Below, piece after piece: positions 1 to 64,000 of a stretch of 64,000 nt of DNA. Source of the DNA: Candidatus Rokuibacteriota bacterium. GTDB lineage: Bacteria; Methylomirabilota; Methylomirabilia; Rokubacteriales; CSP1-6. Where the stretch lies: contig QHSX01000038.1 of NCBI GenBank assembly GCA_003221695.1, positions 124,001 to 188,000 on the forward strand. The letters run 5' to 3'. The notes under the pieces were generated by a model. The model made no database searches and was not told the DNA's origin. It was given only the letters and a program-made list of their open reading frames with translations. Position 1 is the first letter of the stretch; each line of letters begins with the position of its first letter. Made by a program: the position numbers and the translations under genes.

Positions 1-769
1 CAACGATCGACACGGTGCCCCAGACCCGCACGACGTCCGTCACCGCACGCGCCGCGGCGGGGTGGCCCGAGACCTCGAAGGCGACGTCCACGCCCGTGCC
101 GCCCGTCCACTCGTTGGCGAACTTGACCGGGTCGCGGTCGGGGCCGACGGTCTCGAGGCCGAGCGCTTTCAAGATCTCCAGTCGATGGCGGTTCACCTCG
201 ACGACGACGACCCGCGCGCCACGCTGGCGGCTCACGAGCGCGATCAGCGCGCCGATCGGTCCACCGCCGAAGACCAGCACGGCGTCGTCACGCTTCACCG
301 CCGCACGGCGGACGTCGTGCGTCGCGACGGCGAGCGGCTCGATGAGCGCGGCGTGGTCGTCGCCGAGGGTGTCGGGCACCCTGAGCAGGCGCGCCGCGTC
401 GACCGCCCAGTACTCCTGCATGCCGCCCGGCAGGTCCACGCCGAGCACCTTGAGGCCGTAGCAGAGGTACGAGGCGCCCATCCGGCAGGCCCGGCAGCGC
501 CCGCAGAGCTGGAGAGGCTCGACGACGACGCGGTCACCGGCCGTGAAGCCGCTTCCTGCGGGCGCCTCGGCGACCTCGCCGAAGGTCTCGTGGCCGATGA
601 TGCCGCCCTTCGGCACGCGGTGGTCGAGGTGGCCCTGGAAGATGTGGAGGTCGGTCCCGCAGATGCCGACGCGCTTGACTCGCAGCAGGGCCTGCCCGGG
701 CCCCGGCGTGGGCGTCGCGACGTCGCCGGTCGTGAACGTCCGCGCACCCTGGTAAAAGGCGGCTCGCAT
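1..769 (-). CDS. zinc-dependent alcohol dehydrogenase family protein, 3' end cut off
   Basis: Reading the minus strand from the ATG at 769 gives an open frame that leaves the window without a stop, so the C-terminus is missing (about 256 residues seen). The start MRAAFYQGARTF, the catalytic zinc motif GICGTDLH and GHETFGEV, the structural zinc cysteine cluster CGRCRACRMG, and a nucleotide-binding turn VFGGGPIGA are those of medium-chain zinc dehydrogenases (threonine, sorbitol or alcohol dehydrogenase type). It would oxidise a secondary or primary alcohol with NAD(P); the substrate cannot be told from sequence. It follows the lipoprotein gene on the same strand. Confidence 0.88.
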   Translation of the reverse strand, partial: MRAAFYQGARTFTTGDVATPTPGPGQALLRVKRVGICGTDLHIFQGHLDHRVPKGGIIGHETFGEVAEAPAGSGFTAGDRVVVEPLQLCGRCRACRMGASYLCYGLKVLGVDLPGGMQEYWAVDAARLLRVPDTLGDDHAALIEPLAVATHDVRRAAVKRDDAVLVFGGGPIGALIALVSRQRGARVVVVEVNRHRLEILKALGLETVGPDRDPVKFANEWTGGTGVDVAFEVSGHPAAARAVTDVVRVWGTVSIV

Positions 770-780
770 CCCGGGAGATC

Positions 781-1053
781 CTACTGCACGCGGGCGTAGC
801 CCGCGCGGGTCATGCAGCCGTCGAACGCGCTCCGCACGCGCGCCTCGGTGAGGGCGAGACGCGGGACGTCGAGCAGGCCGCCCACCACGAGATCGAGCCC
901 GTAGCCGATCTCGTACGTCTGGCGGGCGCACTCTATCTCGGCTGCGGTCACCTGCGTGAACATCGCGTCCGGCTTCTTCCAGGCCGTCCCGCTCAGGTCC
1001 AGGGCGCAGCCCGCGAGCACGACGGCGGCCGCCCCCACGAGCACGAGTCGCAT
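781..1053 (-). CDS. small predicted lipoprotein
   Basis: A 90-residue protein. The start at 1053 is preferred over a start 39 bases further upstream because GGAGG lies just before it and because it puts a lipoprotein signal at the very N-terminus: MRLVLV, a hydrophobic run, then the lipobox VLAGC, so Cys19 would be lipidated after signal peptidase II cleavage. The mature part holds two more cysteines (IECARQ and DGCMTRAGY) that could form one disulfide. No family recognised. It lies between the Liv transporter and the alcohol dehydrogenase on the same strand. The role is unknown. Confidence 0.7.
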   Translation of the reverse strand: MRLVLVGAAAVVLAGCALDLSGTAWKKPDAMFTQVTAAEIECARQTYEIGYGLDLVVGGLLDVPRLALTEARVRSAFDGCMTRAGYARVQ

Positions 1054-1096
1054 CGGGTGTCCTCCGCGTCCGGCGTGGACGCTCAGCGCCACGATC

Positions 1097-3615
<2,519 letters not shown>

Positions 3616-3619
<4 letters not shown>

Positions 3620-4491
3620 TCGAATTTTTCCCAGCGCTCGCCCATGAGCCCGCGCGGCCTGAGCAGGAGGATGACGGCCATGAGGATGTACATGGACGCC
3701 TCGGCCGCGCGCGGCTGGAAGTAGATGCTGAGGCTCACCACCTGGCCGACGAGCAGCCCCGAGATGACGGCGCCCCAGAAGCTGCCGAGCCCTCCGATCG
3801 TGACGACGACGAAGGCCGCCGTCCCGACGTTCACGCCCATCGCGGGCTGGACGCCGGCGAGCGGCGCGGACAGCACCCCCGCGATCGCCGCGAACGCGGT
3901 CCCGAGGCCGAACACGAACGTGAGCACCGGCCGGAGGCTCACGCCGAGGAGCCGCACCATCATCGGGTCGCGGCTCCCGGCGCGGACGATCGTGCCGACC
4001 GGCGTCTTCTGGAGGAACAGCGTGAGCGCGACGATCAGGACCACGACCGCGAGCAGGATGAAGCCCCGGTACTTGGAGTAGGTGAGCGGGCCGAGGCTCA
4101 GGGCGCCGGCGAAGGCGGGCGGCACGTCGAACGGCTTGGGGCTGCGTCCCCAGACCATGCGGATCCCCTGCTCGAGGACCATCGTGAGCCCGAAGGTGAG
4201 CAGGAGCCCCTGGAGCGGGTCCTGGAGGTAGAGGCGGCGCAGGAGCGTCGCCTCGATGAGCATGCCCAGGACGCCCACGAGCAGGGGCGAGACGACGAGC
4301 GTCGCCGGGAACCCGAGGGCGTCCTTCACCTGGAAGGCGGCGTACGCGCCGAGCGTGAAGAGCGCACCGTGCGCGAAGTTGATGATCCCGATCATCCCGA
4401 AGATGATGGACAGCCCGAGCGCCATCAAGACGTACAGCGCGCCCAGCACGAGCCCGTTGAGGACGAACTCGGCGAAGACCGCCGGGGTCAT
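3616..4491 (-). CDS. livH: branched-chain amino-acid-type ABC transporter permease LivH
   Basis: A 291-residue hydrophobic protein of usual LivH length, beginning MTPAVFAEFVLNGLVLGALY with the family sequence GLSIIFGMIGIINFAHGA near the N-terminus and GLGSFWGAVISGLLVGQV towards the end. It forms the second half of the inner-membrane channel with the LivM part of the fusion protein next to it. Its stop overlaps the fusion protein's start by four bases, so the two are probably translated together in fixed ratio. The substrate-binding protein gene lies 13 bases upstream. Confidence 0.95.
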
Positions 4492-4504
4492 CGGTCGCCG
4501 CGAT

Positions 4505-5779
4505 CTACGCTAGGGGCTCCAGCTGGCACTGGCTCTCGGCCTTCGGGATCGCGATCGTCTCCAGCGATTCGCCCCGCGGCGGCACCTCCGAGACGATCTC
4601 GAAGATGTCCCACTTGTCCCTCCACTTCGACTTGTCGCGCGCCGCGACGACGTACATCGGCTGGAGGAGCTGGTGGTCCCACGCGCGAAAGGTCAGCGGC
4701 CGGCCCTTGAGCCCGTCCATCGTCCCCGTCAGCGTGTGGCCTTCGAGCGCCTGGACGAGCTTCGCGCTGTCCGTGCTCTTGGCCTTCTCGATCGCCTGCG
4801 CGATCGCGTGGACGGCGACGTAGTCGCCGTACGCCTGGTTGTCGGGCGGCCGGCCCCAGCGCTTGATGTAGCGCGCCGCCCACGCCAGGCTCGCCGGCGT
4901 GGCGAGCTCGTGCCACCAGATGATCGGGAAGTGGCCGCGGAGCGACTCGCCGACGGGCCACGCGTACGCCGAATCGATCACGCCGCCCGCGACCTCGAGG
5001 GTCATCCCCGCTTCGGCGTACTGCTTGAGGAAGTTCGTGACGTCGGCGCCCGCCAGGTTGTGGAAGACGAGGTCGGGCTTCGCCGCCTTCATCTTGGTGA
5101 TGTACTGGCTGAAGTCCGTCGTGCCCGTGGGTGCCAGATCGCTCCCGACCTCCGTGCCCTTGTTCGCCGTCAAGAGATTTCGCGCCACGCGCAGCAGGTC
5201 GTGGCCGAACGCGTAGTCGGAGGTGAGGAAGTACCAGCGGCTGATCTTCCGCTCCCGGATCAGCCAGTTGCCGATGGCGCTGACGTACTGGGTGTTGCAG
5301 CCCTCGGTCGCGAAGACGTAGCGGTGGCAGCGCTTGCTCCGGATCTCGTCGGAGTTGGCGCCGGCGTTGATCATGAGGATCTTCGCCCGCTGCACCTCGT
5401 CGCCGACCGCGAGGCACGAGGCCGACGAGACGAGGCCCTCGATGGCCACGACCCGGTCCTTCTCGATCAGCTTCCGCGCCTTCTGCACCGCCACGCCCGG
5501 GTTGGCCTCGTCCTCGGTGATCAGCTCGATCTTGCGGCCGAGGACGCCGCCCCGCTCGTTCAGCTCCTCGACCGCGAGCGTCGCGCCCTGCTTGCCGTAC
5601 TCGCCGATCGCGCCGAGGAAGCCCGTGAACGGGATGAGTTGCCCGATGCGGATGGGCTCCTGCGCGCGCACGACGGCGGGGAAGGCGAGTGGGTGGATCT
5701 CGGCCGCGGCGCCGGCCGTGGCGAGGGCGAGGAAGGTGCGTCGGGTGAGACGCGTCGAGACGTCGCGACGTTGGGCCAT
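4505..5779 (-). CDS. Liv-type ABC transporter substrate-binding protein with Tat signal
   Basis: A 424-residue periplasmic binding protein of the leucine/amide family (Peripla_BP_6). The N-terminus has a twin-arginine signal (TRRTFLALATAG) ending near AVVRAQ, so it is probably exported folded. The mature start EPIRIGQLIPFTG and the later EDEANPGVAVQKARKLI are typical of LivK-like proteins. It should catch the substrate and hand it to LivH and the LivMGF fusion encoded downstream. In such lineages these proteins often bind amides, aromatic acids or short-chain acids rather than leucine, so the ligand is left open. The gene is first in its operon and divergent from a dienelactone hydrolase. Confidence 0.92.
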   Translation of the reverse strand: MAQRRDVSTRLTRRTFLALATAGAAAEIHPLAFPAVVRAQEPIRIGQLIPFTGFLGAIGEYGKQGATLAVEELNERGGVLGRKIELITEDEANPGVAVQKARKLIEKDRVVAIEGLVSSASCLAVGDEVQRAKILMINAGANSDEIRSKRCHRYVFATEGCNTQYVSAIGNWLIRERKISRWYFLTSDYAFGHDLLRVARNLLTANKGTEVGSDLAPTGTTDFSQYITKMKAAKPDLVFHNLAGADVTNFLKQYAEAGMTLEVAGGVIDSAYAWPVGESLRGHFPIIWWHELATPASLAWAARYIKRWGRPPDNQAYGDYVAVHAIAQAIEKAKSTDSAKLVQALEGHTLTGTMDGLKGRPLTFRAWDHQLLQPMYVVAARDKSKWRDKWDIFEIVSEVPPRGESLETIAIPKAESQCQLEPLA

Positions 5780-5865
5780 CGGGTCACCTCGTGAGCGAAG
5801 GGTGGGCAGAAAATGGCCCTGCGCGGCCGGGTTGTCAAGGGTATGATTCCGCCGGGGAGGAGACC

Positions 5866-6537
5866 ATGGGCGAGACCATCACGCTCGTCGCAGAGGACGG
5901 CCAGCGGCTCACCGGCTACCGTGCGGCCCCGCCACGCGCGCCGCGCGCCGGTCTGGTGATCGTGCAGGAGATCTTCGGGGTCAACGCGCACATCAAGAGG
6001 GTGTGCGACGGGTTCGCCGCGGACGGCTACGTCGCGCTGGCGCCCGGGATCTTCGAGCGCGTCGAGCCGGGCTTCGCGATCGGCTACAAGCCGGAGGATA
6101 TCGAGCGCGGACGCGCCGTGCGCATGAAGATCCCGCTCGAGGACATGGTGAAGGACGTGCGCGCCGCCGTGAAGGCGCTCGCGGCGGAGAAGCTCAAGGT
6201 GGGCGTGGTGGGCTACTGTCTCGGCGGCACGCTCGCCTGGCTCGCCGCGACGCGCATCGACGCCGTCGCCTGCGCCGTCGGCTACTACGGTGGCGGCATT
6301 GCGGACACGGCGAACGAGACGCCGCGCTGCCCGGTGCTCCTCCACTTCGGCGAGACGGACCAGTCCATCCCGAAGGAGCACCACGCGAAGGTCCGTGCGG
6401 CGCACCCGACGCTGCCGATGCACATCTACCCGGCGGGGCACGGCTTCAACTGTGACGAGCGGGCGAGCTATCACGAGCCGAGCGCCATCCTCGCGCGGAG
6501 CCGCACGCTCGACTTCGTTCGGCGCCACCTCGGCTAG
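5866..6537 (+). CDS. dienelactone hydrolase family protein
   Basis: A 223-residue alpha/beta hydrolase. The start at 5866 follows a strong ribosome site (GGGGAGGAG); an in-frame ATG 75 bases earlier would add residues unlike the family. The catalytic triad is visible: Cys118 in GYCLGG, Asp165 in FGETDQ and His192 in PAGHGFN, plus Glu35 in VQEIFGVN, all at the positions expected in carboxymethylenebutenolidase. It would hydrolyse a dienelactone or similar cyclic ester in the cytoplasm, as in aromatic ring breakdown. No other ring-cleavage gene lies next to it, so the true substrate is open. Confidence 0.9.
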   Translation: MGETITLVAEDGQRLTGYRAAPPRAPRAGLVIVQEIFGVNAHIKRVCDGFAADGYVALAPGIFERVEPGFAIGYKPEDIERGRAVRMKIPLEDMVKDVRAAVKALAAEKLKVGVVGYCLGGTLAWLAATRIDAVACAVGYYGGGIADTANETPRCPVLLHFGETDQSIPKEHHAKVRAAHPTLPMHIYPAGHGFNCDERASYHEPSAILARSRTLDFVRRHLG

Positions 6538-6579
6538 CCGCGGAGCCTGCGCCGCCGGAGCCCTCGGCGTCGTCGTGCC

Positions 6580-7602
6580 GTGAAGATCGGCATCGTCCTC
6601 GACGGGCGTCGGTCGGCGGAGGAGATCGCGGAGCTCGCACGGCTGGCCGAGGAGTCCGGGATCCGCCAGCTCTGGCTCTCGGGCGGCGCCCGAACGAAGG
6701 ATCACTTCCTTCGCCTCGCCGTGGCGGCGACGCGGACGCGGGCGATCCGGCTCGGCCCCGTGGCCATCAGTCCCTTCGAGGCTCACCCCGCCCGAATCGC
6801 CCTCGAGCTGCTCACGCTCCACGAGATCGCTCACGGGCGCGGCGCGATCGTGCTGGGCGGGGGCGGCGATTTCGCGGCCACGCTCGGAGTCAAGCTCGAG
6901 GGGCGGGTCCAGGCGGTCGAGGAAACCCTCGACATCACCCGGGCGGTGGCCCGCGGCGGCGAAGTCAACCATCAGGGGAGGCGCTTCCAGGTTCGCGGCC
7001 TGTTCTCGCCGTGGACCAAGCTCGAGCCGCCGCCGCTCTACGTCGGCGCCAACCGGCCGCGCATGATCCGGATGGCGGCCCACCGGGCCGACGGCGTGAT
7101 GTTCACCGACATGCCGCTCGTCTACGTGACGTCACTGGTCGCTGAGGTACGCGCCGGGCTCCTCGCGGCGGGCAGGCGCCCCGAGGATTTCAGGATCAGC
7201 AACTGGTTCGTGTGGAACGTCCAGGACACCCCGGCCGAGGCGTTCGAGCTGGCGAGCCGTCAGCTCGGGTTCCGCCTCTACTACGTGCGAGACGTGGCCG
7301 CCTCGATCGGGCTCACCGAGGCCGAGGCGCGCGAGCTCGAGCGCCGCCAGCCCGAGATGCTCCGTGCCATCTTCGAGGGGCGAGATCCCTGGCGGCCCGC
7401 GCCGCGTCTCACCGAGCTCCTGATCCGGCAGCTGACGCTCTCCGGCGGTCGCGAGAGCCTCGACGACTGCGTCGAGCGTCTGCTCGACTTCGAGCGGCGC
7501 GGCGTGAACGAGATCGCACTCGCCCTCCACGGCGACCCGTCAAAGGCCATCAGGCTCCTGGGCGAGCGGGTCCTCCCCGTCGTCCAGAATGACGCGGCAT
7601 GA
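6580..7602 (+). CDS. LLM-class flavin-dependent oxidoreductase
   Basis: A 340-residue luciferase-like (bacterial luciferase/F420-dependent methylene-THMPT reductase fold) protein starting with GTG at 6580: MKIGIVLDG, then LARLAEESGIRQLWLSG, IRLGPVAISPFEAHP and HGRGAIVLGGGGDF are in the family order. Such enzymes use FMN or coenzyme F420 to oxidise or reduce small organic molecules; cofactor and substrate cannot be chosen from sequence alone. It starts 42 bases after the dienelactone hydrolase and may share its transcript. The MscL gene follows 33 bases downstream with its own good ribosome site. Confidence 0.88.
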   Translation: MKIGIVLDGRRSAEEIAELARLAEESGIRQLWLSGGARTKDHFLRLAVAATRTRAIRLGPVAISPFEAHPARIALELLTLHEIAHGRGAIVLGGGGDFAATLGVKLEGRVQAVEETLDITRAVARGGEVNHQGRRFQVRGLFSPWTKLEPPPLYVGANRPRMIRMAAHRADGVMFTDMPLVYVTSLVAEVRAGLLAAGRRPEDFRISNWFVWNVQDTPAEAFELASRQLGFRLYYVRDVAASIGLTEAEARELERRQPEMLRAIFEGRDPWRPAPRLTELLIRQLTLSGGRESLDDCVERLLDFERRGVNEIALALHGDPSKAIRLLGERVLPVVQNDAA

Positions 7603-7635
7603 TTCTGATCCCATCCGGCCCGGCAAGGAGGCAGC

Positions 7636-8076
7636 ATGCTTAACGACTTCAAGGCGTTCGTCGTGCGCGGCAACGTGGTGGACCTCGCGGTGGGCATCGT
7701 CATGGGCGCGAGCTTCGGCGCCATCGTCACCTCGCTCGTCAACGACATGCTGATGCCCCCGATCGGGCGGCTCCTCGGTCGGGTGGACTTCACGAACTTC
7801 TTCGTGAGCCTGTCGGGCCAGTCGCACCCGACGCTCGCCGCCGCGAGGGCGGCGGGCGTGCCCACGCTCAATTACGGTGTGTTCCTCAACACCGTGGTCA
7901 ACTTCCTTATCGTCTCGTTCGCGATGCTCGCGGTGATCCGCCAGGTGAACCGCCTCTACCCCAAGCCGGCGCCGGCGGGGCCGGGAACGAAGGGGTGTCT
8001 GTACTGCGCGACCACGATTCCTACGCGGGCGCGGCGCTGCCCCCATTGCACGTCGGACCTCGCGGCGGCGCGCTAG
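7636..8076 (+). CDS. mscL: large-conductance mechanosensitive channel MscL with C-terminal zinc ribbon
   Basis: A 146-residue protein. Residues 1-110 are a normal MscL: amphipathic N-terminus MLNDFKAFVVRGNVVDLAVG, first membrane helix with AVGIVMGASFGAIVTSLV, periplasmic loop, and second helix FLNTVVNFLIVSFAMLAVI. The usual C-terminal cytoplasmic helix bundle is replaced or extended by a four-cysteine ribbon: Cys121 and Cys124 (CLYC), Cys135 and Cys138 (CPHC), likely to bind zinc. The pentameric channel opens under membrane tension to release solutes during osmotic downshock. AAGGAGG lies before the ATG. Confidence 0.95.
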   Translation: MLNDFKAFVVRGNVVDLAVGIVMGASFGAIVTSLVNDMLMPPIGRLLGRVDFTNFFVSLSGQSHPTLAAARAAGVPTLNYGVFLNTVVNFLIVSFAMLAVIRQVNRLYPKPAPAGPGTKGCLYCATTIPTRARRCPHCTSDLAAAR

Positions 8077-8103
8077 GCGAGCCTCAGCGCAGGGCCTCGA
8101 CGG

Positions 8104-9192
8104 TCACCGTGCGAGGATCCGGTCCCAGCGGCCGTACTCGCGCGCGGCCTCCATGAACCACGTCACGCAGTCGGGGTTGGCGCGCGGCGGCAGCTCGCAC
8201 GAGGTCGAGAGCACGAAGCGCGAGCGGCGGCCGACCGTGTCGATGCAGCGCCGGACCTCGGCCTCGATCTCCGCGCGCGTCGCGCGCTCGAAGATGGTCA
8301 CGTCCACGTTGCCGATCGCCACCACGCCCCGCGCGTTGCCGAGGGTGACGAGCTTGTCGAGCTGGTCCACCTTGAGCGCGGGGTCGGACTGCTGGTCGAG
8401 GTCGATCGTGACCGCGACGAAGCCCACGTCCACGAGGTCCTCGTGGATCTGGTGCGTCGTCCCGCAGATGTGGACCGTGGTGCCGACCTTTTTCGCCTTG
8501 AAGTGGTCCACGAGCGCCTTGTGGTAGGGCTTGATGAACTCGCGGTACGTGTCGGGCCCCACCAGCGAGCACGACGCGGTCGGGTCGGAGTAGCTGAGGC
8601 CGATCCGCGTCTCGAGGACGGCGTCGCCGACGCGCTTGGCGTACTCGGTGGTGAAGCCCATCAGGTCGTGAACGAACTGGGGGTCGTCGATCGTGTCCAG
8701 GCACATGAGCTCGGGGTTCCGCATCAGCATCGCGATCGTCCACGGCCCGACGAGGACCGCGCCGAGCGCACTCGGGAGCCCGGCGCTCGTGAGCGCCGCG
8801 CACTGCTCGAGGAAGGCGGGCAGGCGCCCGTGGCGCTTCGGGTCGGGGATCTCGAGCCGGGTGAGCCTGCCCTTGTCGTCTTGGAGCACGTGACGGTCGA
8901 TCGACGGCACCACGTAGTCGGAGTACTTCACGTGGCAGCCGATCGCCTCCGCCTCCTTGGCGAGGTCGTTGAAGGCGATCATGATGTCGGGCTCGTACCG
9001 CTCGTAGTAGTTGAGCATCGCCTTCGTGGCCTTCGTCGGGTTCGTGCAGTACTCCTCGATCGAGAGCCCGTCGAGGCAGCCCGCGAACGAGCCGGCGATC
9101 GGATACGCGGGCACGCGATCGGCGAAGCCGCCCTTGTAGGCAAGGACGACGCGCTCCCGTGGCGTGTACTGGGTCTTCGGCGCCTCTGCCAT
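8104..9192 (-). CDS. uroporphyrinogen decarboxylase family protein with MtaA-type zinc motif
   Basis: A 362-residue TIM-barrel protein of the UroD family. The start at 9192 follows GAAGGAGG and is chosen over an ATG 105 bases further upstream. His241 and Cys243 (HICGTT) with Cys332 (TSCELPP) match the HxC...C zinc site of methylcobamide:coenzyme M methyltransferases such as MtaA and CmuA. True heme-making HemE lacks this site, so a corrinoid or thiol methyltransferase role, such as demethylation of a methylated compound, is more likely than tetrapyrrole decarboxylation. No corrinoid protein gene is next to it. It converges on mscL. Confidence 0.85.
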   Translation of the reverse strand: MAEAPKTQYTPRERVVLAYKGGFADRVPAYPIAGSFAGCLDGLSIEEYCTNPTKATKAMLNYYERYEPDIMIAFNDLAKEAEAIGCHVKYSDYVVPSIDRHVLQDDKGRLTRLEIPDPKRHGRLPAFLEQCAALTSAGLPSALGAVLVGPWTIAMLMRNPELMCLDTIDDPQFVHDLMGFTTEYAKRVGDAVLETRIGLSYSDPTASCSLVGPDTYREFIKPYHKALVDHFKAKKVGTTVHICGTTHQIHEDLVDVGFVAVTIDLDQQSDPALKVDQLDKLVTLGNARGVVAIGNVDVTIFERATRAEIEAEVRRCIDTVGRRSRFVLSTSCELPPRANPDCVTWFMEAAREYGRWDRILAR

Positions 9193-9365
9193 ATTGCGGC
9201 CTCCTTCGGCGCCACCGGCGCCGGTGGGTTCGGCGATTATTGCCCGGATCGAACGAGCCCTCAAGCCGGGCGCGGTCGGGCGGGACGCGGGAGGCATCGG
9301 GCGGTTCGCCTTCAGATCACCGGCCGGGGTGTCCGTAACCGACCGATTTCAGGAATCTCCTGACC

Positions 9366-9380
9366 TGGCACACCTTCTGC
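9366..9380 (+). promoter_or_regulatory. sigma-54-like promoter before the 56-residue membrane protein gene
   Basis: TGGCACA, four bases, then CTGC gives the -24/-12 pattern GG-N10-GC with a near-perfect -24 box. Transcription would start near 9392, only a few bases before the ribosome site of the small gene at 9411. The -12 box differs from consensus TTGC at one base. No enhancer-binding regulator is encoded nearby. Confidence 0.45.
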
Positions 9381-9410
9381 CTAAGACGACCTGGCAAGGA
9401 GGGCAAGATC

Positions 9411-9581
9411 ATGCTGACCGAGATCCTCAGCGTGGCGTTCCTGGTCGGCGTTCCCATCTGGCTGGTGATCGAGGAGGTCCTCCACAAGAGCCACATCCGC
9501 GCGCACGCGGCGCGGGTCCCGGGGGCTCGTCGGCGTGGTCGCCAGACGGTCGCCTCCGACCGCCTGAGCCACGCGGCCTAG
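9411..9581 (+). CDS. small single-pass membrane protein, uncharacterised
   Basis: A 56-codon frame from ATG at 9411 to TAG at 9579, preceded at the ideal distance by AAGGAGGG. The protein begins MLTEILSVAFLVGVPIWLVI, one predicted membrane helix, then EEVLHKSH and an Arg-rich tail with VPGARRRGRQ that should face the cytoplasm. The strong ribosome site and a sigma-54-like promoter just upstream argue that it is real. No family recognised. The next gene lies in the same reading frame just beyond the amber stop, which is odd but may be chance. Confidence 0.55.
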   Translation: MLTEILSVAFLVGVPIWLVIEEVLHKSHIRAHAARVPGARRRGRQTVASDRLSHAA

Positions 9582-9650
9582 CGTCCGACGCTGCGCATTG
9601 CCTACGAGGACGGCGACGGGCGCGTCGTCGTCCTGGACTCGGTCACGCAC

Positions 9651-10421
9651 GTGGACGCCCGCGTCGGCGCGCGTGACGTCCTGGTCGCCGGTTCGTTCGC
9701 CGGCGCCCTCTCCCTCGCCTTCGTCCTCGAGCGTGGCGTCCGCGGCTTCGTCGCCCACGAGGCCGGCGTCGGCCGCGACCGCGCCGGCATCTCGGGTCTG
9801 CCCTTCGCCGATCGGCTCGGACTGCCGATGGCGGCCGTGGCGACCGCCTCCGCGCGAATCGGCGACGGCCCGAGCGTCCACGACGACGGAATCGTGAGCC
9901 ACGCGAACCGGGCGGCGTCGGCGCTCGCCATCGCGCCCGGCGTGCCCGCCGCTCGCGCCGCGCGCGCGATGCTCCTGGCTCCGCCCGGGGTCGCGCACGC
10001 CACCCTCGTGGACCGTGAGCCCCGCGTGGTGGCCGAGACGACCGCGGGGCGCGTCGTGCTCATCGGGTCGATGAGCTTCGCGACGCCGGACAACCGCCAC
10101 GACGTCCTCTGCGCAGGCTCGCACGGGGGCAGCGTCAACGTGCCGCGCTTGCTCGTCGTCCGGCCGCGCGGGGCCATCTTCAACGACGGCGGCGTGGCGC
10201 GCGACGGCTCGGGCGTGAGCGGCCTACCCGTCCTCGACGCCGCCGGCGTGGCCGCCGCCGCGGTGGGCGCGATGACGGCGCGTATCGGCGATCCCGAGAG
10301 CACCTGGCACGACGGTGTCGTCAGCTTCGTGAACGCGACGGCGCGCCGGCTCGGCGTGGCGCCCGGCCAGCCCGCACGCGAAGCGGCGCTCCTCATGCTG
10401 GGGACCCACGGCTCGCTCTGA
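9651..10421 (+). CDS. uncharacterised protein with an internal tandem duplication
   Basis: About 256 residues from the GTG at 9651. The frame stays open back to the amber stop at 9579-9581, and the sequence there (LRIAYEDGDGRVVVLDSV) looks protein-like, so the true start may be a CTG at 9591. The two halves resemble each other: GSFAGA, RAGISGLPFADRLGLPMAAV and SARIGDGPSVHDDGIVSHAN in the first match GSHGGS, GSGVSGLPVLDAAGVAAAAV and TARIGDPESTWHDGVVSFVN in the second. No cofactor motif or membrane segment is obvious. It is likely a two-domain enzyme or binding protein of unknown function. Confidence 0.7.
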   Translation: MDARVGARDVLVAGSFAGALSLAFVLERGVRGFVAHEAGVGRDRAGISGLPFADRLGLPMAAVATASARIGDGPSVHDDGIVSHANRAASALAIAPGVPAARAARAMLLAPPGVAHATLVDREPRVVAETTAGRVVLIGSMSFATPDNRHDVLCAGSHGGSVNVPRLLVVRPRGAIFNDGGVARDGSGVSGLPVLDAAGVAAAAVGAMTARIGDPESTWHDGVVSFVNATARRLGVAPGQPAREAALLMLGTHGSL

Positions 10422-10437
10422 GGGCGTCGCGCCGGGG

Positions 10438-11757
10438 TCAGGGCCTCGAGGCACGCGCGAGGCAGGCGCGGACCCGCGCGCTGAGCTGCGGGCTCGAGAA
10501 CGGCTTCGTCAGGTAGTCGGTCGCGCCGACCTCGAAGCCGGCGCGCGTGCTGTCCTCGTCGGCCTGCGAGGTGACCAGCAGAACCGGGAGGGTCACCGTC
10601 GCCGGGTCCGCGCGGAGCACGCGCAGCACGCCCAGGCCGTCGAGCTCGGGCATGACGAAATCGAGGATCACAAGGTCGGGCGTCTCCCGCTTGATCCGCT
10701 CGAGGGCCTCGCGCCCGTTCGCCGCTTCGGTGAGGACGTAGCCGTCGTTCTCGATCGCCCCCCGCGTGAGGCGGCGCATGACGGGGTCGTCGTCCACGAT
10801 CAGGACGCGCGCCCCGGAGGCGATCGCGGCGGGGGGCGCGGGCCCGGCCGCGGGCCCGGCGGCGGGCGCGCCGCCCGGCGCGTCCAGGAGCACGCGGGCG
10901 CCCTCGAACGCGCAGAAGACCTCGAGGGGCGCGTGGCGGCGCTCGGCCACGGCGCGGGCGTGTCGCTCGATCTCGGCGACCGCGGCGTCGTCGTGGCTCG
11001 GGTCGTGATGGGTCAGCGCGAGCCGCTTCACGCCGGCTGAGCACGCGAGCTCCACGACGTACTCGAACGGGCTGTGCCCCCAGTTTTTCCGTGCGCGATA
11101 TTCCTCGGGCGTGTACTGCGCGTCGTGGATGACGAGATCGGCGCCGGCCAGGAAGCGGGCGTGACGGCGGTCGCCCTCGTGCAGGATCGATTCGAGCCGG
11201 CCGGTCGCGGTGTCGCTGCGCCAGAGGGCGCCGCCGAAAGGCTCGTGGTCGCACGCGTAGACGACCGCGGCGCCGTCGGCTTCGACGCGGTAGCCGAGCG
11301 TGACGGCGGGGTGGTTGAGGTACTGCGCGACGATCCGTGCGCCGCCGACCGTGTGCGCGCCCTCGCCGAGGTCGGTGTAGCTGAGCGTGGCGGGGAGCTG
11401 GTTCAGCGCGACCGGGAAGTACGAGAGCTCCATCTGCCGGGCGAGCGTCTCGTGGAGCGAGCGCCCCCCCTGCGGACCGTAGAGGGCGATCGTGTTGCGA
11501 GGGTCGAACGCCGGGGTGAAGAAGGGGAAGCCCTGGATGTGATCCCAGTGTGTGTGGCTGAAGAGGATGCTCGCGCTGACGGGCGCCTGGGCCGTGAGCG
11601 CGTCACCGAGCGGGCGCGCGCCGGTCCCGCAATCGAAGATGAAGACGTGTCCCGCGCCGGTTCGTACCTCGACACACACGGTGTTGCCACCGAACCGCAC
11701 CGTCTGGGGACCCGGCGTGGGGAGGGACCCGCGGGTGCCCCAGAACCGCACCTCCAC
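10438..11757 (-). CDS. metallo-beta-lactamase-fold hydrolase fused to a response-regulator receiver domain
   Basis: A 439-residue protein beginning with GTG. Residues 1-290 are a metallo-beta-lactamase hydrolase: MEVRFWGTRGS, the metal motif HTHWDH at 68-73, His149, Asp170 and His270, close to the RNase Z/phosphodiesterase-like branch. An Ala/Pro/Gly linker (about 293-315) joins a CheY-like receiver domain: acidic pocket DDD at 322-324, phospho-acceptor Asp366 in LVILDFVMP, and Lys418 in YLTKPF. A histidine kinase could thus switch a hydrolase acting on a phosphodiester or cyclic nucleotide. It follows the amidohydrolase gene by three bases; no kinase gene is adjacent. Confidence 0.92.
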   Translation of the reverse strand: MEVRFWGTRGSLPTPGPQTVRFGGNTVCVEVRTGAGHVFIFDCGTGARPLGDALTAQAPVSASILFSHTHWDHIQGFPFFTPAFDPRNTIALYGPQGGRSLHETLARQMELSYFPVALNQLPATLSYTDLGEGAHTVGGARIVAQYLNHPAVTLGYRVEADGAAVVYACDHEPFGGALWRSDTATGRLESILHEGDRRHARFLAGADLVIHDAQYTPEEYRARKNWGHSPFEYVVELACSAGVKRLALTHHDPSHDDAAVAEIERHARAVAERRHAPLEVFCAFEGARVLLDAPGGAPAAGPAAGPAPPAAIASGARVLIVDDDPVMRRLTRGAIENDGYVLTEAANGREALERIKRETPDLVILDFVMPELDGLGVLRVLRADPATVTLPVLLVTSQADEDSTRAGFEVGATDYLTKPFSSPQLSARVRACLARASRP

Positions 11758-11760
11758 CCG

Positions 11761-12897
11761 TCATTCCTCGATGCGGTAGACGCGTCGCACGTTCTCCCAC
11801 AGCATCTTCCGCTGGATCGTCGGGTCGATGGAGCGGAACTGCTCCTCGATCGCCTTGCGCGAGAACGGCCAGGTGCCGTCACGGTGCGGGTAGTCGGAGC
11901 CCCACATGACGTTGTCGGGCGCGATCTCGGCCATCGCCCGCACGCCGTGGAAGTCCTTCTGGAAGGTCGCGTACATCTGCCGCTTGAAGTAGGCACTCGG
12001 CGGCAGCGGGAGGTTGAGGTCGTCGGCCAGGCGCTCCGCGTAAGTATCGTCGAGCCGCTCGAGGATGTACGGGAGCCAGCCGATCCCGCTCTCGCCCAGC
12101 ACGAGGCGGAGCCGCGGGTGGCGCTCGCACACGCCCGAGAGGATCACGGACACGCAGATCTCGTCCATCTGCATCGGCGCGACGGTCGTCCAGGAGCCGA
12201 TGATCGCTGGATGGCGGATGCCCTTGACCTCGTAACCGACGGTTGCGCCGCCCCCCTCGAAGACGTGGAACGAGACGACCAGGCCCGTCTCCTCCGCGGC
12301 GGACCACACGGGCTCCCACATCTCGTGCCACACGGGCATCGCCGAGCCCCACGGAACGAACACCGCGCCGTGCAGGCCCAGCGTGGCGCAGTGGGAGAGT
12401 TCGTTCGCCGCGAGCGTGGCGTCGTGGTTGGGGAGACACCCGAGTCCGTAATAGCGACCGGGGTCGGTGCGGTTGAAGTCGGCGATGTACTGGTTGTACG
12501 CGTGGTAGATGGCCGTGAGCAGCGCGTGATCCGAGATGCCCGCGTGCGTGAAGAGGCCCCGCGAGATGCCGATGATCCCGTAGATCACCTCCGCCTCGAC
12601 GCCGTCACGCTCCTGGTCCGCCCGGCGCTCGATCGGGTTCGACGGCCGCGTCTGCTTGCCCGTGGCGAAGCCCGCCTCGGCGAGGATCCGGCCGCGCCGA
12701 CCGCCCGTCACGCCGGGGCCGTACACGCCGTACGGGCCGAGCACGGCATCCTGCGACACCCACCACTGCCGCCCGTCACGCTCGACGACGTGCGGCGCGG
12801 CGTCACCCCACGTCCTCGCCATGCGCGAGGTGAAGGTGTCGGGCGGAAGATAGATGAGGTCCATGTGGCTGTCCGCCGACATGACTCGGAGCGCCAT
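11761..12897 (-). CDS. amidohydrolase family 2 (ACMSD-like) protein
   Basis: A 378-residue protein starting at the ATG at 12897, which follows GGGAGGCG. The same frame stays open far upstream, but that part reads through the synthetase gene out of frame and is not protein-like. Family features: metal-binding start SADSHMD, FHVFEGGG with its His, and the C-terminal GSDYPHRDGTWP. Amidohydrolase-2 enzymes are metal-dependent hydrolases or decarboxylases of small, often aromatic, acids. It lies 20 bases after the acyl-CoA synthetase and before the MBL-receiver gene, in one likely operon. The substrate is unknown. Confidence 0.88.
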   Translation of the reverse strand: MALRVMSADSHMDLIYLPPDTFTSRMARTWGDAAPHVVERDGRQWWVSQDAVLGPYGVYGPGVTGGRRGRILAEAGFATGKQTRPSNPIERRADQERDGVEAEVIYGIIGISRGLFTHAGISDHALLTAIYHAYNQYIADFNRTDPGRYYGLGCLPNHDATLAANELSHCATLGLHGAVFVPWGSAMPVWHEMWEPVWSAAEETGLVVSFHVFEGGGATVGYEVKGIRHPAIIGSWTTVAPMQMDEICVSVILSGVCERHPRLRLVLGESGIGWLPYILERLDDTYAERLADDLNLPLPPSAYFKRQMYATFQKDFHGVRAMAEIAPDNVMWGSDYPHRDGTWPFSRKAIEEQFRSIDPTIQRKMLWENVRRVYRIEE

Positions 12898-12917
12898 CGT
12901 CGCCTCCCGCACGCGGC

Positions 12918-14822
12918 CTAGCCGCGTGTCGCGTACCCCTTGGCCCGGAGCGCCTCGGTGATCTCGCCGAGGATGGCGGGATCGTCGATCGTCGCCGGCA
13001 GCGTGTACTCCTGACTGTCCGCGATTCGTTTCATCGTGCCGCGCAGGATTTTGCCCGAGCGCGTCTTGGGCAGCCGCTTGACGACGATCGCGGTCTTGAA
13101 CGCGGCCACGGGGCCGATCTCGGCCCGCACCCGCTCGACGAGCTCGCGGACGATCTCGGCGTCGCTCCGCGTCACGCCCGCCTTGGTGACGACGAACCCC
13201 ACCGGCACCTCGCCCTTGATCTCGTCGGCGACGCCGACCACCGCACACTCGGCCACGTCCGGATGGGCGGCGAGCACCTCTTCCATCGCTCCGGTCGAGA
13301 GCCGGTGGCCGGCGACGTTGATGATGTCGTCCACGCGACTCATGATGTAGAGGTAGCCGTCCTCGTCCTTGTAGCCCGCGTCGCCCGTGAGGTAGTGGTC
13401 CGGGTGCTTCGTGAGATACGACGCCTCGTAGCCCGCGTCGTTGTTCCAGAGGGTCGGCAGGCAACCGGGCGGCAACGGGAGCCTGATCGCGAGCGAGCCG
13501 ATCTGGCCCGCGGGCATCTCGTGGTTGTCCTCGCTCAGCGCGCGCACCTCGTAGCCGGGCACGGGCTTCGTGGGCGAGCCGGGCTTCACCGGGAGCATCC
13601 CGAGGCCGATGCAGTTGGCGGCGATCGGCCAGCCCGTCTCGGTCTGCCACCAGTGGTCGATCACCGGCACGCCGAGGTGCTCGCGCGCCCACACGAGCGT
13701 GTCGGGGTCGCAGCGCTCGCCGGCGAGGAAGAGCGTGCGGAACCGCGAGAGGTCGTGCTTCGTCATGTGCGTGCCCCGGGGGTCCTCCTTCTTGATCGCG
13801 CGGAACGCGGTCGGCGCCGTGAAGAGCACGTTGACGCCGTGCTGCGCGATGAGGCGCCAGAAGGCGCCGGGATCCGGCGTCCCCACGGGCTTGCCCTCGT
13901 AGAGGATCGTCGTGCAACCCTGGAGCAGCGGCGCGTAGACGATGTACGAGTGACCCACGACCCACCCGATGTCCGACGCCGCCCAGTACACCTCGCCCGC
14001 GCCGACGCCGTAGATCCCCTCCATGGACCACTTGAGGGCGACCGCGTGGCCGCCGTTGTCTCGCACGACGCCCTTCGGGACACCCGTCGTGCCCGACGTG
14101 TAGAGGATGTAGAGCGGGTCGGTCGCCGCGACCGGCACGCAGTCGGCGGGCTCTGCGCCTCCCACGAAGTCCCCCCAGTCGAGATCGCGCCCCCGAGAGA
14201 GCGGTGCTGCTTCTTGAGGTCGCTGGAGGATCACGCAGCGCTCGGGCTTGTGCGAGGCCGCGGCGATCGCGCCGTCGAGGAGCGGCTTGTACGGCACGAC
14301 GCGGTTCACCTCGATCCCGCACGAGGCCGAGAGGATGAGCCTGGGCTTGGCGTCGTCGATGCGCTTGGCGAGCTCGTTCGACGCGAAGCCGCCGAAGACC
14401 ACCGAGTGGATCGCACCGATGCGGGCGCACGCCAGCATGGCCATCACCGCCTCGGGCACCATCGGCATGTAGACGATGACCCGGTCGCCCTTCCCGATCC
14501 CCTGGCGCCTGAGCGCGCCGGCGACGCGCGCCACGGCGTCGCGCAGCTCGGCGTACGTGAAGACGCGGACGGTGTTGGTGACGGGGCTGTCGTAGACGAG
14601 CGCGCGCTGCTTGCCGCGCCCGCGGTCGATGTGCAGGTCGAGGGCGTTGTAGCAGGTGTTGAGGACGCCGCCCGTAAACCAGCGGTGGAAGGGCTTCCGC
14701 GAGTCGTCGAAGACGCGATCCCAGCGCTTCTCCCAGTGGATGGCCTCCGCCGCCCGCGCCCAGAAGCCTTCCGGGTCCTTCATCGAGCGGGTGTAGGCCT
14801 CGTCGTAGACGCTCTTCGCCAT
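12918..14822 (-). CDS. prpE: propionyl-CoA synthetase-like acyl-CoA ligase
   Basis: A 634-residue AMP-forming ligase. The start at 14822 has GGAGGGAGG before it and gives the PrpE-type N-terminus YDEAYTRSMKDPEGFW; an in-frame ATG 168 bases upstream is unlikely. The adenylation motif YILYTSGTTGVPKG, the acyl pocket sequence DHWWQTETGWP, and the C-terminal hinge SRVDDIINVAGHRLS and lysine motif KTRSGKILRG are all intact. It activates a short-chain acid (propionate, acetate or similar) with ATP and CoA in the cytoplasm. The N-terminus favours PrpE over Acs. First gene of a minus-strand operon with an amidohydrolase. Confidence 0.93.
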   Translation of the reverse strand: MAKSVYDEAYTRSMKDPEGFWARAAEAIHWEKRWDRVFDDSRKPFHRWFTGGVLNTCYNALDLHIDRGRGKQRALVYDSPVTNTVRVFTYAELRDAVARVAGALRRQGIGKGDRVIVYMPMVPEAVMAMLACARIGAIHSVVFGGFASNELAKRIDDAKPRLILSASCGIEVNRVVPYKPLLDGAIAAASHKPERCVILQRPQEAAPLSRGRDLDWGDFVGGAEPADCVPVAATDPLYILYTSGTTGVPKGVVRDNGGHAVALKWSMEGIYGVGAGEVYWAASDIGWVVGHSYIVYAPLLQGCTTILYEGKPVGTPDPGAFWRLIAQHGVNVLFTAPTAFRAIKKEDPRGTHMTKHDLSRFRTLFLAGERCDPDTLVWAREHLGVPVIDHWWQTETGWPIAANCIGLGMLPVKPGSPTKPVPGYEVRALSEDNHEMPAGQIGSLAIRLPLPPGCLPTLWNNDAGYEASYLTKHPDHYLTGDAGYKDEDGYLYIMSRVDDIINVAGHRLSTGAMEEVLAAHPDVAECAVVGVADEIKGEVPVGFVVTKAGVTRSDAEIVRELVERVRAEIGPVAAFKTAIVVKRLPKTRSGKILRGTMKRIADSQEYTLPATIDDPAILGEITEALRAKGYATRG

Positions 14823-14933
14823 CGGCGAACCTCCCTCCGATGCCGCCCGGGAAAGGCGGCTCACGAAAGGTATCACGGCGCGCGCCTCCTGTGATCGCAT
14901 GGTGCTAGAGCCTGAAATCTCCCGACGATCTGT

Positions 14934-14945
14934 GCAACCCGTTGC
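14934..14945. promoter_or_regulatory. short inverted repeat upstream of the PEP-CTERM gene
   Basis: GCAAC-CC-GTTGC, a perfect five-base inverted repeat, lies about 67 bases upstream of the sigma-54-like element at 15011. That distance suits an enhancer-binding protein site, but one copy of a short repeat is weak evidence. Confidence 0.25.
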
Positions 14946-15010
14946 GTGATCACGCGCCTGCGCTGTCCTGGAAGTAGTTGAAAATGACAATCTCTTTCAT
15001 CCCAACGCGC

Positions 15011-15026
15011 GGGTACGGGAATTGCT
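15011..15026 (+). promoter_or_regulatory. sigma-54-like promoter of the PEP-CTERM gene
   Basis: GGGTACG, four bases, then TTGCT. The invariant GG and GC doublets are ten bases apart and the -12 box is perfect; the -24 box differs from TGGCACG at two positions. Transcription would start near 15037, about 39 bases before the ATG. RpoN control is known for PEP-CTERM genes through the PrsK/PrsR pair, neither of which is encoded in this window. Confidence 0.55.
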
Positions 15027-15075
15027 GGTCAGAAGCCCACGGACGCTCCGCGTCAGCTCGTGAAGGAGGAGATCA

Positions 15076-15786
15076 ATGAGACGGCTCACCGGGGTCCTGG
15101 CGGTTATCGCTCTCATGCTCGGCGCGACTGGTCAGGCGAACGCGGTCCTCATGCTGACTGGGTCGGGTGGGGCGGTCCTTTATCAAGGTCCGGCCGACTA
15201 CGTGACGACCTCCGGAACTTTCACCGGCGCCGAGAGCACCATCATTGGCATGGCTTTGACTCTGGGTCCGAATCCCTTGAATGCGACTTACTCGAATTCT
15301 GACGTGGATTTCATTAGCAACGGTAAAGGGGGCTTTGCTTGGTCTGAGCGCATCCTGAATTCTTCCGGCCAGGCATGGAATGGGTTAACCGTGCAGATCA
15401 ACGGAGGTGTCCCTAATTTCGGCGACTTCGTCGTGACTCCGATTTCGCCTATTCGGGTCGCGATCAGCAACCTTCCGCCCGTCCCACTTACGAACCCCGT
15501 GATCACGCAGACAAGCCTTGCGGGTCACCCTGATGTAACGGTTTCCCTTGACGAGCTGACGGCGACGTTCACCTTCGCGACCCCAGTGGCGGCCGGATCC
15601 ACAGTCGAAATCTACATGCCCATCGAGAATCTTCCTCTCGACTCGAGCTTCGACTTGACTGAAACTCCGATCCCTGCTGCGGCTGCGGCGGTGCCCGAAC
15701 CGGGCACCCTCCTCCTTCTTGGTGCTGGCCTTGCGGGGCTCGGCGTGGGACGGAAGCGGTGGCTCACGGGCGCTGACGTCGTCTAG
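15076..15786 (+). CDS. PEP-CTERM sorting-domain protein
   Basis: A 236-residue secreted protein with a strong ribosome site (AAGGAGGAG). It has an N-terminal signal peptide (MRRLTGVLAVIALMLGATG, cleavage near ANA), a beta-rich Asn/Thr/Ser-rich body without cysteines, and a C-terminal sorting tag: VPEPGTLLLLGAGLAGLG followed by the basic RKRW. Such tags are read by an exosortase, which links the protein to the cell surface or an exopolysaccharide matrix. No exosortase gene is in the window. Base composition by eye is clearly less GC-rich than the neighbours, and codon choice is more relaxed, which fits a fast-evolving or acquired surface protein. Confidence 0.92.
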   Translation: MRRLTGVLAVIALMLGATGQANAVLMLTGSGGAVLYQGPADYVTTSGTFTGAESTIIGMALTLGPNPLNATYSNSDVDFISNGKGGFAWSERILNSSGQAWNGLTVQINGGVPNFGDFVVTPISPIRVAISNLPPVPLTNPVITQTSLAGHPDVTVSLDELTATFTFATPVAAGSTVEIYMPIENLPLDSSFDLTETPIPAAAAAVPEPGTLLLLGAGLAGLGVGRKRWLTGADVV

Positions 15787-15827
15787 GATTCACCGGCACC
15801 TGGTTTCGTTCCCTCTCGCCGAAGTTC

Positions 15828-15857
15828 TTGACAATATCGATCGACAAAGTGTAGTAG
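15828..15857 (+). promoter_or_regulatory. promoter/operator of the cysH operon (shared sulfur element, copy 1)
   Basis: TTGACAATATCGATCGACAA occupies 15828-15847, followed by a weak -10-like stretch (TGTAGT or TAGTAG, 15850-15857). TTGACA is a perfect -35 box. The element also holds a direct repeat GACAAT/GACAAA 13 bases apart and the palindrome TCGATCGA, so a regulator site probably overlaps the promoter. The same element recurs at 18292 before the sulfite reductase operon with one difference in 20. Confidence 0.6.
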
Positions 15858-15868
15858 GAAGACTACCA

Positions 15869-15904
15869 ATGCGCTGTTCATGCATCGGGAGGTGTCCGGG
15901 CTAG
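15869..15904 (+). CDS. cysteine-rich leader peptide of the sulfate assimilation operon
   Basis: An 11-codon frame, ATG to TAG, encoding MRCSCIGRCPG, with cysteine at codons 3, 5 and 9 (TGT, TGC, TGT). AGGAAG lies seven bases before the ATG. It sits between the shared sulfur element and a strong intrinsic terminator in front of the APS reductase gene. By analogy with amino-acid attenuators, and with the cysteine-rich leader peptides described in mycobacteria, ribosomes would stall here when cysteinyl-tRNA is scarce and prevent the terminator from forming. The start codon lies very close to the predicted transcription start, so the mapped promoter may need revision. Confidence 0.6.
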   Translation: MRCSCIGRCPG

Positions 15905-15945
15905 GGTCGCAGCGCAAGGCGAAGTCGAAGTAGCAGAAAGACAAG

Positions 15946-15995
15946 AGCCGAGATGGTCGAGCCGTCGAGAGACGGCGGACCGCCTCGGCTTTTTT
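15946..15995 (+). terminator. intrinsic terminator in the cysH leader, probable attenuator
   Basis: A long hairpin: AGCCGAG pairs with CTCGGCT, GGTC with GACC and GCCGTC with GACGGC around a GAGA tetraloop, with only one- or two-base internal bulges, followed by TTTTTT at 15990-15995. It ends 34 bases before the cysH start and lies downstream of the cysH promoter element, so it would stop cysH transcription unless prevented. It could also simply end the PEP-CTERM transcript. Confidence 0.8.
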
Positions 15996-16029
15996 GTTGC
16001 GGGTGAATGCAGAGGGGGGGACGGACGAG

Positions 16030-16743
16030 ATGAGCGAGATCCGGGAGTCGATGAGCGCCGAGGAATTGCTCGCGGCGGCGCTGGCGGAGTTCCATCCGCG
16101 AATCGCCCTGGCTGCGAGCTTCGGAGCGGAGGACGTCGTGATCGTCGACATGCTGATGCGGCTCGAGCCGCGCGCGCGAATCTTCACGCTCGACACCGGT
16201 CGGCTGCCCGCGGAGACCTACGCGCTGGTCGACGCGATCCGTGACCGCTACGCCTGTCGAATCGAGGTGTATTTCCCGGACGCGCCGGCGGTCGAGGCCA
16301 TGGTGAGCGAGCACGGCGTCAACCTCTTCTACTCGAGCGTCGAGCACCGCAAGCTGTGCTGCGGGGTGCGGAAGGTCGAGCCGCTGGGACGAGCGCTCGA
16401 TGGCCTCGCCGCCTGGATCACGGGGCTCCGGCGCGACCAGGCGGTGACGCGGACCGACGTGGCGAAGGTCGAAGTGGACCGCGCCCACGGGTCCATCTTG
16501 AAGCTCAACCCGCTCGCCGACTGGAGCTGGGAGGACGTCTGGGGCTACATCCACGCGCACGACGTCCCCTACAACGCGCTTCACGATCAGGGCTACCCGA
16601 GCATCGGCTGTACGCCGTGCACCCGCGCCGTGAAGCCCGGGGAGGACCAGCGCGCCGGGCGGTGGTGGTGGGAGACCCCCGAGACGAAGGAGTGTGGTCT
16701 GCACCTTCCGACCGCGCCTGAAAGCGGCAAGCGCGGTGCGTAG
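16030..16743 (+). CDS. cysH: adenylyl-sulfate (APS) reductase
   Basis: A 237-residue protein; the ATG at 16030 follows a G-rich ribosome site (GAGGGGGGG). It has the PAPS/APS reductase fold (LAASFGAEDVVIVDML, FTLDTGRLPAETY) and the iron-sulfur cysteines that mark APS reductases: Cys110-Cys111 (CCGVRKVEPL) and Cys194/Cys197 (GCTPCTRAV), plus the catalytic cysteine Cys222 in KECGLH. It reduces adenylyl sulfate to sulfite with thioredoxin electrons. No APS kinase gene is present nearby, as expected for the direct APS route. First structural gene of an operon with an unknown gene and ATP sulfurylase. Confidence 0.95.
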   Translation: MSEIRESMSAEELLAAALAEFHPRIALAASFGAEDVVIVDMLMRLEPRARIFTLDTGRLPAETYALVDAIRDRYACRIEVYFPDAPAVEAMVSEHGVNLFYSSVEHRKLCCGVRKVEPLGRALDGLAAWITGLRRDQAVTRTDVAKVEVDRAHGSILKLNPLADWSWEDVWGYIHAHDVPYNALHDQGYPSIGCTPCTRAVKPGEDQRAGRWWWETPETKECGLHLPTAPESGKRGA

Positions 16744-16744
16744 C

Positions 16745-17113
16745 GTGGCGCGGCGGCTGGCCGGGGTGCTCTCGCCCTCGCGCGCCGCGGGCGCCGACGC
16801 GCCTCCGGAGCTCGAGGTTCGATTGCTCGTCGCCCGCGACGCGCCTGCGCCGTCCGACGCGGTGGACGCGATCCTGGCACTGCTCCGTCGCGCCGGCCGG
16901 ATGCGGCTCGACGCTCTCGTGCGCGATGGAGCCGAAATGCTGTACCGGAGCGAGCTCGCGCGTGGGGGCGCGAATGTGGATCTCGGATTCTTCGGCCCTG
17001 GCGTCTTCGTGCCCGCGATCTGCGGCGCCCTCAACGCCGGCCACGGACGTCTGTGGGAGATCGCCGCGCCGGTGGATGTCGCCCACACGGTCAGCGCGGG
17101 AGCCGCCCGATGA
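16745..17113 (+). CDS. uncharacterised protein between cysH and sat
   Basis: About 122 residues starting with a GTG one base after the cysH stop; other in-frame GTGs lie up to 51 bases upstream inside cysH. The stop overlaps the ATG of the ATP sulfurylase gene (ATGA), which supports translational coupling and a real gene. Sequence: a basic Ala-rich N-terminus, then ELEVRLLVARD, SDAVDAILALLRRAGRMRLD and GFFGPGVFVPAICGALNAGHG. No metal or nucleotide motif is obvious and no family was recognised. Its place suggests a role in sulfate activation or reduction, but that rests on context alone. Confidence 0.6.
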   Translation: MARRLAGVLSPSRAAGADAPPELEVRLLVARDAPAPSDAVDAILALLRRAGRMRLDALVRDGAEMLYRSELARGGANVDLGFFGPGVFVPAICGALNAGHGRLWEIAAPVDVAHTVSAGAAR

Positions 17114-18270
17114 CGACCGCGGCGCCGCACGGCGGAGGGTCACTGGTCAATCGCGAAGTCGACGCAGCCTCCCGCGCCGAGGCGCTGGGCCAGTGTCGCG
17201 AGATGCCGGCGCTCTACGTGGACCCCCGGGCCGCCTCCGACGTCGAGTTGCTCGCCACCGGGGCGCTGACGCCACTCGAGGGCTTCATGCACCAGCGCGA
17301 CTACCGCGCCGTCCTCGAGCGCATGCGCCTGGAGGATGGCGCGCTGTGGACGCTTCCCATCACGCTGACCGTGAGTCGCCAGCACGCGGGGCGGCTCAAG
17401 GAAGGGCGACCGGTGGCGCTCGTCGCAGAGGGCGGCCGGCCGATCGGCGTCCTGCACCTCGACGAGCGATACGCGTGGGATCCGCGCGAGGAGGCGCGGC
17501 TCGTCTACGGCACAGAGGATCCGGCACACCCGGGCGTGGCCTACCTGCTCGGGCGCGGGCCGGTCGCCCTCGGCGGACGCGTCGACCTGATCGAGCGCCC
17601 GGCGCTGCCCGGGTTCGAGCGCTATCGCCTTTCACCGAGGGAAACACGGGCGCGCTTCCACGAGGTCGGTTGGAGGACCGTGGTCGGCTTCCAGACGCGG
17701 AACCCGATCCACCGGTCGCACGAGTACATCCAGAAGTGCGCCCTCGAGCTGGTGGACGGGCTCCTGATCCACCCGCTCGTCGGCGAGACGAAGTCCGACG
17801 ATACGCCCGCCGACGTCCGCCTCGGCTGCTACGAGGCGTTGGTCGAGCACTATTTTCCGCGAGAGCGGGTGCTCCTGTCGGTCTTTCCCGGGGCGATGCG
17901 CTACGCCGGGCCGCGCGAGGCGGTCTTCCACGCGCTCGTGAGGAAAAACTACGGCTGTACCCATTTCATCGTGGGCCGGGACGCGGCGGGCGTCGGCTCC
18001 TACTACGCCTCGTACGCCGCGCACGAGCTCTTACGCTCCTTCAGCGACGGTGAGCTCGGCATCGAGCCGCTGCTCTTCACGGAGACGTTCTACTGCAGGC
18101 GCTGCGGTACCGTCGCGTCGGGCAGGACATGCCCGCACGCGGACGGCGACCGCCTCGTCCTGTCTGGAAGTCGCGTCCGGGAGCTCCTGCGCCGGGGTGA
18201 GGCCCTGCCGGGCGAGTTCACCCGTCCTGAGGTGTCGGCGGTTCTCACCGACTGGGCCAGGGGCTCCTAG
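17110..18270 (+). CDS. sat: sulfate adenylyltransferase (ATP sulfurylase)
   Basis: A 386-residue homologue of single-chain Sat enzymes. The nucleotide-binding motif QTRNPIHRSHE (195-205) is complete. The second conserved motif, normally GRDHAG, reads GRDAAG at 289-294, so its histidine is replaced by Ala292. A zinc-type cluster CRRC-CPH (Cys329, Cys332, Cys341) sits near the C-terminus as in other bacterial Sat proteins. It joins sulfate and ATP to give APS for CysH. The start overlaps the upstream gene; an in-frame ATG 57 bases earlier is less likely. The operon ends here, with a new promoter element 21 bases on. Confidence 0.94.
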   Translation: MTTAAPHGGGSLVNREVDAASRAEALGQCREMPALYVDPRAASDVELLATGALTPLEGFMHQRDYRAVLERMRLEDGALWTLPITLTVSRQHAGRLKEGRPVALVAEGGRPIGVLHLDERYAWDPREEARLVYGTEDPAHPGVAYLLGRGPVALGGRVDLIERPALPGFERYRLSPRETRARFHEVGWRTVVGFQTRNPIHRSHEYIQKCALELVDGLLIHPLVGETKSDDTPADVRLGCYEALVEHYFPRERVLLSVFPGAMRYAGPREAVFHALVRKNYGCTHFIVGRDAAGVGSYYASYAAHELLRSFSDGELGIEPLLFTETFYCRRCGTVASGRTCPHADGDRLVLSGSRVRELLRRGEALPGEFTRPEVSAVLTDWARGS

Positions 18271-18291
18271 TTACCCTTTTGTCATAGTCTC

Positions 18292-18321
18292 TTGACAATC
18301 TCGATCGACAATAGGTAGATT
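18292..18321 (+). promoter_or_regulatory. promoter/operator of the sulfite reductase operon (shared sulfur element, copy 2)
   Basis: TTGACAATCTCGATCGACAA at 18292-18311 matches the element before cysH in 19 of 20 bases. It is followed at the same spacing by GTAG and a -10-like TAGATT (18316-18321, spacer 18). Here the direct repeat GACAAT...GACAAT is exact. Two such elements in front of two sulfur operons and nowhere else noticed suggest a common regulator. Confidence 0.65.
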
Positions 18322-18327
18322 CTGCTC

Positions 18328-18358
18328 ATGACTGAGGCGGCTAATGACTGAGGCGGCT
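18328..18358 (+). repeat. tandem duplication of the translation start of the zinc-ribbon gene
   Basis: ATGACTGAGGCGGCT occurs twice, separated by a single A. The second copy opens the real gene at 18344. The first copy is out of frame and gives only a seven-codon frame (MTEAAND, stop at 18349-18351) whose end overlaps the real start. It could be neutral slippage or a tiny upstream frame that modulates translation. Confidence 0.8.
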
Positions 18359-18532
18359 GAGGAGTCGATCCGGCGCTGCCCCGTGTGCCGAGCCAAGGTT
18401 GTCGTGAAGCTGCCGCAGGAGGTTGTCATCCACAACGCCATCCTCAAGGTCGATGCGCCCACCGGCCACGTGAGCGCGAAGTGCTCTCGCTGCAAGGCCT
18501 GGGTGGAAGTGCCGCTCCGGTACCTCGGATGA
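18344..18532 (+). CDS. zinc-ribbon miniprotein heading the sulfite reductase operon
   Basis: A 62-residue protein. Two cysteine pairs, CPVC near residue 12 and CSRC near residue 47, separated by a beta-rich stretch (KVVVKLPQEVVIHNAILKVDAP), form a zinc ribbon. It ends 28 bases before the sulfite reductase start and would be the first product of this operon. No named family recognised. Such small ribbons can bind nucleic acid, act as a metal or redox sensor, or chaperone an enzyme; in this place a link to siroheme/iron-sulfur enzyme supply or to control of the operon is possible but unproven. Confidence 0.75.
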   Translation: MTEAAEESIRRCPVCRAKVVVKLPQEVVIHNAILKVDAPTGHVSAKCSRCKAWVEVPLRYLG

Positions 18533-18560
18533 TGGAGCTTTCCGCTTCCGGAGGAACGTG

Positions 18561-20258
18561 ATGAGCGAGGCGGTCAAGGAGACGAAGGCCCAGCGCGTCG
18601 AGCGGCTCAAGCGTGAGCTGAACCCGTGGGAAGCGTACGCCGAGATCCAGCGCTTCGCGCGCGAGGGCTGGGACGCGATCCCCGCGGAGTGGCTCGGGAC
18701 CTACTTCCGCTGGTGGGGCATCTACACGCAGGGTGACGGTGTCGGCGCGGTCGGCGGCAAGGGTGGTGAGGGCAAGGCGACGCGCCACTTCATGGTCCGC
18801 ATCCGGATCCCGAACGGTCAGCTGCAGGCTCACCAGCTTCGCACGATCGCCGGGCTCGCCGAGCGCTACGCGCGCGGAATCGCCGACGTCACGGTCCGCC
18901 AGAACATCCAGCTCCACTGGGTGACGCTCGAGAACCTGCCCGACGTCTTCCAGACGCTGTGGCGCAGCGGGATCACGACACAGGGCACGTGCGGCGACGT
19001 CACGCGCAACGTCACCGGCTGCCCGCTCGCCGGCGTGGACGCCGACGAGATCGTGGACGCCTCGCCGGTCGTCCACGCGGCGACGCGCATGGTCAACGGC
19101 AACCCGGCCTTCTATAACCTGCCGCGCAAGTACAAGGTCTCGATCACCGGCTGCCGGGTATGGTGCTCGTACCCGGAGGTCAACGACGTCGGGCTGACGG
19201 CGCTCCACCACCCGGCGACGGGCGAGATCGGCTTCGCCGTGCGCGTCGGCGGCGGGCTCTCGACCGATCCGCGCCTCGCCACGCGACTCGACGCCTTCGT
19301 GCGCTGGCACGAGGCGCTGCCGGTCCTCCGGGCGATCTCGGAGATCTTCCGCGACTCGGACGTGCTGCGGCAGAGCCGCGAGAAGGCCCGGCTCAAGTTC
19401 CTCTTCCTCCAGCACGGCTGGACCGCCGAGAAGTTCCTCGCGGCGATCGAGGACCGGCTTGGCCGGGCCCTCGAGCACGGCGTGCCCGACGACCCGCCCG
19501 AGGACGTCTACCGCGACCACGTGGGGCTCCATCGCCAGAAGCAGGAGGGGCTGGTCTACGCGGGCGTCGCGGTGCTGCGCGGTCGGCTGACTCCCGCCGA
19601 GATGCGCGCGGCTGCGGACCTGGCGGAGCGCTACGGGACCGGCGAAATCAGGACGACCAACATGCAGAACCTCCTGATCCCGAACGTCCAACGCGACCGC
19701 GCGGGCGCCCTCGCGCACGCGCTCGAGGCCGCCGGGCTTCGGCTCGACGCTTCGCCCTTCTGGCGCGGGACGATCGCATGCACGGGCTCGGAATTCTGCA
19801 AGCTCGCCCTCACGGAGACGAAGGGGTTCGCGCGCGCCCTCGTGGAGGAGCTGGAGACGCGGCTGCCGGGGTTCGACGAGCACGTGAAGGTCCACGTGAC
19901 GGGGTGCCCGAACAGCTGCGGCCAGCACTGGATCGCCGACATCGGCATCGAGGGCAAGAAGGTCAAGGTGGACGGCGCGCTCGTGGATGCCTACTACTTT
20001 TGCGTCGGCGGCGCCCTCGGCCGCCACTCGGCCACGGCCCGGCCGATCGGCCTCCGCGTCCCCGCTGCGGACGTCGGCGCGGCGATCGAGCGGCTGCTCC
20101 GCGCGTTCCTCGCCGAGCGTCTCGCCGGGGAGAACTTCCGGGAATTCTGCGCGCGTCACACCGACGAGGAGCTCCGCGCGCTGCTCGCCGGCGAGCTGGT
20201 CGACGCGGTGGAGCGTGACGTTCCGGCCGGTCAGCTGCCCCACGGCGTGGACGGCTGA
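18561..20258 (+). CDS. sir: ferredoxin-type sulfite (or nitrite) reductase
   Basis: A 565-residue siroheme enzyme; the ATG at 18561 has GGAGG six bases upstream (a GTG directly before it is possible). Two ferredoxin-like/siroheme-binding repeats are present, with [15 protein letters not shown] and [16 protein letters not shown], and the cofactor cysteines Cys407, Cys413 (CTGSEFC) and Cys449, Cys453 (CPNSCG) that hold the 4Fe-4S cluster coupled to siroheme. Sequence alone does not separate nitrite from sulfite reductase, but APS reductase and ATP sulfurylase next door and no nitrate gene favour reduction of sulfite to sulfide with ferredoxin electrons in the cytoplasm. Confidence 0.92.
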
Positions 20259-20264
20259 GTCAAC

Positions 20265-20903
20265 ATGGGCTTCTACCCGGTCTTCCTGGAGCTGGCGGGC
20301 CGGCGGTGCCTGGTCGTCGGCGGCGGGCTCGTCGCCGAGCGCAGGGTGCACGGTCTCCTGGCGGCGAACGCGGCGGTGACGGTGGTCTCACCGGCGCTGA
20401 CTCCGGCGCTCGGGGCGCTCGCGTCCGGCGGGCAGATCCGCCACGACCGGCGCAGCTTCGCGCCGGACGACCTCGACGGTGTCGACCTCGCGTTCGCGGC
20501 GACCGACCGCGGCGAGGTCAACGCGGCGCTCTCCCTCGCGGCCCGCGCGCGCGGGGTCTGGGTGAACGCGGCGGACGATCCCGCGCACTGCACGTTTATC
20601 CTGCCGGCCGTCGTGCGGCGCGGGGAGCTCTCGGTGGCCGTGTCCACGGGCGGCACGAGCCCCGCGCTCGCTCGCGCGATCCGGGAAGAGCTCGAGCGCT
20701 ACCTGACGGCGGAGTACGTGACGCTCGCGGAAATCGCGGCGGAGGCGCGGCGCGAGCTGCGCGCCGCCGGGCGGGTCGCCGACGCCGAGACGTGGCGGCG
20801 CGCCCTCCAGGCACCCGAGGTGCGGCGGCTCATCGTCGAGCGGGGACGCGCGGAGGCCAAGCGCCACCTCCTCGAGCGCCTGGGAGCCCCGGCGTGCGCG
20901 TAG
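20265..20903 (+). CDS. precorrin-2 dehydrogenase/sirohydrochlorin ferrochelatase (CysG N-terminal type)
   Basis: A 212-residue Met8p/SirC-type protein: [26 protein letters not shown] is the NAD-binding start, followed by [17 protein letters not shown] and [20 protein letters not shown] with its conserved Asp. It oxidises precorrin-2 to sirohydrochlorin and, in this family, often inserts iron to make siroheme for the sulfite reductase encoded just upstream (6-base gap). The C-terminal methyltransferase half of a full CysG is absent and encoded by the next gene instead, overlapping by ten bases. Confidence 0.92.
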
Positions 20904-21667
20904 GGTCGGTCGCGCTCGTCGGCGCCGGCCCCGGCGACCCGGGGCTGATCACCGTCCGCGGCCTCGAGCGCCTGCGGCGCGCCGACGTCGTCGTCTACGA
21001 CCGTCTCGTGGATCGGCGCCTCCTCGACGAGGCGCCACGGGCGCGCCGCATCTTCGCCGGCAAGGCGCGCGGGGCTCACGCGCTACCGCAAGAGCAGATC
21101 AACGCGCTCCTCGTGAGGCACGCGCGGCGCGGCCGGCGCGTCGTGAGGCTCAAGGGCGGCGACCCCTTCGTCTTCGGCCGGGGCGGTGAGGAGGCGGAGG
21201 CGCTGGCGCGCGCCCGGATCCCGTTCGAGGTCGTGCCGGGGGTGACCTCCGCCGTCGCGGCGCCCGCCTACGCCGGGATCCCGCTGACCCACCGCGGCGT
21301 CGCGTCCTCGTTCGCCGTCGTCACCGGGCACGGCTGCGCGTCCGAGCGCGGGCGCCCCGTCGACTGGGCGCGGCTCGCGACCGCGGTGGACACGCTGGTC
21401 GTGCTGATGGGCCTCGAGCGACTGGCGGAGATCGCGCGCGAGCTCGTCGCTCGAGGGCGCCCGGCGGCGACGCCGGTGGCGCTCGTCCGCTGGGGAACCA
21501 CCGACTGGCAAGAGACGGTGATCGGGACGCTCGGCGACATCGCGACGCGCGCCCGCCGCGCGCGGCTCGAGCCGCCGGTCGTCGCGGTGATCGGCGATGT
21601 CGTCGCGCTGCGCGACAGGCTCGCGTGGTTCGACGAGCAGACCCTGCCGCTCGGAGCGGTCCGATGA
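20894..21667 (+). CDS. cobA: uroporphyrinogen-III C-methyltransferase
   Basis: A 257-residue SAM-dependent methyltransferase starting with GTG inside the end of the previous gene; a long same-frame extension upstream is a reading shadow. Motifs are typical: [44 protein letters not shown] and [20 protein letters not shown]. It methylates uroporphyrinogen III at C2 and C7 to precorrin-2, supplying the siroheme branch. The pair here equals a split CysG. Its TGA overlaps the ATG of the ATP-grasp gene, so all three appear translationally linked. Confidence 0.95.
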
Positions 21668-22644
21668 GCCTCGCGCTGGCGGCGCCGATCGGCATCCTCG
21701 ACGAGCACCCCGAGTGGTCGGCGCGCCTCATCGCCGAGCTCGAGCGGCGGAGGCTGCCGTTCGAGAAGATCGACCACTCGAGCCACGGCTACGATCCGCG
21801 CGACCGGCGCCGGCGCTACGCCGTCGTCGTGAACCGCACGAGCCCGTCGTCGCACCGACGCGGCCACGCGGGCGTCCTCTTCTACGCCGAGCCGCTCCTG
21901 CAGCACTACGAGTCGCTCGGGATCCCCGTGATCAATCCCGTGGCGGCCTACCGGTTCGAGAAGTCCAAGGCGCTCCAGGTCAACCTCTTCGAGCGCCTCG
22001 GCCTCCCCTACCCACGGACGGTCGTCGTGAACCACCGCACGGAGCTCGTCAAGGCGAGCGTGGGCGTCCGCTTCCCGGTGTTGGTCAAGCCCAACGTCGG
22101 CGGCTCCGGCGCGCTCATCGAGCGGTTCGACTCGCGCGTGGATCTCGAGACCGCGGCCGAGCGCCTGGACTTCGGGCCCGACGGGACCGCGCTGCTCCAG
22201 GAGTACGTGGAGCCGGCGGGCGGCGCGATCGTGCGCGTCGAGGTGCTGGACCGGCGGTTCCTCTATGCGATCCGGATCGTCCGGGGCGCGACCGACTTCA
22301 ACCTTTGCCCGGCCGACATCTGCCAGGCCGAGCCGGCGCCCGCCGCCGGGGCGCTGGGCGCCTGCCCGGCGGACGCGACACCGGGGCTCACGGTCACCCG
22401 CGGGGACGCGCCGCCCGCCGTGGTGGACGCCGTGCTGGCGCTGACACGCGCGGCGTCGATCGACGTCGGCGGGGTCGAGTACCTCGTGGGCAAGGCCGAC
22501 GGCCGGGTCTACTTCTACGACGTCAACGCGACGTCGAACTTCGTCGCGAACGCGCCGGCCGTGGTGGGCTTCGACCCGACGCCACGCTTCGTCGACTACA
22601 TCGTGCGTGTCGCGACCCGAGGCACGCGGCGCGTCGCAGCCTGA
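21664..22644 (+). CDS. ATP-grasp family protein at the end of the siroheme/sulfite operon
   Basis: A 326-residue RimK-like ATP-grasp protein. The central parts are visible: [20 protein letters not shown], then [14 protein letters not shown] (nucleotide-binding loop), [12 protein letters not shown], and the metal-binding end [13 protein letters not shown]. It would join a carboxylate to an amine or thiol using ATP. The ATGA overlap with cobA ties it to this operon. A cysteine pair region ([21 protein letters not shown]) sits in the middle. The substrate is not evident; a small thiol or tetrapyrrole-related compound would fit the context but is inference. Confidence 0.82.
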
Positions 22645-22675
22645 CGCTGGACACCACACCACCAAGGAGGGATGT

Positions 22676-23311
22676 ATGTCACTGAGACTCGGAGACGCCG
22701 CACCGGACTTCACCGCCGAGACCACCGAGGGGCCGATCCGGTTCCACGAGTGGGTCGGGGACCGCTGGGTCATTCTCTTCTCGCACCCGCGCGATTTCAC
22801 GCCCGTCTGCACGACGGAGCTCGGCTACGTCGCGCGTCTCCGGCCGGAGTTCGACAAGCGGAACGTGAAGGTGATCGGCCTCTCGATCGACCCGCTGGAC
22901 GCCCACCGCGGGTGGGCGGCCGACATCAAGGAGACGCAGGGCTACGCGCCGAACTTCCCGATCATCGCCGACCCCGAACGCAAGGTGGCGAACCTCTACG
23001 GGATGATCCACCCCGCCCACGACGAGGTCTACACGGTGCGGACCGTCTTCGTCATCGATCCGAAGAAGAAGATCCGCCTGACGATCACGTACCCGCAGAC
23101 CACCGGCCGGAACTTCGACGAGATCCTGCGCGTGATCGACTCGCTCCAGCTCACCGACGCGCACCGGGTCGCGACGCCCGTCAACTGGAAGCATGGCGAG
23201 GACGTCATCATCGTCCCGGCCGTGAGCGACGCTGAAGCCCGCGCGAAGTTCCCGAAGGGCTGGCGCGCGCTCAAGCCGTACCTCCGCCTGACGCCTCAGC
23301 CCGACCACTAG
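22676..23311 (+). CDS. 1-Cys peroxiredoxin (Prx6 type)
   Basis: A 211-residue peroxiredoxin starting at the second of two nearby ATGs, after AAGGAGGG. The peroxidatic Cys45 lies in FTPVCTTE, with SHPRD before it, and no second cysteine exists, which with the long C-terminal arm (HRVATPVNWKHGEDVIIVP) marks the Prx6 group. It reduces hydrogen peroxide and alkyl hydroperoxides in the cytoplasm using a separate thiol. It follows the ATP-grasp gene by 31 bases, so it may be read with the sulfur operon or from its own promoter. Confidence 0.95.
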   Translation: MSLRLGDAAPDFTAETTEGPIRFHEWVGDRWVILFSHPRDFTPVCTTELGYVARLRPEFDKRNVKVIGLSIDPLDAHRGWAADIKETQGYAPNFPIIADPERKVANLYGMIHPAHDEVYTVRTVFVIDPKKKIRLTITYPQTTGRNFDEILRVIDSLQLTDAHRVATPVNWKHGEDVIIVPAVSDAEARAKFPKGWRALKPYLRLTPQPDH

Positions 23312-23320
23312 CTCGTCGAG

Positions 23321-23338
23321 GGGGCCTCCGCGGGCCCC
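23321..23338 (+). terminator. possible GC-rich hairpin after the peroxiredoxin gene
   Basis: GGGGCC and GGCCCC flank a six-base loop just after the stop codon. There is no run of T after it, so it may be only a weak or Rho-assisted end of transcription. Confidence 0.25.
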
Positions 23339-23398
23339 GTCCTCGGGGTGGGCCGGTCCTGGGGTACACTTGGCGAGACTCGTGCGGAGGGGTCGGCA

Positions 23399-24985
23399 AT
23401 GAGCGACGAGTTTCGCCACGTCTATCGGACCGAGCTCACTCCGGTGAGCTTTCTCGCGCGGAGCGCGTACGTCTTCCCACAGAAGACGGCCGTCGTCCAC
23501 GGCGCCCGGCGATACACGTACGCGCAGCTCGCGGAGCGGGTCAATCGCCTCGCCTCGGCGCTGCGGGCAGCGGGGATGAAGAAGCACGACCGGGTCGCGT
23601 TCCTCTGCCCGAACATCCCGGCGACGCTCGAGGCGCACTTCGGCGTGCCGGCCGCCGGCGGGATCCTCGTCGCCATCAACACGCGGCTCGCCTCCGACGA
23701 GATCGCGTACATCCTCAAGCACTCGGGGTCGCGGTTCCTCTTCGTCGACGCGGAGCTCGAAGGCCTCGTGAAGCCGATCGACCTGACGGGCGTGACGGTG
23801 GTCCGCGTGGACGACACGGGCACGCCGGGCGATCCCTACGAGGACTTCCTCGCGGCGGGCGCGCCGGATCCTCTCGAGAGTTGGCTCCGCGACGAGGACG
23901 AGACGCTCGCCATCAATTACACCTCGGGCACGACGGGGCGGCCGAAGGGTGTCATGTACTCGCACCGCGGCGCGTGGATCAACGCGGTCGGTGAGGTGCT
24001 CGAGGCCCACATGAGCTTCGACACGAAGTACCTCTGGACGCTGCCGATGTTCCACTGCAACGGCTGGTGCTTCACCTGGGGCGTCACGGCCGTCGCCGGC
24101 ACCCACGTCTGCCTGCGCCGTGTCGAGGCCGCCCGGATCTGGGAGCTGATCGACACGGAGGGCGTCACCCACTACAACGGCGCGCCGACCGTCCACGTCG
24201 GCGTCGTCAATGACCCGAAGGCCCACCGGCTCAGGCGCCCGGTCACCGTGTGCGTCGCGGGCGCCCCGCCCTCGCCGACGCTCCTCGGCAAGCTCAAGGA
24301 GCTCGGCTTCCGGCCCGTGCACGTCTACGGCCTCACCGAGACGTACGGCCCGCACACCGTGTGCGCGTGGCACGCCGAGTGGGACGCGCTGCCGCCCGAG
24401 GAGCAGGCGCGCCTCGCCGCGCGCCAGGGGCAGGGCTACGCGCTCTTCGACCTGGTGCGCGTCGTGGACACGAACATGCACGACGTGCCGCGAGACGGCG
24501 AGACGCTCGGCGAGGTCATCATGCGCGGCAACAATGCGATGAAGGGCTACTTCGAGCAGCGCGACGCGACCGCCGAGGCCTTCCGCGACGGCTGGTTCCA
24601 CTCTGGCGATCTTGCCGTGTGGCACCCGGACGGGTACGTCGAGCTGCGCGATCGGAAGAAGGACATCATCATCTCGGGCGGCGAGAACATCTCGACGATC
24701 GAGGTCGAACAGACCATCGTCAGGCACCCCGCCGTGCTCGAGTGCGCGGTGGTCGCGGTCCCCGACGCGAAGTGGGGCGAGCGGCCCAAGGCGTTCGTCA
24801 CGCTCAAGCCCGGCAAGAGCGCGACCGAGCGGGACATCATCGAGTTTTGCCGCCAGCACATCGCGCACTTCAAGTGTCCCGCCGCCGTCGAGTTCGGCGA
24901 CCTGCCGAAGACCTCCACGGGGAAGGTTCAGAAGTTCGTCCTGCGCGAGAAGGAGTGGCGAGGCCAGGCGAAGCGGATCAACTAG
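23399..24985 (+). CDS. AMP-dependent acyl-CoA synthetase
   Basis: A 528-residue fatty- or aryl-acid CoA ligase; GGAGGGG precedes the ATG at 23399. Motifs in order: LAINYTSGTTGRPKGVMYSH (phosphate loop), HVYGLTETYGPHT (acyl/adenine motif), GWFHSGDLAVWHPDGY and RKKDIIISGGENIS (hinge), and the lysine motif LPKTSTGKVQKF. It activates a carboxylic acid to its acyl-CoA through an acyl-adenylate. Compared with the PrpE-like enzyme at 12918 it lacks the short-chain N-terminus and belongs to the medium-/long-chain or aromatic branch. The next gene starts on the base after its stop. Confidence 0.93.
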   Translation: MSDEFRHVYRTELTPVSFLARSAYVFPQKTAVVHGARRYTYAQLAERVNRLASALRAAGMKKHDRVAFLCPNIPATLEAHFGVPAAGGILVAINTRLASDEIAYILKHSGSRFLFVDAELEGLVKPIDLTGVTVVRVDDTGTPGDPYEDFLAAGAPDPLESWLRDEDETLAINYTSGTTGRPKGVMYSHRGAWINAVGEVLEAHMSFDTKYLWTLPMFHCNGWCFTWGVTAVAGTHVCLRRVEAARIWELIDTEGVTHYNGAPTVHVGVVNDPKAHRLRRPVTVCVAGAPPSPTLLGKLKELGFRPVHVYGLTETYGPHTVCAWHAEWDALPPEEQARLAARQGQGYALFDLVRVVDTNMHDVPRDGETLGEVIMRGNNAMKGYFEQRDATAEAFRDGWFHSGDLAVWHPDGYVELRDRKKDIIISGGENISTIEVEQTIVRHPAVLECAVVAVPDAKWGERPKAFVTLKPGKSATERDIIEFCRQHIAHFKCPAAVEFGDLPKTSTGKVQKFVLREKEWRGQAKRIN

Positions 24986-26038
24986 ATGCCGCTCCTCTCG
25001 ATCCTCCGCGTGCTCGCGGTCGTCGGGGTCGGCGCGTCGGCCCTCCCCGTCACCGCCCGGGCCCAGCCGAGCGCCGCGGTCCGGGCGCCCCAGTTCCGCG
25101 TGGACCCGGCATGGCCCAAGCCCCTGCCGAACCGATGGCTCATGGGCCAGGCTGCGGGCGTGGCGGTGGACGCGCAGGACCACGTCTGGGTGATCCAGCG
25201 CCCACGCTCGCTCGTGCCGGCGCCGCCCGTCCTCGAGTTCGACCCCGCCGGCAATCTCCTCCGGGCCTGGGGAGGCCCGGGGCGGGGCTACGACTGGCCC
25301 GCGGCGGAGCACGGCATCTTCGTGGACGCTCAGGGTCACGTCTGGATCGGCGGCAATGGCGAGCGGGATCATCAGGTCCTGAAATTCACGCCGGACGGGA
25401 AGCTCTTGCTCCAGATCGGCCAGGCGGGTGTGACGGGCGGTGACAGCGACACCGCGCATCTCGGGCGCCCCGCCAGCGTGTCGGTGGATCCCGCGACGGG
25501 CGAGCTCTTCGTCGCGGACGGGTACAAGAACCACCGCGTCATCGTCTTCGACGCCCAGACGGGCGCCTACAAGCGCCACTGGGGCGCCAACGGCCGCCCG
25601 CCCGGCGACGCGAGCGTGAAGTCCTTCGGCAATCCGGTCCACTGTGTCCGCCTCGCCCGGGACGGGTTGCTGTACGTTTGCGACCGGAGCAACAACCGCA
25701 TCCAGGTCTTCCGGCGGGACGGGACCTTCCTCAAGGAGTTCGGGGTCGCGCCCGCGACGCGCGGCAGCGGCTCGGTGTGGGACGTGGACGTCTCGCACGA
25801 CGCGCCCCAGGCCTGGCTCTACAACGCCGACGGCGAGAACAACCACGTCTGGACGCTCCTGCGCGAGAGCGGCCGGGTCCTCACGAAGTTCGGGCGCGAC
25901 GGGCGCCAGGCGGGGCAGTTCCACCGGGTGCACAACCTCGCCGTGGACTCCCGGGGGAACATCTACACGACCGAAGTGGACACCGGCAAGCGCGTCCAGA
26001 AGTTCGTCTTCGAGGGCACGTCTCCCGTGGCGGAGTGA
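24986..26038 (+). CDS. secreted NHL-repeat beta-propeller protein
   Basis: A 350-residue exported protein: signal peptide with LAVVGVGASALPVTARAQ, then FRVDPAWPKPLPNRWLMG, a start often seen in secreted NHL or 6-bladed propeller proteins. NHL-type blades repeat as VAVDAQDHVWVIQRP, FVDAQGHVWIGGNG, ELFVADGYKNHRVIVFD, LYVCDRSNNRIQVF and LAVDSRGNIYTTEVDTGKRVQKF. Relatives act as peptidyl-hydroxyglycine lyases or binding scaffolds, but nothing fixes a reaction here. It begins immediately after the acyl-CoA synthetase stop and is likely co-transcribed. Confidence 0.85.
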   Translation: MPLLSILRVLAVVGVGASALPVTARAQPSAAVRAPQFRVDPAWPKPLPNRWLMGQAAGVAVDAQDHVWVIQRPRSLVPAPPVLEFDPAGNLLRAWGGPGRGYDWPAAEHGIFVDAQGHVWIGGNGERDHQVLKFTPDGKLLLQIGQAGVTGGDSDTAHLGRPASVSVDPATGELFVADGYKNHRVIVFDAQTGAYKRHWGANGRPPGDASVKSFGNPVHCVRLARDGLLYVCDRSNNRIQVFRRDGTFLKEFGVAPATRGSGSVWDVDVSHDAPQAWLYNADGENNHVWTLLRESGRVLTKFGRDGRQAGQFHRVHNLAVDSRGNIYTTEVDTGKRVQKFVFEGTSPVAE

Positions 26039-26125
26039 CCACGCCCACCTGACCCTCGCGACCCCCCTTGTCAGTGGGCGGCGACGGTGCGACACTCCCG
26101 CCACCGCCTCGAGGGAGGGGCTGCC

Positions 26126-27463
26126 ATGATCGGACGACGCACGCTCGCCGTCGCGCTCTTCGCGCTGGTCCTCGCCGTCGTCGTCCTCGCCGAGGCGGCC
26201 GACAAGAAGGTCATCCGGCTCTGGCAGACCGAGACCGAGCCGCAGACCCTCGCGGTCCTGAACCAGATCGCTGCCGAGTATGAGAAGACGCACCCGGACG
26301 TCTCGGTCAAGATCGAGGGGCTCGCCTGGGGCGACCTGGAAAAGAAGCTCACCGCCGCGCTCGCGGCCGGCGCGCCGCCGGACGCGGCGCACGGCCAGCC
26401 GATCACGTGTGTCTCGTTCGCGGCGAAGGGGCTCCTCCGACCGGTGGACGACCTCGCCGACTCGATCCCCAAGGACAACCTCGTCGATGCGTTCCGCAAC
26501 CTCTGCCAGTGGGACGGCAAGACCTACGGCGTCGGCCACTCCCCCGCGTCGTCGGTCTTCGTTTACCGGAAGGACCTGCTCGCCCAGAAGAGCCTCAAGG
26601 TGCCGCGCACGTGGGACGAGCTCGTCCAGGTGGCCGAGACGCTGAAGGAGGTCAGGGACGGCCAGGTCGTGCGCTGGGGGCTGACGATGACGGGGCAGCC
26701 GCTCTTCGTCAACATCGCGGTCGGCGAGCTCCTGAAGACGAACGGCGGCCGGCTGTTCGACGCCGAGGGGCGCCCGACGCTCACCGAGAAGCCGGTGCTG
26801 GAGCTGCTCGATTTCTACAAGAAGCTCGGCCGTGTCCTGCCGCCCGGCTGGACGGGTCACAGCTACCTCGACACCTTCGCGAACCTCGCCAACGACAAGG
26901 CGGCGATGCTCTACCAGGCCTACGGCCGGGGCGTCGGCTACATCGAGAAGTACGCGGCCAAGGACATCGCGGATCCGGACCACTTCGCGGTCGCGGACAA
27001 GGTGGTCGGCCCGTCGGGCCGGACGCCGGCGGCGCAGCTCGACTGCGAGCCGTGGATGGTCTTCAAGGACGCCAGGGGCGGCCCCGAGGCGGTGGACTTC
27101 CTCAAGTTCTTCTTCCGGGACGAGCACTACGTCCCGTACCTCCACTCGGTACCGATCCACCTCCTGTCGATCAAGAAGTCCACCTCCCGAAACCCGAGAT
27201 ACGCGGACAACGCGATGATCCGGAAGTGGCGGCCCTGGGTGGACATGCAGGAGAAGTATTTCCGCAACGACTGGATCAAGCCGGTCCTGGTCACGGACTG
27301 GGAGGACATGAAGAAGCCCTACCTGCTCGAGGTGATGGGGTCGGGCATCCTCGTGGACATGGTGCTCGACGCCGTGAAGGGCGTCCCGTCCGCCGAGGCG
27401 GCCGCCCGGGCGCAGAAGCGCGTCGAGGAGCTGCTCGCGAGCTCTGGCTATCTGAAGAAGTAG
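26126..27463 (+). CDS. sugar-type ABC transporter substrate-binding protein
   Basis: A 445-residue family-1 extracellular binding protein. The start at 26126 follows GAGGGAGGG and gives a Sec signal (MIGRRTLAVALFALVLAVVV, cleavage near AEA). The mature start KKVIRLWQTETEPQTLAVL and IEGLAWGDLEKKLTAALAAGAPPD are typical of maltose/sn-glycerol-phosphate binding proteins. It delivers its ligand, probably a sugar or polyol, to the two permeases encoded directly downstream. No ATPase gene lies in the cluster, so a shared MsmK/UgpC-type ATPase elsewhere must power it. Confidence 0.92.
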   Translation: MIGRRTLAVALFALVLAVVVLAEAADKKVIRLWQTETEPQTLAVLNQIAAEYEKTHPDVSVKIEGLAWGDLEKKLTAALAAGAPPDAAHGQPITCVSFAAKGLLRPVDDLADSIPKDNLVDAFRNLCQWDGKTYGVGHSPASSVFVYRKDLLAQKSLKVPRTWDELVQVAETLKEVRDGQVVRWGLTMTGQPLFVNIAVGELLKTNGGRLFDAEGRPTLTEKPVLELLDFYKKLGRVLPPGWTGHSYLDTFANLANDKAAMLYQAYGRGVGYIEKYAAKDIADPDHFAVADKVVGPSGRTPAAQLDCEPWMVFKDARGGPEAVDFLKFFFRDEHYVPYLHSVPIHLLSIKKSTSRNPRYADNAMIRKWRPWVDMQEKYFRNDWIKPVLVTDWEDMKKPYLLEVMGSGILVDMVLDAVKGVPSAEAAARAQKRVEELLASSGYLKK

Positions 27464-27465
27464 CG

Positions 27466-28350
27466 TTGCGTCGCCGCCTCCCCGAGGCGGTCCTGGGCGT
27501 GCTCTGGATCCTCCCGGCGCTCGTCCTGATCGCCGGCCTCATCCTCTACCCGGTCGCCTACGCGATCTGGCTCTCGCTCTTCGACAAGCACTCCTTCTTC
27601 CCAGCCGAGCGCTGGGTCGGTCTCGGCAACTACGCGCGGATCGCGGGCGACGCTGAGTTCTGGGACAGCCTGTGGAAGGGGGTCGTCTATGCGGGGGCGT
27701 CGACCGTCCTCCAGCTCGTCCTCGGCCTGGCCGCGGCGCTCGTGCTCCACCAGGCCTTCCGCGGGCGGACCGCGATCCGCGCGCTCGTCCTGTTCCCGTA
27801 CATGATTCCGACGATCGTGGCCGTCATCGTGTGGCGCTGGCTCCTCAACGAGACCTACGGTGTGGTGGACGACGTGCTCGTGCGCCTCCGGCTCGTCCGC
27901 GAGCCGGTCGTCTGGCTCGGCGTGGACCACATGATGACCTCGCTCATCGCGGTGAGCGTCTGGCAGTTCACGCCGTTCGTCGTCGTCAGTGTGCTCGCGC
28001 GCCTGCAGACGATCCCGCTCGAGCTCGGCGAGGCGGCGCGCGTGGACGGCGCGTCCGCGTGGGCGCGGTTCCGCCACATCACCCTGCCCCAGCTCCGGGG
28101 GGTGCTCTTCGTCGTGGTTCTCCTCCGCTCGATCTGGATGTTCACGAAGTTCGATACCGTATGGCTCTGGGGCGAGGGCGCCGGGGCGGGACGCGAGATC
28201 CGGACGCTGCCGATCTACGCGTACATGCGGACCTTCACCTATTACCAGGCGGGCTTCGGCGCCGCGCTCGCGGTGATCATGTTTCTCATGCTCATGGCCG
28301 CGACGCTCGTCTACTTCCGGCTCTTCTGGGGCGAGGAGGACGCGGCGTGA
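27466..28350 (+). CDS. sugar-type ABC transporter permease (MalF/UgpA type)
   Basis: A 294-residue six-helix permease. The likely start is the TTG two bases after the binding protein stop; a GTG at 27499 is the alternative. The long same-frame stretch upstream is a shadow of the binding protein gene. The family's EAA loop is clear: ELGEAARVDGASAWARFRHI, which contacts the ATPase, and the N-terminal LPEAVLGVLWILPALVLI opens the first helix. It pairs with the next permease to form the inner-membrane channel. Confidence 0.92.
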   Translation: MRRRLPEAVLGVLWILPALVLIAGLILYPVAYAIWLSLFDKHSFFPAERWVGLGNYARIAGDAEFWDSLWKGVVYAGASTVLQLVLGLAAALVLHQAFRGRTAIRALVLFPYMIPTIVAVIVWRWLLNETYGVVDDVLVRLRLVREPVVWLGVDHMMTSLIAVSVWQFTPFVVVSVLARLQTIPLELGEAARVDGASAWARFRHITLPQLRGVLFVVVLLRSIWMFTKFDTVWLWGEGAGAGREIRTLPIYAYMRTFTYYQAGFGAALAVIMFLMLMAATLVYFRLFWGEEDAA

Positions 28351-29174
28351 GGGGGCTCGCGTGGCGGGCGTTCGTCTACGCGGCCGCGTTCGGGCTCGCG
28401 GCCCAGGCGGTCCTGCCGCTCCTGTGGATGCTCTCCACGTCGCTCAAGCCGCCGCGCGAGGTCTTCGCCACGCCGCCGACGTTCGTGCCCGCCGCGCCGA
28501 CCCTCGAGAACTTCGCCCGCCTCGTGACGGACACCGCGTTCCTCACCTACTTCCGCAACAGCGTGGTCGTCGCGGGGCTGACGGTCGTCCTGACCATGGC
28601 GGTCGGCGCCCTCGGCGCCTATAGCCTGACGCGCTTCGCCTTCCCCGGGCGCGAAGCGGTCGCGCGGCTAGTCCTCTGCACCTACATGTTCGCGCCGATC
28701 ATGATCGTGATCCCGATCTACATCCTGGCCCGCCGCCTGTCCCTCGTGAACACCCACACGGCGCTCGTGCTCTCGTACTCGTCGTTCTGCCTGCCGTTCG
28801 CGCTGTGGCTCCTGCGCGCCTTCTTCGGCTCGATCCCCGTCTCGCTCGAGGAGGCGGCCCACGTGGACGGCGCGGGGCGCGGTCGTGCGGTGCTCCACAT
28901 CGTGTTGCCCCTCGCGCTGCCGGGCCTGATCGCGACGTCCATCTTCACGTTCACGCTGGCGTGGAACGACTACATCTTCACCCGCATCCTGATCGCCTCC
29001 GACGACCTCAAGACACTCCCCGTCGGCGTCCAGGACCTCTTCGCCGCCGCCGTCGTGGACTGGGGGCTCGTCATGGCGGCGGGCATGCTGATCACGATCC
29101 CCGCGCTCGCCTTCTTCATGGCGGTCCAGCGCCATCTCGTGGCGGGCTGGGGCACGGGAGGGCTCAAGGGATGA
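28347..29174 (+). CDS. sugar-type ABC transporter permease (MalG/UgpE type)
   Basis: A 275-residue permease starting with GTG that overlaps the previous stop (GTGA). The EAA loop reads SLEEAAHVDGAGRGRAVLHI, and FAWNDYIF-type sequence (TLAWNDYIFTRIL) follows, as is usual for the MalG partner. It completes the channel with the preceding permease. Its stop overlaps the start of the LLM oxidoreductase gene (ATGA), so import and that enzyme are probably made together. Confidence 0.93.
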   Translation: MRGLAWRAFVYAAAFGLAAQAVLPLLWMLSTSLKPPREVFATPPTFVPAAPTLENFARLVTDTAFLTYFRNSVVVAGLTVVLTMAVGALGAYSLTRFAFPGREAVARLVLCTYMFAPIMIVIPIYILARRLSLVNTHTALVLSYSSFCLPFALWLLRAFFGSIPVSLEEAAHVDGAGRGRAVLHIVLPLALPGLIATSIFTFTLAWNDYIFTRILIASDDLKTLPVGVQDLFAAAVVDWGLVMAAGMLITIPALAFFMAVQRHLVAGWGTGGLKG

Positions 29175-30121
29175 CGACTCGCTTCGGGTTTTCGCTCCAG
29201 GGGCGCGGCGCGCTCGCCGACCGCGACGCGATCACGACGCTCGCCCTGCGCGCCGAGAGGCTCGGCTTCGACTCAGTCTTCGTCACCGACCGACTGCTGA
29301 TCCCGGTGCAGAGCGCGTCGCGGTACCCGTACTCGGCGACCGGGGCCTTCCCGCTCGGCCCGGACGAGCCCTGGCTCGAGCCCCTGACCGCCGTCACGTA
29401 TCTCGCGACGGTGACGGCGCGCATCAGCGTCGGCACGAGCGTCCTCGTGATCCCGTATCGGAACCCGGTCGTCACCGCCAAGGCGCTCGCCACGGCGGAC
29501 TACCTCTCCGGCGGCCGGGTGATCCTCGGTGCCGGCATTGGCTGGTGGCGCGAGGAGTTCGAGGGGCTCGGCGTGCCGTTCGCGGACCGCGCCGCCCGGA
29601 CGGTCGAGTATCTCAGGCTCATGCGGGAGATCTGGACGAAGCCGCGCGTCGTGTTCGAGGGACGGTTCGCGCGCATTTCCGAGGCGGGCGGCGTCCGTCC
29701 GCACCCCGTGCAGCGGCCACATATCCCGATCTGGATCGGCGGTCACAGCGAAGCCGCGCTCCATCGCGTCGTGGAGATCGCCGACGGGTGGCACCCGCTC
29801 GGGCTCCGTCCGCCCGTCACCCTCTACCCGGCGGAGATGGCGGCGGCGGTGCGGCGACTCCGGGACATGGCGGCGGCCGCGGGCCGCGACCCCAAGACGA
29901 TCACGATCACCTTCAAGGGCCCCCTGAAGTTCGCCGCCGGCGCCGGTGCGGACCGCCCGCCGCTCACGGGGTCGGCGGCGCAGATCGCCGAGGATCTCTC
30001 TGCGTACGTCGCGGCGGGGGTCGAGCACTTCGTCCTGGATTTCTCGGTTCCGACCGTCCCCGAGATGTTGGATGTCCTGGCGCGGGTCGCCGCGGATGTC
30101 CGCCCGCGAGTTGGCGTATGA
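29171..30121 (+). CDS. LLM-class F420/flavin-dependent oxidoreductase
   Basis: A 316-residue luciferase-like protein: MTTRFGFSLQGRG, ALRAERLGFDSVFVTDRLL, ISVGTSVLVIPYRNPVV and GGRVILGAGIGWWREEFEGLG are the standard order in the F420-dependent branch, ending with WIGGHSEAALHRVVEIADGW. It probably oxidises or reduces the compound brought in by the transporter whose genes it overlaps, although the substrate is unknown. The ATGA overlap with the permease gene is strong evidence for one operon. Confidence 0.9.
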   Translation: MTTRFGFSLQGRGALADRDAITTLALRAERLGFDSVFVTDRLLIPVQSASRYPYSATGAFPLGPDEPWLEPLTAVTYLATVTARISVGTSVLVIPYRNPVVTAKALATADYLSGGRVILGAGIGWWREEFEGLGVPFADRAARTVEYLRLMREIWTKPRVVFEGRFARISEAGGVRPHPVQRPHIPIWIGGHSEAALHRVVEIADGWHPLGLRPPVTLYPAEMAAAVRRLRDMAAAAGRDPKTITITFKGPLKFAAGAGADRPPLTGSAAQIAEDLSAYVAAGVEHFVLDFSVPTVPEMLDVLARVAADVRPRVGV

Positions 30122-30168
30122 TGACCCCGCTCTCGCGCCGGCAGCGTGTTTGGGTATGATGGCACGGG

Positions 30169-30516
30169 ATGAACCGCGGGCTCCGCCACCTCGCGCTCCG
30201 GACCCGGGACCTCGGGCGCACCGAGCGCTTCTACCTCGACGTCCTCGGGCTCAAGACCGCATTCCTGCACGAGGGGATGGTCTTCCTCGAGACCCCGGGG
30301 GGCCACGACCTCCTGAACTTCGTCGAGAGCCGCCGGACCTTCGACGCCACCGCCGGCGGCCTCGACCACTTCGGCGTCCGCTTTCCGCGCGCCGAGTGGA
30401 GGAGGGTCCGCGAGCGAGTGAAGCGCGCCGGCGTCAAGATCCGCGGCCGTCGTGGGGACACGGCCATCTATATCGAAGACCCGAACGGCTACACGGTCGA
30501 GCTCTACTGCGACTGA
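30169..30516 (+). CDS. VOC (glyoxalase/dioxygenase) superfamily protein
   Basis: A 115-residue single-domain vicinal-oxygen-chelate protein: LRHLALRTRDLGRTERFYLDVLGL at the start, GLDHFGVRF in the middle and DPNGYTVELYCD at the end give the two beta-alpha-beta-beta-beta modules, with His6, His59-type and Glu near the C-terminus as metal ligands. Such proteins act as glyoxalases, ring-cleavage dioxygenases or resistance proteins; the reaction is not determined. It follows the LLM oxidoreductase by 47 bases and may belong to the same operon. Confidence 0.88.
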   Translation: MNRGLRHLALRTRDLGRTERFYLDVLGLKTAFLHEGMVFLETPGGHDLLNFVESRRTFDATAGGLDHFGVRFPRAEWRRVRERVKRAGVKIRGRRGDTAIYIEDPNGYTVELYCD

Positions 30517-30561
30517 TCCCCCGCGCACGTGGGCCCGCGCCTCGAGGGGGAGGACACCGTC

Positions 30562-30648
30562 ATGACCAAGCTCGGCTTCCAGGTCCTGAACGCGGGACCG
30601 CTCGCGACCCGTGAGCACGTCGTCGAGCCCGCACCTCGGGCGCGTTGA
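30562..30648 (+). pseudogene. possible truncated start of a third LLM-type oxidoreductase
   Basis: After GGGGGAGG an ATG opens 28 codons reading MTKLGFQVLNAGPLATREHV and then an unrelated Pro/Arg-rich end. The start resembles the first strand of luciferase-like oxidoreductases, of which a full copy lies 400 bases upstream, but the frame soon stops. It is best read as a remnant left by a deletion; a short functional peptide cannot be excluded. Confidence 0.35.
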
Positions 30649-30685
30649 CCCGGCCGGCGAACCGCTGCGCCATCAGCCGCGCACG

Positions 30686-31249
30686 TCAGCAGTTCATGTA
30701 CTTCGGCGTGACGAGCGGCTTCTCCGTCCCGTCGGCGGCCCAGGTCTTGCGCTTCAACCCCGCGAGGTCCTTCCCGTAGACGTGGATCTCGACGGTGTCG
30801 CGCTCGGTCGGGTTCTGCATCGCGTGCACTTCATCCCCGGGGACGAGGCACGAGACGGCGCCCGGCGCGTGGCGCATGACCGTCTTCACCTCGAGCTTCG
30901 CCCGGCCGCCCCCGACGCCTTCTTCGACGCGGTAGCGCGTTTCCTCGATCTCGTTGTCGATGACGCCGATCACGCCCCACGTCTCGTGGTTGTGCGCCGC
31001 GGCGGCCTCCCCGGGGCCCCAGACGACCGACGTCACGTTGAAACGGGGCGCGCGGTGGAGCATGTAACGGCCGCGCTTCTGGCCCGGCGGACGCCGGCGG
31101 AATTCGACCGGCACGACGTGGGGGTCCTTGACGAGCTTCGCCAGGAGCGGCGCGACGCGCGCGGTGATGACGAGCGGGGAGGTCTCGTCCCGCGTGAGGC
31201 GGTCGAGGTCGGAGACGAAGTTCTCCAGTGTGTAAGCCGCCGTCGCCAT
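30686..31249 (-). CDS. cysteine dioxygenase family (cupin) thiol dioxygenase
   Basis: A 187-residue cupin with the three-histidine iron site of cysteine and 3-mercaptopropionate dioxygenases: His86 and His88 in HNHETWGVIGVI and His142 in GDEVHAMQNP. TAGGAGG precedes the start. It adds oxygen to a thiol (cysteine to cysteinesulfinate, or 3-mercaptopropionate to its sulfinate). It is the last gene of an operon with a mercaptopyruvate-type sulfurtransferase (8-base gap) and a four-domain rhodanese, which together point to breakdown or detoxification of sulfur amino acids and sulfane sulfur. Confidence 0.9.
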   Translation of the reverse strand: MATAAYTLENFVSDLDRLTRDETSPLVITARVAPLLAKLVKDPHVVPVEFRRRPPGQKRGRYMLHRAPRFNVTSVVWGPGEAAAAHNHETWGVIGVIDNEIEETRYRVEEGVGGGRAKLEVKTVMRHAPGAVSCLVPGDEVHAMQNPTERDTVEIHVYGKDLAGLKRKTWAADGTEKPLVTPKYMNC

Positions 31250-31257
31250 GGATCCTC

Positions 31258-32097
31258 CTATCGCTCCACCGGAGTGTCGGGGCGCCTACCCCATTCTGTC
31301 CACGATCCGTCGTAGACCGCAACCCGCTCCCGCCCGAGGAGATAGAGCCCGAAGGCCAGCACTGAGGCGGTGATGCCCGAGCCGCACGTCGTGACCACGG
31401 GACGGTCGAGGTCGACGCCCGCGGTCTCGAAGGCGCGCCGCAGCGCGTCGAGTCCGAGGAGCGTGCCGTCCTTCGCGTGGAGGAGCTCGTACGGCAGGTT
31501 GAGGCTGCCCGGAATGTGGCCGGGGCGGAGCCCCGGGCGCGGCTCGGGCTCGGTGCCGACGAAACGCCCGTGCGAGCGCGCGTCGAGCACCTGCTCGCGG
31601 CGGTGCGTGAGGTTCGCGCGCATCTGCTCCAAATCGCGTACGAGGCGCCGCTGGAGGCGGCCCGTGTAGCGTCGCGGCCGGGGCGCGGGCAGGCCTGACT
31701 CGACGGGCCGCCCCTCGGCGCGCCACTTCGGGAAGCCTCCGTCGAGAACGGCGACCCGCGCGTGGCCGAACGCGCGGAACGTCCACCACACGCGCGCCGC
31801 GCTGACGACCCCGCGCGTGTCGTAGACGACGACCCAGTCGGCGTTCGCGATCCCCAGCCGGCCGACGCGCTCCGCGAAAATCCAGGCGCTCGGCAGCATG
31901 TGCGGCAGGGGCGTGCTCGGGTCGGCGATCTCGTCGATGTCGAAGAACGCGGCGCCGGGGACGTGCACCTCGACGAACTCCTCGAAAGCCTCCCGCTTGA
32001 GCTCGGGCATGTGCCACGAGCCGTCCAGCACGCGTAGACCGCGGCGGCCGACGTTCGCGGCGAGCCACTCGGTCGTGACGAGGGCCGGGAGCTTCAC
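31258..32097 (-). CDS. sseA: thiosulfate/3-mercaptopyruvate sulfurtransferase
   Basis: A 279-residue two-domain rhodanese of normal SseA length, starting with a GTG that overlaps the stop of the preceding rhodanese gene (GTGA). The inactive first domain holds VLDGSWHMP and HVPGAAFFDIDEIADP, the latter a signature of this group; the second domain has the catalytic Cys238 in TTCGSGITAS, a loop closer to mercaptopyruvate than thiosulfate sulfurtransferases. It moves sulfane sulfur to a thiol or cyanide acceptor. Confidence 0.93.
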   Translation of the reverse strand: MKLPALVTTEWLAANVGRRGLRVLDGSWHMPELKREAFEEFVEVHVPGAAFFDIDEIADPSTPLPHMLPSAWIFAERVGRLGIANADWVVVYDTRGVVSAARVWWTFRAFGHARVAVLDGGFPKWRAEGRPVESGLPAPRPRRYTGRLQRRLVRDLEQMRANLTHRREQVLDARSHGRFVGTEPEPRPGLRPGHIPGSLNLPYELLHAKDGTLLGLDALRRAFETAGVDLDRPVVTTCGSGITASVLAFGLYLLGRERVAVYDGSWTEWGRRPDTPVER

Positions 32098-33662
32098 AGG
32101 AGCCGGCTCCGGCTGTGTCCCGCGGCGTCGAGCTCCGCTTCCCAGCTGAGGTAGCGCTCCATCGCGGCGCGTCCGCGCTCGTAGGGCTTGAGCACCACGT
32201 CGTCGGGCTCGTCGCCGAGCCGCGTCGGGCCGCTCTCGACGGCGCCCGCCGCCTCGACCCACGCGCGCGTGCCCCCTTCGAGGACGCTCACGGCGGTATA
32301 GCCCAGGCGCCCGAGCGTCGCAGCGGCGAGGGTCGAGGCAAAGCCGTCGGCGCAGGTGACGATGATCGGCGCCTGCCGGTCCGGCGCGACCGTGCCGATC
32401 GTCCACTCGAGCCGACTGCGACAGAGCCACCAGGCGCCCGGCATGTGGCCACGCGCGTACGCGTCGCTCTGGTCCACGCTCACGATCAGGGCCGGGCCGA
32501 GGTCGCCGGGGCTGACGCGCGCGACGCGCGCGCGGGCGGTCTCCCAGCCAACGGGCACGGCGAGGGGGAGTCCCGTCTCGACGGCGCCGCCGTCGGCGGT
32601 CCATGCGGGCAGGCCCCCGGCCAGCACGGCGACGTCCGGGAGCCCCATGCGGCGGAGCCACGAGGCCGTCATCACGGAGCGCGCGAAGCCGTCGCAGACG
32701 AGGACAATGGACGCGGCGCGGACCGCGACGTACTCGTCGGTCGCCTGCACCGCCTGGCCCCCGGGCGCCCAGACGGCGCCGGCGACGTGGCCCGCGGCGT
32801 ACTCGTCGGCCGTCCGGACGTCGAGGACGTAGAGGTTCTGGTCCTCGCGCCTGGCGAGACGCGCGGCGAGCGCGCGGGGCGAGACGAAGGGGATCCCGTC
32901 CTCGGCCGCGACGCGCTTCGCCGCCAGGGCCGCGACGGCGCGGCTCCGCGCCGAGGGCGCGGGCGCCCAGCGCGCCGCGCCGCGCTCGAGCGTGAGTCCC
33001 GCGAGCTCCCAGCCCATCGTGCCGTTCTCGAGCACGACGACGGGGTTGGCGAGCTGCATGCGCCGCAGCGACTCGGCTCCGATATAGGAGCGCGTCCGAC
33101 CGCCGCAGTGGACGACGATCGTCGTCTCGGGGTGTCTGACCAGCTCCGCGATGCGGACGACCAGCTCGCCGCCCGGGACGCTCCAGGCCCCGGGGAGAGA
33201 GCCTCGCGCGTACTCCTCGGGTGTCCGCGCGTCGACGATCACCAGGTCGTCGCCGCGCTCGATCCGCTCCCAGAGCTCGAGGGGCGTGAGCTGCGGCGTC
33301 TTGTGCTCGTGCAGGACGCGCTCGCCGAAGACCTTGCTCGGCACGTTGATGCCCTCGACGAGCGGACGCCCTTCGCTCCGCCAGCCGGCGAGACCGCCGG
33401 CGAGAAGCCGCACGTCGGTGTAACCGATTTCGCCGAGCGTCGGCAGCGTCAACGCGGCGAGCCGCCCGTCCTCGTCCGAGACGACCAGGGGCGTCGCGCG
33501 TGCGGGGACGAGCGCGGGGAGCCGGAACTCCACGAGGCGCCGCGGGAGGGACGTGGCACGATAGATGTGACCCCGCTCGTAGGCCGCCTTCTCGCGCACG
33601 TCGAGCAGGGCGTGGGGCGTCGAGGATTGCATCAGCCGGGCGAGGTCGCCAGACGCGATCAT
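32094..33662 (-). CDS. four-domain (tandem) rhodanese protein
   Basis: A 522-residue protein made of four rhodanese domains in tandem. Domain 1 (about 5-100) lacks the active cysteine: the loop reads VVSDEDGRLAA. Domains 2, 3 and 4 have one each: Cys186 in VVHCGGRTRS, Cys323 in LVCDGFARS and Cys437 in VTCADGFAS. Each domain also shows the LLDVR/VDARTPEEY/LDVRTADEY-type strand and an AGHVAGA-type turn. It probably relays persulfide sulfur between domains. The start at 33662 has no clear ribosome site. First gene of the operon with SseA and the thiol dioxygenase; divergent from an MFS exporter. Confidence 0.9.
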   Translation of the reverse strand: MIASGDLARLMQSSTPHALLDVREKAAYERGHIYRATSLPRRLVEFRLPALVPARATPLVVSDEDGRLAALTLPTLGEIGYTDVRLLAGGLAGWRSEGRPLVEGINVPSKVFGERVLHEHKTPQLTPLELWERIERGDDLVIVDARTPEEYARGSLPGAWSVPGGELVVRIAELVRHPETTIVVHCGGRTRSYIGAESLRRMQLANPVVVLENGTMGWELAGLTLERGAARWAPAPSARSRAVAALAAKRVAAEDGIPFVSPRALAARLARREDQNLYVLDVRTADEYAAGHVAGAVWAPGGQAVQATDEYVAVRAASIVLVCDGFARSVMTASWLRRMGLPDVAVLAGGLPAWTADGGAVETGLPLAVPVGWETARARVARVSPGDLGPALIVSVDQSDAYARGHMPGAWWLCRSRLEWTIGTVAPDRQAPIIVTCADGFASTLAAATLGRLGYTAVSVLEGGTRAWVEAAGAVESGPTRLGDEPDDVVLKPYERGRAAMERYLSWEAELDAAGHSRSRLL

Positions 33663-33716
33663 GCTGGGCGCCCATCTTGCCTTCGCGGCCGGAACCGCGC
33701 AAGCTGGAAACACGCG

Positions 33717-34934
33717 ATGCCCTTTCCCCAGGCGCTGCGCGCGCTCAACCACCGTGATTTCCGTTTCTTCTGGGGCGGTCAGCTCGTCTCGCTGATCGGC
33801 ACGTGGATGCAATCCGTGGCCCAGTCGTGGCTCGTGCTGCAGCTGACCGGCTCGCCGCTCAAGCTCGGGCTCATCGGCACGTTCCAGTTCGCCCCGGTCC
33901 TCCTGTTCTCGGTCGTCGCGGGCGCGATCGCCGACCGCCTGCCCAAGCGCCGGCTGATCCTCGCCACCCAGGCGGTCCTCGCCCTCCAGGCGTTCAGCAT
34001 CACGGTGCTCGTCTGGAGCGGACAGGTCCAGTACTGGCACGTCGCCGTCCTGGCGCTGCTCCTGGGCTGCGCGAACGTGATCGACATGCCGACGCGCCAG
34101 GCTTTCGTCGTCGAGATGGTCGGCAGGGACGACCTGGTGAACGCGGTCGCCCTCAACTCCGCCGCCTTCAACGGCGCGCGCATCGTGGGCCCAGCGGTGG
34201 CCGGCCTCCTGATCGGGCGCTTCGGCTTGGTCCCCGCGTTCGTGCTCAACGGCCTCTCCTTCCTCGTGGTGATCGGCGCGCTGCGCCTCGTCCACGCGGA
34301 GGGCGCGCCGCGGCCGCGCACGGCGGCGACGGTGAGCCAGGAGGTTCGGGAGGGGCTCCGCTACGCGCTCGGCACGTCGCGGATCGCGCTGGTCCTCGGC
34401 CTCGTGTTGGTTGTGAGCCTCTGCGTCTTCAACTTCACGATCTTCGTCCCTCTCGTCGCGCGGAACGTCCTCGGGCTGGGCGCCGAGGGGTTCGGCTTCC
34501 TCATGGCGGCGCTCGGGGTCGGTGCCGTGGCGGGGGCGCTGTCGCTGGCGACCCTCGGCGGCCGCCAGACCCCGCTCCGGACGATCCTTGTCGCGGGCGT
34601 CCTCTCCTGCCTCGCGCTCGTGGCGCTCGCCACCACCGCCGAGTTCCACGCGGCCGTGGTCCTTCTCTTTCAAATCGGCTTCTTCTCGATCGTCTTCATG
34701 GCGAGCTGCAACACGACGCTACAGCTCGGGGCACCCGACGCCCTCCGCGGTCGCGTGATGAGCTTCTACGCGCTGGCCTTCGGCGGCGCCTTTCCGCTCG
34801 GCGCGTTCATGATCGGCGCGATGGCCGAGGCGTTCGGAGTGCCGACGGCGCTTGTCGTGGCCGGGAGCGCCGGCCTCGTCGGCATGGCGGCGGTCCTTCT
34901 CTGGTGGCGCGCGCGGCGGCTCAGCAGCTCTTGA
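33717..34934 (+). CDS. MFS transporter, EntS/MFS_3-type exporter
   Basis: A 405-residue twelve-helix transporter: MPFPQALRALNHRDFRFFWGGQ and SLIGTWMQSVAQSWLVLQLT are the standard opening of the enterobactin-exporter-like group, with GAIADRLPKRRLIL as the loop 2-3 motif and the mirrored GAPDALRGRVMSFYAL in the second half. The long frame open upstream is antisense to the rhodanese gene. It likely exports a small hydrophobic compound by proton exchange. Its last 14 bases overlap the convergent oxidoreductase gene. Confidence 0.9.
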   Translation: MPFPQALRALNHRDFRFFWGGQLVSLIGTWMQSVAQSWLVLQLTGSPLKLGLIGTFQFAPVLLFSVVAGAIADRLPKRRLILATQAVLALQAFSITVLVWSGQVQYWHVAVLALLLGCANVIDMPTRQAFVVEMVGRDDLVNAVALNSAAFNGARIVGPAVAGLLIGRFGLVPAFVLNGLSFLVVIGALRLVHAEGAPRPRTAATVSQEVREGLRYALGTSRIALVLGLVLVVSLCVFNFTIFVPLVARNVLGLGAEGFGFLMAALGVGAVAGALSLATLGGRQTPLRTILVAGVLSCLALVALATTAEFHAAVVLLFQIGFFSIVFMASCNTTLQLGAPDALRGRVMSFYALAFGGAFPLGAFMIGAMAEAFGVPTALVVAGSAGLVGMAAVLLWWRARRLSSS

Positions 34935-35949
34935 CGGTTAGGTCGTCGCCGACCCTCACGACGAGCTTGCCGAAGTTCCTGCCGCGCAGGAGGCCGAGGA
35001 ACGCCTCCGGGGCGTTCTCCAGACCGACGACGATGTCCTCCCGGTACCGGAGCCTGCCCTCGCGGAGCCATTGGGTCGCGTCGCGGTGGAAGTCGGCGAA
35101 GCGGTCGGCGTGGTCGGAGACGATGAAGCCCCGGATGAGCGCCCGGTTGACGAGGAGCGGGAAGGGGTTCGGGCCGGGCGGGAGCTCCGTGACGTTGTAC
35201 TGCGAGATCAGGCCGCAGAGCGGAATGCGCGCGAACGGGTTGATGAGTCGCAAGACGGCGGCGAGGACGTCGCCGCCGACGTTGTCGAAGTAGACGTCGA
35301 TCCCCGTCGGGCACGCTTTCTGGAGCGCGGGCACGAGGGGCTCGGCCCGGTAGTTCACGCAGGCGTCGAAGCCGAGCTCTTTCACGACGAACTCGCACTT
35401 CGCCGGCGCGCCTGCCACCCCGACTGCGCGGCACCCACGGATCTTCGCGAGCTGCCCGACCACCGAGCCGACGGCGCCGGCCGCGGCGGAGACGACGACC
35501 GTTTCGCCCGGCTTGGGCTGGCCGATGTCGAGGAGGCCGACGTATGCCGTCATCCCGGGCATGCCGAGGACGCCGAGCGCCGTGGAAAGCGGCGCCGCCT
35601 TCGGATCGAGCTTGCGCATGCCGGCCCCGCGGGAGAGGGCGTACGCCTGCCAGCCGGTCGGACCGACGACGAAGCTCCCCGTCGGGAACGCGGGGTGGCT
35701 CGAGGCGATGACTTCACTGACGGCCCCGCCGACCATGGGCTTGCCGAGCTCGGCGGGCTGGGCGTACGACTTCACGTCGTTCATCCGCCCGCGCATGTAG
35801 GGGTCGAGCGAGAGGTAAATCGTCCGGCACAGAAACTCGCCCTCCCCGGGGGAGGGCGCGGGCGACTCGACGAGCTCGAAGTCGGAGATCCTGGGCTCGC
35901 CCTTGGGGCGGCTCCGGAGCAGCACCTGGCGGTTCAATAAGTTTTGCAT
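34921..35949 (-). CDS. NADP-dependent alkenal/one oxidoreductase (CurA-like MDR)
   Basis: A 342-residue zinc-free medium-chain reductase of the leukotriene B4 dehydrogenase/CurA group: LLNRQVLLRSRPKGEP, YLSLDPYMRGRM, VVGPTGWQAYAL and the nucleotide loop VSAAAGAVGSVVGQLAKIRGC, followed by YFDNVGGDVLAAVLRLINPFARIPLCG. It reduces the double bond of alpha,beta-unsaturated ketones or aldehydes with NADPH. It is transcribed alone and converges on the MFS gene. Confidence 0.93.
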   Translation of the reverse strand: MQNLLNRQVLLRSRPKGEPRISDFELVESPAPSPGEGEFLCRTIYLSLDPYMRGRMNDVKSYAQPAELGKPMVGGAVSEVIASSHPAFPTGSFVVGPTGWQAYALSRGAGMRKLDPKAAPLSTALGVLGMPGMTAYVGLLDIGQPKPGETVVVSAAAGAVGSVVGQLAKIRGCRAVGVAGAPAKCEFVVKELGFDACVNYRAEPLVPALQKACPTGIDVYFDNVGGDVLAAVLRLINPFARIPLCGLISQYNVTELPPGPNPFPLLVNRALIRGFIVSDHADRFADFHRDATQWLREGRLRYREDIVVGLENAPEAFLGLLRGRNFGKLVVRVGDDLTVKSC

Positions 35950-36008
35950 GGGGCTGAGGGTACACTAGAGTAGAGGGAGATGGCGATGCGTAGCCTCGCC
36001 AGAGACCG

Positions 36009-36254
36009 GTGACGGAGTTCATTCCGGACACCCCGTCCGTCGCCCGCGCGTACTGTCCAGGCTGTGAACCCGACGCTGATCCAAGCCTGGAGATCCTCGA
36101 CGTGCGCTGGTGCGAGTCCCATGCACCGCCGCGCGACGGCGCTGACGACGAGGTGGTGACCGCGGCGGCCTATCTCTCCGGTAGCGCCGAGGCCGGCGGC
36201 GACGACAACCGCCGCTGGTGCGAAGTCCTCCACGGGCGGCGCCGCCGCCGCTAG
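36009..36254 (+). CDS. small cysteine-containing protein, uncharacterised
   Basis: An 81-residue frame from a GTG. It contains YCPGC near the start, RWCESH in the middle and RWCEVLHGR near the end, an acidic middle and an Arg-rich tail. The regular placing of cysteines and histidine suggests a metal site rather than a chance frame, but the ribosome site is weak and no family was recognised. Neighbours are an oxidoreductase upstream (opposite strand) and the convergent HAD phosphatase. Confidence 0.5.
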   Translation: MTEFIPDTPSVARAYCPGCEPDADPSLEILDVRWCESHAPPRDGADDEVVTAAAYLSGSAEAGGDDNRRWCEVLHGRRRRR

Positions 36255-36284
36255 TTCATCGAAGGGGCCGGCTCGACCGGTCGC

Positions 36285-36989
36285 TCAGTCCAAGGCTCCG
36301 ACCAGCTCGCGCAGCGAACGGACGATCCGGTGGGGGCGGACGCCGCTGTCTGCCGGGAGGCCGTGGCCGTCCCGATCGATCCACACGCCGTGCAGCCCGA
36401 GCCGCTGGGGAGCGTCCACGTCGAACTCGAGGTGATCGCCCGCCATCCACGCCTCCGCGGGCGGCGCGCCGAGCGCCCCGAGCACGTGATGGTAGACGAT
36501 CGCCTCGGGTTTGCCGACGCCGAACTCGCCCTCGATCAGGATGACGTCGAAGAAGCGTGCGAGCCCGTGGCGCTCGATCTTGTCACGCTGCTGCGAGGCG
36601 TCGCCGTTGGTCACGAGCGCGAGGGGGACGCCCCGGCGCCGGAGGCGCTCGAGGCTCTCGACGGTGTCGGGAAAGAGGCGCATCGCGTCGCGCCGGCGCG
36701 CGGCGAAGTCGTGGGCCATCGCCCTCGCCAACCCGTCCGCCTCGACGCCCGCGCGCTCGAGGGCGAACTCCACGATGTGCCGCCAGGCAGCAAGCATGTT
36801 CACGCGCTCGCGGCGGTGGCGTTCCGGGTCGTCCCAGAACCAGCGTCGAGTCTCGGCGAGGGCGGTCAGGAACCTCGTGCGATCGAGGCTCGGCGGCGCG
36901 CAGGCGGCCACCGCCGCCTCCCAGTGGGCGTCCACGCCGCCCGAGTAGTCGAGGAGCGTGTCGTCGAGATCGAGCAGGAGCGCCCTCAC
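36285..36989 (-). CDS. HAD-family phosphatase (subfamily IA, YjjG-like)
   Basis: A 234-residue hydrolase starting with GTG. The haloacid dehalogenase motifs are all present: nucleophile DLDDTLLD near residue 7, VTNGDASQ (motif II), the lysine in GKPEAIVYHHVL (motif III) and MAGDHLEFDVDAPQRLGL (motif IV). The helical cap with HWEAAVAAC matches the nucleotidase/glycolate phosphatase group. The substrate is a small phosphate ester, perhaps a damaged nucleotide. It lies 4 bases after the pyroglutamyl peptidase gene. Confidence 0.92.
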   Translation of the reverse strand: MRALLLDLDDTLLDYSGGVDAHWEAAVAACAPPSLDRTRFLTALAETRRWFWDDPERHRRERVNMLAAWRHIVEFALERAGVEADGLARAMAHDFAARRRDAMRLFPDTVESLERLRRRGVPLALVTNGDASQQRDKIERHGLARFFDVILIEGEFGVGKPEAIVYHHVLGALGAPPAEAWMAGDHLEFDVDAPQRLGLHGVWIDRDGHGLPADSGVRPHRIVRSLRELVGALD

Positions 36990-36993
36990 AGCG

Positions 36994-37620
36994 TCAGGCC
37001 GCGCTGCTCGCGACGACGCCGAGCGCCAGCTCGACGGCGCGCAGCATGAGCGGGAAGTCCATGCTCGGCTGCTCGAGCCCGGTCGCCGCGACCATCGCCG
37101 GGAGGAGCGGCACGTGGATCAGACCCACCGTCGGCGGGTCGGGCCGCTGCCGCACGGCGTGGAGGGTCGTGTAGAGGGTCTGGTTGCAGAGGTAGGTGCC
37201 CGCCGTGTTCGAGACGTACGCGGGGATCCCCTCGGCGGTGAGCGCGTGGAGGATCGCGGCGAGCGGGAGCGTCGCGAAATACGCCACGGGTCCGTCCGGC
37301 GCGATCGGCCCGCCCGAGGCCTGGAAGCCCGCGCGGTCGGGCTCGTCGTAGTCCATCACGTTGACGGCGACACGCTCGAGCGCCACCCGGGCGCGGCCGG
37401 CCGCGAGTCCCAGATGGACGACGGCGCTCGGACCGGTCTCGGCCAGGAGCGCCTCGAGCTGGCGCGCGGCGTCGGCGTGATGCACCGGCAGGACCGCGCC
37501 GCGCGCCGCGCAGGCGCCGAAGCGACGTCCGTCCACCGCCTTCGCGAGCCCCTCCGACGGGTTGACGGAGTACGCGCCGAACGGCTCGAAGCCGGTGACG
37601 AGGATCGTACGGTCGCGCAT
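36994..37620 (-). CDS. pcp: pyrrolidone-carboxylate peptidase
   Basis: A 208-residue cysteine peptidase of normal family length. MRDRTILVTGFEPFGAYSVNPS is the classic start; the catalytic residues are the Glu in VALERVAVNV, Cys in SNTAGTYLCNQTLY and His in GLIHVPLLP. It removes N-terminal pyroglutamate from peptides in the cytoplasm. A GTG nine bases upstream is an equally possible start. It follows the dihydrolipoyl dehydrogenase gene closely and precedes the HAD gene. Confidence 0.93.
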   Translation of the reverse strand: MRDRTILVTGFEPFGAYSVNPSEGLAKAVDGRRFGACAARGAVLPVHHADAARQLEALLAETGPSAVVHLGLAAGRARVALERVAVNVMDYDEPDRAGFQASGGPIAPDGPVAYFATLPLAAILHALTAEGIPAYVSNTAGTYLCNQTLYTTLHAVRQRPDPPTVGLIHVPLLPAMVAATGLEQPSMDFPLMLRAVELALGVVASSAA

Positions 37621-37636
37621 CGCCGCCACGGGAAGC

Positions 37637-39025
37637 TCACGCCGGCCGCAGGAGCGTCTCGGCCGCCTCCATGAGGGTCTCCGACAGCGTCGGGTGGGCG
37701 TGGATCGTCACGGCGAGGTCCTCGACGGTCAGCGCCGTCTCGACCGCAACGGCGCCCTCCGCGATCAGCTCTCCTGCGCCGGGGCCGACGATCCCGACGC
37801 CGAGCACGCGTCCGGTGTCGGGATCCACGATGAGCTTCGTCAGGCCGTCACTGCGGCCGAGCGTGGCGGCGCGCCCCGAGGCCGCCCACGGGAACTTCGC
37901 GAGCCGCACCGGACGTCCCGCGCGGGTGGCCTCGGACTCGGTGAGGCCGCACCACGCGACCTCGGGGTCGGTGAAGACGACCGCTGGCACGGCGACGTTG
38001 TCGAACGCCGCGGGCCGACCCGCGATCGCCTCGGCGGCGACCTTGCCCTGGCGCATCGCGCGGTGGGCGAGCATCGGCTCGCCCGTGACGTCGCCGACGG
38101 CCCAGATGCGCGGGTCCGCCGTGCGACACCGCTCGTCCACGGCGATGACGCCGCGCGCGTCGGGCCGGACGCGCGTCGTTTCGAGGCCGAGGTCGGCGCT
38201 CACAGCGCGCCGCCCGACGGCGACGAGAACGCGGTCGAACGCGACGGTGTCGCCACCGAAGCGCGCCTCGATCCCGGACCCCGTCTCGCGCAGCGACGTC
38301 ACCGTCGTGTCGAGGCGGATCTTCACGAAGAGCTTCTCGCACTGCCGCGCGAGCGGCTGGACGAGGTCGCGGTCGACCCCGGGCAGGAGGCCGTCGGTCA
38401 TCTCGACGAGCATCACCTTGCTGCCGAGCGCGGCGTAGACCTGGCCGAGCTCGAGGCCGATGTAGCCGCCGCCGACGACGAGGAGGCGCTCGGGCACGTC
38501 GGGGAGCTCGAGCGCCGCCGTCGAGTCCATCACGCGGTCCGGCGCGAGGCCGAGGCCGGGCAGTGGGCTCGGCGCCGAGCCCGTCGCGACGACGGCGGAC
38601 GTGAAGCGGAGCTTCTGGGGCTCGTCGCCCTCGACGCGGAGCGTGCGGGAGTCCTCGAAGACGCCGCGGCCGCCGATGACCTCCACGCCTTTCGACTTCG
38701 CGACGGCGGCGAGCCCGCGCGCGAGCCTGCCGACGACGCGCTCGGCCTTCCACTTGCGGAGGGTGTCGAGCGCGATCCGCGGCTCGCCGAAGTCCACGCC
38801 GAACTCCTTCGCACGCTCGGCCTCGCCGAGCACCGCCCCGACGTGGAGGAGTGCCTTGGACGGGATGCAGCCTTCCCACAGGCAAGCGCCGCCGAGCCGC
38901 CGGCCCGCGTCCACGACGGCCGTCTCGAGGCCGAGTTCGGCGCAGCGGAACGCCGCCGAGTAGCCGCCCGGGCCGCCACCCACGATGGCCACGTCCACCT
39001 CGCGCACGAGGTCGCCCATCACCAT
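37637..39025 (-). CDS. lpdA: dihydrolipoyl dehydrogenase (E3)
   Basis: A 462-residue flavoprotein disulfide reductase: FAD loop VDVAIVGGGPGGYSAAF, redox pair Cys48-Cys53 in GGACLWEGCIPSK, NAD loop LLVVGGGYIGLELGQVYAALG, and the C-terminal catalytic HAHPTLSE. It reoxidises the lipoyl arms of the E2 encoded next to it. The start may be the ATG at 39025 or the one at 39019, which overlaps the E2 stop (TGATG). Last of the four complex genes. Confidence 0.95.
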   Translation of the reverse strand: MVMGDLVREVDVAIVGGGPGGYSAAFRCAELGLETAVVDAGRRLGGACLWEGCIPSKALLHVGAVLGEAERAKEFGVDFGEPRIALDTLRKWKAERVVGRLARGLAAVAKSKGVEVIGGRGVFEDSRTLRVEGDEPQKLRFTSAVVATGSAPSPLPGLGLAPDRVMDSTAALELPDVPERLLVVGGGYIGLELGQVYAALGSKVMLVEMTDGLLPGVDRDLVQPLARQCEKLFVKIRLDTTVTSLRETGSGIEARFGGDTVAFDRVLVAVGRRAVSADLGLETTRVRPDARGVIAVDERCRTADPRIWAVGDVTGEPMLAHRAMRQGKVAAEAIAGRPAAFDNVAVPAVVFTDPEVAWCGLTESEATRAGRPVRLAKFPWAASGRAATLGRSDGLTKLIVDPDTGRVLGVGIVGPGAGELIAEGAVAVETALTVEDLAVTIHAHPTLSETLMEAAETLLRPA

Positions 39026-40293
39026 TCGAGGAGGATCTGCTCGGGGCGCTCGAGCCGTCGGACGATGGCGGCGGCGAAGCGGGCACCGTCGGCGCCGTCG
39101 GCGACGCGGTGATCGAACGTGAGCGAGAGCGGCAGCAGCACCCGGGGGACGATGCGGCCCTCCAGCACGACCGGCTCCTCCCGCGCGCGCGCGACGCCGA
39201 GTATCGCGACCTCGGGGTAATTGATGATCGGGACCGCGCCCGTCCCGCCGAGCGCCCCGATGTTGGTGAGCGTGAAGGTCCCGCCGCGCAGGTCCTCGAG
39301 CGTGGCCTTGCCCTCACGCACGCGCTGGGCCAGGGCGGCGAGCTCACGCTGGAGCTCGGGCAAGGGCTTCCGGTCCACGTCGCGAATCACCGGAACGATC
39401 AGCCCACGATCCGTCGCCACCGCGACGCCGAGGTGGTAGTAGCGCTTGAGGACCAGCTCCCCGGCCGCCGGGTCGAGGCTCGCGTTGAACTGCGGGTGCT
39501 CGAGGAGCGCCTGGGCCGCGGCCTTCAGGAGGAAGCTCGTCAGCGTGAGCGTGAGGCCGCGCTGCCGCGCAGGCTCGACGTTGCGGCGGATGATCGCGTC
39601 GAGCTCGGTGATGTCGGCTCGGTCGAAGTGCGTCACGTGGGGGACGAGCGTTGCCGAGAGCGTCATGCGCTCGGCGATCGTGCGCCGCAGGTGCGAGAGC
39701 GGCTGGCGCTCGACCGGGCCCCACTGCTCGAACCTGGGCAGCGCGGGTGGCTCGACGCCGACGGGCGCGAGGGGCTTCGCGACGGCCGATGGCGCGGAGG
39801 CGGGGCGCTCGGCGGCGGTGCGGGGGACCGCGGGCTGTCGGCCGCCCGCGGAGGCCGCCCGCACGTCGTCGTCGGTCACGCGCCCGCCGGGTCCCGTGCC
39901 GCGCACGGTGCGGAGGTCGACGCCGAGCTCGCGCGCGAGCCGTCGCGTCGCCGGCGTCGCCGCCGGGGCGCGCTGTGTGGCGCCGACGGCTGGGGCGGCA
40001 GGGGGCAGGTCCCGGGCGAGTGTCGTTTCGAGCGAAGGGACCTGCCCCCTGCCGCCCTGCTCTTCGAACGTCACCAGAACCGCGCCGACTTTGACGGTCT
40101 GCCCCGGCTGCACGTGGATCTTGGTGACGCGCCCCGCGACCGGCGACGGGATCTCGACCGTGGCCTTGTCCGTCTCCACCTCGAGGAGGGGTGCGTCCTC
40201 CCGGACGAGGTCGCCCTCCTGGACGAGCACCTTGACAATCTCGGCCTCGGTCAACCCCTCGCCCAGGTCGGGCAGGACGAACGCGCGGGCCAT
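39019..40293 (-). CDS. 2-oxoacid dehydrogenase E2 (dihydrolipoamide acyltransferase)
   Basis: A 424-residue E2: one lipoyl domain with the lipoylated lysine in VETDKATVEIP (Lys43), a flexible linker, the E1/E3-binding domain (PATRRLARELGVDLRTVRGTGPGGRVT) and the acyltransferase core ending in FDHRVADGADGARF with the catalytic His and Asp. It takes acyl groups from E1 to CoA. A perfect 21-base inverted repeat at 39993-40057 lies in the linker (residues about 79-101), suggesting a repeat inserted in frame. Start MARAFVLPDLGEGLTEAEI is standard. Confidence 0.94.
   Translation of the reverse strand: MARAFVLPDLGEGLTEAEIVKVLVQEGDLVREDAPLLEVETDKATVEIPSPVAGRVTKIHVQPGQTVKVGAVLVTFEEQGGRGQVPSLETTLARDLPPAAPAVGATQRAPAATPATRRLARELGVDLRTVRGTGPGGRVTDDDVRAASAGGRQPAVPRTAAERPASAPSAVAKPLAPVGVEPPALPRFEQWGPVERQPLSHLRRTIAERMTLSATLVPHVTHFDRADITELDAIIRRNVEPARQRGLTLTLTSFLLKAAAQALLEHPQFNASLDPAAGELVLKRYYHLGVAVATDRGLIVPVIRDVDRKPLPELQRELAALAQRVREGKATLEDLRGGTFTLTNIGALGGTGAVPIINYPEVAILGVARAREEPVVLEGRIVPRVLLPLSLTFDHRVADGADGARFAAAIVRRLERPEQILLEW
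39993..40057. repeat. perfect 21-bp inverted repeat within the E2 linker coding region
   Basis: Arms 39993-40013 and 40037-40057 are exactly complementary, starting GGGCGGCAGG and ending CTGCCGCCC, around a 23-base loop. Its core resembles REP-type repeats of the GGGGnCAGGTCCC kind seen by many GC-rich genomes between genes. Here it is read as protein, giving residues around GRGQVPSLETTLARDLPP in the flexible linker. Confidence 0.85.
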
Positions 40294-40296
40294 CGG

Positions 40297-41283
40297 CTAG
40301 AAGGCGAGGGTCTCGCGGGCGGCGGCGGCGACACGCGCGACGTCGGGGACGTGCGCCTTCTCGCGCGCGAAGCCGACGAACGATACGTCGTTCGCGGTGA
40401 CGCGGCGCACGGGCGCCTCGAGGTGGAGGAACGCGCCCTCCATGATGGACGCGGCGACCTCGGCGCCGGGGCCGAAGCTCCGCGGCGCCTCGTGGACGAC
40501 GACGGCGCGGCCGGTCTTGGCGACCGAGGTGACGATCGTCTCGCGGTCGAGCGGGGCGATCGTGAGCAGGTCGACGACCTCGGTCTCGACCCGGTCCTCG
40601 GCCTGGAGCACGTCGGCCGCCTCGCGGGCGACGCGGAGCATGGCGCCGTACGCGATGAGCGTGAGATCGCGTCCCTCACGCACGACCTGCGCGCGGCCGA
40701 TCGGGAGGGCCTCGGGATCCGCGGGGACCTCCTCCTTCGCGGCGTGGTAGAGCGCCTTGGACTCGAAGAAGACCACCGGGTCGGGGTCACGGATCGCGCT
40801 GGTGAGGAGCGCACGCGCCGTCCGCGGGCCCGACGGGATCACCATCTTGAGGCCGGGCACGTGTGCGTAGAACTGCTCCTCGGACTCCGTGTGGTGCTCG
40901 AGCGCGCGGACGCCGCCGCCATAGGGCATGCGGATGACCATCTGGCAGTGAAAGCGTCCCTGGGAGCGCAGCCGGTAGCGCGCCGCGTGGTTCTCGATCT
41001 GGTGGAAGCACTGGAAGGCGAACCCGGAGAACTGGATCTCGCAGACGGGCTTGAGGCCGTAGAGCGCCATGCCGACGGCGGTGCCGATGATGGCGGCCTC
41101 CGCGAGCGGGCTGTCGATCACGCGCTGCGAGCCGAACTTGCGCTGGAGGTCATCGGTGACGCGGAAAACGCCACCGTCCACGCCGACGTCCTCGCCGAGG
41201 ATCAGCACGGCGGGGTCGCGCTCCATCTCCTGCAAGAGCGCGAGGTTGAGCGCCTTCACCATGTTGAGCTTGGTGACGCTCAT
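40297..41283 (-). CDS. 2-oxoacid dehydrogenase E1 beta subunit
   Basis: A 328-residue transketolase-like subunit: MVKALNLALLQEMERDPAVLILGEDVGVDGGVFRVTD, DSPLAEAAIIGTAVGMAL, QMVIRMPYGGGVRALEHHTES and ALLTSAIRDPDPVVFFESKALY are typical of pyruvate and branched-chain E1 beta. It forms the thiamine-diphosphate site with E1 alpha, whose TAA abuts its ATG. Whether the substrate is pyruvate, acetoin or a branched-chain 2-oxoacid cannot be fixed. Confidence 0.94.
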   Translation of the reverse strand: MSVTKLNMVKALNLALLQEMERDPAVLILGEDVGVDGGVFRVTDDLQRKFGSQRVIDSPLAEAAIIGTAVGMALYGLKPVCEIQFSGFAFQCFHQIENHAARYRLRSQGRFHCQMVIRMPYGGGVRALEHHTESEEQFYAHVPGLKMVIPSGPRTARALLTSAIRDPDPVVFFESKALYHAAKEEVPADPEALPIGRAQVVREGRDLTLIAYGAMLRVAREAADVLQAEDRVETEVVDLLTIAPLDRETIVTSVAKTGRAVVVHEAPRSFGPGAEVAASIMEGAFLHLEAPVRRVTANDVSFVGFAREKAHVPDVARVAAAARETLAF

Positions 41284-42426
41284 TTATCGACGGGTCAAGC
41301 GCTGGCCGCGCATCGGCGTCGCGCCCAGCGGAGCCGCGGGCGGTTCGGGCGCGGGGGCGCCGCCCTCGCGAAGCCAGCGGGCGAGCTCGTCGCGCTGCGC
41401 GCGGAGGTGGGGCGGCATCTCGGCGTAGACGTGGTCGAAGACCGTGAGCGGGTCGGGCGGCGCCGTCGCCTCGAAGCGGCGCACCGCCTCCGCGATCTCG
41501 TCGTCCACCCGTCGCTCGAGCCCGTCCTCCAGGAGGTCCTTTTTCTCGAGGTAGGCGCGGAAGCGCGTGAGCGGGTCCTTCTGCTCCCACGCCGTCACCT
41601 CCTCCTGGGTCCGGTACTTGGTGGGATCGTCGGCGGTCGTGTGGACGCCGAGGCGGTACGTCACAGACTCGATCAACGTCGGCCCCTCGCCTGCGCGCGC
41701 GCGCTCGACCGCCTCGCGGGCGGCCGCGTAGACCGCGAGCACGTCGTTGCCGTCTACCTGGATCCCGGGCAGACCGTAGGCGAGCGCCTTCTGGGCGATC
41801 GTCTTCGAGTGGGTCTGCTTCTTGAGCGGCACGGAGATCGCCCACTGGTTGTTCTGGCAGACGAACACGACCGGCACGTGCCAGACCCCCGCGAAGTTCA
41901 GCGCCTCGTGGAAGTCGCCCTCGCTGGTCGCGCCGTCGCCGAAGTACACCATGACGACCGCATCGTCGCCCTTGTACTGGGCGGCGTAGGCCAGGCCGAC
42001 CGCGTGGGGGAGCTGTGTCCCCACCGGGATCGTGATGGGAAGGTCGTGCTGGTCGGGCGCGGGCTGGCCGCCCTCGACGTACCCCGCGAAGAACAGGAGG
42101 ATCTTCTCGAGCGGCCAGCCGCGCCAGATCATCGCGGCGGTCTCGCGGAACGACGGGACCATCCAGTCGGTCGCCCGCAGCGTGAAGACGCTCCCGAGCT
42201 GCGAGGCCTCCTGGCCCTTGATCGGAGCGAACGTCCCGATCCGGCCCTGGCGCTGCAGGCGCACCATGCGCTCGTCGAAGCGGCGGCCGAGGAGCATCGC
42301 GCGATAGAGGGATTTGAGCTCAGCCGGGGAGAGCCTCGGCTCGAGCGCGGCGTCGAGGTTCCCGTCGCTGTCGAGAATCGACAGGTACTCGACGTGGGAC
42401 CGCGGCTCGAGGATGGTCCTGGGCAT
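41284..42426 (-). CDS. 2-oxoacid dehydrogenase E1 alpha subunit
   Basis: A 380-residue subunit with the thiamine-diphosphate motif GDGATSEGDFHEALNFAGVW then VVFVCQNNQWAI, and the phosphorylation-loop-like RLGVHTTADDPTKYRT typical of the branched-chain/acetoin group. The N-terminus (ILDSDGNLDAALEPRLSPAELKSLY) is also that of branched-chain or PdhA-like E1. The C-terminus carries an extra Pro/Ala-rich tail. First gene of the four-gene E1alpha-E1beta-E2-E3 operon; it decarboxylates the 2-oxoacid. Confidence 0.94.
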   Translation of the reverse strand: MPRTILEPRSHVEYLSILDSDGNLDAALEPRLSPAELKSLYRAMLLGRRFDERMVRLQRQGRIGTFAPIKGQEASQLGSVFTLRATDWMVPSFRETAAMIWRGWPLEKILLFFAGYVEGGQPAPDQHDLPITIPVGTQLPHAVGLAYAAQYKGDDAVVMVYFGDGATSEGDFHEALNFAGVWHVPVVFVCQNNQWAISVPLKKQTHSKTIAQKALAYGLPGIQVDGNDVLAVYAAAREAVERARAGEGPTLIESVTYRLGVHTTADDPTKYRTQEEVTAWEQKDPLTRFRAYLEKKDLLEDGLERRVDDEIAEAVRRFEATAPPDPLTVFDHVYAEMPPHLRAQRDELARWLREGGAPAPEPPAAPLGATPMRGQRLTRR

Positions 42427-42506
42427 CGCCGCTCCGGCGCCCTCATTTTACCTCTGGTGGATAATCAACGGGTGATGCGAAGATTCGGCTCTACGGGAGG
42501 AGAGCG

Positions 42507-43478
42507 ATGAAAGCGATCCGCGTCCACAAGTTCGGCGGCCCCGAGGTGCTCCAGCTCGACGACGTGCCCGACCCGAAGCCGGGGCCGGGGCAGGTGGTGG
42601 TGCGCATCCGCGCCGCGGGCGTGAACCCGGTGGACACCTACATCCGCTCGGGAAACTACGCGATGCTGCCGACGCCGCCCTACGTGCCCGGGAACGACTG
42701 CGCCGGCGTGATCGAGGCGGTGGGGGAGGGGGTCACCCGGTTCAAGCGGGGCGATCGCGTCTACGTCGTGCGCACCACGATGCCGCTCAGCGGCGCCTAC
42801 GCCGAGCTCGCGGCCTGCGACGCGTCCATGGTCCATCCCCTCCCCGCGAACGTCTCGTTCTCCCAGGGCGCCGGAGTGAGCGTGCCGTACGGCACCGCGT
42901 ACCGCGGGCTCCATCACAAGGCCCACGCTCGAGCCGGCGAAACCCTCCTCGTCCACGGCGCCTCGGGCGGTGTCGGCATCGCGGCGGTGCAGCTCGGCGT
43001 GGCCCACGGCATGACCGTCGTCGGCACCGCCGGGACCGACCGGGGGCGCAAGCTCGTCCAGGAGCACGGCGCCCAGCACGTCCTGGACCACAGCGCCCCC
43101 GACTATCTCAAGAAGCTCATGGAGGTCACGGGCAACCGCGGCGCGGACGTGATCCTCGAAATGCTCGCGAACGTCAATCTCCAGAAGGACATCGATGTGG
43201 TGGCGCGCTTCGGCCGCATCGTCATCATCGGCAACCGCGGGGCCATCGAGATCAATCCGCGCGGAACGATGGGAAAGGACGCGGCGATCTTCGGGCTGGC
43301 GCTCTGGAACGCGGCGCCGGAGGAGATGGCGTCCATCCACGCGGGCCTCGGCGCCGGCCTGGCGAACGGCACGCTCCGGCCCGTCGTCGGTCAGGAGCTG
43401 CCGCTCAAGGAGGCGGCGCGCGCCCACGAGGCGGTGTTGAAGTCGGGAGCCTACGGGAAGATCGTCCTGATCCCCTGA
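42507..43478 (+). CDS. NADPH:quinone reductase (zeta-crystallin type)
   Basis: A 323-residue zinc-free medium-chain reductase preceded by GGAGAG. MKAIRVHKFGGPEVLQLDDVP, VRAAGVNPVDTYIRSG-type sequence, VPGNDCAGVIEAVGEGV and the NADPH loop LLVHGASGGVGIAAVQLGVAHG are standard, with DVILEMLANVNLQKDIDVVARFGR in the C-terminal half. It reduces quinones or enones with NADPH. It is divergent from the 2-oxoacid dehydrogenase operon, 80 bases apart. Confidence 0.94.
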   Translation: MKAIRVHKFGGPEVLQLDDVPDPKPGPGQVVVRIRAAGVNPVDTYIRSGNYAMLPTPPYVPGNDCAGVIEAVGEGVTRFKRGDRVYVVRTTMPLSGAYAELAACDASMVHPLPANVSFSQGAGVSVPYGTAYRGLHHKAHARAGETLLVHGASGGVGIAAVQLGVAHGMTVVGTAGTDRGRKLVQEHGAQHVLDHSAPDYLKKLMEVTGNRGADVILEMLANVNLQKDIDVVARFGRIVIIGNRGAIEINPRGTMGKDAAIFGLALWNAAPEEMASIHAGLGAGLANGTLRPVVGQELPLKEAARAHEAVLKSGAYGKIVLIP

Positions 43479-43487
43479 CGGGAGGGG

Positions 43488-44381
43488 CTACTTCTTGCCG
43501 GCCTGGGCCTTCTTCGCGGGCACGGGCTCGGCGCGCTTGGCCTTCGCGAGCGGCTTCTTCTCCGCCGCCGCTGCGGGAGCCACGGACGGCAGCGCCGGCG
43601 GGGCGGCCGCGCGCTTGGCGAGACTCTGCTTGAGGGCCTCCATGAGGTCGATGACCTGGGCCCGCTGCACCTGGGGTCCGGCGGCGGTGACCTCCTTGCC
43701 CTCGACCTTCTGGTTCACGAGCTCGAGCACGCGCTCGCGGTACTCGTCACGGTACTTTTCGGGGTTGAAGGCGTCCGACGAGAGGCCGTCAATCAGCTGG
43801 AGCGCCAGCGCGAGCTCCCCCTCCTTGATCTTCGCCGATTCGCCTTTCTCGATCTCGCCGAAGCTCCGCACCTCGTCGGCAAAGTACATCGTGTGCAGCA
43901 TCAGCCCGCCCTGCGCCGGCCGGATGAGCACGAGGCTCTCCTTGCCGCGCATGACGAACTTCGCGAGCGCGACGCGCCCGTGCGCGCCCATGGCGTCGGC
44001 GAGGAGCCGGTACGCCTTTTCGCCGCCCTTGTCGGGGCCGAGGTAGTACGTCTTCTCGAAGTAGATCGGGTCCACCGACGTGAGCGGCACGAACTCCGCG
44101 ATGTCGATGACCTTCGACGCCTCGCCCTCGAGCCCCTTGAGCTCCTCGTCGCCGACGCGTACGTACTGGTCCTTCGCGAACTCGTACCCGCGGACGAGCG
44201 CCGCGCGATCCACGACCTCGTTGCAGACCGGGCAGAAGTTCTGCAGCTTGATGCGGGAGCCGCACTTGGCGTGGAGCAGATTGAAGGAGACGCTCTGCGA
44301 CGCGGCGGCCGTGTAGAGCTTGACCGGAATCGAGACCAGCCCGAAGGAGATCGTCCCGGACCCGGTGGCGTGTGCCGGCAT
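43488..44381 (-). CDS. ku: Ku protein, DNA end-binding component of NHEJ
   Basis: A 297-residue bacterial Ku: GSGTISFGLVSIPVKLYTA is the canonical start, with the ring core DIAEFVPLTSVDPIYFEKTYYLGPD and GRVALAKFVMRGKESLVLIRP, and a CGSR-CPVCN cysteine cluster near the N-terminus. The C-terminal tail is Lys/Ala/Pro-rich (KKPLAKAKRAEPVPAKKAQAGKK type), as seen in many Ku proteins that contact DNA or LigD with it. It binds double-strand ends and recruits LigD, encoded 1.5 kb away on the other strand. Confidence 0.95.
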   Translation of the reverse strand: MPAHATGSGTISFGLVSIPVKLYTAAASQSVSFNLLHAKCGSRIKLQNFCPVCNEVVDRAALVRGYEFAKDQYVRVGDEELKGLEGEASKVIDIAEFVPLTSVDPIYFEKTYYLGPDKGGEKAYRLLADAMGAHGRVALAKFVMRGKESLVLIRPAQGGLMLHTMYFADEVRSFGEIEKGESAKIKEGELALALQLIDGLSSDAFNPEKYRDEYRERVLELVNQKVEGKEVTAAGPQVQRAQVIDLMEALKQSLAKRAAAPPALPSVAPAAAAEKKPLAKAKRAEPVPAKKAQAGKK

Positions 44382-44435
44382 CGTTTGCACGATAGCACGA
44401 TGCTCCCTATGATGCGCGAAGGCTTGAGACCTCCC

Positions 44436-45851
44436 ATGGATAGCGTGCCTGCGCCGGTCGAGAGACGACATCTCGGGGGCCTCACGTCCCTCTCGGCGCT
44501 CGTCCTCCTCGCCTTCGTGGCGCTGGTGACGTGGCTCCACGCCACGGGCTCGCCCGTCACGGACGTGGTGGAGCCCGAGCGTGCCCTCGCCATCGTCGTC
44601 GGCCACACGTTCGACCTCGACGATGGGATCGACGGCGCGCCCGCGTGGGAGCGGCGCCTGTACGGCTGGCTGCTCGGCAGCCGCGCCGACGACGTCGCCG
44701 ACGCGCTCCGCTGGTACGACGAGCTCGAGGCCGAATCGCTCGAGCCGACCGTCGACCTCCACCTGGCGATCCTCGAGGGCGAGGCGGGCCACGACGCACG
44801 GCTCCGCCGCCGGCTCGACGAGTGGACGCGCCGCGGCGAGCCCTTCGGGACCTTCCGGCGCCTCGTCGGACCCGCGTACCTCGCGGTGGAATCCGGAGGG
44901 GCCGACGCGACCGGCCTCGTCGCGCAGATCGACGCGCAGCTCGAGCCCGGCTGGTTCCACGACCGGCTCGTCGTGCGCCTCACGCGAGCGGAGGCACCCA
45001 ACCCCCGCGCAGGCCCGCTCCTGGTCCGGCTTCGCGTGCTGATCCTGCTGGAGGTCGCCGTTCTGGGATTGGCGCTCGTGGCGCTCGCGTGGTGGGTCCG
45101 GCACCCGGGCGAGCGCTCCTGGCCGGCGGCGGCGCCGCTCCCGCCGCCCTGGCCGGGGCGCGCCGGCTTCGACGTGCTCGTCCGGGGCGGCGCGCTCGGT
45201 GCGCTCTTGCTCGCCGCGCTCCACGTGGGTGCGGCGTTTCTGACGAGCGAATCCTCGCGCCCGTACGCGAGGGTGGTCGTGGGCACGGCGACGAACCTCG
45301 CCTTTCTCCCGGTCATCCTCCTGGCCTGGCGGCGGCTCTTGCGGCCGTCGGGGCTCGGCCTCGCCGGCGGGTTTGGCCTGATCCTCACGCGCGCGGACGT
45401 GCGACGGGTGCTGCGCGTCGCGCTCGTGCTCGTGGCGGCCGGGCAGGCGGGTGACTGGGGGCTCGGCGCCGCCGGACGTGTACTCGAGATCTCCTCGCAC
45501 TGGACCGAGTGGTTCGACCGCGATCTGGTCTGGGGCGCCTGGCCCGTCGTGCTCGCTACGCTCGTCGACACGGTCGTGCTCACGCCGGTCTTCGAGGAGG
45601 TGGTCTTCCGCGGGCTTCTCTTCGGCGCGCTCAGGCGGCGGCTCGGACCGGCCGGGGCGGCGCTGGTGAGCGCGGCAGTCTTCGCCCTGGCCCATGGCTA
45701 CGGCGTGCTCGGGTTCGCCGCGGTCTTCTGGAGCGGCCTCCTCTGGGCGTGGGCGTACGAGCAGACGGGGAGCCTCGCGCCTTCGATCACCGCGCACGCG
45801 GTCGATAATCTGTCCGCGTCGCTGGCGGTGATCCTGGTGCTGCGTGCCTAG
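44436..45851 (+). CDS. CPBP-family intramembrane metalloprotease
   Basis: About 471 residues. The last third has the CPBP/Abi signatures in order: EEVVFRG (motif 1), FALAHG (motif 2) and HAVDN (motif 4), the zinc-binding sites of membrane-embedded proteases related to type II CAAX peptidases. The N-terminal half has one helix, then an unusual acidic helical region of about 150 residues that looks repeat-like, then further membrane segments. Upstream in-frame ATGs at 44400, 44409 and 44412 are also possible starts. Its end overlaps the LigD start by 8 bases. Confidence 0.85.
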   Translation: MDSVPAPVERRHLGGLTSLSALVLLAFVALVTWLHATGSPVTDVVEPERALAIVVGHTFDLDDGIDGAPAWERRLYGWLLGSRADDVADALRWYDELEAESLEPTVDLHLAILEGEAGHDARLRRRLDEWTRRGEPFGTFRRLVGPAYLAVESGGADATGLVAQIDAQLEPGWFHDRLVVRLTRAEAPNPRAGPLLVRLRVLILLEVAVLGLALVALAWWVRHPGERSWPAAAPLPPPWPGRAGFDVLVRGGALGALLLAALHVGAAFLTSESSRPYARVVVGTATNLAFLPVILLAWRRLLRPSGLGLAGGFGLILTRADVRRVLRVALVLVAAGQAGDWGLGAAGRVLEISSHWTEWFDRDLVWGAWPVVLATLVDTVVLTPVFEEVVFRGLLFGALRRRLGPAGAALVSAAVFALAHGYGVLGFAAVFWSGLLWAWAYEQTGSLAPSITAHAVDNLSASLAVILVLRA

Positions 45852-48483
45852 CCGCGGCCTCGACGAGTACCGGGACAAGCGCGACCCCGCGCGCACGCCC
45901 GAGCCGTTCGGCGACCGCCGGCCGGCCGACGGCCACCTGTTCGTCGTCCACAAGCACTCGGCGCGGCGGCTCCACTACGACCTGCGGCTCGAGATCGACG
46001 GCGTGCTCGCGAGCTGGGCGGTGCCCAAGGGCCCCTCGGTCCGCCACGGCGAGCGCCGCCTGGCCGTCCACGTCGAGGACCACCCAGTCGAGTATGCCGA
46101 CTTCGAGGGCGTGATCCCCGAGGGCAGCTACGGCGCGGGGCCGTCCATCGTCTGGGACCGCGGCTGGTTCCGCACGCTCGGCGACCGGCCGGCGGGCGAG
46201 CAGGTCGCGCGGGGCAAGCTCGAGTTCGAGCTCTTTGGATTCAAGCTCCGCGGGCGATGGGTGCTCGCGCGCATGAGCGGCAAGGAGCGGGAGTGGCTCC
46301 TCTTGAAGAAGGCCGACGCCTTCGCGGACGGCGACGAGCCGGTCGAGACGCTCCCCGAGTCGGTCCTCTCGGGGCTCACCGTCGAGGAGCTTCGCGACGG
46401 CCCGCGCAAGCTTGACACCCTGCGCTCGCGGCTCGCGGCCTCCCAGGCGCCACAGGGCGACGTGGCGCCGCGCCCCGGACTCTTCATGCTCGCCACGCTC
46501 GCGGATCAGCCGTTCTCCGATCCCGCGTGGCTCTTCGAGATCAAGTACGACGGCGTGCGGGTCCTGGCCTCCCGCGCGGGCGAGCGCGTCGAGCTCCGGG
46601 GACGGAGCGGAATGGTCGTCACGGCGCGCTACCCGGAGGTGGTCCGCGCGCTCCGCGCGCTGCCCCTCGACCGGTTCCTCCTCGACGGCGAGGTCGTGGC
46701 GCTCGACGACCGCGGGCGCTCGAGCTTCCAGCGCCTCCAGGCGCGGATGAACCTCACGCGTCCGGGCGACGTCGAGCGCGCGTCCCTCGAGGTCCCCGTC
46801 AGCGCGGTGTTCTTCGACGCGCTCGCGCTCGACGGACGTGACCTGCGCCGGCTGCCGCTGGAGGAGCGCAAGGCGTGTCTCCAGCTCCTCCTGCCAGCGC
46901 GCGGTGTCGTCCACTTCGGCGATCACGTGCTCGCCGAGGGCCGGGAGTTCTTCGACGCGGCGTGCGCGGCCCGCCTCGAGGGCGTCGTGGCGAAGAAGCG
47001 GGACAGCCCCTACGTCGGCAAGCGTTCCCGGGACTGGCTCAAAATCAAGTGCCAGCTCCGCCAGGAGTTCGTCATCGGAGGCTACACATCGCCCCAGGGC
47101 TCGCGCGCACACTTCGGCGCGCTCCACCTCGGGCTCTACGCGGACGGCCGCCTCGTCTACGTCTCGAAGGTCGGCACGGGGTTCGACGAGCCGACGCTCG
47201 CGCTCGTCGCCAAGAGGCTCGCGCCGCTCGCGCGCGCGACCTCCCCGTTCGACACCGGCACGCCCGCGGGCCGCGGCCACCACTGGGTCGAGCCGAAGCT
47301 CGTCTGCGAGGTCCGATTCACCGAGTGGACCGAGGACGGCGGGATCCGCCACCCGACCTTTCTGGGATTGCGCGACGACAAACGCCCCGAGGACTGCGTG
47401 CGCGAGGTCTCGGCCGACCTCGAGGGCCGGGGGGCTCGCCGCGCCGGGCACCCTTCCTCGACCACGCTACCCACCGGCCCGCGGCGACCGCCTTCCGAAC
47501 GGAGCGCCGGAGCAGCGCCCAGAAGCTACGGGTCTCGGAAGGGTACCCGGTCCGGCGAGCCTCCCGCCCCCTCGCGCCCGGAGGACGCTCCGGACGTCAC
47601 GATCACGAATCCGAAGAAGATCTTCTGGCCGGACGACGGCTACACGAAGGCCGGCCTGGTGGAGTATTACGACCGGATCGCACCCTTCCTGCTCCCATAC
47701 CTCAAGGACCGGCCGCTCGTGCTCACCCGCTACCCGGACGGGATCGCCGGGAAATCGTTCTTCCAGAAGGACGCCCCCGAGTGGATCCCGGCGTGGATCC
47801 GGACCGAGCGCATCCACTCGACGGCCGCCGGGCGCGACATCGATTACTTCGTTGTCAACGACCGCGCGAGCCTCCGGTACGTCATCAACCTCGGGACGAT
47901 CCCGCTCCACATGTGGAGCTCGCACTTGGGCTCGCTCGAGCGCCCCGACTGGCTCGTGCTCGATCTCGACCCCAAGGCCGCGCCCTTCACCGACGTCGTC
48001 CGCGTGGCGCGCGCGCTCCATCGCATCCTGGACACGCTCGAGCTACCGAGCTACGTGAAGACCTCCGGCAAGACGGGCCTCCACGTGCTGCTCCCGCTCG
48101 GCGCCCGGTACGACGACGAGACCACGCGGACGTTCGCGCGGCTGCTCGCCGTGCTGGGCGTCGAGGCGGAGCCGACCATCGCCACGGTCGTCCGGCCGCT
48201 CCGGAGCCGCGGCGGGAAGGTCTACATCGACTGGGGTCAGAACGGGCACGGACAGACGATCGTCGCGCCGTTCTCGGTACGCCCGCTGCCGGGCGCCCCC
48301 GTGTCGTGCCCGCTCCGCTGGGAGGAGGTCACCGCGCGGCTCGAGCCCGCGCGCTTCACGATCGCGACGACGCCGCCACGCGTGGAGAAGCTCGGCGACC
48401 CGATGGCGCCGGTGCTGCGCGAGCGCATCGACCTCGCCGCGGCGCTCAAGCGCATAGAGCAGACGTTCGGGAAGAAGGCATGA
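45844..48483 (+). CDS. ligD: multifunctional DNA ligase D (PE-LIG-POL)
   Basis: An 879-residue NHEJ ligase starting with GTG. Order: 3'-phosphoesterase (HKHSARRLHYDLRLEIDG, about 1-190), ATP-dependent ligase with the adenylated Lys234 in EIKYDGVR and KIKCQLRQEFVIGGYT, and primase/polymerase from about 584 (ITNPKKIFWPDDGYTKAGL) with catalytic DLD at 707-709. It trims, fills and seals broken ends held by Ku. Between LIG and POL a low-complexity segment (about residues 531-573) coincides with a 129-base imperfect palindrome. The GNAT gene overlaps the stop (ATGA). Confidence 0.95.
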   Translation: MPSRGLDEYRDKRDPARTPEPFGDRRPADGHLFVVHKHSARRLHYDLRLEIDGVLASWAVPKGPSVRHGERRLAVHVEDHPVEYADFEGVIPEGSYGAGPSIVWDRGWFRTLGDRPAGEQVARGKLEFELFGFKLRGRWVLARMSGKEREWLLLKKADAFADGDEPVETLPESVLSGLTVEELRDGPRKLDTLRSRLAASQAPQGDVAPRPGLFMLATLADQPFSDPAWLFEIKYDGVRVLASRAGERVELRGRSGMVVTARYPEVVRALRALPLDRFLLDGEVVALDDRGRSSFQRLQARMNLTRPGDVERASLEVPVSAVFFDALALDGRDLRRLPLEERKACLQLLLPARGVVHFGDHVLAEGREFFDAACAARLEGVVAKKRDSPYVGKRSRDWLKIKCQLRQEFVIGGYTSPQGSRAHFGALHLGLYADGRLVYVSKVGTGFDEPTLALVAKRLAPLARATSPFDTGTPAGRGHHWVEPKLVCEVRFTEWTEDGGIRHPTFLGLRDDKRPEDCVREVSADLEGRGARRAGHPSSTTLPTGPRRPPSERSAGAAPRSYGSRKGTRSGEPPAPSRPEDAPDVTITNPKKIFWPDDGYTKAGLVEYYDRIAPFLLPYLKDRPLVLTRYPDGIAGKSFFQKDAPEWIPAWIRTERIHSTAAGRDIDYFVVNDRASLRYVINLGTIPLHMWSSHLGSLERPDWLVLDLDPKAAPFTDVVRVARALHRILDTLELPSYVKTSGKTGLHVLLPLGARYDDETTRTFARLLAVLGVEAEPTIATVVRPLRSRGGKVYIDWGQNGHGQTIVAPFSVRPLPGAPVSCPLRWEEVTARLEPARFTIATTPPRVEKLGDPMAPVLRERIDLAAALKRIEQTFGKKA
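47433..47561. repeat. 129-bp imperfect palindrome inserted in the LigD linker
   Basis: Arms 47433-47457 (GGCTCGCCG...ACCCTTCC) and 47537-47561 are complementary at 22 of 25 bases. The interior also has a small inverted repeat (TCCGAACGGA). The whole unit is 129 bases, exactly 43 codons, and falls between the ligase and polymerase domains, so it can be a mobile palindromic unit tolerated in frame. Confidence 0.7.
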
Positions 48484-49019
48484 GAGCCCGACTCGCCACG
48501 CCGGCCGACGCCGCCGAGATCTCGCGGATCTACAACCAGGGCATCGAGGACCGGATCGCCACGTTCGAGACACGTCGGCGCTCCGCCGAGGACGTCCGGT
48601 GCTGGTTCGACGGCGTGCATCCGGCCGTCGTGGTCGAGGACGCGGGACGGATCGTCGGGTTCGCCTCGACCTCGCCTTACCGGCCGCGCGAGTGCTACGC
48701 GCGCGTGGCCGAGTTCTCGATGTACGTCGCGCGGGATGCGCGGGGCCGCGGCGTCGGGCGCCTCGCCCTCGGCGAGCTCTGCCTGGCGGCCGAGCGCGCC
48801 GGCCTCGCGAAGCTCGTGTCGCGCATCTTCCCGGAGAACCACGCGAGCCGGGCCGTGTGTCGGGCGCTCGGGTTCCGGGAGGTCGGGGTGTACGCCAAGC
48901 ACGGCCAGCTCGACGGCGACTGGAAGGACTGCGTTATCGTCGAGCGGCTCCTGGGGGGGAGCTCCTCCGATACTTCCCCAAACCTGCGCCGGCCAAGCCG
49001 GCGCTCGAAACGACGCTAG
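48480..49019 (+). CDS. GNAT N-acetyltransferase (phosphinothricin acetyltransferase-like)
   Basis: A 179-residue acetyltransferase: MRARLATPADAAEISRIYNQGIEDRIATFET is the start of the Pat/YncA group, and the acetyl-CoA loop reads YVARDARGRGVGRLAL, followed by VSRIFPENHASRAVCRALGFREVGVY. It moves an acetyl group to an amine on a small molecule. The last about 20 residues (GGSSSDTSPNLRR...) run beyond the family end and abut the decayed insertion-sequence region, so the tail may be altered. Overlaps LigD (ATGA). Confidence 0.9.
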   Translation: MRARLATPADAAEISRIYNQGIEDRIATFETRRRSAEDVRCWFDGVHPAVVVEDAGRIVGFASTSPYRPRECYARVAEFSMYVARDARGRGVGRLALGELCLAAERAGLAKLVSRIFPENHASRAVCRALGFREVGVYAKHGQLDGDWKDCVIVERLLGGSSSDTSPNLRRPSRRSKRR

Positions 49020-49088
49020 TGCCGTGTCCCAAAAGTTCGACCCCAGGGTCGCTGCAATTTCCGCTGCTATGAAAACTAATGTTGCCGT

Positions 49089-50321
49089 CTAAGCGACCTT
49101 GGGCCCAAGGGTCACCTCGTAACCGAGCCGCTGGAGACGCCGGACAAGATGCTGCGTGGTGCGGCGCTTCTCGAGCCCGTCCAGGTAGGTGGCGCCGAGG
49201 TCTTTGTACGGGGCACGCGTGGCCAGCATCTGGTACGCGGCGATGAGGATCTTGTGGCCGATGGCCATCGCGGCCCGCTTGGTCCCCCGGCGCGCCCGGA
49301 GGCGGTAGAACTTGTCCCGGAGATAACTGCCCTTGGTGTGCGAGGCCGCCACCGCGGCCTCCACGAGCGCCGTGCGCAGATGGACGTTGCCCTTCCGGAC
49401 GCCGGCCTGCCGGCGTTTGCCAGCGCTCTCGTTGTTGCCAGGACAGACCCCCGCCCAGGCCGCTGCGTGCTGGGCACTGCGGAAGACGGTCATGTCCGTC
49501 CCCAACTCGGCGATGATTACGGCACTGACCACCCGGCTCACTCCAGGGATCTGCTGCAGCGCCTGGCATTGTTCCTGGTAGGGCGCCAAGGCCTCGTCGA
49601 TATGCTTGTCCAGCGTGGCCAGATCAGTGTCCGCCTGGTCCAGCCGCCGTAACTGCAGCTGCAGCAAGAACCGATGATGGTCGTCGAGACGGCCGTCCAA
49701 GGCCTGTGCCAGATCGACGACCTTCTTTCGCAGACGGCCCTTCGCCAAGGCCGCCACGGTCATCGGCGTGCTGATCCCCTCGATGAGGGCGTGCAGCATC
49801 AGGCGGCCCGAGACGCCGAACACGTCGGTCATTACGCTCGCCAGCTTGATGTTCGCCGTCTCCAGCAGCTTGAGCAGCCGGTTGCGTTCGGCGGTTCGGC
49901 TCTCCATCAGCTTGCGTCGGTAGCGCAGCAGCTCCCGGAGCCGCCGCAGCGGCTTCGGCGGCACGAAGCTCTTGGCGCTGAGCCCATGCCGGGCCAGTTC
50001 AGCCAACCACTCGCTGTCCTTGACGTCCGTCTTTCGGCCCGGAACGTTCTGGATGTGATGGGCGTTGCCGAGGATCATCTCGAAGGCGTCTTCCAGCAGT
50101 TCCTACACTGGCCGCCAGTAGATGCCCGTGCCCTCCAGGGCGACATGCGTCACCTCCTTGGCCACGAGCCACTCACGCAGCTCGAGTAGCTCCCGCGTGA
50201 CGGTCCGGAAGGTGCGCGTCTCCTTCTTCGCGCGCTCGTGCGCTCCGCCCACGAGCACGGTGGCCACCACCGTCGCCTGGCCCACATCCACCCCGCCCAC
50301 CCGCTCCACGATCGCGTCCAT
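49089..50321 (-). pseudogene. IS110-family transposase split by one amber codon
   Basis: From the ATG at 50321 (GGGAGG before it) the frame reads GGVDVGQATVVATVLVGG and HVALEGTGIYWRPV, meets TAG at 50103-50105, and continues in the same frame as ELLEDAFEMILGNAHHIQNV, GRKTDVKDSEWLAEL and the C-terminal QIPGVSRVVSAVIIAELG with the serine motif NNESAGKRRQAGVRKGN. Without the stop it would be a full 410-residue DEDD/serine recombinase; intact relatives have an aromatic residue there, so TGG or TAC/TAT became TAG. Otherwise no damage is seen, so the loss is recent or the stop is read through. Confidence 0.9.
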
Positions 50322-50468
50322 CGTCGCCTCCCGGTGAGGGGACCGCGGCGCCGACGCGAACGGCAAGACCCTGCTATGCGTCCTTCCCCAAGGCGTGGGG
50401 TGCGACACTCGGCGGTTCCTGAGTCAGCGCGGGTCGGTCTTGACAACGGGGTTGTCAGCCACCACTCG
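50322..50468 (-). ncRNA. possible bridge RNA region of the IS110 element
   Basis: In IS110 elements of the IS621 type the non-coding end before the recombinase gene makes a structured guide RNA. Here about 147 non-coding bases lie in that place and contain clear hairpins, including TGACAAC-ggg-GTTGTCA at 50441-50457 and a CCCC...GGGG stem near 50390. The loops that would pair with donor and target were not identified. Confidence 0.3.
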
Positions 50469-50680
50469 AAAATTTCGACCTCAACGCGGTCGCCTCGACG
50501 CCAACCCTACCCGAGCTCGTGCTGTTCCCTGACCACTGTTTTCATATCCGGCAGTGCTCCGCAGGAGCTTACGGTCTTGACAGCTTTCTGCGTGGGCAGT
50601 CGCCGCGTGGCGGCAGCCTCTGATAAATCCCGCCCCAGCGGTCCATAGACGCCCGGAGAAGCCAGGGCCTCACGGGCCGC

Positions 50681-50932
50681 GGCGTTCACGAGGAGGGCTA
50701 CCAGCTCGATCGACAGCCTGATGGCGAGCTTCGATTCCGCCGTCCGGACGGGCGGCCTCTGCCCGAGGTGCCGCCTCCGCTGGAGGTGCTCGGCGATCCC
50801 GTCAAGATCCTGCACACACAGCACGATGCCGAGGGGACTGTCCTGAACGCGCGGACCACCACTCCGGGGTGGCTGGGGGAGCGCCTGGACGTGGGCTGGG
50901 CGATCGACGTCTTGCACCCCTTGGCGCGCTAG
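50681..50932 (+). pseudogene. C-terminal remnant of an HNH endonuclease-like protein
   Basis: A plus-strand frame reads VHEEGYQLDRQPDGELRF, then PEVPPPLEVLGDPVKILH and GWLGERLDVGWAIDVLHPLA before TAG at 50930. This is the tail found after the HNH motif in DUF222/HNH proteins, where HHRxVHEEGY would carry the last histidines. Everything upstream of about 50680 is unrelated, so only the end of the gene survives. Confidence 0.6.
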
Positions 50933-51035
50933 AGGTCACCGCTCGATTCGAGAGCGCTCCCACTCTCGGCGTGTGCGATCTTCACGATCGTCCAGGCCGT
51001 GAGATTCTCCTCTAGGTCGAGATCTGCCTGATTTC

Positions 51036-51167
51036 TTGATCGTCCCGCGCGGCCCTCACGTCTCAGCGATCACGGCAAGCGGAGGTCGAGTCTTCGCCGG
51101 CGGGCGGAGCAATTTCCGCGTTCGAGCTTACAACGCCGAAACCGGTAAACGCGTCTGGCGGGAGCTG
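51036..51167 (+). pseudogene. fragment of a PQQ-type beta-propeller protein
   Basis: The plus strand reads VSAITASGGRVFAGGRSN then VRAYNAETGKRVWREL, a blade typical of PQQ-dependent dehydrogenases and related quinoproteins (AYNAxTGKxxW). No more of that gene is present; the frame then runs antisense through the GNAT gene. It is a short relic and its antisense strand now codes for the extra C-terminal tail of that GNAT. Confidence 0.5.
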
Positions 51168-51668
51168 CATGATCGTCACATCGAGCCAGTGGTCGTGCTT
51201 GCAGGCGACCTGGGACTCGACGCCGACGATCACGAAGCCGTGGCGCGCGTGGAGGCGGAGCGACGCCGAGTTCGCGGAGGTGATGCGGGCGAGCATCGAG
51301 TGGTGGCCGTGGGCGCGGGCGCGCCGGATGAGGTCCGCGAGGATCACGTCGCCGAGCCCGGCCCCGCGGTGGCCGCGCTTGACGTAGACGGAGTCCTCGA
51401 CGGTCCGCGCGAACGCGGGCTTGGGCCGGTAGGGCGAGAGCGCGCCGAAGGCCAGCACCTCGGGGCCCGTGGCGGCCACGACGATCGGATAGCCGCCGGG
51501 GTGACGCGCGAACCACTCGCGCTGCGCGCCGGGATCGCGCGGCTCGGTGTCGGTGGTGGCGTCGGTCCAGAGGACCTCGTGGTTCCAGATCGCGGTGATC
51601 TGGGGAAGGTCCGCCTCCACGGCGTCGCGGACGGTGACGGCGCGCCCGACGAGCGTGTCACGAGGCAC
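51063..51668 (-). CDS. GNAT N-acetyltransferase with an altered C-terminal tail
   Basis: A 201-residue acetyltransferase starting with GTG: VTVRDAVEADLPQITAIWNHEVLW, VYVKRGHRGAGLGDVILADLI (acetyl-CoA loop) and RITSANSASLRLHARHGFVIVGVE, ending normally near HDHWLDVTIMQLPPD. The final about 26 residues (TGFGVVSSNAEIAPPAGED...) are read from the opposite strand of a PQQ-propeller fragment, so the original stop was probably lost by rearrangement. It acetylates an unknown amine. The start overlaps the upstream small gene by 11 bases. Confidence 0.88.
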   Translation of the reverse strand: MPRDTLVGRAVTVRDAVEADLPQITAIWNHEVLWTDATTDTEPRDPGAQREWFARHPGGYPIVVAATGPEVLAFGALSPYRPKPAFARTVEDSVYVKRGHRGAGLGDVILADLIRRARAHGHHSMLARITSANSASLRLHARHGFVIVGVESQVACKHDHWLDVTIMQLPPDAFTGFGVVSSNAEIAPPAGEDSTSACRDR

Positions 51669-51873
51669 GCGTCAGCGCTCCACGCGCTCCGGGGTCCGCC
51701 CCGCGAACCCACCTCCCGAGGCGCATCAGCGCAAGGCCGACCCGCGCACGCAGGCGCAGCCGCCGGGTCGGCGACTCGTGTCGGGTGGCGAGCGCGTGGC
51801 GCGCGGCCTCTGCCCGAAGTCTCGCGAGCTTGTCCTGGACGATCAGCTCGAGCGCGTAGGGATTCAGATCCAT
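51658..51873 (-). CDS. small basic protein upstream of the GNAT gene
   Basis: A 71-residue frame starting MDLNPYALELIVQDKLARL, with an amphipathic helix followed by an Arg-rich stretch. Starts at 51900 and 51912 are possible, but the one at 51873 leaves the operator-like repeat at 51904-51929 free. No family recognised. It overlaps the GNAT start by 11 bases and is divergent from the LysR regulator, which suggests control by that regulator. Confidence 0.5.
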   Translation of the reverse strand: MDLNPYALELIVQDKLARLRAEAARHALATRHESPTRRLRLRARVGLALMRLGRWVRGADPGARGALTRAS

Positions 51874-51903
51874 GGCCCATGGTCGCGCCGGGAGATCCAT
51901 CAG

Positions 51904-51929
51904 GAAAATCAATTGTCATTATGATTTTC
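51904..51929. promoter_or_regulatory. inverted repeat operator between LysR and the divergent small gene
   Basis: GAAAATCA and TGATTTTC form a perfect eight-base inverted repeat with a ten-base spacer; it also contains a T-N11-A LysR box (T51909, A51921). The intergenic stretch is strikingly AT-rich. Position between divergent genes, 22 bases before the LysR start, is classic for autoregulation. Confidence 0.65.
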
Positions 51930-51951
51930 ATCAGCTATTTTTTGAGATCCC

Positions 51952-52848
51952 ATGGATCTCCAGCTCGCCCGGCTCGAGACGCTCGCCGCGGTCGCGCGCC
52001 ACGGCTCCTTCTCGCACGCCGCCCGCGAGCTCCACCTGAGCCAGCCCGCGGTGAGCATGCAGGTGCGCCAGCTCGAGCAGGCGCTCGGCGTGCCGCTCCT
52101 CGAGCGTGTCGGCAAGCGCGCCTTCCCGACGAAGGCCGGCGAGCTGCTGCTCGCCCACGCGGGCCGCGCGTTGCGGGAGCTCGAGACCGGCGTCGAGGTC
52201 GTGCAGCAGCTCCGCGGAATCGTGGCCGGGCGCATCCGGCTCGGGACGAGCGCGTCGTTCTCGATCTACCTCTTGCCGCCGGCGCTCCGGAGGTTCCGGT
52301 CGCGCTACCCGAAGGCGGAGCTGACCGTCGTCACCGGGAACGCGCCCGAGATCGCGCGCGCGGTCGTCGGGCGCCTGCTCGACGTCGGCATCGTGAGCCT
52401 GCCGGTGCGCGAGCGCGAGCTCGCGGTGACGCCGTTCTACCGGGACGAGGTCGTCGCGATCGCGCCGCCGGACCGGCGCTGGCGGCGCGGGCAACGGGCG
52501 GCCGCGCGGGATCTGGTGAGCGCGCCGCTGATCCTCTTCGAGCGGGGGGCGACCCTCCGCCGCGTGATCGACGACTGGTTTCGCCGCGCCGGCGAGGTCC
52601 CCGTCTCGGCGATGGAGCTCGGCAACACGGAGGCGATCAAGAAGCTCGTCGAGGCGGGACTCGGGCTCTCGGTCACGTCGTGGTTCTCGGTCGCGGCGGA
52701 GGTACGGCGGCGGAAGCTCGCGGCGGCGCGGCTCGACCCGCCGCTCTACCGGGAGATCGGCGTCATCCTCCGGCGCGACAAGCCGCGGACGCCCGTGCTC
52801 GAGGCGTTCCTGGCGACGCTAGCGGGCCTCCGCCGGTCGCTCGAGTAG
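51952..52848 (+). CDS. LysR-family transcriptional regulator
   Basis: A 298-residue regulator. The N-terminal helix-turn-helix is clear (LETLAAVARHGSFSHAARELHLSQPAVSMQVRQLE), and the effector domain starts near GRIRLGTSASFSIYLLPPALRRFRSRYP. It likely acts with a small-molecule ligand on the perfect inverted repeat just upstream, controlling itself and the small protein and GNAT on the other strand. Its end overlaps the convergent DUF72 gene by 30 bases. Confidence 0.93.
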   Translation: MDLQLARLETLAAVARHGSFSHAARELHLSQPAVSMQVRQLEQALGVPLLERVGKRAFPTKAGELLLAHAGRALRELETGVEVVQQLRGIVAGRIRLGTSASFSIYLLPPALRRFRSRYPKAELTVVTGNAPEIARAVVGRLLDVGIVSLPVRERELAVTPFYRDEVVAIAPPDRRWRRGQRAAARDLVSAPLILFERGATLRRVIDDWFRRAGEVPVSAMELGNTEAIKKLVEAGLGLSVTSWFSVAAEVRRRKLAAARLDPPLYREIGVILRRDKPRTPVLEAFLATLAGLRRSLE

Positions 52849-53547
52849 GTCGACGAGCCGGCGGGCCAGGGCGGGGCCCGACCCCGACTGCTCGTGCTTG
52901 AAGAAGACGAACGCCTCGCGCCAGCCGCCGCCGACCCGGCGGAGCGTCGCGATCCAGGCGTTCAGAGCGTCGTCTCCGTACTCGACCGCGCGCAGCCGCA
53001 CGTAGCCCCAGTCCGCCGTCGCGACGGTGGGCGTCGTGCCGTCCTCGGTATCGGCGACGCAGAGGGCGGCGTTTCGCGCGCGGAGCAGGGCGTAGGTCTC
53101 GTCGTCGAACCAGCTCGCGTGACGGAACTCGAGGGCCGCCCGGAGCCCCGGCGGGAGCTGCGCGAGGAGGTCGCCGAGCCGGTCGGTCGCCTTTTTGAAG
53201 TTGGGCGGGAGCTGGAAGAGGAGGGGGCCGAGCTTGTCGCCGAGCGTCCGGGCGGTGTCGCAGAAGTACCGGAGCGGCTCGTCCACGTCGCGGAGGCGGG
53301 CCACGTGCGTGATTCGCTGCGGCGCCTTCAGGACGAAGGTGAAGCCGGCGGGCGCCGTGTCGCGCCACGCGGCGAGGGTCCGCGCGTTGGGCATCCGGTA
53401 GAACGTCGCGTTGATCTCCACCGTCCGGAAGCGCTCGACGTACCAGGCGAGCATCTTCGACGCCGGCAGGTCGGAGGGATAGAACGTGCCCTTCCACTCG
53501 GCGTAGTTGTACCCGGAGGTCCCGACGCGGAACGTCAGCGAAGGCAC
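52819..53547 (-). CDS. DUF72 (YecE-like) family protein
   Basis: A 242-residue TIM-barrel-like protein of the DUF72 family: [67 protein letters not shown] and LEFRHASWF are the typical landmarks. Its biochemical role is not established. The gene overlaps the alanine dehydrogenase stop by 13 bases at its start and runs into the LysR gene from the other side. Confidence 0.93.
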
Positions 53548-54647
53548 GCGTCGAGCGGCGTGGCCGGGGTACCGACCGCCTCCGCGACCGCCGGGTGCAC
53601 GACCTGCCCGCGCCAGACGTTGATGCCCTTCGCGAGGGCGGGATTCGCCCGCGCGGCCGCGACAACGCCGCGGGTCGCGAGCTCGAGCGCGTACGGGAGC
53701 GTGGCGTTCGTGAGCGCGAACGTCGAGGTGCGCGGCACGAGGGCGGGCATGTTGGCGACACCGTAGTGGACGACGCCCGACACGAGGTAGACGGGATCGA
53801 GGAGCGTCGTCGGATGGATCGTCTCGACGCAGCCGCCCTGGTCCACCGAGACGTCCACGATGACGCTCCCCTCCTTCATGGTTGCGACCATGTCCTTGGT
53901 GACGAGCCGCGGGGCGCGCGCCCCGGCGACGAGCACGGCGCCGATGAGCAGGTCGGCGCGGCGGAGCACCTGCTCGACGTTGAAGCTGTTGGACATGAGC
54001 GTCACGACCTGGCCGCGAAAGATGTCGTCCACGTGGCGCAGGCGGTCGGGGTTCACGTCGAGGGTCGACACGTCGGCGCCGAGACCGACCGCCGTGCGCG
54101 CCGCGTTGAGCCCCGCCGTGCCCGCGCCGAGAATAACGACGTTGCCGGGCGGGACGCCGGGCACGCCGGACAACAGTATTCCGCGCCCGCCGTGGGCGCG
54201 ACCGAGGTAGAACGCGCCCTCCTGCACCGAGAGCCGTCCCGCCACCTCGCTCATCGGGGTGAGGAGCGGCAGGCTCCCGTCGGCGCGCTGGACCGTCTCG
54301 TAGGCGATCGCGATCGCCCCCGAGTCGCGGAGCGCCCGCGCCAGCTCGGGCGCCGGCGCGAGGTGAAGGTAGGTGAGGAGGATCTGGCCCGGGCGGAGCC
54401 GCGCGGACTCCGCCGGGAGCGGCTCCTTGACCTTCAGGACGAGCTCGGCGCGCTGCCAGACCTCGTCGGCCGTCACGAGCGCAGCCCCGACGGTGGCGTA
54501 CTCGTCGTCGCGGATCCCGCTGCCGCCGCCGGCGCCGTGCTCGACCTCGACGCGGTGGCCGGCCTCGGCGAGGGCGCGAGCGCCGGCGGGCGTCAGCGCG
54601 ACGCGCTGCTCGCCCGGCTTGATCTCGCGCGGAACGCCGACGATCAT
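53535..54647 (-). CDS. ald: alanine dehydrogenase
   Basis: A 370-residue enzyme beginning [20 protein letters not shown], the diagnostic start of this family. Further marks are VLKVKEPLP (with the pyruvate-binding lysine), LTYLHLAP with the catalytic His, the NAD loop [23 protein letters not shown] and [17 protein letters not shown]. It interconverts L-alanine and pyruvate plus ammonia with NAD. Its ATG overlaps the stop of the epoxide-hydrolase-like gene (ATGA). Confidence 0.96.
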
Positions 54648-55522
54648 CGCGCGGGCTGGCCGGCCAGGAACTGGCGGATCAGGCGGTTGACGAGTGCGGG
54701 CTGCTCGTGGATGACCCAGTGCGACCCGTCGGGCACGCGCTCGATCGTGAGGTCGTCGACGAACCGCTCCAGCCCGTCGAGGTTCCCGGGGAGGAGCGCC
54801 CGGTCGCGCTCGCCCCAGATCACGAGTGTCGGGACGGTCACGGCGAGTCGCGAGGGCTCGGCGCCGAAGCTCCGCGCGGGTCCACCATCGGCTGCGGGCG
54901 GGCCGACGCCAGCCGCGCGGTAATAGTTGAGCCCGCCCGTGAGCGCGCCGGGCTGTGACCATGCGACCAGGTACTCGGCGCGGTCCGCGTCCGTGAACCA
55001 CGCGCCGTCCTGCGTGAACATCGCGACCATCCGGGCGTAGTCGTTCGCCGCGAGCAGCGACTCGGCCTCGGCGCTCCGGAACGTCAGCATGTAGCGGCTC
55101 GCCTTCTGCTGGGCGGGGTTCTCGACGAGCTCGCGCTCGAAGATCGCGGGGTGCGGTGCGTTCACGACGACGAGCTGCTCGAGACGGTCGGGATGCGCGA
55201 GCGCGAACGCCCAGGCGACGACACCGCCCCAGTCGTGACCGACGAGCGCGAACGTCGTCGCCCCAAGGTGATCCGCGAGCGCCCTCACGTCGGTGACGAG
55301 GTGCTTCACCCGGTACGCGGCGAGGTCTGTCGGCTTCGACGAGAGGTTGTAGCCCCGCATGTCGGGCGCGACGGCGCGATGGTCGCGCCCGAACTCGGCG
55401 AGCTGCGCGGTCCACGCGTACCAGAACTCGGGGAACCCGTGGAGGAACAGGACGAGGGGGCCGCGGCCCGTGGTCACGTAGTGGAGGCGGACGCCGTTCA
55501 CGTCCGCGTAGGCGTGGTCCAT
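54644..55522 (-). CDS. alpha/beta hydrolase, epoxide-hydrolase-like
   Basis: A 292-residue hydrolase: [10 protein letters not shown] (oxyanion hole), nucleophile Asp in [11 protein letters not shown], the acid residue in IWGERDRAL and catalytic His in [10 protein letters not shown]. An aspartate nucleophile fits epoxide hydrolases and haloalkane or fluoroacetate dehalogenases, and the HGFPE start favours epoxide hydrolase. It lies one base after the preceding hydrolase gene and overlaps alanine dehydrogenase. Confidence 0.92.
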
Positions 55523-55523
55523 G

Positions 55524-56366
55524 TCACCTCACGTATAGCAGGAAAAAGCGCGCGAGGCGCGCCGCGAAATCGGGCGGGAGCTCGCCGTGGCGCCCGCGGG
55601 CCAGGAACAGGAACTCCGCGCGCGGGTTCCTCCCGAGCGCCTCGCGCAGGCGCTCGGCGTGGGCGAACGGGATCTGCTCGTCCTCGCGGCTCGCGATCAG
55701 GAGCACCGGCACGGCGAGCCCGGCGGCGGCCTCGACGGGGGCGGGCCGCGTGATGTCGTCGCCGACAAACACACGCGACCACACACGCGTCATGCCGACG
55801 AGCGGGTACTTCAGGAGCCAGAGCCACGCGTAGAGGTCGTGGCCGAGCAGCCGGAGATCGGCGAACGGCGCGTAGGCGGCGACGGCGCGGATCCGCGGAT
55901 CTTCGGCCGCGGCGAGGAGCGCGACGGCTCCGCCGAGCGAGAAGCCGAAGACCCCGACCGCGCCGACGCCGCGCGTCGCCAGGAAATCGAGGGCGCGCCG
56001 GAGGTCCCGGCGCTCCTTGAAGCCGAGCGTCGTCAGGCGTCCCTCGCTTTCGCCGAAGTAGCGCTGGTCGAGGAGGAGGACGGTGAAGCGGGAGGCCAGC
56101 CCGGCCGCGATCGGCAGCATGTCGGCACGGTCGGCGGGATAGCCGTGCAGGAGGACGACGGCCGGCGCGCCCGGGCGCGCGACGAGCCACGCCGCGAGTC
56201 GGAGACCGTCGTCGGTCGTGATCGCCACGTCCTCGACCGCGAGGCCGAAGTCCCGGGGCGCCAGCGGCACGGTGAGCCGCGGCGGACGGACGGCGAGCCA
56301 GAAGACGAGGAGGCTCACGCCGACGAAGCCCGCGACGAGCACCGCCGCGTAGAGGGCGAGACGCAT
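55524..56366 (-). CDS. membrane-anchored alpha/beta hydrolase
   Basis: A 280-residue protein with an N-terminal membrane helix (YAAVLVAGFVGVSLLVFWLAV), so the catalytic part probably faces the periplasm. HGYPADRADM, the serine nucleophile in FGFSLGGAVALLAA, an acid in ASREDEQIP and a His in GRHGELP make the triad. It resembles the acyl-peptide/BAAT-type or FrsA-like hydrolases; the substrate, an ester or peptide, is unknown. It is followed by a second hydrolase gene. Confidence 0.9.
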   Translation of the reverse strand: MRLALYAAVLVAGFVGVSLLVFWLAVRPPRLTVPLAPRDFGLAVEDVAITTDDGLRLAAWLVARPGAPAVVLLHGYPADRADMLPIAAGLASRFTVLLLDQRYFGESEGRLTTLGFKERRDLRRALDFLATRGVGAVGVFGFSLGGAVALLAAAEDPRIRAVAAYAPFADLRLLGHDLYAWLWLLKYPLVGMTRVWSRVFVGDDITRPAPVEAAAGLAVPVLLIASREDEQIPFAHAERLREALGRNPRAEFLFLARGRHGELPPDFAARLARFFLLYVR

Positions 56367-56376
56367 GTTGGTGAGC

Positions 56377-57234
56377 CTAGCCCTTGAGGGCGCCGGCCGA
56401 GAGGCCGCGGATGAGGTGCCGCTGGAGATAGGTGAAGAGGACGGCGACGGGCACGGTGGAGATCATGACGCCCGCCGAGAGCTGGCCCCACTGGATCTCG
56501 TACTGACCGACCATGAACAGGAGACCGGCGGAGAGCGTCCGCATCTCCGTTTGCGTCGTGAACGTGATCGCGAACAAGAGCTCGCTCCAGGACGTCACGA
56601 AGGCGAAGATCGCCGTGGCCGCGATGCCGGGCGCCGCCAGCGGCAGCACGATGCGGCACAGCGCGCCGAAGCGGCCGCAGCCGTCGATGAGCGCGCTCTC
56701 CTCCAGATCGCGCGGGATCGCGTCGAAGTACCCCACCAGCATCCAGACCGTGAACGGCACCGTGAAGGAGAGGTTCGAGTAGATCAGCGCCTGGTAGGTG
56801 TCGATCAGGCCGAGGGCGTACCACTGCGAGAGCAACGGCGCGATGAGGAGCACCGCCGGGAACATCTGCGTCGCGAGGAAGATCAGCAGGAGCGCGTTGC
56901 GGCCGGCGAAGCGGAAGCGGGAGAGGGCGTAGCCGGCCAGGATCGAGACCGAGGTCGTGACCACCATCGTCACCGAGGACACCCACAGGCTGTTGGCGAA
57001 GAACCGGCTGAAGGGCGTGAGCCTGGACGTCCACGCGTCCACGTAGTTGGCGACGGTGAGCTGGGCGGGCAGGTAACGGAGCGGCGTGGCGTAGAGATCG
57101 GCCCGAGTCTTGAGCGAGGCGAGGAACACCCACACGAACGGCCCGAGCGCGAACAACGTTAATAGCGTGAGGCCTGTCCATAACACGGGCCCGCGCAGGA
57201 CGCGCTCGGGCGCCTCGGCCCGGCCCCGGCTCAC
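56377..57234 (-). CDS. sugar-type ABC transporter permease (MalG/UgpE type), second system
   Basis: A 285-residue permease starting with GTG at 57234 that overlaps the stop of the partner permease (GTGA). The EAA loop is DLEESALIDGCGRFGALCRI, and FVTSWSELLFAITF follows as usual. It forms the membrane channel with the permease encoded upstream. Like the cluster at 26-29 kb, this one has no ATPase gene nearby. Confidence 0.94.
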   Translation of the reverse strand: MSRGRAEAPERVLRGPVLWTGLTLLTLFALGPFVWVFLASLKTRADLYATPLRYLPAQLTVANYVDAWTSRLTPFSRFFANSLWVSSVTMVVTTSVSILAGYALSRFRFAGRNALLLIFLATQMFPAVLLIAPLLSQWYALGLIDTYQALIYSNLSFTVPFTVWMLVGYFDAIPRDLEESALIDGCGRFGALCRIVLPLAAPGIAATAIFAFVTSWSELLFAITFTTQTEMRTLSAGLLFMVGQYEIQWGQLSAGVMISTVPVAVLFTYLQRHLIRGLSAGALKG

Positions 57235-58106
57235 GTCACGCTCTCGATTCCGCGCGTGACGCGCAGGTAGAGGACGGTGAAGACCAGCATGACGACGAGC
57301 AGCACGACCGAGAGCGTCGCCGCGTAGCCGAAGTCGAGGTTGGCGTACGCCATCAGCAGCGTGTACGTCGAGGTGATCTGGGTCGCGTTGGCGGGCCCGC
57401 CGCCGGTCATCACGAAGATGAGATCGGCGTAGTTGAAGGTCCAGATGATGCGGGTCGCGGTGGCGACGATGACGATGGGACGGAGCAGCGGCAGCGTGAT
57501 GTGCCAGAAGCGCCGGGTGACGGGAGCGCCGTCCACCCGGGCCGCCTCGTAGAGTTCGTCGGGGATCGCCTGCAACCCTGCGAGCAGCATGATGGCGAAG
57601 AACGGGACGCCGCGCCAGACGTTCGTCGCGATGACCGCCCCCATCGCGAGGCCGGGATCGCTGAGCCAGGCCACCCGGTCGCGGAGCACGCCGAGACGCA
57701 AGAGGACGTCGTTGATGACCCCGTAGTTCGGCTGGTAGAGCCATTCCCAGACGAGCGCCACGACCACGCCCGGCACGATCCACGGCAAGAGCGTCACGGT
57801 CCGCACGAAGGCGCGGCCGCGGAAGGACTGGTGGAGCAGGAGCGCGGCGGCGAAGCCGCCGAGGAATTGCAGCGAGACGGACCCGAAGACCCAGACGAAC
57901 GAGTTCCAGAGCGTGAGCCAGAAGGTCGCGTCACGCAGCAGGGCGCTGTAGTTCCCGAGCCCGATGAAGCCGTACTCCTGGGGCTTGAAGAGGACGTGGT
58001 GGTAGAGGCTCATGTGCATGGCCTTGAGGATGGGGAACACGATGGTCCCGCCCAGGCAGACCGCGACCGGGACGAGGTAGAGGTAACCGGTCAGGGCCCG
58101 GGCCAT
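57231..58106 (-). CDS. sugar-type ABC transporter permease (MalF/UgpA type), second system
   Basis: A 291-residue permease whose ATG at 58106 overlaps the binding protein stop by one base (TGATG). The long frame open upstream is a shadow of the binding protein gene. The EAA loop reads DELYEAARVDGAPVTRRFWHI and the last helix region FVMTGGGPANATQI is typical. Pairs with the next gene's product. Confidence 0.94.
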   Translation of the reverse strand: MARALTGYLYLVPVAVCLGGTIVFPILKAMHMSLYHHVLFKPQEYGFIGLGNYSALLRDATFWLTLWNSFVWVFGSVSLQFLGGFAAALLLHQSFRGRAFVRTVTLLPWIVPGVVVALVWEWLYQPNYGVINDVLLRLGVLRDRVAWLSDPGLAMGAVIATNVWRGVPFFAIMLLAGLQAIPDELYEAARVDGAPVTRRFWHITLPLLRPIVIVATATRIIWTFNYADLIFVMTGGGPANATQITSTYTLLMAYANLDFGYAATLSVVLLVVMLVFTVLYLRVTRGIESVT

Positions 58107-59410
58107 CAGGCCATGTTCTTCGCGAGCACCTCGGCGAACTTCTCCAGGAACTCTCGGGCCGTCAGCTTGCCGACCAGCGCCTGCTGGAAGAGCGGCACGC
58201 CCTCCGAATCGAGCTTGCCACCCCACCCCGCGTAGGCCAGGTACGGACTCACGATCGAGAAGGGGAAGGACTTGATGAACCCCGCGTAGGCGGGATCCCT
58301 GGCGAACTCGGGCCGATCGGCGATCGCCTTGCGCGCGGGCAGGAGGCCGAGGGTCTTGCAGTACATGAAGTTCGGCTCGTCCTCCATGAGCCACGCCATG
58401 AAGCGCCACGCCCCGTCGCGGTTCTTTCCGTTCCTGAACGCGGTGAGCGTCTCGGAGAAGTAGAACGACGCGCGCTTCTTCGCCGGGCCGAGCGGCAGCG
58501 GCACGGTGGCGAAGTTCTGCGGGCCCACGAAGTCCTTCTGCTCCTCCGACGAGCCGGAATTGTGGATGTACATGTTCGTGATGCCGCGGCCGAACCCCTC
58601 GACGATGGATCGCCAGCCGTCGGTGGGCACGCTCGGCGGGCAGACCTTGCCCTTGCGGAAGAGGTCCAGGTACCACTCGAGTCCCTCGGCCGCCTCCTTC
58701 GAGTTGATGGCCACCTTGCCGTCCTTCAGGACCTGGGCGCCGTTGGCGTACATGAACTCGGTCGCGTAGAGGACCGCCCACGTTCCCTGCCCGCGCATGC
58801 CGAAGCCGTACTGGTTCTTCTCGAGCTTCGTGAACGCCTTGGCGGTGGCCTGAAATTCGTCCCACGTCCAGTCGTCCCTCGGAGGCGTGATGCCGTACTC
58901 CCTGGCGCGGTCGGTGCGCCAGTAGACGCTGTCGTTGGTGACGACCCACGGGAACGAGAGGATCTTGCCCCGGAGCGTCACCGTCTGCCAGGCGATCGGC
59001 GTGACGTCTTTGTAGTGCTTCCAGTCTCGCACCCGCGGCGTGAGGTCCTCCACGGCGCCCATTCCCTCGAACTCCCCGACCCAGTTGTCCCAGACCTGGC
59101 AGCAGTCGGGCGGATTGTTGGCGGCGATGGACGTGATGAGCTTCTGCCGCGCCTGTGCCTGCGGCACGAACTCGACCCGGACCTCGAAGTCCTTCTGCGA
59201 CTGGTTGAAGCGCTGGGCGAGCGACTCGACGAGCGCCGTGCGCTTGGGCTCGGGGACGCTGAACTGGAACCGCACCGGCTGGGCACCCCACGCCCGGCGG
59301 GGGCCGACGAGGGGCTCCTCCCACCACGCGAGGTCGGCGGCCGCGACGACGCCGGATGCGACCAGCGTCTTGAGGAGCTGCCGGCGGGAGAGGACCCAAC
59401 GGTCGTCCAT
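58106..59410 (-). CDS. sugar-type ABC transporter substrate-binding protein with Tat signal, second system
   Basis: A 434-residue family-1 binding protein. The N-terminus MDDRWVLSRRQLLKTLVAS carries a twin-arginine signal ending near AWGAQ, so it is probably exported folded, unlike the Sec-type protein at 26126. The mature part has VRFQFSVPEPKRTALVES, VEDLTPRVRDWKHY and a long C-terminal lobe typical of sugar binding. It is the first gene of the operon with the two permeases, and is divergent from the EamA gene. Confidence 0.93.
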   Translation of the reverse strand: MDDRWVLSRRQLLKTLVASGVVAAADLAWWEEPLVGPRRAWGAQPVRFQFSVPEPKRTALVESLAQRFNQSQKDFEVRVEFVPQAQARQKLITSIAANNPPDCCQVWDNWVGEFEGMGAVEDLTPRVRDWKHYKDVTPIAWQTVTLRGKILSFPWVVTNDSVYWRTDRAREYGITPPRDDWTWDEFQATAKAFTKLEKNQYGFGMRGQGTWAVLYATEFMYANGAQVLKDGKVAINSKEAAEGLEWYLDLFRKGKVCPPSVPTDGWRSIVEGFGRGITNMYIHNSGSSEEQKDFVGPQNFATVPLPLGPAKKRASFYFSETLTAFRNGKNRDGAWRFMAWLMEDEPNFMYCKTLGLLPARKAIADRPEFARDPAYAGFIKSFPFSIVSPYLAYAGWGGKLDSEGVPLFQQALVGKLTAREFLEKFAEVLAKNMA

Positions 59411-59495
59411 CGTCTGCCTCCTTTCGAACGGTGGCGTGGCTGTAACATGGTCGCGCGAAGAGTGTCAAGACCGGTGGCTGGCGTACTATCTCCGG

Positions 59496-60377
59496 GTGAT
59501 CGCGGAGACGACTCTCGGCGCCCTCGCCGCGCTCGGCTCGGCGCTGACCTGGGCGGTGACGAGCCTCCTCGCGCGCTCGCTTCAGCCCGGGCTCGGCTCG
59601 GTGGTGGTCAACGCTGCCCGCTCGACCGTCGGGGGCGCGCTCCTGCTCGGCTGGGTGGCCGCGACCGTGGGCGTGGGCGCGTTCGCCGCGGCGTCCACGA
59701 GCGCCCTCGCGCTCCTCGCGCTCTCGATCGTCACGGCGATCGCGATCGGGGACACCGTGTGCTTCGAGAGCATGCACCTGCTCGGTGTCGGTCGCGCCAT
59801 GACGATCGCGATGACCTATCCCGTGGGCGCCACCGCGCTCGCCGCGGCGTTCCTCGGCGAACCCATCACGCTGCCGATCGTCGCGGGAGCCCTCCTCACC
59901 CTGGGCGGCATCGTCCTCATCGTGGCGCCGTGGGCCGAGCGGACACCCGACGAGCGGTTCTGGCTCGGCGTGGGGATGGCGACGCTCGCGTCGCTCGCCT
60001 GGGCGGTCTCGGCGGTCCTCCTCAAGCCGCCCCTCCGGGAGATGGACGCGGTCACGACCCAGGCGATCCGGTTGCCGCTGGCGGCGATCGTGCTCTGGGC
60101 GACGCCGTGGGCGCGCGTCGGGGCGAGCGGCCTCGGGCGGACCGGCGGCGCGGCCCTTGTCCGGCTGGTCGCGCTGGGGGTCCTGACCGCGCTGAGCTCG
60201 GTGATGTTCGTCGCGTCCGTCAAGTACGCCGGTGTGGCGGTCTCGACGGTGCTCTCGTCCACGGCGCCGATGTTCGCGATCCCGCTCGCGCGGGTCTTCT
60301 TCGGCGAGCGACTGTCGCGCACCGCGCTGCTCGGCGCATCCGTCACCATCGCCGGGATCGTCGTGTTGCAGCTCTGA
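59496..60377 (+). CDS. EamA/DMT-family membrane transporter
   Basis: A 293-residue protein starting with GTG. It has ten predicted helices in two EamA repeats: ALTWAVTSLLARSLQPGLG opens the first and ASLAWAVSAVLLKPPLREM the second, with AFLGEPITLPIVAGALLTLGGIVLI and FFGERLSRTALLGASVTIAGIVVL closing each. Likely exports an amino acid or metabolite. The long open frame upstream is antisense to the binding protein gene. Confidence 0.92.
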   Translation: MIAETTLGALAALGSALTWAVTSLLARSLQPGLGSVVVNAARSTVGGALLLGWVAATVGVGAFAAASTSALALLALSIVTAIAIGDTVCFESMHLLGVGRAMTIAMTYPVGATALAAAFLGEPITLPIVAGALLTLGGIVLIVAPWAERTPDERFWLGVGMATLASLAWAVSAVLLKPPLREMDAVTTQAIRLPLAAIVLWATPWARVGASGLGRTGGAALVRLVALGVLTALSSVMFVASVKYAGVAVSTVLSSTAPMFAIPLARVFFGERLSRTALLGASVTIAGIVVLQL

Positions 60378-60391
60378 GGGCGCCCGATGAA

Positions 60392-62191
<1,800 letters not shown>

Positions 62192-62254
62192 CGTCTCATC
62201 GTACCACGTCGCATTCCGCGCTCGCCCGTCGCGGGCCATAGTACCCTGAGACCG

Positions 62255-62905
62255 ATGGGCGACCCCCGGTGTCCCCACTGCGGCCGTCGGCGCGCTCGGC
62301 GTTGCCACCGCGTCGGCGGCCTCGAGCGGGCGCTGGCGGGCGTGTACGTCTACCCGTTCCGCTGCCAGGTCTGCGGCCGCCGCTTTCGCGCGCTCGCGTG
62401 GGGGAAGCGCTACGTCCGGCGGCCGACGGACCACCGCGAGTGGGAGCGCGTCGCCATCCGCGCGCCCGTCGAGCTCCGGTCGAGCCACGTGAGCGCGCCG
62501 GGCGAAGTGACGGAGCTGTCGGTCGAGGGGTTCACGGCGAAGACCGCGGCGCGACTCGACGTGGGCGCCACCGTGAGCGTCACGCTCGATCTCGTCACCG
62601 GCGAGCCTCCCATCGAGGTCGAGGAGGCCGTCGTCAGGTCGGCGCATGACGACGCGCTCGGCGTCCAGTTCGTGCGGCTCCATCCCGAGGAGCTGCGTCG
62701 CCTCCGGCGGGTCGTCGTCGGCCTGTTTCCCAGCGCCCACGACGCCACGGTCCCGACGGCTCCGGCCCTGCCCGATGAGCGGAAGCTGCGGATCCTCTAC
62801 TCGGTCGACTTCTGGCTCGTCGCGCTCGCCGTCGTTCTCGTGGCGCTGGCCTGGCTCCGGCTCTTCCCCTGGTTCGGGCGGTGCGTGTACGGTATAAATT
62901 GCTGA
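62255..62905 (+). CDS. zinc-ribbon/PilZ-domain protein with a C-terminal membrane helix
   Basis: A 216-residue protein of unusual build. A four-cysteine ribbon opens it (Cys6/Cys9 in CPHC and Cys37/Cys40 in CQVC), followed by a PilZ domain with the c-di-GMP motif RxxxR at Arg61/Arg65 (REWER) and an imperfect D/NxSxxG site (ELSVEGF, with Glu in the first position). One hydrophobic helix ([21 protein letters not shown]) ends the protein. It could sense c-di-GMP at the membrane, but loss of the Asp/Asn leaves binding uncertain. Confidence 0.8.
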
Positions 62906-62939
62906 TGGCCGCGCCGCTCGCGCCCCGGGGGTTTCCCGT

Positions 62940-63467
62940 ATGACCCATCGCCTCTTCACGCTCGCCGCTGCCGCGATCCTTGCGGGAACGACGCCGGCCC
63001 TCGCGCAGGCGCCGGAGGCGGTGGTGACGCTCGAGAACGGTGGCGAGATCCGCATCGAGCTGTTCCCCGCGGACGCGCCCCGACACGTCGACAACTTCGT
63101 CAAGCTCGCGCGCCGTGGGTTCTACGACGGCCAACGGTTCCACCGCGTCGTCCCGAACTTCGTCGCCCAGATCGGCGACCCCAAGTCCAGGACGCTCCCG
63201 CTCGACGCTCCGGACATGGGCACCGGCGGGCCGGGCTACACGATCGCGGCGGAGTTCAACAAGCGCGAGTTCGTTCGCGGCGTCGTCGGCATGGCGCGCG
63301 GCCCGGACCCGAACTCCGGGGGGAGCCAGATCTTCGTGATGCTGGCCGAGGACCGGAGCCTGAACGGTCAGTACACCGCCTTCGGCCGGGTCGTGCGCGG
63401 CATGGACGTCGTGGACCGGATCAAGGTCGGCGACCGCGTGAAGTCCGTGCGGATCGTCACCAAGTGA
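62940..63467 (+). CDS. exported cyclophilin-type peptidyl-prolyl isomerase
   Basis: A 175-residue cyclophilin with a Sec signal ([23 protein letters not shown]). The fold landmarks are [49 protein letters not shown] and [17 protein letters not shown], including Arg and Phe of the active site. It speeds proline isomerisation of proteins in the periplasm. It directly precedes a cytosolic cyclophilin of similar sequence, a likely tandem duplication. Confidence 0.95.
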
Positions 63468-63477
63468 GGGGTGGAGC

Positions 63478-63912
63478 ATGAAGTCGACCGCTGTCATCAC
63501 CCTCGAGAAGGGCGGCGAGATCCGGATCGAGTTCTTCCCGGAAGACGCGCCGAAGACCGTCGCGAACTTCCTGGCGCTCGCCAAGAAGGGGTTCTACAAC
63601 GGGCTCACCTTCCACCGCGTCGTCCCGAACTTCGTCGTCCAGGGCGGCTGCCCCAAAGGCGACGGCACCGGCGGTCCCGGGCACACGATCCCCGCCGAGT
63701 TCAACGCGCAGAAGCACCTGCGCGGGTCCGTCGCGATGGCGCGAAGCCAGCACCCCGATTCCGCGGGCAGCCAGTTCTACATCTGCTATGGCCCCACGCC
63801 CCACCTCGACGGTAACTACACCGTCTTCGGGAAGGTCGTCGCCGGCATGGAGCACGTCGACCGGATCCGACAGGGCGACCGGATGACGTCGGTGGGGATC
63901 GTCGAAGCGTAG
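63478..63912 (+). CDS. ppiB: cytosolic cyclophilin-type peptidyl-prolyl isomerase
   Basis: A 144-residue cyclophilin without a signal peptide: [46 protein letters not shown] and YTVFGKVVAGMEHVDRI. It is a cytoplasmic peptidyl-prolyl isomerase. It lies 10 bases after the exported copy and shows strong similarity to it, suggesting duplication with one copy sent to the periplasm. Confidence 0.96.
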   Translation: MKSTAVITLEKGGEIRIEFFPEDAPKTVANFLALAKKGFYNGLTFHRVVPNFVVQGGCPKGDGTGGPGHTIPAEFNAQKHLRGSVAMARSQHPDSAGSQFYICYGPTPHLDGNYTVFGKVVAGMEHVDRIRQGDRMTSVGIVEA

Positions 63913-63915
63913 CGT

Positions 63916-64000
63916 ATGGCGAGCTGGTCGCTGCTCATCCGGAACGGCTCGGTCGTTGACGGGACGGGCGGGCCCGCGCGACGGGTGGACGTCGCCGTGG
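63916..64000 (+). CDS. start of an N-acyl-D-amino-acid deacylase-like amidohydrolase (partial)
   Basis: The last 28 codons of the window read MASWSLLIRNGSVVDGTGG followed by ARRVDVAV, matching the first strands of D-aminoacylase/dihydroorotase-like amidohydrolases (LLIRNGTVVDGTGxPAxxxDVAV). The rest lies outside, so the family but not the reaction can be stated. It follows the cyclophilin gene by 3 bases. Confidence 0.75.
   Translation, partial: MASWSLLIRNGSVVDGTGGPARRVDVAV

Follow-up and report, generated by a model that had tools for sequence, protein, structure and literature searches.

Does the short cysteine-rich frame ahead of cysH sense cysteine, or does the regulatory part of this leader lie elsewhere? 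Control of assimilatory sulfur genes is commonly attributed to repressors, activators, T-boxes, or SAM riboswitches. For the leader of cysH in the 64,000-nucleotide stretch of DNA analyzed here (the window), the first-pass annotation had proposed an attenuator, in which cysteine shortage would stall ribosomes on the Cys codons of the frame and prevent termination. A limited, non-exhaustive literature search found no paper on such a leader element in this phylum, which, judging by the properties of the relatives, is probably Methylomirabilota ("Rokubacteria"). The features of the leader and of the genes downstream are as follows.

15828–15847, + strand: 20-bp dyad TTGACAATATCGATCGACAA with the −35 hexamer; putative shared cys operator/promoter (27-site consensus)
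15850–15857, + strand: putative −10 region TGTAGTAG, weak, placed by its spacing from the dyad in relatives
15869–15904, + strand: 11-codon frame MRCSCIGRCPG, ATG at 15869 to TAG at 15904, with Cys at codons 3, 5, and 9 (3/11)
15870–15916, + strand: P1 hairpin, in which 15870–15877 (the start of the frame) pairs with 15909–15916
15918–15949, + strand: conserved box GGC-GAA-GUC-(13 nt)-GAC-AAGA-GCC, a candidate antiterminator hairpin with a pattern shared by 21 of 23 aligned elements
15946–15995, + strand: intrinsic terminator with GAGA loop and T6, from folding, covariation, and the match to model R2
16030–16743, + strand: cysH, phosphoadenylyl/adenylyl-sulfate reductase (Pfam PF01507, NCBIfam NF002537, TIGR02055)
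17053–18270, + strand: sat, ATP sulfurylase (TIGR00339/NF003166), with its true start probably near 17110
18292–18311, + strand: second dyad copy TTGACAATCTCGATCGACAA, preceding the zinc-ribbon gene and cysI
18344–18532, + strand: 62-aa zinc-ribbon protein (C-x2-C ... C-x2-C), in the window without a box or terminator after it
18558–20258, + strand: nitrite/sulfite reductase of the NirA/CysI type (domain/family models)

Promoter and terminator of the cysH leader

The frame with three Cys codons, the promoter-like element, the 7-base stem, and the terminator before cysH, all named by the first-pass annotation, are present at the positions listed above. The −35 hexamer TTGACA (15828–15833) lies inside the dyad, and relatives carry TATTTT at the −10 position. 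With up to two mismatches allowed, the dyad has only two sites in the genome; in relatives, the motif precedes cysI, sat, cysK, or a zinc-ribbon ORF, and a reversed control pattern gives far fewer matches. The first start codon typically lies 34–49 nt past the dyad start and the −10 at +24, which suggests that the mRNAs of this regulon are leaderless or nearly so; a transcription start can likewise be predicted for the cysH leader. A simple consensus scan called neither a promoter nor a terminator in the window leader, where it is uninformative because of the poor −10 hexamer and the interrupted stem. The dyad is probably a repressor operator. Similar to the sites of Rrf2 cysteine regulators such as CymR (family: PMC5015018), it is operator-like and lies over the −35 of cys genes, and one Rrf2-family gene (L069, G061; Pfam E 3.4e-11) is preceded by a dyad-like site with two mismatches, a hint to the family of the regulator alone. 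At some cys operons, the dyad stands without a box or terminator (G018, G022 sat, and the window's own cysI).

The terminator stem pairs GCCGAG (15947–15952) with CTCGGC (15984–15989), GGTC (15955–15958) with GACC (15978–15981), and GCCGTC (15961–15966) with GACGGC (15971–15976), followed by T6 (15990–15995). Predicted folding is more stable than that of shuffles, with z −3.60 for the whole leader and z −4.15 for the terminator part. Among 21 copies, five stem pairs show two-sided changes, with 23 such cells against 7.8 expected; none of 500 shuffles reaches 23, and sliding controls fall to at most six cells, in an alignment whose fitting to the structure favors the covariation result. The U-tracts are broken in many relatives, e.g., TTTTACGCTT. 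By sequence, an intrinsic terminator lies between the leader ORF and the structural gene, and the claim of an attenuator before cysH holds at this level: the terminator stands 3′ of the shared cys promoter-operator, is kept in a relative (G080), and has a stem that covaries in the 21 copies.

In the window, acs is separated from the cysH leader by a PEP-CTERM gene (15076–15786), while in G080 acs is directly upstream of the leader; the gene, absent at the equivalent place in G080, was thus gained or lost after the two lineages split. The first-pass annotation had raised the possibility that the terminator only ends the PEP-CTERM mRNA. This assignment was rejected, since G080 has an equal leader before cysH and no PEP-CTERM gene. 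A pairing of AGGCGAAGUC with the second terminator arm GACCGCCU, spotted by eye, was dropped because it is imperfect in G080.

A conserved box predicted to share a strand with the terminator

The general form of the box, which lies downstream of the frame, is GGC-GAA(A)-GUC-loop-GAC-ANAA-GCC. A pattern of GGC, 3–5 mostly purine nucleotides, GUC, 4–14 nt, GAC, 4–5 nt (ANAA-like), and GCC is found in 21 of 23 copies; one copy has GUU for GUC, and the G041 and G039 copies deviate from the pattern. The strict form occurs in 15 of the 23, with no other match in 1.5 Mb of locus sequence, much of it redundant. Searched against Rfam for known riboswitches, T-boxes, and other families, the window had no match at the gathering score, and the loci of eight relatives had none at E values up to 3.

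The box is predicted to fold as two 3-bp helices around a purine-rich internal loop. The growing RNA is predicted to adopt this hairpin in the window and most relatives; taken as far as the first terminator arm, it does so in 11 of 12 copies, at −4.5 to −7.5 kcal/mol for the copies folded alone. The hairpin also forms in predicted folds without an ORF. In the structural prediction, the strand GCC 15947–15949 belongs both to the box and to the base of the terminator, so that the box and the complete terminator would be mutually exclusive. Predicted folding makes the box far weaker than the terminator, and it would therefore need a stabilizer; antitermination by proteins that stabilize a hairpin overlapping a terminator is an established principle (PMC3369936). 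The box helices are nearly invariant, helix 1 having no two-sided change, and because they hardly vary, the antiterminator itself shows no covariation. The first-pass annotation had found no convincing antiterminator by eye. This stands insofar as none involving the reading frame was found, whereas the box 3′ of the frame is a better candidate.

Distribution across the phylum

We built the covariance model R2 from 13 training copies (dyad promoter, zinc-ribbon ORF, box, terminator, cysI type), leaving out the window and G080. In 95 genomes of the phylum, it gave 21 sense-strand matches of at least 36.8 bits, located in 20 genomes. The search recovers the window at 39.2 bits (15913–15998; E 2.3e-8) and G080 at 38.5 bits. 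It adds G031, G037, G034, G039, and G078, the last from another family, as well as a second copy in G006, which precedes cysH. Because the 13 training copies were picked for adjacency to the dyad, genomic context is independent for the eight added copies only. The strong matches precede cysI or cysH, with the exception of G031, where the match lies behind a zinc-ribbon ORF and ahead of an ATP-grasp gene. Two weaker matches also fit, in G049 (33.3 bits, a third family, cysI) and G005 (29.9 bits, with a peroxiredoxin downstream); the remaining weaker matches inspected resemble generic terminators or coding sequence. In cysH loci of other phyla, only generic terminator-like matches were found. 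Two contigs labeled Elusimicrobia (L039) and Nitrososphaeria (L040) carry cysH genes 76% and 67% identical to that of the window and are possibly misbinned relatives.

The usual order in relatives is dyad promoter, apparently leaderless zinc-ribbon ORF of about 60 aa, box, terminator, and cysI. A full-leader search of 57 family genomes found G080 alone beyond short fragments, with 74% identity over 15916–16100 and a locus composed of promoter, 11-codon frame, P1, box, terminator, and cysH. A whole-leader model gave a weak match in G085 before cysI and, under laxer filters, one in G010 as well. In the G006 cysH copy, the box starts 52 nt past the dyad start and about 15 nt past the predicted transcription start.

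At the protein level, the zinc-ribbon ORF is conserved with 38–82% identity. It is found in 24 of the 95 genomes, mostly adjoining cysI-type genes, and scores below the cut-off of every Pfam and NCBIfam model. At the start of the window gene, a direct repeat of ATGACTGAGGCGGCT, 16 bp apart (18328–18359), creates an out-of-frame 7-codon ORF before the true start. The gene is short or broken in G041 (L155), G085 (L145), and G081 (L195). G041 retains a 28-codon in-frame remnant with three Cys, and behind it the box region and terminator persist. In G020 (L189), only an apparent second terminator half CCCGGCTTCGGTTTC remains behind the gene, and the box is gone.

The cysteine codons and rival explanations

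The ATG of the frame lies 41 nt past the dyad start, within the range of the regulon's apparently leaderless first ORFs. When the leader was shuffled 3000 times with dinucleotides preserved, a short ORF with at least three Cys appeared in 0.33% of the shuffles, and in 0.1% when a start at the 5′ end was required. The core of P1 is a 7-bp hairpin of TGCGCTG (15870–15876) with CAGCGCA (15910–15916). P1 is retained in G080, where three pairs are changed on both sides and one is broken; these two sequences modestly support P1. The equivalent frame of G080, MLHSCPGELPS, also has 11 codons at the same place, with a single Cys (1/11) at codon 5, the sole one common with the window. An origin of the frame as a decayed zinc-ribbon start was rejected, as the alignments are not significant (p 0.07 for the window, 0.21 for G080), though both fall at one spot.

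If the Cys codons act as a sensor, a ribosome stalled at them would open P1 and allow the box to form, whereas a ribosome that finishes at the stop codon, which lies 13 nt ahead of the box, would hinder the box and allow termination, and the zinc-ribbon ORF would play this part in relatives. The improbability of three Cys in 11 codons by chance, the position of the start, the retention of P1, a stop-to-box distance that is often 9–17 nt (0–38 overall), and the three Cys in the G041 remnant all agree with this reading. However, the same Cys-rich frame is largely absent from relatives, where most copies follow the zinc-ribbon gene, an outcome that the first-pass annotation itself had counted against its proposal. 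With one Cys codon in G080, none in the first ORF of G085, no Cys ORF in G039, no ORF at all in the G006 cysH copy, and a zinc ribbon whose conservation as a protein suffices to explain its Cys codons, the box and terminator appear independent of such codons, and a conserved cysteine-codon sensor is not borne out. Likewise, enrichment in product codons does not extend across orthologous leaders (Cys accounts for 3/11 codons in the window and 1/11 in G080, and the G006 cysH copy lacks an ORF). Moreover, folding with the frame masked, as if covered by a ribosome, yielded no stable alternative to the terminator. We consider ribosome-mediated cysteine attenuation unlikely as the general mechanism; the Cys codons are at most a local addition, and attenuation through them is possible in that capacity.

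An unregulated partial terminator, which would simply reduce expression of the gene behind it compared with the zinc-ribbon gene and would have been copied in front of cysH, would account for the typical place between the zinc-ribbon gene and cysI, for the weakness of the box compared with the terminator, and for the variable U-tracts. It leaves the conserved box 5′ of the terminator unexplained, and the window, G080, and G006 cysH leaders encode at most 11 codons upstream; we find it rather improbable. The zinc-ribbon protein itself might instead be an RNA-binding antiterminator, or pro-terminator, acting on the adjoining box and in trans on cysH. The protein occurs in 17 of the 20 strong-box genomes, and its gene is not linked to the cysH box in the window, G080, or G006. 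However, the association of box and protein is expected from linkage alone, several genomes (G018, G020, G059, G091) have the protein without the box, and G039, G041, and G085 have the box with no intact zinc-ribbon gene found in drafts that are 88–95% complete, making such a role very improbable.

A proposed model of box-dependent attenuation

Our best explanation, to which we give about even chances, is that the cysH leader is one instance of a transcription attenuator conserved in sulfate/sulfite-assimilation operons of this phylum, with a box antiterminator under a shared cys operator, working independently of Cys codons. Transcription would begin at the promoter embedded in the shared cys dyad. 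In the leader RNA, the box could fold as a hairpin whose last strand, GCC, doubles as the terminator base by the U-tract. By default, the far more stable terminator would prevail, and transcription would halt before cysH. Stabilization of the box hairpin by a protein, a ligand, or leader translation would let the polymerase pass. The promoter dyad, the box, the terminator, their conservation, and their genomic context are evident from the sequence; we infer termination, antitermination, and sulfur or cysteine status as the signal. It is a more tentative, rather doubtful proposal that the box defines a new class of antiterminator RNA that responds to sulfur, binds a protein or a metabolite, and controls sulfite and sulfate reduction genes across the phylum.

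Among known systems, trp/his-type attenuators also combine a short leader ORF, a hairpin over this ORF, and a terminator before a biosynthetic gene. In contrast, the putative regulatory codons of the cysH leader are unconserved, one copy has the box and terminator without an ORF, and the frame takes part in no antiterminator found. The operon nasF serves nitrate/nitrite assimilation, and the cysI of box operons belongs to the NirA family, a point of likeness to the ANTAR leader of nasF. In ANTAR leaders (NasR/nasF, EutV; PMC3369936), an antiterminator strand is likewise shared with the terminator; however, an ANTAR target comprises two stem-loops that carry A1 and G4 in their loops, while the box has a single stem, and its loops are 4–14 nt long and of differing sequence, e.g., ACAA in G006. 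Similar to the RAT/CAT elements of LicT/BglG (PMC3369936), the box is a short stem with an internal loop, mutually exclusive with the terminator, but it differs in its sequence, its single internal loop (RAT has two), its cys genes, and the absence of a known protein. Cysteine-responsive leaderless ORFs are described in mycobacteria (PMC9031893, PMC4633059), and contiguous Cys codons of polycysteine leaderless ORFs act there on translation of downstream genes (Canestrari et al. 2020, as recounted in PMC9031893 and PMC13236596). They share with the cysH leader a short Cys-containing ORF, apparently leaderless and first in a cysteine-metabolism transcript. In contrast, the Cys codons of the cysH leader are scattered, non-contiguous, and unconserved, and a box and terminator follow.

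As this case illustrates, a Cys-rich frame may be conspicuous and yet incidental to the regulatory part of a leader that is conserved. If the proposed mechanism is true, this leader element, with its unfamiliar antiterminator-like box, would provide a compact, well-delimited RNA for binding assays and add a layer of post-initiation control in a phylum for which metagenomes are almost the only source.
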